Assembly: GCA_016790425.1 (NCBI GenBank) | Contig: JAEUPF010000053.1 | Span: 1-40,965, forward strand | Direction: 5' to 3' | From: Rubrivivax sp. | GTDB lineage: Bacteria; Pseudomonadota; Gammaproteobacteria; Burkholderiales; Burkholderiaceae_C | DNA: 40,965 bases | Part shown: positions 1 through 40,965 of the stretch, piece by piece | How the letters are laid out: each line of letters begins with the position of its first letter | How positions within the stretch are numbered: position 1 is the first letter of the stretch | Translations under genes and position numbers: made by a program | Notes under the pieces: model-generated | Told to the model about the DNA's origin: nothing | The model's database searches: none | What the model saw: only the letters and a program-made list of their open reading frames with translations

Positions 1-434
1 CAGTCGACCAGCTTGTCGAGGTTCTTCTCGGCCACCTCGATGTCGAAGACGTCGATGCCGGCGAACTTCTTGAACAGCACCGCCTTGCCTTCCATCACCG
101 GCTTGGCCGCCAGCGGGCCGATGTCGCCCAGGCCCAGCACCGCGGTGCCGTTGGTGACCACCGCCACCAGGTTGCCGCGCGCGGTGTAGCGGAACGCGTC
201 ATCGGGACGGGCCGCGATCTCCTCGCAGGCCGCGGCCACGCCCGGCGAATAGGCCAGCGCCAGGTCACGCTGGTTGAGCATCTGCTTGGTGGCGCTGATG
301 GCGAGCTTGCCCGGCGTGGGGAACTCGTGGTACTCGAGCGCTGCCTGGCGCAGCTCCGCGCCACGCTCGGCCGCCCGGTCGGCCCCAGGGCTGTCGGGGG
401 CGGCCGGGGGCAAGGCGGAAGCAGGGCGGGTCAT
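1..434 (-). CDS. maeB: Malic enzyme, N-terminal part (cut by window edge)
   Basis: About 144 N-terminal residues of a malic enzyme are visible; the rest lies beyond base 1. The enzyme oxidatively decarboxylates malate to pyruvate with NAD(P)+ in the cytosol. The visible protein has the family's opening ([15 protein letters not shown], then [19 protein letters not shown]) and the start of the malic domain ([20 protein letters not shown], then a [19 protein letters not shown] block). The ATG at 434 has a GAGGAG-type ribosome site just upstream. A short Ala/Pro-rich leader of about 30 residues precedes the conserved part. The large multidomain MaeB type, with a C-terminal phosphotransacetylase-like domain, is inferred from the lineage because the C-terminus is not seen. 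It diverges from a DctS-like sensor kinase, which suggests a C4-dicarboxylate context. Confidence 0.93.
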
Positions 435-634
435 CGTGCAGTCTCCTCGTTGTGTTGGCCGCGGCGGCGCGCGCAGCGCCTGCCACTGTTCGGTATCTCG
501 ATAGCGGTTCATTGTGAGACGGTTTCAGCACACCGCGGCACCGGCGTTCTTCGAGATCGCATTCGCAAAACTGCGTAGCACGGCGGCACGCGCCGCGGCC
601 GATACTGCCGCCCCCAGGCCGGCCCATCGACGCG

Positions 635-2848
635 ATGAATGCCCCCGCGGCTGCCCCGGCCGCCCCCGCGAACACCGCCGCCGCCGCCGCCGGCGCGCAA
701 GCCCGCGCAGCGGCATGGCATCGCGGCTGGCGCGCCCGCTGGCGTCCAGCCTGGCGCCAGGCCGGGCCGCTGCGGCGCGCGCTGCCCTGGGTGCTGCTGC
801 TGGCGCTGCTGGCGGTGGCGCAGACGCTCCTGGTGGCGCTGACGTTGCGCTACGAGACGTGGCGGGCGCATGCCGCGGCCGAAGCGGCTGCGGCCGAGGC
901 GGCCAGTGCCGTGCGGCGCGACCTGCTGCGCTTCACGCAGGCGCTGCAGGTCGTCACGCGCCTCTCGCCTGCCGAGCCCGATTGGCGCGCCGCGGTCGAC
1001 ACGGTGCTGCGCGAGGGCGCGCCGCTACGCCGCATCGAATGGCGCGACGCGGCGGTGGCCATCGTCACCGGGGTCGACGCGCCGCTGGCGCCGCCGCTGT
1101 TCGCGCGCATTGCGCGCGCCGAGCTGTCGGCCGAGCCCGAGCAGGCCTGCCGTGAAGCACAGCGGCTCTCGGCGCCGACCTTCTCGGGCAGCTACTTCGT
1201 CCCTTCGTTCGACGGCACGGGCGAGGAGGTGATCGACCTGTGCCTGCCGGTGTGGCGCGACGGCCGCCAGGCGGCCTACCTCGTGGCCACGCTGGCGCTG
1301 CAGGGGCTTCTGGACGCGGCGGTCGAGCGCTCGCGCGAGCTGCGCCGCTACGAGATGAGCTTCGTCGAGTCCGACGGCGCCCGCCTGGCGCGCGCGGGGG
1401 TGCAGCGCGGCGCCGGTGTCACCGTCGAGGAGCAGGTGCTCGACCTGCCGGGCCACTCGCTGCGCCTGCGCGCCGACAGCGTGGCCGGCCCACCGGGGCT
1501 GATCCCCACGCTGACACTGGCGCTCGTGCTCGGCTTGTCGATCGCCCTCTTCGGCGTCGTGCTGCTGCTCGCGCGCGACGTGCGCCGGCGCGCTGCCGCC
1601 GAGCAGGCACTGGCCGAATCGCTGCGCTTTCGCCAGGCGATGGAGGACTCGCTGTCCACCGGCCTGCGGGCGCGCAACCTGGCCGGCGCCATCACCTACG
1701 TCAACCCGGCCTTCTGCGCGATGGTGGGCGTCGGCGCCGAGGCGCTCTACGCGGTGCGGCCCCCCGCCGCTCCGCCGTACTGGCCGCCGGAACGCGCCGC
1801 CGAGTACACCGAGCGCCAGCGGCGCCGGCTGGCCGGCGGCGCCGCGCAGCGCGAAGGCTTCGAGATGGTCTACATGCGCAGCAACGGCGAGCGCTTTCCG
1901 GTGATGGTCTACGAGGCGCCGCTGCTCGACGCCGAGGGCCGCCACACCGGCTGGATGGGCTCCGTGCTCGACCTCACCGCACAGCGGCGCATCGAAGACC
2001 TCTCGCGCCAGCAGCAGGAGCGGCTGCAGGCCACCGCGCGACTGGCCACGGTGGGCGAGATGGCCTCGCTGCTGAGCCACGAACTGAACCAGCCGCTGGC
2101 GGCGATCGCCAGCTACTCGACGGGGTCGCTGAACCTGCTCGGCGCGACCGGTGCGGCGGCTGCCGCGGCGGCCGGCGCGGCCGCGGCAGCCGGGGCGGCC
2201 GCCGTCGGCCCGGCGGCACCCCGCGCCGAGGGCGAGGAGACCACCGCCCTGCTGCGCCAGGCCCTGGCGCGCATCGCCGAGCAGGCCGAGCGCGCCGGGC
2301 GCGTCATCAAGAGCGTGCACGACTTCGTCCGCCGCCGCGAGCAGCAACGCGAGACGATCGGCGTCGACCTGCTGCTCGAAGCAGTGCTGCCGCTGGTGCG
2401 GCTGCAAGCGCGCAAGGCGGGCGTGCGCGTCGAACTCGACCTGCCGCAGCCGCCCGCCGCCGTGCCGCGCGTCGTCTGCGACCGCACGATGGTCGAACAG
2501 GTGCTGCTGAACTTGGCGCGCAACGGCATCCAGGCGATGGAAGGCGCGCCGGGCGGCACGCCGGCGGCCGAGCGCATGCTGCTTCTGGCCGCCCGCGCGC
2601 TGCCCGATGGGTGGGTGCGGATCGACGTCGGCGACCGCGGCCCGGGCATCGCGCCCGAGGTGGCCGCGCGCCTGTTCACGCCCTTCTTCACCACCCGCGC
2701 CGAGGGCATGGGTCTAGGCCTGAGCCTGTGCCGCACGGTTGTCGAGCAGCATGGCGGCACGCTGGCCTTCGAGCCCGGCCCGGGCGGCCGCGGCACGCGG
2801 TTCCACTTCACGCTGCCGGCGCCGCGCCCGGCCGCTGCCGCGCAATGA
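635..2848 (+). CDS. DctS-like membrane sensor histidine kinase with PAS domain
   Basis: This 737-residue two-component sensor has a Pro/Ala N-terminus and a first membrane segment at about 48-68. A periplasmic sensor region runs to about 285, followed by a second membrane segment at about 290-313. A PAS domain follows (about 330-450, with YVNPAFCAMVGVGAEAL and later GWMGSVLDLT). The phosphoacceptor H-box is EMASLLSHELNQPLAAIAS, with His482. The ATPase domain has an N-box (Asn630), a DRGPGIAP box near 667 and a GMGLGLSLC box. The layout matches DctS/FixL-type kinases. The neighbouring malic enzyme and the FixJ-type regulator just downstream favour C4-dicarboxylate sensing, but the ligand is inferred. 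A roughly 30-residue Ala/Gly insertion sits just after the H-box helix. The ribosome site is weak. Confidence 0.9.
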   Translation: MNAPAAAPAAPANTAAAAAGAQARAAAWHRGWRARWRPAWRQAGPLRRALPWVLLLALLAVAQTLLVALTLRYETWRAHAAAEAAAAEAASAVRRDLLRFTQALQVVTRLSPAEPDWRAAVDTVLREGAPLRRIEWRDAAVAIVTGVDAPLAPPLFARIARAELSAEPEQACREAQRLSAPTFSGSYFVPSFDGTGEEVIDLCLPVWRDGRQAAYLVATLALQGLLDAAVERSRELRRYEMSFVESDGARLARAGVQRGAGVTVEEQVLDLPGHSLRLRADSVAGPPGLIPTLTLALVLGLSIALFGVVLLLARDVRRRAAAEQALAESLRFRQAMEDSLSTGLRARNLAGAITYVNPAFCAMVGVGAEALYAVRPPAAPPYWPPERAAEYTERQRRRLAGGAAQREGFEMVYMRSNGERFPVMVYEAPLLDAEGRHTGWMGSVLDLTAQRRIEDLSRQQQERLQATARLATVGEMASLLSHELNQPLAAIASYSTGSLNLLGATGAAAAAAAGAAAAAGAAAVGPAAPRAEGEETTALLRQALARIAEQAERAGRVIKSVHDFVRRREQQRETIGVDLLLEAVLPLVRLQARKAGVRVELDLPQPPAAVPRVVCDRTMVEQVLLNLARNGIQAMEGAPGGTPAAERMLLLAARALPDGWVRIDVGDRGPGIAPEVAARLFTPFFTTRAEGMGLGLSLCRTVVEQHGGTLAFEPGPGGRGTRFHFTLPAPRPAAAAQ

Positions 2849-2990
2849 ACGGCCGCTGCCGCGGCGCAGACCGGCCCTGTGCGGCACAGCGCCCAAGGCA
2901 GCGCGGGCGAGCAGGGAGAACACCGGGCTGAAGGGTCGCGGGAAAGCGGCGACACTGGACGCCCGCCCGCTTGAACGCCCTGCCGAAGCC

Positions 2991-3677
2991 TTGACGCCGC
3001 CCAGCGCCGCAGCCCCCGCCCCGCGAGCCGCCCCCCACGCCGGCACCGGCATCCCGGTTGTCTACGTCGTCGACGACGAAGAGGTCGTGCGCGAAGCGCT
3101 GGCGTGGCTGCTGCGCTCGCGCCGCCTGCTGGCCGAAGGCTTTCCCAGCGCCGACGCGTTCGAGGCCTGGCGGCAGACGCAGCCCGCGCCCTGGCCGCGC
3201 GCGCCGGGGTGCATGCTGCTGGACGTGCGCATGCCCGGCACCAGCGGCTTGGCGCTGTTCGAACGGCTGGCCGACGCCGGCCTCGCGGCGCTGCTGCCGG
3301 TGATCTTTCTCACCGGCCACGGCGACGTGCCCACCGCGGTGTCAGCGGTGAAGCGCGGTGCCTTCGACTTCGTCGAGAAGCCGTTCTCCAACAACGCGCT
3401 CGTCGATCGCGTCGAACAGGCGCTGGCGGCCAGCGCTGCAGCGCTGGCCGGGCGCGAAGCGCGCGCCGCCGCCGCCGGCGCGCTGGCCGAGCTGACCGAG
3501 CGCGAGCGCGAGGTGATGCGGCGGGTCATCGACGGCCGGCCGAACAAGCTGATCGCCGACGAGCTGCAGATCAGCGTGCGCACGGTGGAGGTGCACCGTG
3601 CGCGCGTCTTCGAGAAGATGCACGTGCGATCGGCCGTCGAGCTGGCGAACCTGCTGCGCGAACGCGGCTTGGGATGA
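2991..3677 (+). CDS. FixJ/DctR-type response regulator (LuxR HTH)
   Basis: A receiver domain begins at VVYVVDDEEVVREAL and continues with the phosphoacceptor motif LLDVRMPGTSGL, the switch threonine in FLTGHGDVPT and the lysine in FVEKPFS. A LuxR/NarL-type HTH follows (LTEREREVMRRVIDGRPNK, then ISVRTVEVHRARVFEKM). It is the presumed phosphorylation partner of the upstream kinase and acts as a DNA-binding activator. The start is uncertain. The frame is open back into the kinase gene (ATG at 2739), but family length (about 205-230 residues) fits a TTG at 2991, giving 228 residues. A CTG at 2955 is also possible, and none has a good ribosome site. The R. capsulatus DctS/DctR pair has this same kinase-FixJ arrangement. 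Confidence 0.85.
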   Translation: MTPPSAAAPAPRAAPHAGTGIPVVYVVDDEEVVREALAWLLRSRRLLAEGFPSADAFEAWRQTQPAPWPRAPGCMLLDVRMPGTSGLALFERLADAGLAALLPVIFLTGHGDVPTAVSAVKRGAFDFVEKPFSNNALVDRVEQALAASAAALAGREARAAAAGALAELTEREREVMRRVIDGRPNKLIADELQISVRTVEVHRARVFEKMHVRSAVELANLLRERGLG

Positions 3678-3755
3678 AGGCGGTGAAGGCGGTGAGGGCC
3701 GCGCCGGCCGCCGCGGTTTCGCCGCCGGCGTGCTGCGGTACCCTCGCTGCCCACG

Positions 3756-4736
3756 ATGGGTGAGTTCGAACTGATCGCGCGCCACTTCAAGCGCGCAGCG
3801 CTGTCGCGACGAACGCGGGCGGCGCCTTCGCGGGTGACGCTGGGCATCGGCGACGACTGCGCGCTCATCGCGCCCGAGGCCGGAATGGCCATGGCCGTCA
3901 GCACCGACATGCTGATCGAAGGCCGCCACTTCCTGTCCACCGTCGCGCCCGAGCGGCTGGCGCACAAGGCGCTGGCCGTCAACCTCTCCGACCTCGCTGC
4001 CTGCGGCGCCGAGCCCTTGGCCTTCACGCTGGCGCTGGCGATGCCGCGCGCCGACGAGGCCTTCCTGGGGCCGTTCGCCGCCGGTCTCTTCGCCTGCGCC
4101 GACGCCCACGGCATCGAGCTGGCCGGCGGCGACACGACCGCCGGCCCGCTGTCGATCTGCATCACGGTGTTCGGCCAGGTGCCGCAAGAGACGGCGCTGC
4201 TGCGCAGCGGCGCGCGCGCCGGCGATGACCTCTGGGTGAGCGGGCGGCTGGGCGATGCGCGCCTGGCGCTCGAAGTCTTTCGCGGTCGGGCAACGCTGGG
4301 CGCCGCGGCGTTCGAAGGCGTGCGCGAGGCGATGGAGCGGCCGCAGCCGCGCCTGGCGCTGGGCAGCGCGCTGCGCGGCGTGGCAAGCAGCGCCATCGAC
4401 CTGAGCGACGGCCTCATCGGCGACCTCGGTCATGTGCTGGCGGCCTCGCAGGTGGGGGCCACGATCGACGCCGACGCGCTGCCGCGCAGCGCCGTGCTGG
4501 CGGGCCAGGATGTGGCGCTGCAACGGCTGTGCGTGCTGGCCGGGGGCGACGACTACGAGCTGCTCTTCAGCGCCCCGCCGGCGCGGCGTGCGGCTGTCCA
4601 GGCCGCGTCGCGCCTGGCGGGGACGCCGGTGACGCGCTGCGGCCACATCGATGCGGCGGCAGGCCTGCGCGTGCTCGACGCGGCCGGCCAACCGCTGCCG
4701 GCGAACCTCTGGCATGGTTTCGACCATTTCGCCTGA
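3756..4736 (+). CDS. thiL: Thiamine-monophosphate kinase
   Basis: ThiL phosphorylates thiamine monophosphate to the active cofactor thiamine diphosphate using ATP. The 326-residue length is normal. The N-terminus MGEFELIARHFKR, the metal and nucleotide motif GIGDDCAL near residue 29, STDMLIEGRHF, the NLSDLAACGAEPL stretch and the GGDTTAGPL loop are all family hallmarks of the PurM-like fold. The C-terminal half has AIDLSDGLIGDLGH and AGGDDYELLFSAP. It opens the thiL-pgpA-pncC run common in beta- and gammaproteobacteria. Its stop codon lies inside a 12-bp tandem repeat that continues into the N-terminus of pgpA. Confidence 0.97.
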   Translation: MGEFELIARHFKRAALSRRTRAAPSRVTLGIGDDCALIAPEAGMAMAVSTDMLIEGRHFLSTVAPERLAHKALAVNLSDLAACGAEPLAFTLALAMPRADEAFLGPFAAGLFACADAHGIELAGGDTTAGPLSICITVFGQVPQETALLRSGARAGDDLWVSGRLGDARLALEVFRGRATLGAAAFEGVREAMERPQPRLALGSALRGVASSAIDLSDGLIGDLGHVLAASQVGATIDADALPRSAVLAGQDVALQRLCVLAGGDDYELLFSAPPARRAAVQAASRLAGTPVTRCGHIDAAAGLRVLDAAGQPLPANLWHGFDHFA

Positions 4737-4815
4737 GCCGATGCCTGAGCCGGTACCTGAGCCGGTACCTGGGCCGGTACCTGGGCCGGTGCCCCAGCCG
4801 GCGCCCCAGGCCGTG
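4732..4815 (+). repeat. Seven-unit 12-bp tandem repeat across thiL stop and pgpA start
   Basis: Seven consecutive 12-base units begin at 4732, 4744, 4756, 4768, 4780, 4792 and 4804. The unit consensus is CCTGAGCCGGTA, drifting to CCTGGGCCGGTA and then CCCCAGCCGGCG. The first unit contains the TGA stop of thiL and the ATG proposed for pgpA. In the pgpA frame the units encode a Pro-Glu-Pro-Val / Pro-Gly-Pro-Val series. The decay from the first to the last unit suggests an old slippage expansion. Confidence 0.9.
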
Positions 4816-5373
4816 TCCGCGCAGGCGACCCAGCCGGTGCCCGGCAGCGCGGCGCCGCGCCGTGCCACTTTCGCCTTCATGCGCGCGCATCCGGCGCACT
4901 GGCTGGCATTCGCTTTCGGCGCCGGCCTGGCGCCGCGTGCGCCGGGCACGGTGGGCACGTTGTGGGGCTGGTTGTCGTTCGCCGTGCTCGCGCCGTGGCT
5001 CGGCGCGGCCGGCTTCGCGGCGGTGATCATGCTGGCCTTCCTCGCCGGCTGGTGGGCCAGCACGCGCACGGCGCAGCATCTGGGCCTGGCCGACCCCGGC
5101 GCGATCGTCTGGGACGAAGTGGTCGCGTTCTGGATCGTGCTGTGGCTGCTGCTGCCTGCGCCGGGGTGGGCGCAGCTCGCGGCCTTCGCGCTCTTTCGCT
5201 TCTTCGACGCCGCCAAGCCGCAGCCGGTGCGCTGGGCCGACGGCCTGTTCAAGCCCGCGCCCGGGCAGCCGATCGGCTGGCGGCAGGGCTTCGGCATCAT
5301 GCTCGACGACATCGTGGCCGCGTTCTGTACGCTCCTGTTCATCGCGCTGTGCTTGCGGCTGTGGAACACCTGA
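4741..5373 (+). CDS. pgpA: Phosphatidylglycerophosphatase A
   Basis: PgpA dephosphorylates phosphatidylglycerol phosphate to phosphatidylglycerol at the inner membrane. Family motifs are FGAGLAPRAPGTVGTLWG, the acidic GAIVWDEVVAFW motif, FRFFDAAKPQPVR and GFGIMLDDIVAAF, with several hydrophobic segments. The start chosen is the ATG at 4741, four bases after the thiL stop, giving 210 residues. The first 45 or so residues are a Pro-rich tail (PEPV/PGPV repeats) absent from typical PgpA. The conserved protein effectively begins near the internal ATG at 4879 (MRAHPAHWLAF), which is an alternative start. The 3' end overlaps pncC. Confidence 0.94.
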   Translation: MPEPVPEPVPGPVPGPVPQPAPQAVSAQATQPVPGSAAPRRATFAFMRAHPAHWLAFAFGAGLAPRAPGTVGTLWGWLSFAVLAPWLGAAGFAAVIMLAFLAGWWASTRTAQHLGLADPGAIVWDEVVAFWIVLWLLLPAPGWAQLAAFALFRFFDAAKPQPVRWADGLFKPAPGQPIGWRQGFGIMLDDIVAAFCTLLFIALCLRLWNT

Positions 5374-5855
5374 TTGACATCGAGCCCGTCGTCCTCGCAC
5401 TGGGCGAAGCCATGCGCGCGCGCGGCTGGAGGCTGGCCGCGGCGGAAAGCTGCACCGGGGGCCTGCTCGCCGCAGCGTGCACGTCGGTGGCCGGCTCCAG
5501 CGACTGGTTCGAGCGCGGCCTGGTCACCTACAGCAACGAAGCGAAGGTGCAGCTCCTCGGCGTGCCGGCAGCCGTCATCAAGCGTCACGGCGCGGTCAGC
5601 GAAGAGACGGTGCGCGCGATGCATGCCGGCGCCCTGCGCGCGGCGCCGGTGCAGCTCGCGGTGGCCGTGACCGGCGTCGCCGGGCCGGGCGGCGGCACGC
5701 CCGGCAAGCCGGTGGGCACGGTCTGGCTGGCCTGGGGCGGCGCTGCCTCGCCGCAGGTGCGCCGCCTGCAGCTGGAGGGCGACCGCGGCGAAGTGCGGGC
5801 GGCCACAGTGCGCCTGGCGCTGCAATCGCTGCTCGAAGCAGCGCGCGGCCTCTGA
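5361..5855 (+). CDS. pncC: Nicotinamide-nucleotide amidase (CinA C-terminal domain)
   Basis: This 164-residue stand-alone CinA C-terminal domain protein corresponds to PncC, which deamidates nicotinamide mononucleotide in NAD recycling. The active-site region AAAESCTGGLLAA, the VTYSNEAKVQLLGVP strand and the VAVTGVAGPGGGTPGKPVG loop are diagnostic. The N-terminal MoaB-like domain of full CinA is absent, as is usual in Proteobacteria. The start is taken as GTG at 5361, overlapping the pgpA stop by 13 bases and giving the expected N-terminus before LALGEAMRARGW. No ATG lies upstream in a suitable place; the first in-frame ATG (5412) would trim the first helix. Confidence 0.92.
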   Translation: MEHLIDIEPVVLALGEAMRARGWRLAAAESCTGGLLAAACTSVAGSSDWFERGLVTYSNEAKVQLLGVPAAVIKRHGAVSEETVRAMHAGALRAAPVQLAVAVTGVAGPGGGTPGKPVGTVWLAWGGAASPQVRRLQLEGDRGEVRAATVRLALQSLLEAARGL

Positions 5856-5895
5856 GGCCGGCTTGGCGAAGGAGGCGCGGGCAGCGCGGACAGCG

Positions 5896-6801
5896 ATGAA
5901 GGTGGTGCTCGCCGGCGACCTCGACGCGGCCGAGTGGGTTGCCTGGCGGGCGGCGCTCGCACAGGCGATGCCCGAGGCGCAGTGGCTGGCACCCGACGAA
6001 GCGCGGCAGCACGCCGCCGAGGTGCACGCTGCGGTCGTTGCCAACCCGCCGCCCGGCAGCCTGGCCGGCCTGCCGGCGCTGCGCCTGATCCAGAGCCTGT
6101 GGGCCGGTGTCGACCGTCTGCTGGCCGACGCCACGCTGCCGGCGGGCGTGCCGGTGGCACGCATGGTCGACCCAGCGATGAGCGCCGCGATGGCCGAGAC
6201 GGCGCTGTGGGCGACGCTGGCGCTGCACCGCGGCTTCTTCACCTACCAGCAGCAGCAGGGCGATGGCCTGTGGCGCCAGCACCCACAGCGCCGCGCCGAC
6301 GAGGTGAACGTGCTGGTGCTCGGCCGCGGCGCGATGGGCAGTGCGGTGGCCCAACGGCTGGCCGCCCAGGGCTACGCCGTGCGGACCTGGGGTCGCGACA
6401 ACCCGGCGGGCCTGCCGCCGCTGGTGGCCGCGGCCGAGATCGTGATCAACCTGCTGCCGCTGACGCCGGCCACGCGCGGCCTGCTCGGCGCACGCTTCTT
6501 CGCCGGCATGCGCGCCGGCGCCGCGCTGTTGAACTTCGGCCGCGGCGCCCATGTCGTCGACGGCGACCTGCTGGCCGCGCTCGACAGCGGCCGCCTGCGC
6601 CACGCCGTGCTCGACGTCTTCCACGCCGAACCGTTGCCGCCGCAGCACCGCTTCTGGAGCCACCCGCGCGTGACGGTGCTGCCGCATGCCGCGGCGCTGA
6701 CCGACCCGCGCAGCGCCGCGGCCGTCGCGGCGGCGAACCTGCGCGCGCTGGGCGACGGGCAACCGCTGGCGCACCTGGTCGACAGCCAGCGGGGGTACTG
6801 A
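5896..6801 (+). CDS. GhrA-like 2-hydroxyacid dehydrogenase (glyoxylate/hydroxypyruvate reductase A)
   Basis: This cytosolic NAD(P)H-dependent D-2-hydroxyacid dehydrogenase is closest to the GhrA branch, which reduces glyoxylate to glycolate and hydroxypyruvate to glycerate. It has a nucleotide-binding motif (VLVLGRGAMGSAVAQRLAAQ), a conserved LLPLTPATRGLLG segment, NFGRGAHVVDGDLLAAL with the catalytic Arg, DVFHAEPLP with the Glu and VLPHAAA with the His. The start is taken at the ATG at 5896 (301 residues, against about 312 in E. coli). A GGAGG lies about 20 bases upstream, rather far, and a TTG at 5863 is the alternative. It follows pncC by 40 bases and is probably co-transcribed. Substrate preference is inferred. 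Confidence 0.85.
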   Translation: MKVVLAGDLDAAEWVAWRAALAQAMPEAQWLAPDEARQHAAEVHAAVVANPPPGSLAGLPALRLIQSLWAGVDRLLADATLPAGVPVARMVDPAMSAAMAETALWATLALHRGFFTYQQQQGDGLWRQHPQRRADEVNVLVLGRGAMGSAVAQRLAAQGYAVRTWGRDNPAGLPPLVAAAEIVINLLPLTPATRGLLGARFFAGMRAGAALLNFGRGAHVVDGDLLAALDSGRLRHAVLDVFHAEPLPPQHRFWSHPRVTVLPHAAALTDPRSAAAVAAANLRALGDGQPLAHLVDSQRGY

Positions 6802-6969
6802 GGATCGCCGGAACCGGGCGTTGCCTGGCCAGCGCCGCGCCGCCATTTCGCCCCGCAGGACCACTTCCTGCGCGCCGATCCCCCGGGCTGCGGGTTCGCC
6901 CCTCGCCCAACGGCGGGTGCGGGTCGCAGAATGCCGGCCGCGGCAACCCGCCGCGCGAGGAGGTGAGCG

Positions 6970-7716
6970 ATGGAAGGAGCTGTGATGACCCCTGCTGCCG
7001 GCGCCGATCAACCGCGCGCGGTGGCCGCAGAGCGTGGCCTCGCCTGGTGGACCGAGGCGTGGGCGCTGTTCATGAAGAACGCGGGCCTGTGGATCGTGAT
7101 CGGATTGATCTTCTTCGTGATCCTCGTGGTGCTGGGCTTCATTCCGCTGCTGGGCGGGCTGGCGGCGTGCCTGCTGATGCCGGTGTTCGTGGGCGGCTGG
7201 ATGCTCGCCGCGCGCAAGACCGAAGAAGGCGCTGCGCTCGAGGTCGGCGACCTGTTCGCGGCGTTCAAGGGCGACAAGCTGACGCCGCTCATCGTCGTCG
7301 GCGCCATCTTCCTGGCGATGGCCATCGTCATCGGCGTGGTGATGATGGTGCTGGGCATGGGCAGCGTCGCCGGCCTGGTGATGGGCGGCGCGGGGCGCAG
7401 CGGCGGCGGCATGATGGCCGGGCTCGGCCTCGGCCTCTTCGCGGTGCTGGCCGCCTTCGTGCTCGGCGCGCTGGCCAGCATGGCGGTGTGGTTCGCGCCG
7501 GCGCTGGTGGCGCTGCGCGGCACGGCCCCGGTGGAGGCGATGAAGGCCAGCTTCGCCGCCAGCCTGAGGAACATCGTCCCCTTCATGCTGTGGCTGGTGA
7601 TCTACATCGGCGCGGCCATCGTCGCCTCGATTCCGCTGGGCCTGGGCTGGATCGTCCTCGGGCCGCTGCTGCTGCTGACGCTGTACACGGCGTACAAGGA
7701 CATCTTCGAGGGCTGA
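6970..7716 (+). CDS. BPSS1780-type multi-span membrane protein
   Basis: A 248-residue integral membrane protein with no known biochemical role. It has a hydrophilic N-terminus with AWWTEAWALFMKN, then about six hydrophobic segments: near 38-60, 62-80, 112-138, 150-175, 200-222 and 224-240. A GKGMAGL-like Gly-rich stretch (MGGAGRSGGGMMAGLGLG) lies in the middle. The pattern resembles the BPSS1780 family found in Burkholderia and relatives. A near-perfect ribosome site (GAGGAGGTGAGCG) precedes the ATG at 6970. The second ATG at 6985 is less likely. It stands alone after a 168-base gap and runs convergent to ubiX. Confidence 0.75.
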   Translation: MEGAVMTPAAGADQPRAVAAERGLAWWTEAWALFMKNAGLWIVIGLIFFVILVVLGFIPLLGGLAACLLMPVFVGGWMLAARKTEEGAALEVGDLFAAFKGDKLTPLIVVGAIFLAMAIVIGVVMMVLGMGSVAGLVMGGAGRSGGGMMAGLGLGLFAVLAAFVLGALASMAVWFAPALVALRGTAPVEAMKASFAASLRNIVPFMLWLVIYIGAAIVASIPLGLGWIVLGPLLLLTLYTAYKDIFEG

Positions 7717-7767
7717 CCCCGAGGGCCGGGGCGCCTGCCGGCCGCCTGGCCGCGCGGGCGCCTGCCT

Positions 7768-8367
7768 TCAGCCGGGCGCAGCGGGGCGAGCGTCCTCGCG
7801 CTGCGCGGGTTCCTTCCAGCGCTTGACGAGGGCGTGCGGCAGGTCGAACAGATCCAGCGCCTTGCCAACCGTGTGGTCGACGACCTCGTCGATCGAAGTC
7901 GGACGCGTGTAGAACGCCGGCACCGGCGGCATGACGATGGCGCCGCAGCGCGTGGCCTGGGCCATCAGCTCCAGGTGGCCCAGGTGCAGCGGCGTCTCGC
8001 GCACCAGCAGCACGAGGCGGCGGTGCTCCTTCAGGCACACGTCGGCGGCGCGCGTCAGCAGGTTGCCGCTGTGCGAATGCGCGACCTCCGACAACGTCTT
8101 GATCGAGCAAGGCGCGACGATCATGCCCATGGTGCGGAACGAGCCGCTCGCCACCGCGGCACCGATGTCCGTGTGAGGGTGCACCACGTGCGCCAGCGCC
8201 TCCAGGGCATCGACGCGCCAGTCGGTCTCCTCGACGAGCGTGCGCTTGGCCGCCGGCGAGATGACGAGGTGCACTTCCAGCTCCGGCACCGCGCGCAGCG
8301 CCTGCAGCGCACGCACGCCCAGGATCGCGCCCGAAGCGCCCGAGATGCCGACGATGATCCTGCGCAT
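7768..8367 (-). CDS. ubiX: Flavin prenyltransferase UbiX
   Basis: UbiX attaches dimethylallyl phosphate to FMN to make prenyl-FMN, the cofactor of the decarboxylase UbiD in ubiquinone synthesis. The 199-residue protein begins MRRIIVGISGASGAILG, the FMN-binding start of the family. It contains SGSFRTMGMIVAPCSIKTLSEVAHS, LVLLVRETPLHLGHLELM, and AIVMPPVPAFYTRPTSIDEVVDH. The C-terminal tail (KRWKEPAQREDARPAAPG) is species-specific. It is the last gene of the minus-strand block after holA, with a 68-base gap. Confidence 0.96.
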   Translation of the reverse strand: MRRIIVGISGASGAILGVRALQALRAVPELEVHLVISPAAKRTLVEETDWRVDALEALAHVVHPHTDIGAAVASGSFRTMGMIVAPCSIKTLSEVAHSHSGNLLTRAADVCLKEHRRLVLLVRETPLHLGHLELMAQATRCGAIVMPPVPAFYTRPTSIDEVVDHTVGKALDLFDLPHALVKRWKEPAQREDARPAAPG

Positions 8368-8435
8368 GGTGCTGGGGTGTGCGGGTGGTGAGGCGCCGCG
8401 ATGCTAACCAGCGCCCGTGGCCGCCGCTGGCCGCT

Positions 8436-9506
8436 TCACGCCTGCAGCGCGTATGGCCGTCGCCCGGCTTCGGCGCGGCCGAGCAGCACGAGCGTGAGGC
8501 GCTGCAACGCCGGCCAGGCGCCGGCCGGCCAGCGCGGGTGCGCCAGGCCCTTGCACAGGCCGTCGCACACCTGCGCGGCGTGCAGCCAGCGCGCGAGCTG
8601 CGCCGCGCCCAGCTGCGGCAGCACGCGCTCGAAGAGCTTCTCCTTGGCGCCCCAGGCGCGCGCCTCGCGCAGCGCCAGCGGCATCGGCTGCCCGGCGTCG
8701 AGCGCGGCGCGGGCGCGCGCCAGACCGCGCATGTCCTCGGCGAGCGTCCAGTGCACGAACACCGCCGACTCGCCTTCGGCTTCGAGCGCGGCCAGCATGC
8801 GCAGCGCGCGCGCCGCCTGGCCGCTCCACACCGCCTCGACGAAGCGGGCGATGTCGTAGCGCGCCACGTCGAGCACGGCCGCCTCGATCTCGGCGAACGC
8901 GAGCGTGCCTTGCGGGTACAGCAGCGCGATCTTCTGGAGCTCCTGGTGCGCGGCGAGCAGGTTGCCTTCGATGCGATCGGCGAAGAAGGCGAGCGTGCGC
9001 TGGCCTTCTTCGCCTTCGGCCACGCGCTGGCCCTGGCGTGCCAGGCGCTGCGCCAGCCAGGCCGGCAACGCGCGCCGCTCGATCGGGTCCAGGCGCAGCG
9101 CGATGCCGGCGCCATCGAGCGCCGCGAACCAGGCCGACTTCGATTGCTGGAAGTCCAGGCGCGGCAACTGCACGATCGTCAGCACATCGGTGGGCAGCCG
9201 CTCGCAGTAGCGCAGCAACGCTTCGCTGCCTTCCTTGCCCGGCTTGCCCGAGGGGATGCGGATCTCGATGAGCTGCCGCTCGGCGAACAGGCTCATCGCC
9301 TGCGCCGCGCCGAGCACGGCGCTCCAGTCGAAATGCGCGCCGCCGACGGTGAACACCTTGCGCTCGGCGAAGCCGCCGGCGCGTGCCGCGGCGCGGATGG
9401 CGTCGGCCGCTTCCTGCGCCAGCAGCGGCTCGTCGCCATGCAGCGTGTAGACGGCTTCGAGGCCGCGCGCGAGGCGGCCTTCGAGCTGTTCGGGGCGGAT
9501 CTGCAT
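8436..9506 (-). CDS. holA: DNA polymerase III subunit delta
   Basis: The delta subunit of the clamp loader opens the beta sliding clamp. The protein is 356 residues. The N-terminus MQIRPEQLEGRL, the YTLHGDEPLLAQEAADAIR stretch, the FDWSAVLGAAQAMSLFAERQLIEIRI strand-helix and the later LEGLEAE-like helices (here RALRMLAALEAEGESAVFVHW) match HolA. It sits directly after lptE, in the widespread leuS-lptE-holA order. The gap to lptE is 36 bases. Confidence 0.95.
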   Translation of the reverse strand: MQIRPEQLEGRLARGLEAVYTLHGDEPLLAQEAADAIRAAARAGGFAERKVFTVGGAHFDWSAVLGAAQAMSLFAERQLIEIRIPSGKPGKEGSEALLRYCERLPTDVLTIVQLPRLDFQQSKSAWFAALDGAGIALRLDPIERRALPAWLAQRLARQGQRVAEGEEGQRTLAFFADRIEGNLLAAHQELQKIALLYPQGTLAFAEIEAAVLDVARYDIARFVEAVWSGQAARALRMLAALEAEGESAVFVHWTLAEDMRGLARARAALDAGQPMPLALREARAWGAKEKLFERVLPQLGAAQLARWLHAAQVCDGLCKGLAHPRWPAGAWPALQRLTLVLLGRAEAGRRPYALQA

Positions 9507-9542
9507 GGCCGGCGTGCGGGGCCGTTCGCGGCGCGCGGCGGC

Positions 9543-10103
9543 TCAGACCCTGATCGACGCCAGGCGCCGCATCACCTGCATCACCACGTCGGCCTGCATG
9601 TCGCGGAACAGCTCGGCTTCCTCTTGCTCCTTGGCCAGCGCGAACGTCTCGCTGTAGCTGATGTCGCGCGTCAGCAGCAGCGCCACTTTGGGGATCAGCT
9701 CGCGGCCGCCGGGCGTGGCGACGCGGAACTCGAAGCGCAGCCGCAACTGCACTTCGCGCACCTGTGCCGCGGCCGTGCTGGCGACGACGCTCTTCTGGCG
9801 CTGGTCGGCCAGCGCGTTGAGGATGACCTCGGCGCGGTTGGCGTCGTCGAGCACCTGGACCTGCGCGGCGATCTGCCGGCGCAGGTCCTGCGCCAGCAGC
9901 GAGCGCGGCTCGAAGCCGGTGAGCGCCAGGCTGCGGAAGTTCAGCCTCGGCGGCGCCCGCAGCGTGAAGCCGCAGCCGGCCAGCGACGCGACGGCCGCCG
10001 CGCCGACGAACAGCACCGTTCGCCGCCGGGCGCGCGCCGGCGCAAGGGGCGCGCAGGGCGCAAGACGCTCGACAGGCGCGTCGCCGCGCTCAGACCACGA
10101 CAT
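9543..10103 (-). CDS. lptE: LPS-assembly lipoprotein LptE
   Basis: LptE is the outer-membrane lipoprotein that plugs LptD during lipopolysaccharide insertion. A hydrophobic signal segment ([16 protein letters not shown]) ends in a lipobox with Cys44. The mature part begins [17 protein letters not shown], as in the family, and ends with [35 protein letters not shown]. With 186 residues it is of normal size. The chosen start (ATG at 10103) overlaps the leuS 3' end by 14 bases and gives an unusually long, Arg-rich N-region before the signal. A GTG at 10016 would remove nearly all basic residues. Confidence 0.94.
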
Positions 10104-12765
10104 TGACCAGCCGGCCGGGCACCACCACGACCTTCTTCGCCGGCCGGCCTTCGCCGAAGCGGGCGAACTCGGGCGATGCGAGCGCGGCGGCCTCGATGGC
10201 GGCGCGGTCGGCCGCGGCCGGCACGCGGATGGCGCCGCGGTGTTTGCCGGCGATCTGCAGCACGAGTTCGATCTCCTCGGTGGCGAGCGCCGCTTCGTCG
10301 ACCGCGGGCCACGGTGCGTCGATCAGTTCGCCGTGCTTGGCCGCGTAGCCGAGCCCCACCCACAGCGCGTGCGTGATGTGCGGCGCCGCCGGCGACAGCG
10401 AGCGCAGCAGCAGTGACATCGCTTCGCGGCGCACCGCCGCGTCGGCCGGCGTGTCGGCCAGGCGCGCGGCCTCCAGCGCGTTGAGCATCTTCATCGCGCC
10501 GGAGACGACGGTGTTGTATTGCAGCCGCTCGTAGTCGTGGCTCACCTGCTTGAGCAGGACGTGCATCTCGCGGCGCAGGGCCAGCGCGGCGGCGCTGGCG
10601 CCGGTGATCTCCGGCGCGGCGGTCTTGAGCGCCGGGGCTATCTTCTGCGCCGCGCCCCACAGCCGCGTGAGGAAGCGGAAGCAGCCGGCAGCACCGGTGT
10701 CGGACCAGGCCGCGCTCTGGTCGGGGGGGCCGGCAAACATCGTGAACACGCGCGCGGTGTCGGCGCCGAACTTGCCGATGATGTCGCGCGGCTCGACGAC
10801 GTTGTTCAGGCTCTTGGACATCTTCTCGATGCCGCCCAGCGTGACGGGCAGCCCGTCGGCGAGCGCCCTGGCGCCGGTCGGGTGGCCCTTGTCGTCGACG
10901 CTGACTTCCACTTCGCCGGGGTAGAACCAGCGCGTGCGGCCGCCTTCCACCTCGCGGTAGAAGCTCTGGTTCAGCAGCATGCCCTGCGTGAAGAGCTTGC
11001 GAAACGGCTCGCTGAAGGTGACCAGACCGAGGTCGCGCATGGCCTTGGTCCAGAAGCGCGCGTACAGCAGGTGCAGCACGGCGTGCTCGATGCCGCCGAT
11101 GTACTGGTCCATCGGCATCCAGTACTCGTTGCGCCTGTCCACCATCGCCAGGTCGCTGTCGGGGCAGCAGTAGCGCATGTAGTACCAGGCGCTGTCGACG
11201 AAGGTGTCCATCGTGTCCGTCTCGCGCCGCGCCGGCTGGCCGCAGTTCGGGCAGGCGACGTTGAGGAACGAGGCGCACTTGTTCAGCGGGTTGCCGCTGC
11301 CGTCGGGAACGAGGTCCTCGGGCAGCACGACGGGCAGGTCTTTCTCCGGCACCGGCACCGAGCCGCACCCGGGCCGCTCACGGCCCGGTTCGCTGCTGCC
11401 TTCGCAGTGGATGATGGGGATCGGCGTGCCCCAGTAGCGCTGGCGGCTGATGCCCCAGTCGCGCAGGCGCCAGGTGGTCTTCTTCTCGCCCAGGCCCTTG
11501 GCCGCGAGCGCCGCGGCGACGGCGTCGACGGCCAGCCCGTGCGCCAGCCCGCTCCACACGCCGCTGTTGACCGTGATGCCGCGCTCCTTGTCGGCGTACC
11601 AGTCGTTCCAGTTCTCGTAGTCGTATTCGAGCCCGTCGACGTGGATGACCTGCAGGATGTCGATGCCGTACTTGCGGGCGAAGGCGAAGTCGCGTTCGTC
11701 GTGCCCGGGCACGCCCATCACGGCGCCGTCGCCGTAGCCCATCAGCACGTAGTTGCCCACCCACAGCGGCACCGGCTGGCCGGTGAGCGGGTGCGTGACC
11801 GACAGGTCCAGCGGCAGGCCTTCCTTGTCCCTCAGCGCGAGTTCCGCCTCGGTGGTGCCGCCGCGCTTGCAGGCCTCGATGAAGGCGGCGACCTTCGCGT
11901 CGCGCTTCGCGGCATGCTCGGCCAGCGGATGCTCGGGCGCCACGGCGGCGAAGGTGACGCCCATGATGGTGTCGGCGCGCGTGGTGAACACGTGCATGCG
12001 GCCGCCCTGGATGAGCTGGCCATCGTCACCCTTGATCTCGTGCGGGAACGCGAAGCGCACGCCCTCGCTCCTGCCGATCCAGTGCTCCTGCATCAGCCGC
12101 ACGCGTTCGGGCCAGCCTTCGAGGTAATGGGCACTGGTGCTGTCGGCGACGCCGGCGAGCAGTTCGTCGGCGTACTTCGTGATCGCCAGGTAGTAGCCGG
12201 GGATCTCGCGCTTCTCGACGACGGCGCCGCTGCGCCAGCCCTTGCCGTCGACCACCTGCTCGTTGGCGAGCACGGTCTGGTCGACCGGGTCCCAGTTGAC
12301 GACCTGGGTCTTCTTGTACGCGAGGCCCTTTTCCAGCAGCTTGAGGAAGAACCACTGGTTCCAGCGGTAGTACGACGGGTCGCAGGTGGCCACCTCGCGC
12401 GCCCAGTCGAAGGCCAGCCCGAGCGGCTGCATCTGCGCCTTCATGTCGGCGATGTTCGCGCGCGTCCACCGGGCCGGCGCGACGCCGTTGTCGATGGCCG
12501 CGTTTTCCGCCGGCAGGCCGAAGGCGTCCCAGCCCATCGGCATCAGCACGTTGAGGCCCTTCATGCGCAGCTGCCGCGCCATCATGTCGTTGATGGTGTA
12601 GTTGCGCACGTGGCCCATGTGCAGCTTGCCGCTGGGGTACGGCAGCATCGAGCAGGCGTAGAACTTCTGCCGCCGCGGATCCTCCACCACGCGATAGGCG
12701 TCGCGTGTCGCCCAATGCGCCTGGGCCGCGGCCTCGACCTCGGCGGGGACGTATTTCTCGTTCAT
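10090..12765 (-). CDS. leuS: Leucyl-tRNA synthetase
   Basis: LeuRS charges tRNA(Leu). The 891-residue class I synthetase has the HIGH-type motif HMGH at 49-52 in [18 protein letters not shown], the CP1 editing domain in the middle ([12 protein letters not shown] is its threonine-rich site), and KMSKS starting at Lys648. [18 protein letters not shown] is the typical start. One oddity is in the zinc-finger-like segment after PIPIIHC, where about ten residues ([10 protein letters not shown]) appear inserted before the [16 protein letters not shown] part. The gene is probably followed in one transcript by lptE and holA. A short tandem repeat lies between it and exbD. Confidence 0.98.
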
Positions 12766-12796
12766 GGCGGCCGATTCTAGGCAGCGGGCCCGTCAG

Positions 12797-12873
12797 CGGC
12801 AGGACGACGGCACGACAGCGGCACGACAGCGGTACGACAGCGGCACGACAGCGGCACGACAGCGGCACGACAG
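12797..12873. repeat. 11-bp tandem repeat, six copies plus one degenerate
   Basis: Six head-to-tail copies of CGGCACGACAG start at 12808, 12819, 12830, 12841, 12852 and 12863. The third has one substitution (CGGTACGACAG). A degenerate copy (CGGCAGGACGA) lies just before, at 12797-12807. The array fills most of the 133-base gap between the exbD 3' end and the leuS start codon, beginning 32 bases upstream of the leuS ATG on the minus strand. The period of 11 is not a multiple of three. It lies between genes and looks like a minisatellite rather than coding sequence. Confidence 0.95.
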
Positions 12874-12898
12874 CGCCCCGCCTGCGCCACGGCGGCGC

Positions 12899-13318
12899 TC
12901 AGTTGCCCGCCGCCTCGGTGACGAAGCCGATGCGCGTGAGCCCGGCGGCGTGCAGTGTGCCGATGAGCTCGGCGACGCGCCCGTAGGGCACGCGCTGGTC
13001 GGCGCGCAGCTGCACCTCGGTGAGCGGGTTGCGCCGCGCCGCCTGGCCAGCGGCAGCGGCCACGGCGGCGGCGTCGGCGGGCTTCTCGTCGAGGAAGAGG
13101 CGGCCCTCGGCGTCCAGCGCCACGGCGATGAAGGCGGGCGCTGCGCCTGCGGTGGCGGCCTCGGCGCGCGGCAGGTCGAGCTTGAGGCTGCCGGCGATCA
13201 GCGGCGCGGTGATGATGAAGATGACCAGCAGCACCAGCATCACGTCGATGAGCGGCGTCATGTTGATCTCGCTCATCGGCTGCGCGCCGGGGTTGCGTTC
13301 GAGGCGGCCGAAGGCCAT
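12899..13318 (-). CDS. exbD: Biopolymer transport protein ExbD (TolR family)
   Basis: This 139-residue inner-membrane protein uses the proton motive force with ExbB to energise TonB-type transport. It has one membrane helix at about 21-43 in MTPLIDVMLVLLVIFIITAP, with the conserved protonatable Asp25. A periplasmic domain ends in VPYGRVAELIGTLHAAGLTRIGFVTE, as in ExbD/TolR. Its ATG lies three bases after the exbB stop. No tonB or tolA is nearby, so ExbD against TolR is decided only by similarity and by the dapB-exbB-exbD-leuS context. The periplasmic linker is Ala-rich. Confidence 0.92.
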   Translation of the reverse strand: MAFGRLERNPGAQPMSEINMTPLIDVMLVLLVIFIITAPLIAGSLKLDLPRAEAATAGAAPAFIAVALDAEGRLFLDEKPADAAAVAAAAGQAARRNPLTEVQLRADQRVPYGRVAELIGTLHAAGLTRIGFVTEAAGN

Positions 13319-13321
13319 GGC

Positions 13322-14023
13322 TCAGCCTGCGCCGGACGCCGCCCCGGCCGCGGTCCCGGCCCGCGCTTCGCTGCCGCTGCCGGGGGCCACCATCAACTCG
13401 CGCAGGTCGTGCGCGAAGCCTTCGAGTTCGGCTTCGCACGCCGCCACCCGCTTGCCGAAGATGTTGAATGCCAGCACCGCCGGCACCGCCACGGCGATGC
13501 CGGCGGCCGTCATCACGAGCGCCTCGCCGATCGGCCCCGAGACCTTGTCGATCGTGATCGTGCCCGCCGCGGCGATGCCGACGAGCGCGTGGTAGATCGC
13601 CCACACGGTGCCGAACAGGCCGACGAAGGGCGCCGTGCTGCCGATCGACGCCAGCGCCACCTGGCCCGTCTGCAGATGCGCCAGGCCGCGGTGCAGCGCA
13701 TCGCGCAGCCGCCGCGTGAGCTGCGATTCGAGGTGCGCCCGCGTGGCCAGCGTGCCTTCGGCGGCCACGGCGGCAGCGGCTTGCAGCAGCGGCAGCAGCA
13801 CGCGCTCGCGGTCGGTGGCCTCCAGGCGCGCGCGCCCGGCCTCGATGCCGGCGGCGTCCCAGAAGGCGGGCACCGCGCGTTCGATGTCGGCCGCGGCGCG
13901 CCCGAGCAACCAGGCCTTCCACAGAATCAGCACCCAGGCCGTGACCGACATGGCCAGCAGCAGGAGCGCCACGAAGCGGCCGACGCCATCGGCGCGCGTC
14001 CAGAAGGCTTCGAGGCCGCTCAT
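13322..14023 (-). CDS. exbB: Proton channel protein ExbB/TolQ/MotA family
   Basis: A 233-residue inner-membrane protein, partner of the ExbD just downstream. It has three predicted membrane segments: near 14-36 (VALLLLAMSVTAWVLILWKA), a central one around GSTAPFVGLFGTVWAIYHAL, which is the family signature, and a third around ALVMTAAGIAVAVPAVLAFN. The ATG at 14023 (MSGLEAFWTRADGVGRF) was preferred to an upstream in-frame ATG at 14152, which would add 43 low-complexity residues overlapping dapB. It is the first gene of the exbB-exbD pair, 40 bases after dapB. Confidence 0.92.
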   Translation of the reverse strand: MSGLEAFWTRADGVGRFVALLLLAMSVTAWVLILWKAWLLGRAAADIERAVPAFWDAAGIEAGRARLEATDRERVLLPLLQAAAAVAAEGTLATRAHLESQLTRRLRDALHRGLAHLQTGQVALASIGSTAPFVGLFGTVWAIYHALVGIAAAGTITIDKVSGPIGEALVMTAAGIAVAVPAVLAFNIFGKRVAACEAELEGFAHDLRELMVAPGSGSEARAGTAAGAASGAG

Positions 14024-14063
14024 GGACCGGTGCGCTGCGGCCGGCGCGAGGGGCTTGTTGGAG

Positions 14064-14906
14064 TCAGCCCAGGCCGAGCACGTCGGCCATGCCGTACAGG
14101 CCGCTCGGGCGCGCGGCGACGAAGCGCGCGGCGCGCAGCGCGCCCTCGGCATAGTTGGCGCGGCTGGCGCTGCGGTGCGTGATCTCCAGCCGCTCGCCGG
14201 GGCCGCAGTACAGCACCGTGTGGTCGCCGACGATGTCGCCGCCGCGCAGCGCCGCGAAGCCGATGCTGCCCGCGCGCCGCTCGCCGGTGTGGCCGTGGCG
14301 AGCGAGGACGCCGGCGTCGGCCAGCGCGACGCCGCGCGCCCGTGCCAGCGCCTCGCCCAGCGCCAGTGCGGTGCCGCTGGGCGCGTCCACCTTGTGCTTG
14401 TGGTGGATCTCGGTCACTTCGAGGTCGTAGGCCTCGCCGAGCATGCGTGCCGCGTCGTGCACCAGGCACAGCATGACGTTGACGCCGATGCTCATGTTGG
14501 GCGCCAGCACCACGGCCAGCCGCTGCGCGTGGGCGCCGATCGCCGCCTTCTGCTCGGGCGTGAAGCCGGTGGTGCCGATGACGGCGCGCACGCCGCGTTC
14601 GCGGCAGGCAGCCAGGTGCGCCAGCGTGCCCTCGGGGCGCGTGAAGTCGATCAGCACCTGCGCGCCGGCGAGGCCGCGCGCGAGGTCGGCGGTGACTGGC
14701 ACGCCGGTGGGCTGGCCGGCCGCGACGGTGGACAGCGCCGAAGCGTCCTGTCCGAGCACCGGGCTGCCGGCGATGTCCAGGGCGCCGCTCAGACGGCAAT
14801 CGCCGCTGGCCAGCACGGCGTCGATCAGCATGCGGCCCATGCGCCCGCCGGCGCCGGCCACGGCCACGCGCAGCGGCTCGGCGGCGTTCGCGGTTGCGTT
14901 CGTCAC
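14064..14906 (-). CDS. dapB: 4-hydroxy-tetrahydrodipicolinate reductase
   Basis: DapB catalyses the NAD(P)H-dependent step of the diaminopimelate/lysine pathway. The 280-residue protein has the nucleotide-binding motif [16 protein letters not shown] and the segments [14 protein letters not shown] and [15 protein letters not shown]. Its catalytic motif is [16 protein letters not shown], with the paired His and Lys. The start is GTG at 14906, with GGAGGG three bases upstream. Its first bases overlap the bamE stop as GTGA, so translational coupling with bamE is likely. Confidence 0.97.
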
Positions 14907-15427
14907 GATCCCTCCAGCGGCGGGTAGCTGCGCACCGGGCCCACCGGCTCGGGCGGCGCCGCCTCGCGCCTCTTCGGTGGCGGCAGCGAGGCGCGCTCGT
15001 CGTCGCTCAGCTCCAGGCGCGGTGCGCGCGGATCCTTGAAGCGGCTGATCGAGGCGACGAACTCGCGTTCGCTGGGCAGGTCGTTCGGCGCCTCGATCGA
15101 CTTCACGCGCTCGCCTTCGAATTGCACGATGACGCTGCGCCGCTGTGCATCGGTGCCCGGGCGGCGCAGGGTGAAGAGGTAGTCCCAGCGGTCGGCGTGG
15201 AAGGGGTCGGCTAGCAGCGGCGAGCCGAGAATGTCGCGGACCTGCAGCCGCGTGAGCCCGGGGCGCACGAGCGCCACCTGCTCCTTCGTGACCGCGTTGC
15301 CCTGCACGATGTCGATGCGGTAGGGCGTGATGACTCCGAACAGCGTGTCGCTGCGCTGCAGCGAATCGCACCCGGTGCAAAGCAGCACGAACGAAAGTGC
15401 GGCGAGCGACGAAGCGGGGATTCGCAT
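14903..15427 (-). CDS. bamE: Outer membrane assembly factor BamE (SmpA/OmlA)
   Basis: BamE is the small lipoprotein of the BAM complex that folds outer-membrane proteins. [20 protein letters not shown] is a lipoprotein signal with lipidated Cys20. The mature part has the SmpA/OmlA motif set: [38 protein letters not shown] and [15 protein letters not shown]. The C-terminus extends into a Pro-rich tail ([18 protein letters not shown]), giving 174 residues, longer than E. coli BamE (113). It is divergent from fur, the classic omlA-fur pairing, and overlaps dapB by four bases. Confidence 0.95.
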
Positions 15428-15581
15428 GGGCGGCTTGAAGCGGGAGGAGCCCGGTTGGCGGCGCGCCATGGCGCCCAGGGCTGCGGCGGGGCGGCGCCAC
15501 GGCCCGCAGGGAGCCGTGGTCTCGGCGCCGTGGCTATGATCGGTCGATTCTAGTGTCCTGCTCCGGCGAGGGTGGCCGCCC
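15428..15581. promoter_or_regulatory. bamE-fur divergent intergenic region
   Basis: This 154-base spacer must hold the start sites for both genes. A plausible -10 for fur is TATGAT at 15535-15540; I see no good -35 at the right distance and no clear Fur box. The minus-strand half, upstream of bamE, is G/C-rich and gives no readable signal. Confidence 0.35.
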
Positions 15582-16010
15582 GTGACGCAAGCCGAAGAAC
15601 TGAAGAGCAGCGGCCTGAAGGCGACGCTGCCGCGGATCAAGATCCTCGATGTGTTCCAGCACACCGAGCGCCGGCACATGACGGCCGAGGACGTGTACCG
15701 CGCGCTGCTGGCCGAGGGCGCCGACATCGGACTGGCCACCGTGTACCGTGTGCTCACGCAATTCGAGCAGGCGGGCCTGCTGACGCGCAGCAACTTCGAG
15801 TCGGGCAAGTCGGTCTACGAGCTGAACGAGGGGCGGCACCACGACCACCTGGTGTGCCTGGATTGCGGCCGGGTCGAGGAGTTCTTCGACGCCGAGATCG
15901 AGAAGCGCCAGCGCACGGTGGCGCAGGAGCGCGGCTTCACGCTGCAGGAGCACTCGCTGGCGCTGTACGCGCGCTGCACGAAGGTGGACTGCGCGTACCG
16001 CGGCAAGTAG
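15582..16010 (+). CDS. fur: Ferric uptake regulator Fur
   Basis: Fur is the iron-dependent repressor. The 142-residue protein has the N-terminal winged helix ([16 protein letters not shown], then [26 protein letters not shown]). The metal site [16 protein letters not shown] carries the His cluster and the CxxC zinc ligands, and a second Cys pair lies near the C-terminus (CTKVDC). The start is a GTG at 15582; the expected [16 protein letters not shown]-terminus follows directly, and no ATG lies nearby. It diverges from bamE across 154 bases and runs convergent to hprK. Confidence 0.97.
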
Positions 16011-16075
16011 CACGACAGCAGGCGCAGCAACGGTCGCGGCAACCGTCGCGACCGGCGGCGCACGCGCCCGCGACG

Positions 16076-17032
16076 CTACTTCTCGCCGCCTTCTTCCATC
16101 GCCTTCTGGTGGCGGGCGATGAACTCCTGGTAGGTGTCGATGCCGCGCAGCTGCAGCACCGTGTTGCGCACCGCCGCTTCCACCAGCACCGCGAGGTTGC
16201 GGCCGGCGTCCACGGCGATGACCACCTTGCGCACCGGCATGTCCAGCACCTCTTCGTACAGCGGCTCGTAGGGCAGGCGCTCGAACTCGCGCTCCATCGT
16301 GCTCTGGCGCACCAGGTGCACGATGAGCTGCAGCTTCATCTTCCGCCGCACCGCGGTCTCGCCGAAGATGGCCTTGATGTCCAAGAGGCCGATGCCGCGC
16401 ACCTCGAGCAGGTTCTGCAACAGGTCGGGGCAGCGGCCCTCGAGCGTGGTCTGCGAGGTGCGGTAGATGTCCACCGCGTCGTCGGCGACGAGGCCGTGGC
16501 CGCGCGAGACGAGCTCGAGGCCCAGCTCGCTCTTGCCCAGGCCCGATTCGCCGGTCAGCAGCACGCCCAGGCCCAGGATGTCCATGAACACGCCGTGGCG
16601 CGTGGTGCGGTCGGCGAAGTGGCGGCCGAGGTAGCCGCGCACGACGTCGATCACGTGCCCGGCCGACTCGTGCGTGACGAACAGCGGGATCTCGGCGCGG
16701 TCGCACATCGCCACCAGGCGGTCGGGCGCGGTCTGCTGGTCGGCGACGATGATCACCGGCGGCTCCAGCGCCACGATGCGCGAGATGCGCCGTTCGCAGT
16801 CTTCGCCGTCGGCCTGGGTGAGGTAGGCGACTTCGCGCTTGCCGACGATCTGCACCCGGTACGGGTGGATGTAGTTGAGGTAGCCGACGAGGTCGGCCGA
16901 CGAGCGCGCGTCGCGGATCGCGTTTTCGTCGAAGCGGCGCTCGGGGTGGGCGTGGCCGGCGATCCACTCCCAGCGCAGCGTCTCGCGGTGCGCCTCGAAC
17001 AGCGCTTCCGCGCTCATCGAGGTGGGCTTCAT
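16076..17032 (-). CDS. hprK: HPr kinase/phosphorylase
   Basis: HprK phosphorylates and dephosphorylates a serine of the PTS protein HPr. At 318 residues it has the family's N-terminal domain and a Walker A motif ([17 protein letters not shown], near residue 155-170). It also has [10 protein letters not shown] and the signature [19 protein letters not shown]. The start is taken at ATG 17032; the second ATG, five codons in, is equally possible, and neither has a clear ribosome site. It lies 37 bases after ptsN in the same direction. In Proteobacteria this enzyme belongs to the incomplete nitrogen-type or regulatory PTS. No HPr gene is in the window. Confidence 0.97.
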
Positions 17033-17069
17033 CGCGCGCGCGCTGGCGGTGCGCCGGCCTTGGCTGCGC

Positions 17070-17540
17070 TCACGCCGTGGTCTTCTGCGGTTCCCAGTCG
17101 GAGATGAGCCGGTGCACGGCGCTGGCCTCGGCCTCGGTCTTCAGCCGCTCGCGCAACTCACGGTCGGAAAGCATCTCGGCGATCTCGGAGAGGATCTCCA
17201 GATGCCGCTGCGTGGCCGCCTCGGGAACGAGCAGGAAGATCAGCAGCAGCACGGGTTCGTCGTCGGGCGCGTCGAAGGGGATCGGCTGCGCCAGCCGCAC
17301 CACCGCCGCCAGCGGGTTCTTCAGCCCCTTGACGCGACCGTGCGGGATGGCCACGCCGTGGCCGAGCCCGGTGGAACCCAGGCGCTCGCGGGCGAAGAGG
17401 TTGTCGGTGACGGTGCCGCGCGCGATCGCGTGCTGGTTCTCGAACAGCAGCCCGGCGTGCTCGAAGACGCGCTTCTTGCTGGTCGCCTCCACGTTCACCA
17501 GCACGTTGCCGGCGGGAAGGATGGCAGCAAGACGATTCAT
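17070..17540 (-). CDS. ptsN: PTS IIA-like nitrogen-regulatory protein PtsN
   Basis: PtsN (EIIA-Ntr) is a phosphocarrier that acts on potassium, nitrogen and envelope-stress regulation rather than on sugar uptake. This 156-residue protein begins [17 protein letters not shown]. It has the phosphorylated His in [16 protein letters not shown], followed by [22 protein letters not shown] and the C-terminal [21 protein letters not shown] helix. It sits between hpf and hprK, but an intrinsic terminator separates it from hpf, so it probably has its own promoter within 17541-17720. Confidence 0.96.
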
Positions 17541-17720
17541 CGGGAGCTGTCCAGTCGCTTCGCGAACGTGCCGAGACGGTGCCGCCCGGGCGCTGCGAAG
17601 CTAGGGGTTGCGAGGCCGAGGATCATAGACCCGACATGTCGGCCGCCCCCCGGCGGCGGCCCCGCGAACCGGAGGGACGAGCCAGGATGCGGCATTGCAG
17701 CAACAGTGATTGCGCCGCAT

Positions 17721-17745
17721 GAAAAACGGCCCTCCCGGGGCCGTT
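17721..17745 (-). terminator. Intrinsic terminator of hpf
   Basis: On the minus strand AACGGCCC pairs with GGGCCGTT around a short CGGGA-type loop. The 3' arm runs into a TTTTT tract (seen as AAAAA at 17722-17726 on the plus strand). It lies about 84 bases past the hpf stop and before ptsN. Confidence 0.85.
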
Positions 17746-17828
17746 GGACCGGCGCGCGCGGCGCCTGTTCCCCACGGGGAGGCGGCAAACGCCGGCCCCG
17801 GGGGCCAAGAGCGAGCAGGAGCGAGCCT

Positions 17829-18170
17829 TCAGCCGGCGCTGGCGTCCAGGCGCTTGGCAGCGACGTGGTGGTGGTCCTGCACGCGGTCCTTGTAGCGCAT
17901 CACCTGGCGGTCGAGCTTGTCCATGAGCTGGTCGATGGCCGCATACAGGTCTTCGTGGCATTGCTCGACGTAGATGTCGCGTCCCTTGACATGCAGCGTC
18001 ACCTCGGCCTTCTGTCTTCGTTCCTTCTCCTTGAGCTTCTCCACGGTCAGCAGCACGTTCACATCGACCACCTGGTCGAAGTGGCGCGTCACCCGCTCCA
18101 GCTTGGTCAGCACGTATTCGCGCAGGGCCGGAGTGACTTCGAGGTGATGGCCGCTGATCGTCAGATTCAT
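17829..18170 (-). CDS. hpf: Ribosome hibernation promoting factor (short HPF)
   Basis: HPF binds the 30S decoding region and promotes inactive 100S ribosome dimers in stationary phase. The protein is 113 residues and short-form, without the dimerising C-terminal domain of long [23 protein letters not shown], a [20 protein letters not shown] strand region and [21 protein letters not shown] match the family. The start is fixed by a strong GGAGG seven bases before the ATG at 18170; a longer open frame upstream has no such support. The terminator at 17721-17745 ends its transcript. No rpoN is adjacent. Confidence 0.96.
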
Positions 18171-18647
18171 CAGAACCTCCAGGCAAGAGGACAGGCAAGG
18201 AACAGGACCGGCCGCGCCGACGGCAAGGCGCAGGCGGGCCAGGATGGAAGCCATTGGGTGGTCGGGCGGCACGGTGCGCAGCGCCGGGAAAGCCGCGAGC
18301 AAAGGCACGAGAGCAGGGCAGGCACGAAGGCGTACGGGTCGGGCAAGCAGGCGCGGCTGGCGCAGGGAAACGGGGCAGTGCCGGTAAGAAGTGCCTGCGG
18401 CGCGATAGCCTCAGGCTGCGAGCCAGTGTGCACCCGAAACCGGGCACTGACAAGGGTACGGACAAGCCGCAGGGCCTTGCTTCGGGGACCCGTGATGCCC
18501 GGGCCTCGCGCGGGCGCGGTAGCAGCGTAACGGCGAACGTGCACTGTTGCATGCGCGCTTCGCTCGTTCGCCCGGGTCGAGGGCGCGCGAGGCGCTAACC
18601 TAGAATGATTTTTCTCGGGTTCCGCGGGGAAGGATGGACAGCGAGGC
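18171..18647. other. Gene-free gap between divergent hpf and GST genes
   Basis: This 477-base stretch is the longest non-coding gap in the window. Open frames cross it (for example 18254-18598, plus) but they are Arg/Gly-rich, match nothing I know and lack ribosome sites. It must contain the hpf promoter on the minus strand and the GST promoter on the plus strand. The only readable element is a TAGAAT -10 candidate at 18601-18606, 42 bases before the GST start. I see no tRNA, riboswitch fold or repeat. Confidence 0.6.
18601..18606 (+). promoter_or_regulatory. Candidate -10 box (TAGAAT) for the GST gene
   Basis: TAGAAT is one base from the sigma-70 -10 consensus and is followed by an unusually AT-rich GATTTTTCTC stretch. 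No clear -35 lies 16-18 bases upstream. The same hexamer precedes argS and lptA in this window. Confidence 0.4.
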
Positions 18648-19265
18648 ATGAAGCTGATCGGCGCATTGACCAGCCCTTACGTGCGCAAGGTGCGCATCGT
18701 GATGGCGGAGAAGAAGCTCGACTTCCAGCTCGTGCTCGAAGACGTCTGGGGCAGCGATGCCATCCTCCGGAGCAATCCGCTGGGCAAGGTGCCGTGCCTG
18801 GTGATGGAAGGCGGCGAGGCGGTGTTCGACTCGCGCGTCATCGTCGAGTACCTGGACACGCTGTCGCCGGTGGGCAAGCTGATCCCCGCCAGCGGGCGCG
18901 AGCGCGTCGAGGTGCGCACCTGGGAGGCGCTGGCCGACGGCGTGCTCGACGCGTGCATCCTCGCGCGGCTGGAGGCGCACTGGGCCGGCCGCGCGCCGAT
19001 GGAGCGCTCGCAGGCGTGGATCGACCGCCAGATGGTGCGCGTCGACGCCGGCATCGCCGCGATGGGCCAGGGCCTCGACGACAAGGCGTGGTGCGCCGGC
19101 GCGCATTTCTCGCTCGCCGACATCGCGGTGGGCTGCGCCCTCGGCTACCTCGACTTCCGCTTCCCGCACATCGACTGGCGCAGCCGCCAGCCGCAGCTCG
19201 CGCGCCTGGCCGAGAAGCTCGCTGCGCGGCCGAGCTTCGCCGAGACGCTGCCGCCCAAGGGCTGA
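18648..19265 (+). CDS. Glutathione S-transferase family protein
   Basis: A 205-residue cytosolic GST-fold protein. The N-terminal thioredoxin-like domain has MKLIGALTSPYVRKVRIVMAEK, with the catalytic Ser region, the cis-Pro segment NPLGKVPCLVMEGGEAVFDS and the ESR-like RVIVEYLD. The C-terminal helical domain carries GAHFSLADIAVGCALGYLDFR, the usual N-capping box. It resembles the YibF-like branch with an SPYVRKVR start. The substrate is unknown. It stands alone, convergent with the flavoprotein gene that follows. Confidence 0.92.
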   Translation: MKLIGALTSPYVRKVRIVMAEKKLDFQLVLEDVWGSDAILRSNPLGKVPCLVMEGGEAVFDSRVIVEYLDTLSPVGKLIPASGRERVEVRTWEALADGVLDACILARLEAHWAGRAPMERSQAWIDRQMVRVDAGIAAMGQGLDDKAWCAGAHFSLADIAVGCALGYLDFRFPHIDWRSRQPQLARLAEKLAARPSFAETLPPKG

Positions 19266-19302
19266 CAGCGGCGCGCAGCGCCTCTGCGCGGCTGCCCCCG
19301 TT

Positions 19303-20958
19303 TCACGCCGGCGCGGCCACCTGGAACGAGCCGGCGCTCGCCATCGGCCAATAGAGCCTGAACACCGCGTGCGGCCACTCGCCGCGGCCCGCGGCGGCGG
19401 CGAGCAGCGAGCCGGGCTGCACGAACGTGAGCTGGTTCGCCAGCAGCCGCACCTCGCGGTCGGCCATGCGGCGCACGATGTGGCTGGCGGTGATCTCGCG
19501 CGGATGCATGAGGCCGGCGGCCTGCACCAGTTCCTTCAGCGCCTCGAGCGTGCCTTCGTGGAAGCGATACACGCGCTCGGCCTTCGTCGGCACCACCAGC
19601 GCGCGCTGGCGCAGCGGATCCTGCGTCGTCACCCCCGTGGGGCAGCTGCCGGTGTGGCAGCTCTGGGCCTGGATGCAGCCGAGCGAGAACATGAAGCCGC
19701 GCGCCGAATTGCACCAGTCGGCGCCCAGCGCCATGGCGCGCGCGATGTCGAATGCGCTCACCACCTTGCCGGCGCAGCCGATGCGGATGCGCTCGCGCAG
19801 CCCGAGCCCGACCAGCGTGTTGTGCACGAGCAGCAGCCCTTCCTGCAAGGGCGCGCCGACATGGTCGGTGAATTCGAGCGGTGCTGCGCCGGTGCCGCCT
19901 TCGGCGCCGTCGACGACGATGAAGTCGGGCAGCAGGCCCGATTCGAGCATCGCCTTGCAGATGCCGAACCACTCCCACGGGTGGCCGATGCACAGCTTGA
20001 AGCCCACCGGCTTGCCGCCCGAGAGACCGCGCAGCCGCTCGATGAACTGCATCATCTCCACCGGCGTCGCGAAGGCCGAGTGGCGTGCCGGGCTGATGCA
20101 GTCCTCGCCCGCGGCCACGCCGCGCGCGGCGGCGATCTCCGCCGTCACCTTCGAGCCGGGCAGCACGCCGCCGTGGCCCGGCTTGGCACCCTGGCTCAGC
20201 TTCAGCTCGATCATCTTCACCTGCGGCGAGGTGGCGTTGTCGACGAAGCGGTTCTCGCTGAAGCGGCCGTCGGCGCTGCGGCAGCCGAAGTAGCCGCTGC
20301 CGATCTCCCACACGAGGTCGCCGCCGTGCACGCGGTGGTGCTCGCTGATCGAGCCTTCGCCGGTGTCGTGCGCGAAGCCGCCCTTCTTCGCGCCGGCGTT
20401 CAAGGCCATGATGGCGTTGGCCGACAGCGCGCCGAAGCTCATCGCCGAGATGTTGAAGACGCTGGCGCTGTACGGCTGCGTGCACGAGGTGCCGCCGCGG
20501 CCGATCTCGACGCGGAAGTCGTGCGAGGCGAGCTGCGTCGGCGCGATGCTGTGGTTGATCCACTCGAAGCCGGCGGCGTGCACGTCGAGCTGGGTGCCGA
20601 ACGGCCGCTTGTCGGGGTCGCCCTTGGCGCGCTGGTAGACCAGGCTGCGCTGCTGGCGCGAGAACGGCGCCGCTTCGTTGTCGCTCTCGATGAAGTACTG
20701 CCGCATCTCGGGCCGGATGAACTCCAGCAGGAAGCGCAGGTGCCCGATCACCGGGTAGTTGCGCAGCACCGAGTGGCGGCGCTGCCGCGTGTCGCGCCAG
20801 CCCAGGCCCACCAGGGCCAGGCCGGCCAGCGCCACGCCACCGCCCATGTCGAACGCCACCCAGGTGAAGGTGGCCAGCAGCAGCGCCACGGCCGACAGCA
20901 GCCACGCGAAGTAGCGCACCGGGAAATGGCGGTCGATGCGTTGCAGCCACTCGTGCAT
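19303..20958 (-). CDS. Membrane-anchored FMN-binding glutamate-synthase-like protein
   Basis: A 551-residue protein with two N-terminal membrane helices (about 15-35 and 37-56), then the FMN-binding synthase domain of GltB. No amidotransferase domain is present. Visible motifs are FEWINHSI, FNISAMSFGALSANAIMALNAG, GEGSISEHH, LSQGAKPGHGGVLPG, GAEGGTGAAPLEF and the [3Fe-4S] motif with Cys428, Cys434 and Cys439. Stand-alone synthase-domain proteins of this kind are common in Proteobacteria and their reaction is not settled. They lack the ammonia-generating half and a GltD partner. A strong AGGAGGAG precedes the ATG at 20958. It is divergent from the SAM-riboswitch/metX leader. Confidence 0.9.
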   Translation of the reverse strand: MHEWLQRIDRHFPVRYFAWLLSAVALLLATFTWVAFDMGGGVALAGLALVGLGWRDTRQRRHSVLRNYPVIGHLRFLLEFIRPEMRQYFIESDNEAAPFSRQQRSLVYQRAKGDPDKRPFGTQLDVHAAGFEWINHSIAPTQLASHDFRVEIGRGGTSCTQPYSASVFNISAMSFGALSANAIMALNAGAKKGGFAHDTGEGSISEHHRVHGGDLVWEIGSGYFGCRSADGRFSENRFVDNATSPQVKMIELKLSQGAKPGHGGVLPGSKVTAEIAAARGVAAGEDCISPARHSAFATPVEMMQFIERLRGLSGGKPVGFKLCIGHPWEWFGICKAMLESGLLPDFIVVDGAEGGTGAAPLEFTDHVGAPLQEGLLLVHNTLVGLGLRERIRIGCAGKVVSAFDIARAMALGADWCNSARGFMFSLGCIQAQSCHTGSCPTGVTTQDPLRQRALVVPTKAERVYRFHEGTLEALKELVQAAGLMHPREITASHIVRRMADREVRLLANQLTFVQPGSLLAAAAGRGEWPHAVFRLYWPMASAGSFQVAAPA

Positions 20959-21054
20959 GGGCGTCTCCTCCTGCGCCTGTCGGCGCTCCCGGCTCTTGTC
21001 TTCTGTGCTCCCCGCGCGGGTGCGATGCTAGGGGGAGCGCCGCGAGGCTGCCGA

Positions 21055-21060
21055 TATACT
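21055..21060 (+). promoter_or_regulatory. Candidate -10 box of the metX leader
   Basis: TATACT at 21055-21060 lies about ten bases before the 5' arm of the riboswitch stem. A transcript started there would begin only a few bases ahead of the aptamer. No good -35 is visible upstream. Confidence 0.55.
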
Positions 21061-21067
21061 TTGCCGC

Positions 21068-21122
21068 ACAGCGCCGATTTGCTCCGGCTTGCGGGCGCTT
21101 TATCAAATGCCGCTAAACAGGA
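21068..21122 (+). promoter_or_regulatory. SAM-II (SAM-alpha) riboswitch aptamer upstream of metX
   Basis: The element has the architecture I recall for SAM-II. The stem arms AGCGCC (21070-21075) and GGCGCT (21094-21099) are exactly complementary. The loop begins GATTT and ends CTTGCG. The stem is followed by TTATCAAATG and then CGCTAAACAGG, matching the family's conserved GAUUU ... UUGC ... GCGCU-UAU-AAAUG--GCUAAA--GG core. The 3' segment can pair back into the loop as a pseudoknot (CGGC with GCCG). It sits directly upstream of metX, the classic SAM-II target, and an intrinsic terminator follows. The assignment is by pattern memory, not by covariance search. Confidence 0.85.
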
Positions 21123-21128
21123 CCCCCG

Positions 21129-21165
21129 ACCCGGGGCCGTCTCGTGTGGCGGCACCGGGTTTTTT
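21129..21165 (+). terminator. Intrinsic terminator in the metX leader (riboswitch expression platform)
   Basis: ACCCGG (21129-21134) pairs with CCGGGT (21155-21160), extended by an inner GCCG/CGGC pairing. A run of six T residues (21160-21165) follows. It lies seven bases past the aptamer and 50 bases before the metX ATG, so SAM binding could control termination. A competing pairing of CCCC (about 21123-21126) with GGGG (21133-21136) could act as the antiterminator. Confidence 0.8.
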
Positions 21166-21215
21166 CATTCACGGCTCGCTCACCCACGGCGCCCAAGGAC
21201 GCCTCTTCGCGCGCG

Positions 21216-22415
21216 ATGGCTTCGACGCTCGGCCTGGTCACCCCGCAGCAGATGCACTTCGGCGAAGCGCTGCCGCTGGCCAGCGGCGCGGCGCTGGCCG
21301 ACTACCGGCTCGTCTACGAAACCTACGGCACGCTCAACGAGGCGCGCAGCAACGCCGTGCTGGTGTGCCACGCGCTCAACGCCGGCGCCCATGTCGCGGG
21401 GCTCGACGCCAACGGCCAGCCGGGCTGGTGGGACAACCTCGTCGGGCCGGGCAAGCCGCTGGACACGCGCCGCTTCTTCGTCATCGGCGTCAACAACCCC
21501 GGCTCGTGCTTCGGCTCGACCGGGCCGATGCACAAGAACCCCGCCAGCGGCCGCGCCTGGGGTGCCGACTTCCCCGTCGTGACGGTGGAAGACTGGGTCG
21601 ATGCGCAGGCGCGGCTGGTCGAGCGCCTGGGCATCGCGCGGCTGGCCGCGGTGATCGGCGGCAGCCTGGGCGGCATGCAGGCGCTGGCATGGACGCTGCG
21701 CCATCCCGCTCGCGTGGCGCACTGCATCGCGGTGGCGACGGCGCCGAGCCTGTCGGCGCAGAACATCGCCTTCAACGAGGTGGCGCGGCGCGCCATCGTC
21801 ACCGACCCCGACTTCCACGGCGGCCACTTCTACGAGCACGGCGTGGTGCCGCGGCGCGGCCTGCGCGTGGCACGCATGATCGGCCACATCACCTACCTCA
21901 GCGACGACGCGATGGAGGCCAAGTTCGGCCGCCGCACCGCCAACGGGCAGCGCCACGGCGCTTCTGCCGCGGCCAGCGCCGAGGCGGGCGCCGGCGCCGC
22001 GACGATGGCCGACTTCGCCTATACGACGCAGGACATCGAGTTCCAGATCGAGAGCTACCTGCGCCACCAGGGCGACAAGTTCAGCGAGTATTTCGACGCC
22101 AACACGTACCTCCTGATCACGCGCGCCCTCGACTACTTCGACCCGGCGCGCGAGCACGGCGGCGACCTGAAGGCGGCGTTCGCGCCGGCGCGCGGCAAGC
22201 GCTTCCTGCTCGTCAGCTTCACCACCGACTGGCGCTTCGCGCCGGCGCGCAGCCGCGAGATCGTCAAGGCCCTCGTCGACAACGACGCCGCGGTGAGCTA
22301 CGCCGAGATCGACGCGCCGCACGGCCACGACGCCTTCCTGCTCGACGATGCGCGCTACCACGGCGTGCTGCGCGCCTACTTCCATCGCATCGCCGCCGAG
22401 GTGGAACGTGTCTGA
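21216..22415 (+). CDS. metX: Homoserine O-acyltransferase MetX
   Basis: MetX acylates homoserine from acetyl- or succinyl-CoA, the first committed step to methionine. This alpha/beta hydrolase has [20 protein letters not shown] and a [12 protein letters not shown] oxyanion region. The nucleophile elbow is [12 protein letters not shown], and the acid and His are near the C-terminus (APHGHDAFL). It is 399 residues long, slightly over the usual 370-380. An Ala/Gly-rich insert ([18 protein letters not shown]) lies before the [17 protein letters not shown] lid segment. Whether it uses acetyl- or succinyl-CoA cannot be told by eye. The ATG at 21216 lacks an obvious ribosome site but gives the typical [14 protein letters not shown] start. 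It overlaps metW by eight bases. Confidence 0.96.
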
Positions 22416-22992
22416 GCGGCGCGACCTGGAGATCATCGCCAGCCTCGTGCCCGCGGGCAGCCGCGTGCTCGACCTGGGCTGCGGCAACGGCGAGCTGCTG
22501 GCGCATCTGCAGCGCACCCGGCGGTGCAGCGGCTACGGCATCGAGCTGGCCGACGCCAACGTGCACGCGGCGCTGGAGCACGGCATCGACGTGATCCAGC
22601 TCAACCTCGAAGAGGGCCTGGCGCTCTTCGACGACCGCAGCTTCGACGTCGTGCTGCAGCTGGACACCCTGCAGCACCTGCGCAACACCGAGCACATGCT
22701 GCGCGAGACGGCGCGCGTGGGCCGCATCGGCATCGTCAGCTTTCCCAACTTCGCGCACTGGCCCAACCGCGTGCGCGTGCTCGGCGGCCGCATGCCGGTG
22801 ACGAAGACGCTGCCCTACCAGTGGTACGACACGCCGAACATCCGGGTGGGCACCTTCGCCGACTTCGAGCTGCTGGCGCGCCGCACCGGGCTTTCGGTGA
22901 GCGACAGCTTCGGCCTGCACGACGGCCGCATCGTGCGCCGCTGGCCGAACCTGCTGGCCAGCGTGGCCGTGTTCAGGTTCGAGCAGCGCTGA
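22408..22992 (+). CDS. metW: Methionine biosynthesis protein MetW
   Basis: A 194-residue methyltransferase-fold protein that accompanies MetX in Proteobacteria; it is thought to support or regulate the MetX step. It has the SAM-type motif [17 protein letters not shown] near residues 20-35, then the MetW signatures [41 protein letters not shown] and [13 protein letters not shown]. The GTG start at 22408 lies within the last codons of metX, so the two are almost certainly translationally coupled and both under the upstream riboswitch. Confidence 0.96.
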
Positions 22993-23011
22993 GCGCGCGG
23001 CTGCCGCAGTC

Positions 23012-24733
23012 TCAGTCCAGCGTCACTTCGGCGCGCACGGTGCCGGCGCGGTCGGCGCTGGCGGTCAGCGCGACAGCGGTGCCGCGCTTGCCGTTGACGA
23101 TCCACTCGACGACCGCGCGGTCGCCGGTGATGTCGCGGTTGGGCAGGAACGCCTGCAGCGAGTTCTTCGGCGCGTGCCCTTCGAGGTGGCCGGCTTCGAT
23201 GCGCTCGTGGCCGCTGACCAGCGTCACGCCCGGCGGCAGGTGGATCTGGAAGACAGTGCCGCGCGCCACCTTGCGCTCCAGCGCCCGCTTGCTCACGTAC
23301 GAAGGCAGGTAGCCGGCGTTGGCCACCGCGAAGCGCACGCGCCAGGTGTCGGGGCCGAGCGCGCGCACCTCGGCGCGCAGGATCTCCAGCTTGGGCAGCG
23401 ACAGCGCCAGCTGCGTCAGCCAGCCGGGAAAGCGCGCCACCTCGCGTTCGCGCAGCTCGGGCGGCGGGTTGCGCCAGAAGTTCATCTTGTCCCAGCCGCC
23501 GAGTTCCACCATGCCCAGCTGCGGGTGGCGGAACGGATACCACGTCACGTGCGCGTTGCCGCCGCACTTCTCGTCGCTCCACTTCAGCAGCTTGAGGTCG
23601 TCGTCGACCGGGTGCTCGCGGTACCACTCGATCCACTGGTAGTCGTCGATGCCGGCCTCGCGGTTCGGTGCCCACAGCTCCACGGTCCAGAACAGCGCTC
23701 CCAGGTGCTCGTAGAGCCAGTCCTGCGTGCCGGTGATGATCTCCTTGGGGTGGTACTTGAAGTCGTGATAGATGCTGATGGCCGGGTAGCCGCTGAGCCT
23801 GGCGCCGAGGTCGGACAGGCGCTTGTACATCCACAGGTCCTCGGGCGTCATGTCGTCGTCGCTCTGCGTGCCCATCGGCCGCAGGATCACGCCGCTGTGG
23901 GTGTGGAAGCTCACCGCGGCGCCGATGTTGGGGTGCCGCGCGACGAAGTCCACCATGGCGCGCACTTCGGGTTCGCTGGCCGGGTAGGGGCCGGCGCCGG
24001 CCTGCTCGAACTCCTGCCGCCAGTAGGCGGGAAAGTTGCGGTTGAGGTCCAGGCCTTCGAGGTCCTTGTTCGCCGTCACCTTGATGCCGTCGAAGTTCCT
24101 GAGAGTCCCTTCGGGCATCAGCCGGTAGTACTCGCCACCGAACTCGCCGGGCTCGCGCGGCACCATCAGGCGTGGGTCGCTTTCACACTTCTTGTACGGG
24201 CCGTGCGGATCGGGGATGCGCATCGTCAGCACGCGGCCGTCGCCGTCGACGTCCTCCACCGTCAGCCCTTCGACCGGTTGCTCGTCGTAGGGGTACGGGC
24301 GCGTGGAGCTGCGGATGTGGCGCGGGCGGTCGGCCAGCGCCAGCTCGGCGCCGTCGGGGTTCAGCCGCGGCACCAGGTAGACGGCGCGCGTGTCCAGCAG
24401 CTGCCGCGCCTGCGCGTCGCTGTCGTACTTCGAGACGAGCTGGTGCAGCCAGTACAGGCACGCGGTGGACGCGGTCAGCTCGGCGGCGTGGATGTTGCCG
24501 TCGACCCAGAAGGCGGGCTTGTCCTCGGCAGCGCCGGTGTCGCGGCGGGTCAGCGTGACGAGCCAGATGTCGCGCCCTTCGTGGCTCTTGCCGAGCGAGG
24601 ACACCTGCACCAGATGTGGCGCGGCGCGCGCGTAGTCGTGCAGCAGGCGCGACAGTTCGGCGTGGCGGTAGAAGAGGTCGAAGCGGGGAACCGGGATCGC
24701 GGTGGGGTCGATGGCGGCCATGGCGGCAGCCAT
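23012..24733 (-). CDS. M14 family zinc carboxypeptidase
   Basis: A 573-residue protein with an N-terminal M14 (carboxypeptidase A-like) domain. The zinc ligands are His82 and Glu85 in DGNIHAAELTAS and His277 or His279 in SFHTHSGVILRP. The general base Glu352 lies in FWTVELWAPN. LVPRLNPDGAELAL and LEGLDLNRNFPAYW are further family motifs. After about residue 430 a second domain, rich in beta-strand pattern (KLEILRAEVRALGPDTWRVRF onwards), looks like a C-terminal accessory fold. There is no clear signal peptide from either ATG (24733 or 24721), so a cytosolic role is possible. It lies 47 bases after the exported protein gene on the same strand, probably in one operon. The substrate is unknown. 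Confidence 0.9.
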   Translation of the reverse strand: MAAAMAAIDPTAIPVPRFDLFYRHAELSRLLHDYARAAPHLVQVSSLGKSHEGRDIWLVTLTRRDTGAAEDKPAFWVDGNIHAAELTASTACLYWLHQLVSKYDSDAQARQLLDTRAVYLVPRLNPDGAELALADRPRHIRSSTRPYPYDEQPVEGLTVEDVDGDGRVLTMRIPDPHGPYKKCESDPRLMVPREPGEFGGEYYRLMPEGTLRNFDGIKVTANKDLEGLDLNRNFPAYWRQEFEQAGAGPYPASEPEVRAMVDFVARHPNIGAAVSFHTHSGVILRPMGTQSDDDMTPEDLWMYKRLSDLGARLSGYPAISIYHDFKYHPKEIITGTQDWLYEHLGALFWTVELWAPNREAGIDDYQWIEWYREHPVDDDLKLLKWSDEKCGGNAHVTWYPFRHPQLGMVELGGWDKMNFWRNPPPELREREVARFPGWLTQLALSLPKLEILRAEVRALGPDTWRVRFAVANAGYLPSYVSKRALERKVARGTVFQIHLPPGVTLVSGHERIEAGHLEGHAPKNSLQAFLPNRDITGDRAVVEWIVNGKRGTAVALTASADRAGTVRAEVTLD

Positions 24734-24780
24734 GCTAATCGCGCCAGCGACGCAGATCGTGCCCCGGTGGCCGCGGCGGA

Positions 24781-25950
24781 TCAGCCGGGCTGCAGGTCGC
24801 GCAGGTTGCCCAGCGGATCGCCGCTGCCGCTGCGGCCGGCGGGCGCGCCGGCGCCGGGCTCGAGATCGACCCGGTCGATCCTGAAACCATAGGCGGCGTC
24901 GACCAGGTTGCGGTATGTGCCGAGCCACTCGACGAGCCGCGCCACCGTGGCCGCGCGCCCGGGATCGAGGGCCACCATCGCGGGCGACCACGCCCCTGCC
25001 GCATCTGCTGCGGCGCCGAGCGCGACGCCCGGCCAATCGAGCCGGGTGCCCGCCAGGTACCCCCGGCGCGACTCCCACACCGCGGCGATGGTGGCAAGGG
25101 CATCGCCTTGCACCTCGGCGCCCAGCCGGGCGAGGCTCGCACGCGCCTCCTCCATCGCCGGCGTTGCCGCGTTCTGTGGCGCCGGCACCGCCCGCACGGC
25201 CACGCAGGCGCTGCGCAGGCCGCTCGGCCGCGTGTTCTCGTGGTGCAGAGTCTCCGACGCGCCGGGCTGGCAGCCTGCGATGTCGTTCCAGTCATCGACG
25301 CTGATGGGGCGCACGCTCGACTGGTAGACCATGGCCGAGGCCAGCCGCATGCCGCTGAACCGCCCGAGGACGAGGGTGCCGACATCGGCCACCACGCGCG
25401 TCGGAAAGCGGTACATCGGCGGGGTCATGTCGACCTTGGCATCGGCCATCGCCAGCACGACCCACTCGCCGGGCGGAACAACCACCTGCCGCTTGGCGCC
25501 GGCCCAGCCGACCGTGAGCACGCCCGGGCCGTTGAAGCGATCGCCGAGGTTGAAGGTGACGGCACCACTGCGCGTGACCGGAGCCGCGAAGTGCCTGAGC
25601 GCCGGGCTGGGCCCGGGGAGGGCGGGCGTGCCACCGTCGCCTGCCGGCGCCGGGGCGCGCGCAGGCGAGGCCTTGGCGAGCGCAGCACGCGCCAGCGCTG
25701 CGAAGAAGCCGCCGGGGTATGCCGACAGGTAGGCGTGGTAAGCCTCCGGCGTGCCCAAGCGTTCGGTCGTCCGCCAGAACTCCACCTCCACGGCCCCGGG
25801 CTGCGCCTGCGCCGCGGGCCGTGGCGCCTCGCTCTGCGCCTGCGCGGGGGCCACATCAACGACAGCAACCGCAGCAACGACAGCGGCGACAGCGGCAACA
25901 CCTGAGGCCAGCCGCAAGGCGAGCGAGCGGGGGCAAGGGGAGACGAGCAT
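24781..25950 (-). CDS. Exported protein of unknown function
   Basis: This 389-residue protein was not recognised with certainty. The N-terminus is a signal peptide with a long Ala/Val core, cut probably after AQA at residue 38. Residues about 53-95 (VEFWRTTERLGTPEAYHAYL, then SAYPGGFFAALARAAL) resemble the short repeat found next to caspase-like or SEL1/TPR modules in secreted bacterial proteins. The middle part (residues about 125-225) holds RFNGPGVLTVGWAGAKRQVV and WVVLAMADAKVDMTPPMYRF, of mostly beta character. The C-terminal 150 residues look helical. There are few Cys and no catalytic motif. It precedes the M14 peptidase gene by 47 bases and may be its operon partner. Confidence 0.7.
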   Translation of the reverse strand: MLVSPCPRSLALRLASGVAAVAAVVAAVAVVDVAPAQAQSEAPRPAAQAQPGAVEVEFWRTTERLGTPEAYHAYLSAYPGGFFAALARAALAKASPARAPAPAGDGGTPALPGPSPALRHFAAPVTRSGAVTFNLGDRFNGPGVLTVGWAGAKRQVVVPPGEWVVLAMADAKVDMTPPMYRFPTRVVADVGTLVLGRFSGMRLASAMVYQSSVRPISVDDWNDIAGCQPGASETLHHENTRPSGLRSACVAVRAVPAPQNAATPAMEEARASLARLGAEVQGDALATIAAVWESRRGYLAGTRLDWPGVALGAAADAAGAWSPAMVALDPGRAATVARLVEWLGTYRNLVDAAYGFRIDRVDLEPGAGAPAGRSGSGDPLGNLRDLQPG

Positions 25951-26022
25951 CGATCGGCCTTCGGCGCATTCACCGCGCCGAGTGCAGCGCGGCCGACGAT
26001 CGTAGCCGCTCGGGTTGTGCGC

Positions 26023-26181
26023 TCAGTGCGCGGATGGCACGAGCGGCGCTCCGTGGCGGAAGACGCGCAGCTCGCCCGGCGCCAGCTGCAGCCAGCGTTC
26101 GCCGGCGGTCAGAGGCTCGGTGGCGACGACGACGACGCGGTCAGTGGGCGTGTTGGCGTTCATGCCGAGCAACTGGCACAT
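26023..26181 (-). pseudogene. Remnant of a YafJ-type class II glutamine amidotransferase
   Basis: The 52-codon open frame begins MCQLLGMNANTPTD, the exact start of YafJ-type class II amidotransferases, where Cys2 is the catalytic nucleophile. It jumps at once to RVVVVATEPLTAGERW and LQLAPGELRVFRHG, which is the extreme C-terminus of the same family. About 200 internal residues, including most of the active site, are missing, while the frame and both ends are intact. This looks like an internal deletion that left a clean fusion, probably non-functional. The codon use is like the neighbours. It lies 44 bases after the GGR-type flavoprotein gene on the same strand. Confidence 0.85.
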
Positions 26182-26225
26182 CGCGGGCCCCGGCGCGGTT
26201 CCTGTGCAGGCCCTCGCGCGCGGCG

Positions 26226-27590
26226 CTACTCGGTGAGCAGCTTGCGCATGCCGCGAAAGCTCAGCAGCCAGCCCGGGTTCTGCTTCTCCTCGATGACTGC
26301 GCTCATGCGCGCCATGATGCGCGCGCTCTTGTTGGCGCGCCAGATCACGAGGTCCGCGAGCCACGGGTGGTTGTTGATGCGGCTGGCGCGCTCGTAGAGG
26401 TCGAACTTGGGCTTCAGGCCGAGCAGCCCGCTCTCGTGGCGGCGGCGGATGTCGGCGTCGTCGGTGGCCAGCCGGCGCGCGCGCCCGAGGCCGGCCGTTG
26501 ACAGGTGCGAGCCCGGCCCGCTGTCCGCGCCCGGCCGCGGCGGCAGCAGCGCCTCGGCGGCGATGAGCCCTGTCTCCAGAGCCTTGCCGATGCCTTCGCC
26601 GCTGAAGGCGTAGGTGCTGCCGATCGCCTCGCCGGTGGCCAGCAGCCCGTCGCGCGACCAGCGCGCGCCCAGCAGCGAGCAGCGCAACGGCGCGCCCTTG
26701 AGATCGCCTTGCACCTGGCCTTCGCTCATCAGGCGGCGCGCCGGTTCGTACACCTCGCAGAAGGCTTCGAAGAAGCGGCGCAGGTTGAGGTTGTGCATGT
26801 GCCCCTTGCCGCTGCGCAACCGGATGTGGCTTCCGGGGTGGCCGGCGCCGATGTTGAACACGCCGCCGGGGCCGGGAAAGATCCAGCCGTAGCCGCCGCG
26901 CATGCGCGGGTGCCATACGAACTGCAGCTGCCGGATGCTGGCCGCGAGTCCCGGGTGCCGGACGTAGGTGCGCAACGCCACGCCGCTGGGGGTGTGGCGC
27001 TCGCAAAGGCCCGCCGCCGTCATCGCCTGCGGCACGGCGCCGGTGGCGAGCACGACCCAGTGCGCTTCGATCTCGTGCGCCGTGTCGCCGTTGCGCAGGC
27101 GGGCGCCGACGACGCGCGGCTGGCCGTCGGCGCCGGCCTCTTCGAGCGGCGCCTCGAAGCGCAGCGGCATCGCCAGCGTGGCGCCGGCGCGTTCAGCCGC
27201 GCGCACGAGCAGCTCGTCGAGCACCTTGCGCGGCAGCACCGACAGCGAGCCCGGCACGTCGCAGTGCTTGCCGCGCGGGCCGACGCAGCGGATGTGCTGC
27301 GCCGGCTGCCACTGCGCGGCCACTTCGTCGTACGCGCCGAGCGCGCGCAAGGCCGCGTGCGCGTCGGGGATCAGGCCATCGCCGCAGATCTTGTCGCGCG
27401 GGAAGCGGTGCTGGTCGACGAGGACCACGTCGATGCCGCTGGCTGCCAGCCGCTGCGCGCAGGCACTGCCGGCCGGGCCGGCGCCGATGACCAGCACCTC
27501 GCAGCGCCGCGGCCACGATGCCGGCGCAGAATGGGCTGCGGGCGCTGCGGAGCGCTCGGGCGCCTGTGCGGGTTCGGACGCTTCTGACAT
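26226..27590 (-). CDS. Geranylgeranyl-reductase-type FAD-dependent oxidoreductase
   Basis: A 454-residue flavoprotein of the GGR/PHBH fold. The FAD motif CEVLVIGAGPAGSACAQRLA lies near residue 30-50. DKICGDGLIPDAHAALRAL follows, with the Cys-Gly-Asp typical of the GGR family. The middle has WVVLATGAVPQAM and YGWIFPGPGGVFNIGAGH, and LLATGEAIGSTYAFSGEGIGKALETG is the second FAD-ribityl site. Family members reduce isoprenoid or other double bonds, or act as monooxygenases; the substrate here is unknown. The ATG at 27590 was chosen over one 63 bases upstream because it gives MSEASEPAQAPE, then the fold. It is divergent from the dksA-like gene. Confidence 0.9.
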   Translation of the reverse strand: MSEASEPAQAPERSAAPAAHSAPASWPRRCEVLVIGAGPAGSACAQRLAASGIDVVLVDQHRFPRDKICGDGLIPDAHAALRALGAYDEVAAQWQPAQHIRCVGPRGKHCDVPGSLSVLPRKVLDELLVRAAERAGATLAMPLRFEAPLEEAGADGQPRVVGARLRNGDTAHEIEAHWVVLATGAVPQAMTAAGLCERHTPSGVALRTYVRHPGLAASIRQLQFVWHPRMRGGYGWIFPGPGGVFNIGAGHPGSHIRLRSGKGHMHNLNLRRFFEAFCEVYEPARRLMSEGQVQGDLKGAPLRCSLLGARWSRDGLLATGEAIGSTYAFSGEGIGKALETGLIAAEALLPPRPGADSGPGSHLSTAGLGRARRLATDDADIRRRHESGLLGLKPKFDLYERASRINNHPWLADLVIWRANKSARIMARMSAVIEEKQNPGWLLSFRGMRKLLTE

Positions 27591-27736
27591 CGGGCGGCGA
27601 TTATCCAAGCCCGTGGCGCTCGCCTGCCGCGCGCCGGGGCGGCAGGGGGCCATTGACCGGCCTCAAGGCGGGCCCGGCCGGGGGCATGCATCATCAACAC
27701 CATTCGAGAGCCATCGAAGACAAGGAGTTGCGCGCG

Positions 27737-28123
27737 ATGAGCAGCCACCTCACCCCCGGCCAACGCGCCTTGCTGAAGGCCGCGCTCGAGCAGCGCCAGC
27801 ATCAGCTCGACCGGCGCCTGGCCGACCACCTGGGCGGGCGCAGCCGTGCCGAACACGCGCGCGAAGTGGCCACGCAGGACGAAGACGACCCGCCGCAGCG
27901 CGAGAGCGAGCGCGAGATGGACATGGCGCTGTCGGACTTCGAGACGCAGGAGGTGGGCGAAGTCAGCGAGGCCCTGCGCCGCATCGAGACCGACGCCTAC
28001 GGTCTGTGCTCCAACTGCGGCACCGAGATCCCGTTCGACCGCCTGAAGGCCGAACCCTGGGCCGAGCGCTGCGTGCCTTGCGAATCGGCGCGCGAGAAGG
28101 CGTTGCAGCGCCGGCGCGGCTGA
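27737..28123 (+). CDS. DksA/TraR-family zinc-finger regulator
   Basis: A 128-residue coiled-coil and zinc-finger protein of the type that enters the RNA polymerase secondary channel. The N-terminal coil (TPGQRALLKAALEQRQHQLD) is followed by an acidic tip region (QDEDDPPQRESEREMDMALS). The C4-type finger reads CSNCGTEIPFDRLKAEPWAERCVPC. It is shorter than E. coli DksA (151) and lacks its N-terminal part, so it is a DksA-like accessory member. AAGGAG nine bases upstream fixes the ATG at 27737. Its stop is followed at once by the ATG of the next gene (TGAATG), suggesting coupling. Confidence 0.93.
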   Translation: MSSHLTPGQRALLKAALEQRQHQLDRRLADHLGGRSRAEHAREVATQDEDDPPQRESEREMDMALSDFETQEVGEVSEALRRIETDAYGLCSNCGTEIPFDRLKAEPWAERCVPCESAREKALQRRRG

Positions 28124-29257
28124 ATGGCCGCCGCTCCCGCCTGGGCCGTCGGCGGCGCCGACGTTTCGGTGTTCGCGCGCGAGTACGAACAGGCGCGGCA
28201 GAAGTTCCTCGAGGCAGCGCGCGGCTGCGGTGCGCGCGTCCGCCACTGGCCGCACCCGCTGCCCGGGCCGCACGGCGAGGCACTGGCCACCGACAGTGCG
28301 TGGGTCGGCGCCGAAGACGCCGCCCGCGTGCTGGTGGTGATCTGCGGCACCCACGGTGCCGAGGGCTTTGCGGGCAGCGGGCCGCAGGTGGATCTGCTGC
28401 GCGGCCCGGTGCCGGCCACCTTGCCGCGCGACACGGGCTTGCTGCTGCTGCACGCCGTCAACCCGCACGGCTTCGCGTGGTGGCGCCGTGTCACCGAGGA
28501 GAACGTCGACCTCAACCGCAACTGGGTCGACTTCGCGCGGCCGCTGCCGGCCAACCCCGGCTACGAGGCGCTGCGCGAGCACTACAACCCCAAGAGCCTG
28601 GACGCGGCCACGTTGGCCCGCCACGAAGCGGCCATCGAGGCCTGGCGCGCCGAGCATGGCGTGCACGCCGAACGCGTGGCGCGCAGCACCGGCCAGTACA
28701 CCGACCCGCACGGCATCTTCTACGGGGGCAGCGGCCCCACCTGGGCGCGCCGCACGAGCGAGGCGATCCTGCAGGCGCACCTCGCCCGCGCCAGGACGGT
28801 GGCCATCGTCGACATGCACACGGGCCTGGGCCCCTACGGCTACGGCGAGCCGATCTGCAACCACGCGCCGGGCAGCGAGCGCGTGCAGCGGGCCAGGCGC
28901 TGGTGGGGTCCGAGCGTCACCGAGCCGCTGCTGGGCACTTCGTCGTCGCAGGAGAAGACCGGGCTCACCGAGTTCGGTTACGAGCGCGCGCTGGCGCACG
29001 CCGACATCGCTTTCGTCGCGCTGGAGTTCGGCACGCTGGGCCCGCCGCATGGCGAGAACGCGCTGCGCGACGACGCCTGGCTCTGGCAGCACGGCGACCC
29101 GCGCAACCTGGCTGACGCGCAGACCCGGCGCATCCGCCAGGCGCTGCGCGACTACTTCAGCCCGCCGCGCGAGGACTGGCAGGAAGCGGTGCTGTGGCGC
29201 TCGCGGCAGGTCTTCCGGCAGGCGCTCGAGGGGCTGGCCGGCGGCGCGGCACATTGA
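28124..29257 (+). CDS. DUF2817 M14-like metallo-hydrolase
   Basis: A 377-residue enzyme of the DUF2817 branch of M14-like zinc hydrolases. Probable zinc ligands are His77 and Glu80 in CGTHGAEGFAGSGPQ and His232 in DMHTGLGPYGYGE, with catalytic Glu301 in ALEFGTLGP. NPHGFAWWRRVTEENVDLNR is a further family block. No signal peptide is visible. Its substrate is unknown; relatives are annotated as succinylglutamate desuccinylase-like or carboxypeptidase-like. It is tightly coupled to the preceding DksA-like gene. It is the second M14-superfamily gene within about 5 kb, but the two proteins are not close relatives. Confidence 0.9.
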   Translation: MAAAPAWAVGGADVSVFAREYEQARQKFLEAARGCGARVRHWPHPLPGPHGEALATDSAWVGAEDAARVLVVICGTHGAEGFAGSGPQVDLLRGPVPATLPRDTGLLLLHAVNPHGFAWWRRVTEENVDLNRNWVDFARPLPANPGYEALREHYNPKSLDAATLARHEAAIEAWRAEHGVHAERVARSTGQYTDPHGIFYGGSGPTWARRTSEAILQAHLARARTVAIVDMHTGLGPYGYGEPICNHAPGSERVQRARRWWGPSVTEPLLGTSSSQEKTGLTEFGYERALAHADIAFVALEFGTLGPPHGENALRDDAWLWQHGDPRNLADAQTRRIRQALRDYFSPPREDWQEAVLWRSRQVFRQALEGLAGGAAH

Positions 29258-29345
29258 CTCGTTCGGCACGGAGGCGCGCGGCGTCACCGCGGGTTCCGGC
29301 CTCGATAATCCCCGCCGACCCGACCCTGCCCATCCGGAGCTTGCG

Positions 29346-29594
29346 ATGCCGATCCACGAATACGCCTGTCAGGACTGCGGCACGCAGTTCGAGAAGCTGG
29401 TGCGCAACGGCGACCAGCCCGAGTGCCCGCGCTGCCACTCGGTGGCGCTGGCCAAGCAGCTGTCGGTGTTCGCCACCGGCGGCAGCGAAGGCGGCAAGGC
29501 GGCCGACATGGCCGCACAGATGGCGGCGATGGGGCCCTGCGGATCCTGCGGCCACCCGGACGGGCCGGGCTCGTGCGGCTTCGGGCCGCACTGA
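29346..29594 (+). CDS. FmdB-type zinc-ribbon protein
   Basis: An 82-residue zinc-ribbon protein with MPIHEYACQDCGTQFEKLVR, then ECPRCHSVALAKQLSVFA, the usual FmdB/CxxC regulatory fold. A third Cys pair (GPCGSCGHP) and a Gly/Cys-rich tail (CGFGPH) follow. The family function is not firmly known. It is 88 bases after the DUF2817 gene and convergent to glcB, with only 30 bases between the stops. Confidence 0.94.
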   Translation: MPIHEYACQDCGTQFEKLVRNGDQPECPRCHSVALAKQLSVFATGGSEGGKAADMAAQMAAMGPCGSCGHPDGPGSCGFGPH

Positions 29595-29624
29595 GCGCGG
29601 CCGTCTCGGCGCCCGGGAAGGCGC

Positions 29625-31871
29625 TCAGGCCGCGTCGCCAGCGGCCTTCACCTTCAACCGCCAGGCATGCAGCAACGGCTCGGTGTAGCCGCTCGGCTGC
29701 GTGAGCCCTTCGAATACGAGATCGCACGCGGCGCGGTAGGCCGCTGAACGCTCGAACCGCCCGGCCATGTTGCGATAGGCGGGGTCTCCGGAGTTCTGGC
29801 GGTCGACCACCGCGGCCATGCGCTCCAGCGTGCGCCGCACCTGTGCTTCGCTGACCACGCCGTGCAGCAGCCAGTTGGCCATGTGCTGGCTGGAGATGCG
29901 CAGCGTCGCGCGGTCTTCCATCAGGCCGACGTTGTGGATGTCAGGCACCTTGGAGCAGCCGATGCCCTGGTCGACCCAGCGCACGACATAGCCAAGGATG
30001 CCCTGGGCGTTGTTGTCCAGCTCCTGCTGCTTCTCGGCTTCGCTCCATTGCGGCAACCGGGCCACCGGCACGGTGAGCAGGCCGTCGAGCAGCGTCTCGC
30101 GCAGCTCGTTCGCGTCGACCGCGGCGTCGGCCTTCTCGATCTCCTTCTGCACCTTGAACACGTCGACCTGGTGGTAGTGCAGCGCGTGCAGCGTCGCCGC
30201 GGTGGGGCTGGGCACCCAGGCGGTGTTGGCGCCGGCCTTCGGGTGCACGATCTTCTGCTGCAGCATCGCTGCCATCAGGTCGGGCATGGCCCACATGCCC
30301 TTGCCGATCTGCGCCTTGCCGCGCAGGCCGCATTTCAGGCCGATGGCGACGTTGTTGCGCTCGTAGGCGGCGATCCAGTCGCTCGCCTTCATCTCGCCCT
30401 TGCGGATCATGGGGCCGGCGTGCATCGAGGTGTGCATCTCGTCGCCGGTGCGGTCGAGGAAGCCGGTGTTGATGAAGGCGATGCGGTCGGCGGCGGCGGC
30501 GATGCACGCTTCGAGGTTGACGCTGGTGCGGCGCTCCTCGTCCATGATGCCGAGCTTCACGGTGGCCTTGGGCAGCGAGAGCAGCGCCTCGACGCGCGCG
30601 AAGAGTTCGCTGGCGAAAGCCACCTCGGCCGGGCCGTGCATCTTCGGCTTGACGATGTAGACGCTGCCGCGGCGGCTGTTGCGGATGCTCCCGGCGCCGG
30701 CAGCGCCGCCTTGCGGTGATGCCGCGAGGCCCTTCAGGTCGTGCAGCGCGATCGCCGTCGTGATCACCGCGTCCATGATCCCTTCGGGAATCTCCGCGCC
30801 CTTCGGACCCCACAGGATCGCCGGGTGGTTCATCAGGTGGCCGACGTTGCGCACGAACAGCAGCGAGCGCCCGTGCAGCGCCACGTCCTCGCCGCGCGGG
30901 CCGGTGTAGAGGCGGTCGGGGTTCAGGCCGCGCGTGAAGGTGCGGCCGCCCTTGCTCACCTCTTCGGTCAGCGTGCCCTTCATGATGCCCAGCCAGTTGC
31001 GGTAGGCGAGCACCTTGTCCTCGGCGTCGACGACGGCCACCGAGTCCTCCAGGTCGAGGATGGTCGACAGCGCCGCCTCGATGACGAGGTCGGCGACGCC
31101 TGCCGGGTCGGTGGCGCCGATGGCGTGGCCGCGGTCGATGCGGATGTCCAGGTGCAGCCCGTGGTGCGACAGCAGCACCGACGAGGGCGCGCCCATCTCG
31201 CCCTGGAAGCCGACGAACTGCGCCGGGTTCTTCAAGCCGACCGTGGTGCCGCCCTTCAGCGCCACGGCGAGCTGGTTGTCCACCACCGCATAGGCCACCG
31301 AATCGATGTGCGAGCCGCGCGCCAGCGGGACGCAGCGGTCGAGCACGTGGCGCGCGTACTCGATGACCTTGGCGCCACGCTTGTCGTTGTAGCCGGGGCC
31401 GCGCTCGCAACCGCCGGTCTCGGGCAAGGCGTCGGTGCCGTACAGCGCGTCGTACAGCGAGCCCCAGCGGGCGTTGGCGGCGTTGAGCGCGTAACGCGCG
31501 TTGGTGATCGGCACCACGAGCTGCGGGCCGGCTTGCAGGGCCAGTTCGGCGTCGACGTTCTTCGTCGTCGCGCGCGCATTCTTCGGCACCGGCACGAGAT
31601 AGCCGATCTGCTCGAGGAAGGCGCGGTACCTGGCCTTCGCGCGCGCACCGGTGATCGGGCCCGGGTTGGCCTTGTGCCAGGCGTCGAGCTCGGCCTGCAG
31701 GCGGTCGCGCTCGGCCAGCAGCGCGGCGTTCTTCGGCGCCAGGTCGTGCACGATGGCGCCGAAGCCGGCCCAGAACAGCTTGGGTTCGACGCCCGTGCCG
31801 GGCAGCACGCTGTCGTTGACGAAGTGGTACAGCGAATCGGCGACTTGCAGGCCGTGTACGGTGGTGCGCAT
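29625..31871 (-). CDS. glcB: Malate synthase G
   Basis: GlcB condenses glyoxylate and acetyl-CoA to malate in the cytosol. The protein is 748 residues, slightly above the family norm of about 725. The N-terminus [20 protein letters not shown] is characteristic. Motifs include [60 protein letters not shown] and [21 protein letters not shown] small Gly/Ala insert ([15 protein letters not shown]) lies around residue 390. No isocitrate lyase is in the window. It lies 93 bases after the haloacid dehalogenase gene, in the same direction. Confidence 0.97.
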
Positions 31872-31964
31872 GGCGAAGGTTGGACGGAGTGGTCGTTGGC
31901 GAGAGGTGTTCGATGCGGGCAGCGCCGCGGACGCGTTTGACCGGGCCCGGCGCGGTGGCAGGAT

Positions 31965-32702
31965 TCAGGCGCTGGAAGGCAGCAGCGGCAGCACGTCGTG
32001 CAGCGAGTTCCCGACGTGGGTGGGCGAGGTGCCCAGTTCCTCCGGCGGCGCGCCGCTGCGGTTGATCCACAGCGTCGTGTAGCCGAACCAGGTGGCGCCC
32101 ACGGCGTCCCACGCGTTGCTGCTGACGAACAGGATCTCGCGCGCCGGCAGGCCCAGCGCTGCCGGCCCCAGTGCGTAGGCGGCGGCATCGGTCTTGAAGC
32201 GACGCACCGACTGCACGCTCAGCACCGGGTGCAGGAGCTGCGCGAAGCCGGCATGGGCGATCACCGCGGCGAGCATCTCGGGGTCGCCGTTGCTGAGGAT
32301 GCCCGCCGTCGTCCGGCGTTCCTTCAGCGAGCGCAGCACTTCCAGGTTCTCCGCGAACGGGCGCAGCCGGCGGTACTCGTCCATCAACCGCTCCAGCGCC
32401 GCGGCGTCGGCGGCCAGCCCGAGGCGGACGCAGGACCAGCGCAAGGCGTCGCGCGTCACCTGCCAGAACGGGCGGTAGTGCTCGGCACCGCCGCTGCTCA
32501 TCGTGACCAGGCGCGTGTACTCGATCTGCTTGTCGCGCCACAACTGCGTGAGCGCCTCGCCATGGCCGGGAAAGAGCTGCCCGGCGAGCTGGCCGACGCT
32601 ATGCACGTCGAACAACGTGCCGTAGGCGTCGAACAGCACGGCGCCGATGCGCGCCGGCGGGGTCAGCAGATGCGGAGGCGGACCGAAAGGCGGAGTCGCC
32701 AT
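31965..32702 (-). CDS. Haloacid dehalogenase type II (L-2-haloacid dehalogenase)
   Basis: A 245-residue HAD-superfamily enzyme with the full set of type II dehalogenase residues. These are nucleophile Asp25 and Thr29 in VLFDAYGTLFD, Arg56 in LWRDKQIEYTRL, Ser137/Asn138 in ILSNGDPEML, Lys170 and Tyr176 in SVRRFKTDAAAY, and Ser194, Asn196 and Asp199 in FVSSNAWDAVG. These correspond to the catalytic residues of Pseudomonas L-DEX. Family members hydrolyse L-2-haloacids to D-2-hydroxyacids; haloacetate would give glycolate. The N-terminus carries about 18 extra residues. It is divergent from a LysR gene and upstream of glcB. Confidence 0.92.
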   Translation of the reverse strand: MATPPFGPPPHLLTPPARIGAVLFDAYGTLFDVHSVGQLAGQLFPGHGEALTQLWRDKQIEYTRLVTMSSGGAEHYRPFWQVTRDALRWSCVRLGLAADAAALERLMDEYRRLRPFAENLEVLRSLKERRTTAGILSNGDPEMLAAVIAHAGFAQLLHPVLSVQSVRRFKTDAAAYALGPAALGLPAREILFVSSNAWDAVGATWFGYTTLWINRSGAPPEELGTSPTHVGNSLHDVLPLLPSSA

Positions 32703-32789
32703 GAAGCGACTCTATTCCAAACGCTCACAAACATTAAGCGCCGGAAACGCGATCGATTTTTGCGTCTGGCGCGCATAATCGCGGCCAGC
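32703..32789. promoter_or_regulatory. Divergent promoter region between dehalogenase and LysR genes
   Basis: This 87-base spacer is markedly AT-rich for this genome, as expected for divergent promoters and a LysR-type operator. CATAAT at 32774-32779 is a possible -10 for the LysR gene. On the minus strand TTTGTGAGCGTTTGGAATAG may hold the dehalogenase -10. I cannot point to a definite T-N11-A site. Confidence 0.45.
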
Positions 32790-33737
32790 ATGGACCGGCT
32801 GAAGCAGATGGAGGCGTTCGCGGCCGTGGCCGCCAAGGGCAGCCTCACCGCGGTAGCCGGGTCCGAAGGGGTGGCGCCGGCGGTGATCGGCCGCCGCATC
32901 GACGCGCTCGAAGAACGCCTGGGCGTCAAGCTGCTGCGGCGCACGACGCGCCGCATCACCCTCACGCACGAGGGCAGCGCCTTTCTCGAGCACTGCCAGC
33001 GCATCCTCGCCGACATGGCCAGCGCCGAGGCCAGCGTCAGTGCCGGCGGCGTCAAGGCCAGCGGCCACCTGCGCGTCACCGCGCCCGGCGGCTTCGGGCG
33101 TCGCCACGTGGCGCCATTGGTGCCGGGGTTCTTCGCGCAGCACCCGGAAGTGAGCATCAGCCTGAACCTTTCGGACCGCGTCGTCGACATCGTCAACGAA
33201 GGCTACGACTGCGCCATCCGCGTCGGCGACATGCCCGACTCGAACCTGGTCAGCGTGCGCCTGGCCGACAACCGGCGCCAATGCGTGGCTGCACCGGCCT
33301 ACCTCGAGAAGGCCGGCGTCCCGGCCAAGCCGGCCGACCTGGCGCGCCACCGCTGCCTGACGCTCAGTTCTGAAGCGAGCCAGACCCGCGGCTGGGCCTT
33401 TCGCATCGACGGCGAACTCGTGCATGTGCGGCCGCAGGGGCCGCTGGACTGCAGCGACGGGCAGGTGCTGCACCAGTGGTGCCTGGCGGGGCTGGGCATT
33501 GCCTGGCGCAGCACCTGGGAGGTGGAGCGCGACATCGCCGAGGGACGCTTGAGCGAAGTGCTGGCCGAGTACGCGGCACCGCCCAACGGCATCTTCGCCG
33601 TGCTGCCGCAACGCAAGCACCTGCCGTTGCGGGTGCGGCTGTGGGTGGACTTCGTGAAGCAGCGCTACGGCGATGCGGCCTACTGGCACCGCGGCGACGG
33701 CGAACCGGCGAGCGGACGGGCCGGCGCGGCTGCCTGA
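32790..33737 (+). CDS. LysR-family transcriptional regulator
   Basis: A 315-residue LysR regulator. The N-terminal winged helix starts MDRLKQMEAFAAVAAKGSLT, with RRIDALEERLGVKLLRRTTR as the recognition region and ITLTHEGSAFLEHCQRIL following. The effector-binding domain starts near residue 90 (GHLRVTAPGGFGRRHVAPLV) and contains NEGYDCAIRVGDMPDSNLVS. This is the CrgA/AaeR-like branch common in Burkholderiales. Divergent placement makes the dehalogenase, and perhaps glcB, its likely target. A perfect inverted repeat lies about 60 bases after its stop. Confidence 0.94.
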   Translation: MDRLKQMEAFAAVAAKGSLTAVAGSEGVAPAVIGRRIDALEERLGVKLLRRTTRRITLTHEGSAFLEHCQRILADMASAEASVSAGGVKASGHLRVTAPGGFGRRHVAPLVPGFFAQHPEVSISLNLSDRVVDIVNEGYDCAIRVGDMPDSNLVSVRLADNRRQCVAAPAYLEKAGVPAKPADLARHRCLTLSSEASQTRGWAFRIDGELVHVRPQGPLDCSDGQVLHQWCLAGLGIAWRSTWEVERDIAEGRLSEVLAEYAAPPNGIFAVLPQRKHLPLRVRLWVDFVKQRYGDAAYWHRGDGEPASGRAGAAA

Positions 33738-33797
33738 GGCACGCCGGCCGCGCTGGCCAGGCCCGAGCGGCCGACACCCGGCCGCGGCCGAAAGCCA

Positions 33798-33822
33798 CGA
33801 GGGCGCCCCCGGGGCGCCCTCG
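33798..33822. terminator. Perfect 12-bp inverted repeat between convergent genes
   Basis: CGAGGGCGCCCC (33798-33809) and GGGGCGCCCTCG (33811-33822) are exact complements around one central base. The element lies between the convergent LysR and PsiF-repeat genes, so a two-way terminator hairpin is likely. There is no T-tract on either strand, so it would need Rho or act as an RNA-stabilising stem. Confidence 0.55.
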
Positions 33823-33896
33823 CTGGCGTAGCCGGAACCCGGGGCCGGCAAGCGGCCTCGGTTCCTGAACGGCTGGCTTGCTTGCTGCCCGGTGCC

Positions 33897-34262
33897 TTAC
33901 TGCTTGGCGCCCGAAGCGGCGGGCTTGGCCGGGGCCGCGGGCGTCGCCGGGGTGGCCGGCATCGCCGGTGCGGCGGCGGGCTTGCCGGCATCGGCCGCGG
34001 GCTTGCCGCCGTCGGCCATGCACTTCTTGATGTGGCTGGTGCGGGCGGCGCCGGCGAGCTTCTTGTCATCGGCCGACTTCTCGCACGCGGGGCTGCCGGC
34101 ACCGCCGGCCATGTCCTTCTCGCACTTCTTGATGTGGCTGGTGCGGGCGGCGCCGGCCAGCTTCTTGTCGTCGGCGCTCTTCTCGCAGGCGGCGTTGGCG
34201 GCGTAGGCCTGGCCGGCCAGGAGACCAAGGGTCAGGAAGCAGGCGGTGATCAGCTTGTTCAT
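33897..34262 (-). CDS. Secreted PsiF-repeat protein
   Basis: A 121-residue secreted protein. The signal peptide (MNKLITACFLTLGLLAGQAYA) is cut near residue 21-22. It is followed by two nearly identical PsiF repeats, each reading ACEKSADDKKLAGAARTSHI plus KKC (about residues 25-47 and 59-81). The C-terminus is a Pro/Ala tail (AMPATPATPAAPAKPAAS). The two repeats are almost identical in DNA as well, so they look like a recent duplication. PsiF repeats are linked to phosphate starvation in E. coli, but no role is known. AGGAAA upstream supports the ATG at 34262. Confidence 0.9.
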   Translation of the reverse strand: MNKLITACFLTLGLLAGQAYAANAACEKSADDKKLAGAARTSHIKKCEKDMAGGAGSPACEKSADDKKLAGAARTSHIKKCMADGGKPAADAGKPAAAPAMPATPATPAAPAKPAASGAKQ

Positions 34263-34516
34263 GGTCGGGTTTTCCTCGTTTGTCTCGTGTGCGTGGATGG
34301 GAAGGAATGAAGCCTGCGGCGGCCGGATCGCTGCTCGCTTGGCCGGCCGCCGGGCAGGAGGCACAACGTGCGGCGGCGCTGGCCGGCCGACAGGGCCAGC
34401 CAGGTGGCAAGCCAGACTCCTGGGGGGAGCCGGCGCCGCAGCGCGGGGCCGGGCTGCGCGGTCGCGAGCCGCAGTGGGGCCGCCCGCTGAAGGGAATCGG
34501 CGATGAACCGGCGCGG
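34263..34516. other. Gap between kinase 3' end and PsiF-repeat gene
   Basis: This 254-base spacer is G/C-rich, with an evident need for a PsiF gene promoter on the minus strand. I see no clear promoter hexamers, hairpin with T-tract or coding sequence. Confidence 0.5.
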
Positions 34517-35911
34517 CTACAGGATGCGCCGCGGGTGCGCCAGCGCCTCGTGCGCGGCATGCAGGCGCCGCACGAGCACGCCGATGAATGCCTTGTCGAA
34601 GGCATGCACGGTCGTCAGTGACAACTGCCCCAGCGACTCGGGCGTGAACGACACCGTCGTCGCCGGCCGCGACACCAGCACGTCGGCACTGTGCGTGCGC
34701 AACTCGGGACTCGGCGCGAGGTAGGCCATCTCGCCCACCGAGGTGCCCGCGCCCAGCCGCGCCACGAGCAGCCCGTCGCGGAAGACCTCGACCTCGCCCT
34801 CGGTGAGGATGTGGAAGGTGTTGCCTGCTTCGCCGCGGCGGTACAGCGCCTGGCCGAAGGAGTGGCGGGCCCACTTCGCGCGGTGCACCACTTCCCAGAG
34901 CTCGACGTCGCCGAAGCGGGCGAAGAACTCCTGCGCGCGCAAGAGCGTGAAGCGTTCCGAGTCGAGCACGGCCTGCTGCGCGCCGTGCGGCACCACGCGG
35001 GCGCTGGCCAGCTGCGACAGCGCCTGCGCGAACGCCTCCCAGTCGGCCGGGCGCGCTTCGCGGTCCTTGGCCAGGCCGCGCTCGATCAAACCGGCCAGCG
35101 CGGCCGGCACGCCCTCGCGCAGCGCTGCCAGCGGCGGCGGTGTGGCGTTGAAGATCTGGTACATGATCGCCCGCTGCTCGGTGGCGTCGAAGGGTGGCCG
35201 GCCGGCGACGAGGTGGTACAGCACGGCGCTGAGCGAGTAGATGTCGGCGCGGCAGTCGACCTGGTCGCCATCGAGCTGCTCGGGCGACATGTAGGCGAGC
35301 GATCCCACGCGGTGCACCTGCGTGATGTCGGCGCCGCTGTTGAAGACGCTGCCGAAGTCGCTGATCTTGACGTCGACGATGCGGTCGCCGTCGAGCACCG
35401 CCAGCAGATTGGCCGGCTTCACGTCGCGGTGGATGAGACCCTGACGCCAGCAGTAGGCCAGCGCCATCGCGCACTTGAAGCCGATCTCGATCACCTGCGC
35501 CAGCGGCAGCAGGCTGTCGGCGCGGCAGTAACGCCTGAGCGTGCCGCCGCTGACATGCTCCATCACCAGGTACGGCAACTCCTCGCCCTCGGAGACGGCG
35601 TCGAGGATCTGCACGACGTTGGGGTGGTGCAGCCGCCCCACCAGCGCCGCCTCGGCGGCGAAGAAGCGCTTCTGGAAATGCGCCTCGCGGGCATCGACCA
35701 GCGCCGAGCGGCGCACGCGCTTGATCGCCACCGGGTGGCCGCGGAACGGGTCGTCGGCCAGGAAGACCTCGCTCGTGGCGCCCTCGCCGATCTTCGCCTG
35801 GACCGGGTACTTGCCGATGCGTTGCGGCAGCGGCTCGCTGGTGCCGCCGCCGCCTTGGGTGGCAGCGGCGGCCGCGGCGGCGGTCTCGGAAGCGGGCGTT
35901 CGGGAACTCAT
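34517..35911 (-). CDS. Ser/Thr protein kinase with C-terminal cyclic-nucleotide-binding domain
   Basis: A 464-residue cytosolic two-domain protein. Residues about 30-300 form a Hanks-type kinase with a Gly-rich loop ([15 protein letters not shown]), Lys64 in [10 protein letters not shown], the catalytic [10 protein letters not shown] with Asp163, the metal-binding DFGS with Asp185, [20 protein letters not shown] and [18 protein letters not shown]. Residues about 345-460 form a cyclic-nucleotide-binding domain ([20 protein letters not shown], then [20 protein letters not shown] and VGEMAYLAP). No membrane segment or PASTA region is present. The Ala-rich leader and ATG at 35911 are the likely start; a longer frame upstream is low-complexity. 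It is divergent from argS. The signal and substrates are unknown. Confidence 0.92.
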
Positions 35912-36058
35912 GGCGGGCGATGGGCGCGGCCGACCAGCGCGGCAGCCGGCCCGACCGGCGGCCATCGTCGGCGAAGGCGGCGCCAGCCGATGCGGCGAAC
36001 AAGGAGCCAAAGAGGCTGCAAAACAAGGCGCATCGGCGGGCGGCGATGGGCCGAAAAG

Positions 36059-36064
36059 TAGAAT
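36059..36064 (+). promoter_or_regulatory. Candidate -10 box (TAGAAT) very close to the argS start
   Basis: TAGAAT ends only seven bases before the argS ATG at 36072. If it is the -10, transcription would start at or within a base or two of the ATG, giving a leaderless mRNA. No -35 match is obvious. Confidence 0.45.
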
Positions 36065-36071
36065 CGCCTCG

Positions 36072-37904
36072 ATGATTCGAGCCAAGCAGGAGTTGCTGCG
36101 CGCCTTGCATGAGGCCCTTGCCGAGCTGGCCGCGGCAGCCGGCGTGGCGCCGCCGCCGGCCGCTTTCGAGTCGCCCAAGCAGGCCGCGCACGGTGACTTC
36201 GCCATCACCGCGGCAATGCAGATGTCGCGCGCGGCCAAGAAGAACCCGCGCGAGCTGGCCGGCGCGCTCGTCGCCCGCCTCGAACGCGATGCCGCCTTCC
36301 AGCGCTGGGTGGCCCGGCTCGAGATCGCCGGGCCCGGGTTCGTGAACCTGCGCCTGGCGCCGGCGGCGCGTCAAGCCGTCGTGCGCGAGGTGCTCGCCGC
36401 CGGTGAGCGCTATGGCTGCCGCACGCGAGCCGAACTTGTCGAGGCCACCGAACGTGGCGAGGGTGGCGCTCCGCCCGCCAAGGTGATGGTGGAGTTCGTC
36501 TCCGCCAACCCCACCGGCCCGCTGCACGTGGGCCACGGGCGCAACGCGGCGCTGGGCGACTGCATCAGCAACCTGCTGTCCACCCAAGGCCACGAGGTGC
36601 ACCGCGAGTTCTATTACAACGATGCCGGCGCGCAGATCCACACCCTCGCCGTCTCCACGCAATGCCGCCTGAAAGGTCTGAAACCGGGCGATGCAGCGTG
36701 GCCGGAGCAGGCCTACAACGGCGAGTACATCGCCGACATCGCCGCCGACTTCGCGGCGAAGAAGACGGTGCACGCCGACGACCGCCAGTTCACCGCCAGC
36801 GGCGACCCCGACGACCTCGAAGGCATCCGCCAGTTCGCCGTGGCCTACCTGCGCCATGAGCAGGACCTCGATCTGCAGGCCTTCGGCGTGCGCTTCGACC
36901 ACTATTTCCTCGAAAGCAGCCTGTACACCGAGCGCCGCGTCGAGGGTGTGGTGCGGCGCCTCGTCGCCTCGGGCAAGACCTACGAGAAGGACGGCGCGCT
37001 GTGGCTGCGCACCACCGACTACGGCGACGACAAGGACCGCGTGATGCGCCGCTCTGCTGCGGCCGGCGCGGCCGGCGCCGACGACGGCAGCGCCTACACC
37101 TACTTCGTCCCCGACGTTGCCTATCACCTGGCCAAGTTCGAGCGCGGCTTCGCCAAGGTCATCAACGTGCAGGGCATGGACCACCACGGCACCGTGGCGC
37201 GCGTGCGCGCCGGGCTGCAGGCCGCCGGGGCCGGCATCCCGCCCGGCTACCCCGACTACGTGCTGTACAAGATGATCACGGTGATGAAGGGCGGCCAGGA
37301 GGTGAAGATCTCCAAGCGCTCGGGCAGCTACGTGACGCTGCGCGACCTGATCGAGTGGACCAGCCGCGACGCGGTGCGCTTCTTTCTCGCCAGCCGCAAG
37401 GCCGACACCGAGTTCACCTTCGACATCGACCTGGCGCTGGCCACCAACCTCGACAACCCGGTCTTCTACGTGCAGTACGCGCACGCGCGCATCTGCTCGG
37501 TGCTGACGCAGTATGGCGGCGCCAAGGACGCCGAGAGCCTGGCCGCTGCCGACCTGGCGCGGCTCACCGCGCCCACCGAAGCGGCGCTGATGCTCGAGCT
37601 CGCGGCCTGGCCGGAGGTGCTGGCGCGCGCTGCGGCCGAGTTCGCACCGCACGACGTGGCCTTCTACCTGCGCGGGCTGGCCGCTGCGTTCCACGCCTGG
37701 TACGACAGCGAGCGCTTCCTGGTCGACGACGCGTCCCTGGCGCAGGCGCGCATGGCGCTGCTGGCGGCCACCGCGCAGGTGCTGAAGAACGCGCTGGCGG
37801 TGCTCGGCGTCTCCGCGCCGCAGTCGATGCTGCGCGAAGCCTCCGCAGCGGCGGCCACGCCAGCCGCCGCACGAGACCCCGCCGCAACCGGAGCCAAGGC
37901 CTGA
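36072..37904 (+). CDS. argS: Arginyl-tRNA synthetase
   Basis: ArgRS charges tRNA(Arg). The 610-residue protein has the N-terminal additional domain ([20 protein letters not shown]), the HIGH-type motif in [20 protein letters not shown] and [15 protein letters not shown]. The KMSKS-type loop is [16 protein letters not shown], and the anticodon-binding helical C-domain begins near [18 protein letters not shown]. The ATG at 36072 gives the lineage-typical [15 protein letters not shown] start. An Ala/Gly insert ([15 protein letters not shown]) sits before [13 protein letters not shown]. The stop overlaps the next start as ATGA. Confidence 0.97.
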
Positions 37905-38626
37905 TGGGCGCCATGAAGAACACGCGCGGCAGCTTTGCCATCGGGGTCGTCGTCGGCCTGCTGTCGGGTCTCGTGCTGGCGCTGGCGGTGGCGCTGTACA
38001 TCGCCAAGGTGCCGGTGCCCTTCGTCAACAAGGTGCCCGGACGCACCGCCGAGCAAGACAACGCCGAGGCGGAACGCAATCGAAGCTGGGACCCCAATGC
38101 GCCGCTGGCCGGGCGCCCCGCGGCGCGCGGCGGCGCACCGGCGGGCGTCGTGGTGCCGGCGCCGGCCAGCGCGCCCGTGCTGCCTCCAGCAGCGGAGGGC
38201 GGCGGCACGGCAGGCGCGCCGGGCCCCGGCGGCACCACCGCGGGCGCTGCTCCCGCGCCCGCCGCGCCGACGGTCCCGGGGGCCGCAGGCACGCGCGACC
38301 CCGCGGCCATCCTCTCCGGCGCACCCGTGCCGCCGGCCGGCGCTTCGGCGGCGGTGCCGCAGCGGTCCACCGCGTTGGGCGGCGAACCGTTCGTCTTCTT
38401 CGTGCAGGCCGGGGCCTTCACGAGGAACGAAGATGCCGAACAGCAGCGCGCCAAGCTGGCCCTCATGGGCCAGGTGGCCCAGATCAGCGAGCGCGAGCAG
38501 GCCGGGCGCATGGTCTACCGGGTGCGCATGGGGCCTTTCCGGACCCGCGACGATGCCGACGCGCTGCTCGTCAAGCTGCAGGCAGCGGCTGTCGAAGCGC
38601 AGATCGTGCGCGTCGAGCGGCCCTGA
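37904..38626 (+). CDS. SPOR-domain membrane protein (FtsN-like)
   Basis: A 240-residue bitopic inner-membrane protein. A short cytoplasmic tail is followed by one membrane helix (SFAIGVVVGLLSGLVLALAV, residues about 10-30). A Pro/Ala/Gly-rich periplasmic linker runs to about 160, and the SPOR domain is at about 165-240 (FVFFVQAGAFTRNEDAEQQR, then VYRVRMGPFRTRDDADALLV). SPOR domains bind denuded glycans at the division septum, so a role in division or cell-wall metabolism is inferred. The start codon overlaps the argS stop by four bases. The argS-SPOR-dsbA order is common in Burkholderiales. The linker hides the short FtsN essential motif, if any. Confidence 0.9.
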   Translation: MGAMKNTRGSFAIGVVVGLLSGLVLALAVALYIAKVPVPFVNKVPGRTAEQDNAEAERNRSWDPNAPLAGRPAARGGAPAGVVVPAPASAPVLPPAAEGGGTAGAPGPGGTTAGAAPAPAAPTVPGAAGTRDPAAILSGAPVPPAGASAAVPQRSTALGGEPFVFFVQAGAFTRNEDAEQQRAKLALMGQVAQISEREQAGRMVYRVRMGPFRTRDDADALLVKLQAAAVEAQIVRVERP

Positions 38627-38730
38627 GCGCCGCGGCGGCCGCGCGAGCGCGCCGCCATGGCCTGCCCTCGCGCTGCGCCCGCACCCCGCTTCCCTCCTCC
38701 TCCGATGACAAGTTCTTGAAAGGACCCTCC

Positions 38731-39405
38731 ATGCCCAACAGGCGCCACTTCTCCTGCCGGCTGCTGGCTGCCGGCGCCGCGCTGGCAGCGCCGCCGGCCC
38801 TGTTCGCCCAGGGGGCGCAGCCGGGCCAGGCCGGTGCGCCCGTCGAAGGCCAGCACTTCGTTCGTCTGAACACGCCGGCGCCGGTGTTGCTGCCCACACC
38901 GGACAAGAAGGTCGACGTGGTCGAGTTCTTCTGGTACGGCTGCCCGCACTGCAACGCGTTCGAACCCTTGCTCGAATCGTGGGTGAAGCGGCTGCCCCCG
39001 GACGTGTCGTTCCGCCGCGTGCACGTGGGCTTCGGCGGCGTGCACCAGGTGCACCAGAAGCTCTACTACGCGCTCGAAGAGCTGGGGGCGCTGCCGGCGA
39101 TGCACCGCAAGGTGTTCGCGGCGCTGCACTCGCCCACCAACCGCCGCCAACTCGTCAGCGACAGCGAGATCAGCGCCTTCGCCACCGAGAACGGCCTGGA
39201 CGGCGCCAAGCTCGTGGCGGCGATGAAGTCGTTCGGCGTCAGCACCAAGGCGTCGAAGGCGCGCCAGCTCACCGACGCCTACAAGATCGACGGCGTTCCC
39301 GCGCTCGGCGTGCAGGGGCGGTGGTTCACCTCGGGCAGCCTGGCCGGCTCGCTGGAGCGGATGGTGGTCGTTGCCGATTACCTGATCGGACGCGCGCGCA
39401 CCTGA
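38731..39405 (+). CDS. dsbA: Thiol:disulfide interchange protein DsbA
   Basis: DsbA introduces disulfide bonds in the periplasm. The 224-residue protein has an N-terminal signal, a thioredoxin domain with FFWYGCPHCNAFEPLLESW (active-site Cys71 and Cys74), and the cis-Pro loop YKIDGVPALGVQGRWFTS. The signal (MPNRRHFSCRLLAAGAAL) has paired arginines followed by H-F, so Tat export is possible though unproven. AAAGGA six bases upstream supports the ATG at 38731 over a TTG at 38716. It lies after the SPOR gene with a 104-base gap. No dsbB is seen. Confidence 0.96.
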   Translation: MPNRRHFSCRLLAAGAALAAPPALFAQGAQPGQAGAPVEGQHFVRLNTPAPVLLPTPDKKVDVVEFFWYGCPHCNAFEPLLESWVKRLPPDVSFRRVHVGFGGVHQVHQKLYYALEELGALPAMHRKVFAALHSPTNRRQLVSDSEISAFATENGLDGAKLVAAMKSFGVSTKASKARQLTDAYKIDGVPALGVQGRWFTSGSLAGSLERMVVVADYLIGRART

Positions 39406-39490
39406 CGGTGGGAATGGCCGGCGTGAGCTGAAGCGCTCATGTGAGGGATCCGCCGCAGCCGGCGCGGGCGCTGCGGCCAAAGGGCGCGTC

Positions 39491-39496
39491 TAGAAT
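39491..39496 (+). promoter_or_regulatory. Candidate -10 box (TAGAAT) for lptA
   Basis: TAGAAT lies 24 bases before the lptA ATG, in the 115-base gap after dsbA, and suggests a promoter separate from the argS-dsbA transcript. No -35 is evident. Confidence 0.4.
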
Positions 39497-39520
39497 GCCC
39501 TGCAACTTGCGTGCCACGAG

Positions 39521-40225
39521 ATGACAACCCGCCGCCCGTTCCACTCTCGCGCAGCCTTCGCGCGCCGGGCCCGGATGCGCTCACTGGCGGCGGTTGTGGC
39601 CGCTGCCGCCGCGGCCACCGCCATGCCGGCGCTGGCCGAACGGGCCGACCGCAGCAAGCCGATGGTCGTGGAAGCCGACCGGCCGGGCACGGTGGATCTG
39701 CAGCGGCAGGTAGTGGTCTTCAACGGCAACGTCGTGATCTCGCAGGGCACGATGGTGCTGCGCGCCGACCGCGTCGAGATGCGCGAGATGCCCGACGGCT
39801 TCCGCGCCGCCAGCGCCATCGGCAGCAGCGGCCACCCGGCGACGTGGCGCCAGCGGCGCGACGGCGGCGGCGACGAGGTCGTCGAGGGCTCCGCCGAGCG
39901 CATCGAGTTCGACGGCAAGGCCGACACGCTGCGCTTCATCGGCAGTGGCGCCGTGCGGCGCATGCGCGCCGGGGTCGTGGCCGACGAGATCACCGGCGCC
40001 GTGATCCTCTGGGACAACCTGGCCGAGGTCTTCCGCGTCGAAGGAGGGGCGCCGACTGCGGCCAATCCCACCGGGCGCGTGCGCGTGGTGCTGAGCCCGC
40101 GCGCCGAGGGGGCGGCCTCCGCGGCCGCAGCGAGAGGCCCCGGCGGCCCCGCCTCGGCGGCGGCCAGCGAGCCGGCCACCGCGCCGCTGGCGCCCAGCCG
40201 CGACCTCGGCGGGGGCCGGCGTTGA
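39521..40225 (+). CDS. lptA: Lipopolysaccharide transport periplasmic protein LptA
   Basis: LptA forms the periplasmic bridge that carries lipopolysaccharide from LptC to LptD. The 234-residue protein has a signal peptide cut near ALA-ER (residue 39). The OstA-like domain follows: [40 protein letters not shown] and [21 protein letters not shown] low-complexity Ala/Pro tail follows. The ATG at 39521 gives an Arg-rich N-region; an internal ATG at 39575 (MRSLAAVV) would give a more usual signal. Its stop overlaps a TTG proposed as the lptB start. No lptC is upstream; dsbA is there instead. Confidence 0.93.
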
Positions 40226-40965
40226 GGCGCGTCGAAGACGGTTCGAGCGCCGACGCCCCGGGCGCCGACGGGGCCGCGGCTTCGCCCGCGGCCGCGGCGC
40301 CCGCCGGCAGCGCCGCGCCGCCGCTGCGCAGCCGACTCGAAGCCGAGCACCTGCAAAAGCGCTACGGCCCGCGCACGGTCGTCAAGGACGTCCACCTGGC
40401 GGTGGGCGCCGGGGAAGTGGTGGGCCTGCTGGGTCCCAACGGCGCCGGCAAGACAACCACCTTCTACATGGTCGTGGGCCTCGTGCGCGCCGACGAGGGC
40501 GAGATCCGCATCGACGGCCGTCCGGTGCAGAAGCTGCCGATCCACCAGCGCTCGCGCCTGGGGCTTTCGTACCTGCCGCAGGAAGCGTCGATCTTCAGGA
40601 AGCTCACCGTCGAGGAGAACATCCGCGCCGTGCTCGAACTGCAGCGCGGCCCCGGCGGCCGGCCGCTGCCGGGCAAGCGCATCCGCGAGATGCTCGACAA
40701 GCTGCTGGCCGACCTGGCCATCGACAAGCTGCGCGCATCGCCGGCGCCGGCGCTGTCGGGCGGCGAGCGGCGGCGCGTCGAGATCGCGCGTGCGCTGGCG
40801 ACGCAGCCCCGCTTCATCCTGCTGGACGAGCCGTTCGCCGGCGTCGACCCGATCGCCGTCATCGAGATCCAGCGCATCATCGGCTTCCTGCGCGCGCGCG
40901 GCATCGGCGTGCTCATCACCGACCACAACGTGCGCGAGACGCTGGGCATCTGCGACCGCGCCTAC
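40222..40965 (+). CDS. lptB: LPS export ATP-binding protein LptB (cut by window edge)
   Basis: LptB is the ATPase that powers LPS extraction. The visible 248 codons contain Walker A ([20 protein letters not shown]), the Q-loop with [20 protein letters not shown], the ABC signature [16 protein letters not shown], Walker [16 protein letters not shown] and the switch-His region [18 protein letters not shown]. The C-terminus is beyond the window. No ATG or GTG lies in frame before the conserved [15 protein letters not shown] at 40222, overlapping the lptA stop, is the best start; it gives an unusual leader of about 37 Ala/Pro-rich residues. A CTG at 40324 cannot be excluded. Confidence 0.94.

Follow-up and report, generated by a model that had tools for sequence, protein, structure and literature searches.

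A probable SAM-II riboswitch with a transcription terminator in the metX-metW leader of a Rubrivivax relative

Introduction

The leader of the metX and metW genes analysed here is very probably a SAM-II riboswitch that turns these genes off by transcription termination. The window, meaning the whole stretch of DNA that was analysed, comprises 40,965 nucleotides of a Rubrivivax sp. contig (JAEUPF010000053.1), and its element is an ordinary new member of the SAM-II class with a terminator platform. The aptamer, the -10 box, the terminator, the gene context and the fit of the antiterminator to its own partner have all been computed. Riboswitches of this class bind SAM with micromolar affinity and reject SAH, and the GATTT motif of loop L1 takes part in the ligand site.

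The leader element in the window

An initial annotation, made from the sequence alone, had described the leader as a -10 box, the two P1 arms, GATTT, TTGC, AAATG, GCTAAA, AGG and a terminator. All of these parts can be located (Table 1), among them the conserved SAM-II core GATTT, TTGC, AAAT, GCTAAA and AGG, and the intrinsic terminator taken as the expression platform is indeed present as two arms with a U-tract. The SAM-II identity is borne out by the corresponding Rfam covariance model (SAM_alpha, RF00521), which matches the leader with 35.0 bits (E 2e-6, 351 nt scanned) in a complete alignment running end to end over model positions 1-79. In a scan of the whole genome (4.3 Mb), the locus is the sole match at E <= 0.001 (E 5.7e-6). 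The curated gathering score of RF00521 is 36 bits, and a standard Rfam run at this cut-off leaves the leader unlisted, one bit under it. The element shares with RF00521 the P1 stem, the GATTT loop and the predicted pseudoknot made of TTGC/GCTAA and CC/GG, as well as a -10 box a few nucleotides before P1, a downstream methionine gene and a terminator, the latter being present in many members (PMC1273637). It differs from the family in its P1 loop, which is shorter and lacks three model positions, in its sub-cut-off score and in the metX-metW genes of its lineage.

Promoters directly before P1 were noted for SAM-II by Corbino et al. 2005 (PMC1273637), and in the window the -10 box is separated from P1 by 9 nt, with the transcription start estimated at 21067-21069, adjoining P1. 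A simple promoter and terminator scan of the window flagged neither the -10 box nor the terminator, the latter being missed because the scan allows loops of 3-8 nt only. The folding of the leader compared to shuffles is modest (z -2.0, with 7/200 shuffles as good).

Table 1. Features of the metX-metW leader and its genes (positions in the window), with the Burkholderia-type leaders in the last line (positions in the respective loci)
Feature	Position	Strand	Basis or remark
-10 box TATACT	21055..21060	+	sequence; without a good -35
Match to Rfam SAM_alpha (SAM-II)	21061..21137	+	covariance model, 35.0 bits
P1 5' strand AGCGCC	21070..21075	+	pairs with 21094-21099
GATTT, L1 of SAM-II	21076..21080	+	present in 107/107 A1 rows
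P2 5' strand: CC 21084-21085 (P2b), TTGC 21089-21092 (P2a)	21084..21092	+	alignment A1
P1 3' strand GGCGCT	21094..21099	+	alignment A1, covariation
L3 A-rich strand AAATG	21105..21109	+	alignment A1
Predicted antiterminator 5' strand (outer 21108-21115, inner 21120-21128)	21108..21128	+	minimum-free-energy fold
P2 3' strand GCTAAACAGG: P2 pairing and predicted share of antiterminator 5' strand	21112..21121	+	A1; own against permuted partners
GCTAAA 21112-21117; AGG 21119-21121	within P2 3' strand	+	sequence
Terminator 5' arm	21128..21141	+	fold with P2 nucleotides held unpaired
Predicted antiterminator 3' strand: 21132-21142 takes terminator 5' arm, 21147-21154 takes loop and 3' arm	21132..21154	+	predicted fold
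Terminator 3' arm	21148..21161	+	same constrained fold; own against permuted arms
U-tract	21160..21165	+	sequence
metX (homoserine O-acyltransferase)	21216..22415	+	ATG start at 21216; NF047916, 614.6 bits, cut-off 560
metW, GTG start inferred, overlaps metX end	22408..22992	+	TIGR02081, 237.6 bits, cut-off 189.5
Burkholderia-type leaders L253, L254, L256, L258, L259, L261-L266, L268-L271, L274, L275, L278; L276	about 1290-1500; L276 about 1155-1500		with L3 hairpin

The gene context agrees with the assignment, as metX and metW are methionine/SAM genes of the kind found downstream of SAM-II; both had been named from the sequence, and both exceed the cut-offs of their profiles. The MetX protein also scores above the cut-off of NF001209, which is named an O-acetyltransferase (541.5 vs 331), and stays under that of TIGR01392 (440.2 vs 500). 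Being best scored by the O-succinyltransferase model NF047916, it may produce O-succinylhomoserine. The betaproteobacterial host of the initial annotation is confirmed as a member of the Burkholderiales near Rubrivivax, as judged by MetX, which shares up to 81% identity with its nearest counterparts, the MetX proteins of Rubrivivax and of further Burkholderiales. On the opposite strand, the divergent neighbour (19303-20958) encodes a 551-aa protein that covers only part of the model for the large subunit of glutamate synthase and scores 130.2 bits against its cut-off of 1047. Elsewhere in the genome, a SAH riboswitch is found at G000:C112:6126-6219 (L280, 58 bits).

Relatives and covariation

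At E <= 0.001, RF00521 finds matches in at least 169 of 299 sampled genomes of the family to which the window belongs, and in at least 69 of 299 over the cut-off; searches over 40 genomes used stricter filters, which makes such counts lower bounds. The leader of the window and 30 plus 80 more, chosen by RF00521 match and drawn mostly from the top of the match list, gave 111 family leaders. The pattern GATTT..TTGC..GCTAAA is present in 111/111 of these, all preselected by their RF00521 match. Dereplication removes relatedness among leaders only in part.

Alignment A1 contains the 107 distinct aptamers of the family. GATTT, TTGC and GCTAAA are each present in 107/107 rows, while AGG is variable among relatives. 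P1 is paired in 98.8% of cells and shows two-sided changes at 3/6 pairs, so that the stem is backed by covariation. In P2a, TTGC/GCTAA is invariant, including a U-U position in 107/107 rows, which makes covariation impossible there. The CC/GG pairing of P2b is found in 79.9% of cells, with a two-sided change at one pair and GG shifted in several rows. In addition, a -10-like hexamer (at least 4/6) ends 5-16 nt before P1 in all 111 family leaders (24.8 expected from shuffles).

A lineage model, R1, was built from the 107 aptamers of A1 and searched against 80 MetX loci of named relatives, where 72 were matched upstream of metX, 49 of them with E below 1e-12. The eight loci at which R1 gave no match are L203, L206, L217, L255, L257, L260, L267 and L279. 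L203 and L211 come from metagenome bins labelled Brevundimonas and Bordetella parapertussis, respectively, and have MetX proteins 78% and 75% identical to that of the window, which suggests from sequence likeness that the bins are mislabelled or mixed. The idea of a decayed or chance SAM-II-like sequence devoid of function would accommodate the score one bit short of the cut-off and the modest fold z-score; set against a core common to 107 distinct relatives, the covariation of P1 and the position of the aptamer upstream of metX in most relatives, it is extremely improbable.

Distribution of the lineage model

R1 also recovers 30/30 of the RF00521 loci from other classes of the phylum and, therefore, the family aptamers and those SAM-II loci form one family. 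This set of other classes (L112-L141) belongs to the same phylum, presumably to the alphaproteobacteria, and one of its loci, L119, failed the pattern search. A class/order set (L142-L199) includes one more genome of the window's family (L172). In the GTDB taxonomy, betaproteobacteria are placed inside Gammaproteobacteria. R1 matched at least 175 of 369 genomes in the class sample and at least 169 of 250 in the order sample; among 369 class genomes drawn likewise, RF00521 matched at least 118 at E <= 0.001 and at least 30 over the cut-off. A standard Rfam run thus misses most SAM-II-like leaders of the class (at least 30 vs at least 175 of 369). In the phylum sample, RF00521 matched at least 58 of 299 genomes, at least 49 over the cut-off, with the best scores in other classes. 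When 40 of the 58 class/order loci were scanned with Rfam, SAM_alpha was over the cut-off in 18 (4/20 and 14/20).

Clustering of the downstream frames indicates that most R1 loci examined precede metX or metZ/metY; the counts are rough, since the clustering relied on the longest frame, which in GC-rich DNA is the wrong one in a number of members, including the representative of the largest cluster. A profile search of four cluster representatives returned MetK (L191), MetF (L159), MetH (L175) and O-succinylhomoserine sulfhydrylase (L143). This gene context independently supports the R1 matches. Matches before metK (L162, L166, L169, L187, L191), metH (L175, L189) and metF (L159) were also observed, with gene labels assigned by profile for L191, L175 and L159 and by clustering for L162, L166, L169, L187 and L189. 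The R1 match shares its 3 kb with a SAH riboswitch (RF01057) in L162 and L187. Two genomes, G824 and G932, have five and six R1 matches, and some members of the class perhaps possess a larger SAM-II regulon.

The proposed switch

Folded without pseudoknots, the leader of the window (21068-21166) forms P1 and one long hairpin at -41.1 kcal/mol, a fold that also came out of the comparison with shuffles. This hairpin, the predicted antiterminator, pairs 21108-21115 with 21147-21154 and 21120-21128 with 21132-21142. When the P2 nucleotides are held unpaired, the fold consists of P1 and the terminator at -37.8 kcal/mol, and the gap of about 3 kcal/mol could be within what micromolar ligand binding can pay. 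A CCCC/GGGG pairing had been suggested as the antiterminator at the outset. It does occur in the best fold (21124-21127 with 21133-21136), but as the inner piece of the longer antiterminator, which also takes GG and GCUA of the P2 strand; CCCC/GGGG alone was therefore rejected. A version with CCCC moved one base upstream (21123-21126) is energetically less favourable (-36.7 vs -41.1 kcal/mol).

On this scheme, transcription of the leader would start next to P1. With SAM scarce, the segment 21108-21128, which holds GCUA and GG of the pseudoknot 3' strand and their neighbours, would be free to pair with 21132-21154, i.e., with the terminator 5' arm, the loop and part of the 3' arm, and the resulting antiterminator would let the polymerase read into metX. 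With SAM plentiful, the ligand would be bound in P2, the helix formed by GCUAA with UUGC and by GG with CC; the P2 strand would then be unavailable, the terminator (21128-21161) would form and transcription would stop. For the window leader we infer SAM as the ligand, this direction of the switch and its function in the cell.

Terminators and the predicted antiterminator across relatives

Terminators are frequent among the relatives. A hairpin with a U-tract within 150 nt was found in 95/111 family leaders compared to 37/333 shuffles and, with an energy under -12 kcal/mol, in 94/111 compared to 19/333. The search found none in 16/111 family leaders and none in 6/46 compact leaders of a separate set. 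A stricter rule gave 92/111 in the family, 55/58 in the class/order set and 23/29 in the other classes.

The pairing partners were then compared within and between leaders. Each tail (GCTAAA plus up to 16 nt) was paired with the terminator of its own leader and with terminators taken from other leaders. Removed beforehand were leaders more than 80% alike, leaders lacking a terminator of -10 kcal/mol or lower, and L142 and L147, which are second copies of genomes in the set. The terminator arms themselves strongly prefer each other to permuted arms (z -14.4, 62 family leaders). In the same 62 leaders, the tail pairs with its own terminator 5' arm at -12.83 kcal/mol compared to -11.44 with permuted arms (z -4.8, 1/5000), and the preference is also found in the class/order set (43 leaders, z -2.4, 45/5000) and in the other classes (nine leaders, z -2.8, 11/5000). 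For the controls, in which the tail was set against the 3' arm and the P1 loop or the P1 3' strand against the 5' arm, z remains between -1.6 and 1.0 in the three sets. The tail preference had already been seen in an earlier test that located terminators more crudely (z -3.9, 0/2000).

The separate set was derived from the 80 MetX loci, of which 46 had compact aptamers by pattern, 40 of these a terminator, and 17 were retained, all of them under 80% alike, both among themselves and compared with the first set. Here, the tail with the 5' arm gave z -2.4 (63/5000), and the outer helix, defined as the 12 nt ending in GCTAAA paired with the terminator loop and 3' arm, gave z -3.9 (0/5000), with controls at 0.5 and 1.2. 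In the family, the outer helix likewise gave z -3.9 (0/5000); it is unsupported beyond it (z 0.8 in the class/order set, 1.3 in the other classes). The same 12 nt with the terminator 5' arm yielded z 0.2, -1.8 and -0.8 in the family, class/order and other classes, respectively. The complement of GCTAAAG (CTTTAGC or CTTTGGC) occurs within 90 nt in 18/56 class/order leaders (0.5 expected), in 8/111 family leaders (1.4 expected) and in 0/29 of the other classes (0.15 expected). The sharing of the pseudoknot 3' strand (GCUAAAnAGG) by the putative antiterminator is backed by own-partner complementarity in the three sets and in the separate set.

Whole-length minimum-free-energy folding was rejected as proof of the switch, as it works for the window but only for 18/92 family leaders; switching as predicted was found in 16/53 class/order leaders and 7/23 of the other classes, and in 14%, 18% and 6% of permuted pieces, respectively. 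Since few relatives switch in this way, equilibrium energies fail to show the switch in most of them and a kinetic route is assumed. Ahead of synthesis of the 3' arm, the tail captures 6.48 nt of the 5' arm in the family (6.02 permuted) and 7.58 in the class/order set (7.01 permuted), a slight gain over permuted partners, and it captures less than permuted in the other classes (6.44 vs 7.00).

These data also bear on the proposal that SAM-II acts mainly on translation here, with the hairpin terminating constitutively, a model put forward for Sinorhizobium metA. In the textbook account of SAM-II, a ribosome site is occluded within P2 (PMC10907184), no response to SAM was predicted for the terminator downstream of the SAM-II of S. 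meliloti metA (PMC9373788), and the family leaders that gave no terminator would fit as well. In the window, however, 94 nt including the terminator separate AGG from the metX start, terminators are common in relatives, and the aptamer tail matches the terminator 5' arm of its own leader, so that a mainly translational role is very unlikely. Control by termination has a precedent in the SAM-II of S. meliloti metZ, where the aptamer is likewise followed by a terminator and a SAM off-switch is predicted (PMC9373788), although that case is alphaproteobacterial and concerns metZ instead of metXW.

Relation to the metXZ element

The initial annotation had regarded the occurrence of SAM-II with a terminator in this lineage as notable, a view that does not hold, since SAM-II with terminators has been in print for alpha- and betaproteobacteria since Barrick and Breaker 2007 (PMC2258182) and the leader type was described in 2014. 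In that year, Leyn et al. (PMC4239095) proposed a new metXZ element upstream of betaproteobacterial metXW and metZ, with a pseudoknot and downstream terminators, in 35 genomes including 8/8 Burkholderia and 10/11 Comamonadaceae. The window leader is almost certainly this element: it shares the metXW/metZ leader position in betaproteobacteria, the pseudoknot pairing of regions 1-4 and 2-6, as mapped from the text of that paper, and the terminator that follows. What differs is that metXZ was proposed as novel and without a ligand, and that the antiterminator suggested there (regions 3 and 4) is unsupported here. In the literature searched, largely at title and abstract level, metXZ and riboswitches were mentioned together only by Leyn et al., and we found no work joining metXZ to SAM-II and none describing the shared-strand antiterminator or the L3 hairpin.

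It could be argued that metXZ is a separate RNA with another ligand, which merely looks like SAM-II and forms its antiterminator from the GC-rich P1-loop and P1 3' regions. The genes, the lineage, the topology of the pseudoknot and the downstream terminators are as in the 2014 description, whose authors ran Rfam profiles and reported SAM_alpha solely from Rhizobiales and Rhodobacterales (PMC4239095). That negative result fits the Rfam cut-off, given the few class genomes over it compared to those found by R1; moreover, the SAM-II model aligns end to end, and R1 finds all 30 other-class loci. The P1-loop or P1 3'-strand antiterminator was rejected, being without own-partner fit in the family (z 0.5 for the P1 loop and 0.0 for the P1 3' region with the terminator 5' arm); in the class/order set, the P1 3' region gave z -1.6 (326/5000). 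A distinct metXZ RNA is accordingly very unlikely, and SAM-II membership is the preferred reading.

A hairpin-bearing variant in the Burkholderia group

By match length and sequence, the 72 R1-matched MetX loci comprise 47 compact aptamers, two with an insertion in the P1 loop and 23 in which an additional hairpin separates the P1 3' strand from the A-rich strand of L3. The P1-loop insertions, of about 30-35 nt, lie before the CC of P2b (L210, L219, about 1350-1440). Nineteen of the 23 hairpin loci belong to Burkholderia, Paraburkholderia, Caballeronia, Trinickia, Pandoraea and Cupriavidus (Table 1). The other four (L242, L247, L248, L272, about 1325-1500) are metX leaders of other Burkholderiales with a short extra L3 hairpin and, by eye, a terminator-like hairpin with a U-run further down in 4/4.

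Alignment A2 contains 18 of the 19 Burkholderia-type leaders, L276 being left out. At its base, the inserted stem shows pairing in 96.7% of cells, and 3/5 of these base pairs carry two-sided changes. The paired fraction is 93.7% for P1 and 100% for the P2 pairs as drawn, among which there is one G-C to G-U change. At cut-off, Rfam finds nothing in 20/20 scanned hairpin loci (of 23), and in L270, scanned at a lax threshold, SAM_alpha reaches 13.6 bits. An SAM-II variant with enlarged loops, as judged by its name, is known as SAM-II long loops (RF01726; Weinberg et al. 2010, PMC2864571) and represents a precedent for the Burkholderia-group variant; it differs in being listed from Bacteroidetes and marine samples (PMC2864571). 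RF01726 had no match in the 20 hairpin loci scanned, nor in L270 at the lax threshold, and it was absent from the window scans, whether at cut-off or with SAM_alpha listed below it.

Among the 19 Burkholderia-type leaders, a clear hairpin with a U-tract was seen by eye only in L276. In most of these leaders, TTTAGCCGC could pair with the aptamer segment GCGGCTAAA (93.2% of cells paired) and overlaps CCGCC, a complement of the GGCGG directly ahead of the metX start (92.9% paired). Covariation was sought in both pairings and found in neither; because neither covaries, the putative ribosome-site switch of this variant is a reading of conserved complementarity only.

Significance

Collectively, the orphan metXZ element and the window leader probably belong to one large beta/gamma branch of SAM-II, which lies mostly below the Rfam cut-off, is also found before metZ, metK, metH and metF, and couples the P2 3' strand to interchangeable outputs, most of the observed lineages having a terminator, and a Burkholderia-group subclass with a variable L3 hairpin having a putative ribosome-site switch. 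New here are the probable identity of metXZ with SAM-II, the proposed shared-strand antiterminator and the hairpin-bearing variant, the variant being the more novel part. An RNA element proposed in 2014 without a ligand is thereby given a probable one, SAM, and a concrete switching scheme is offered for SAM-II terminators. The Burkholderia-type aptamer would, in turn, serve to test where the compact SAM-II fold can accommodate an insertion.
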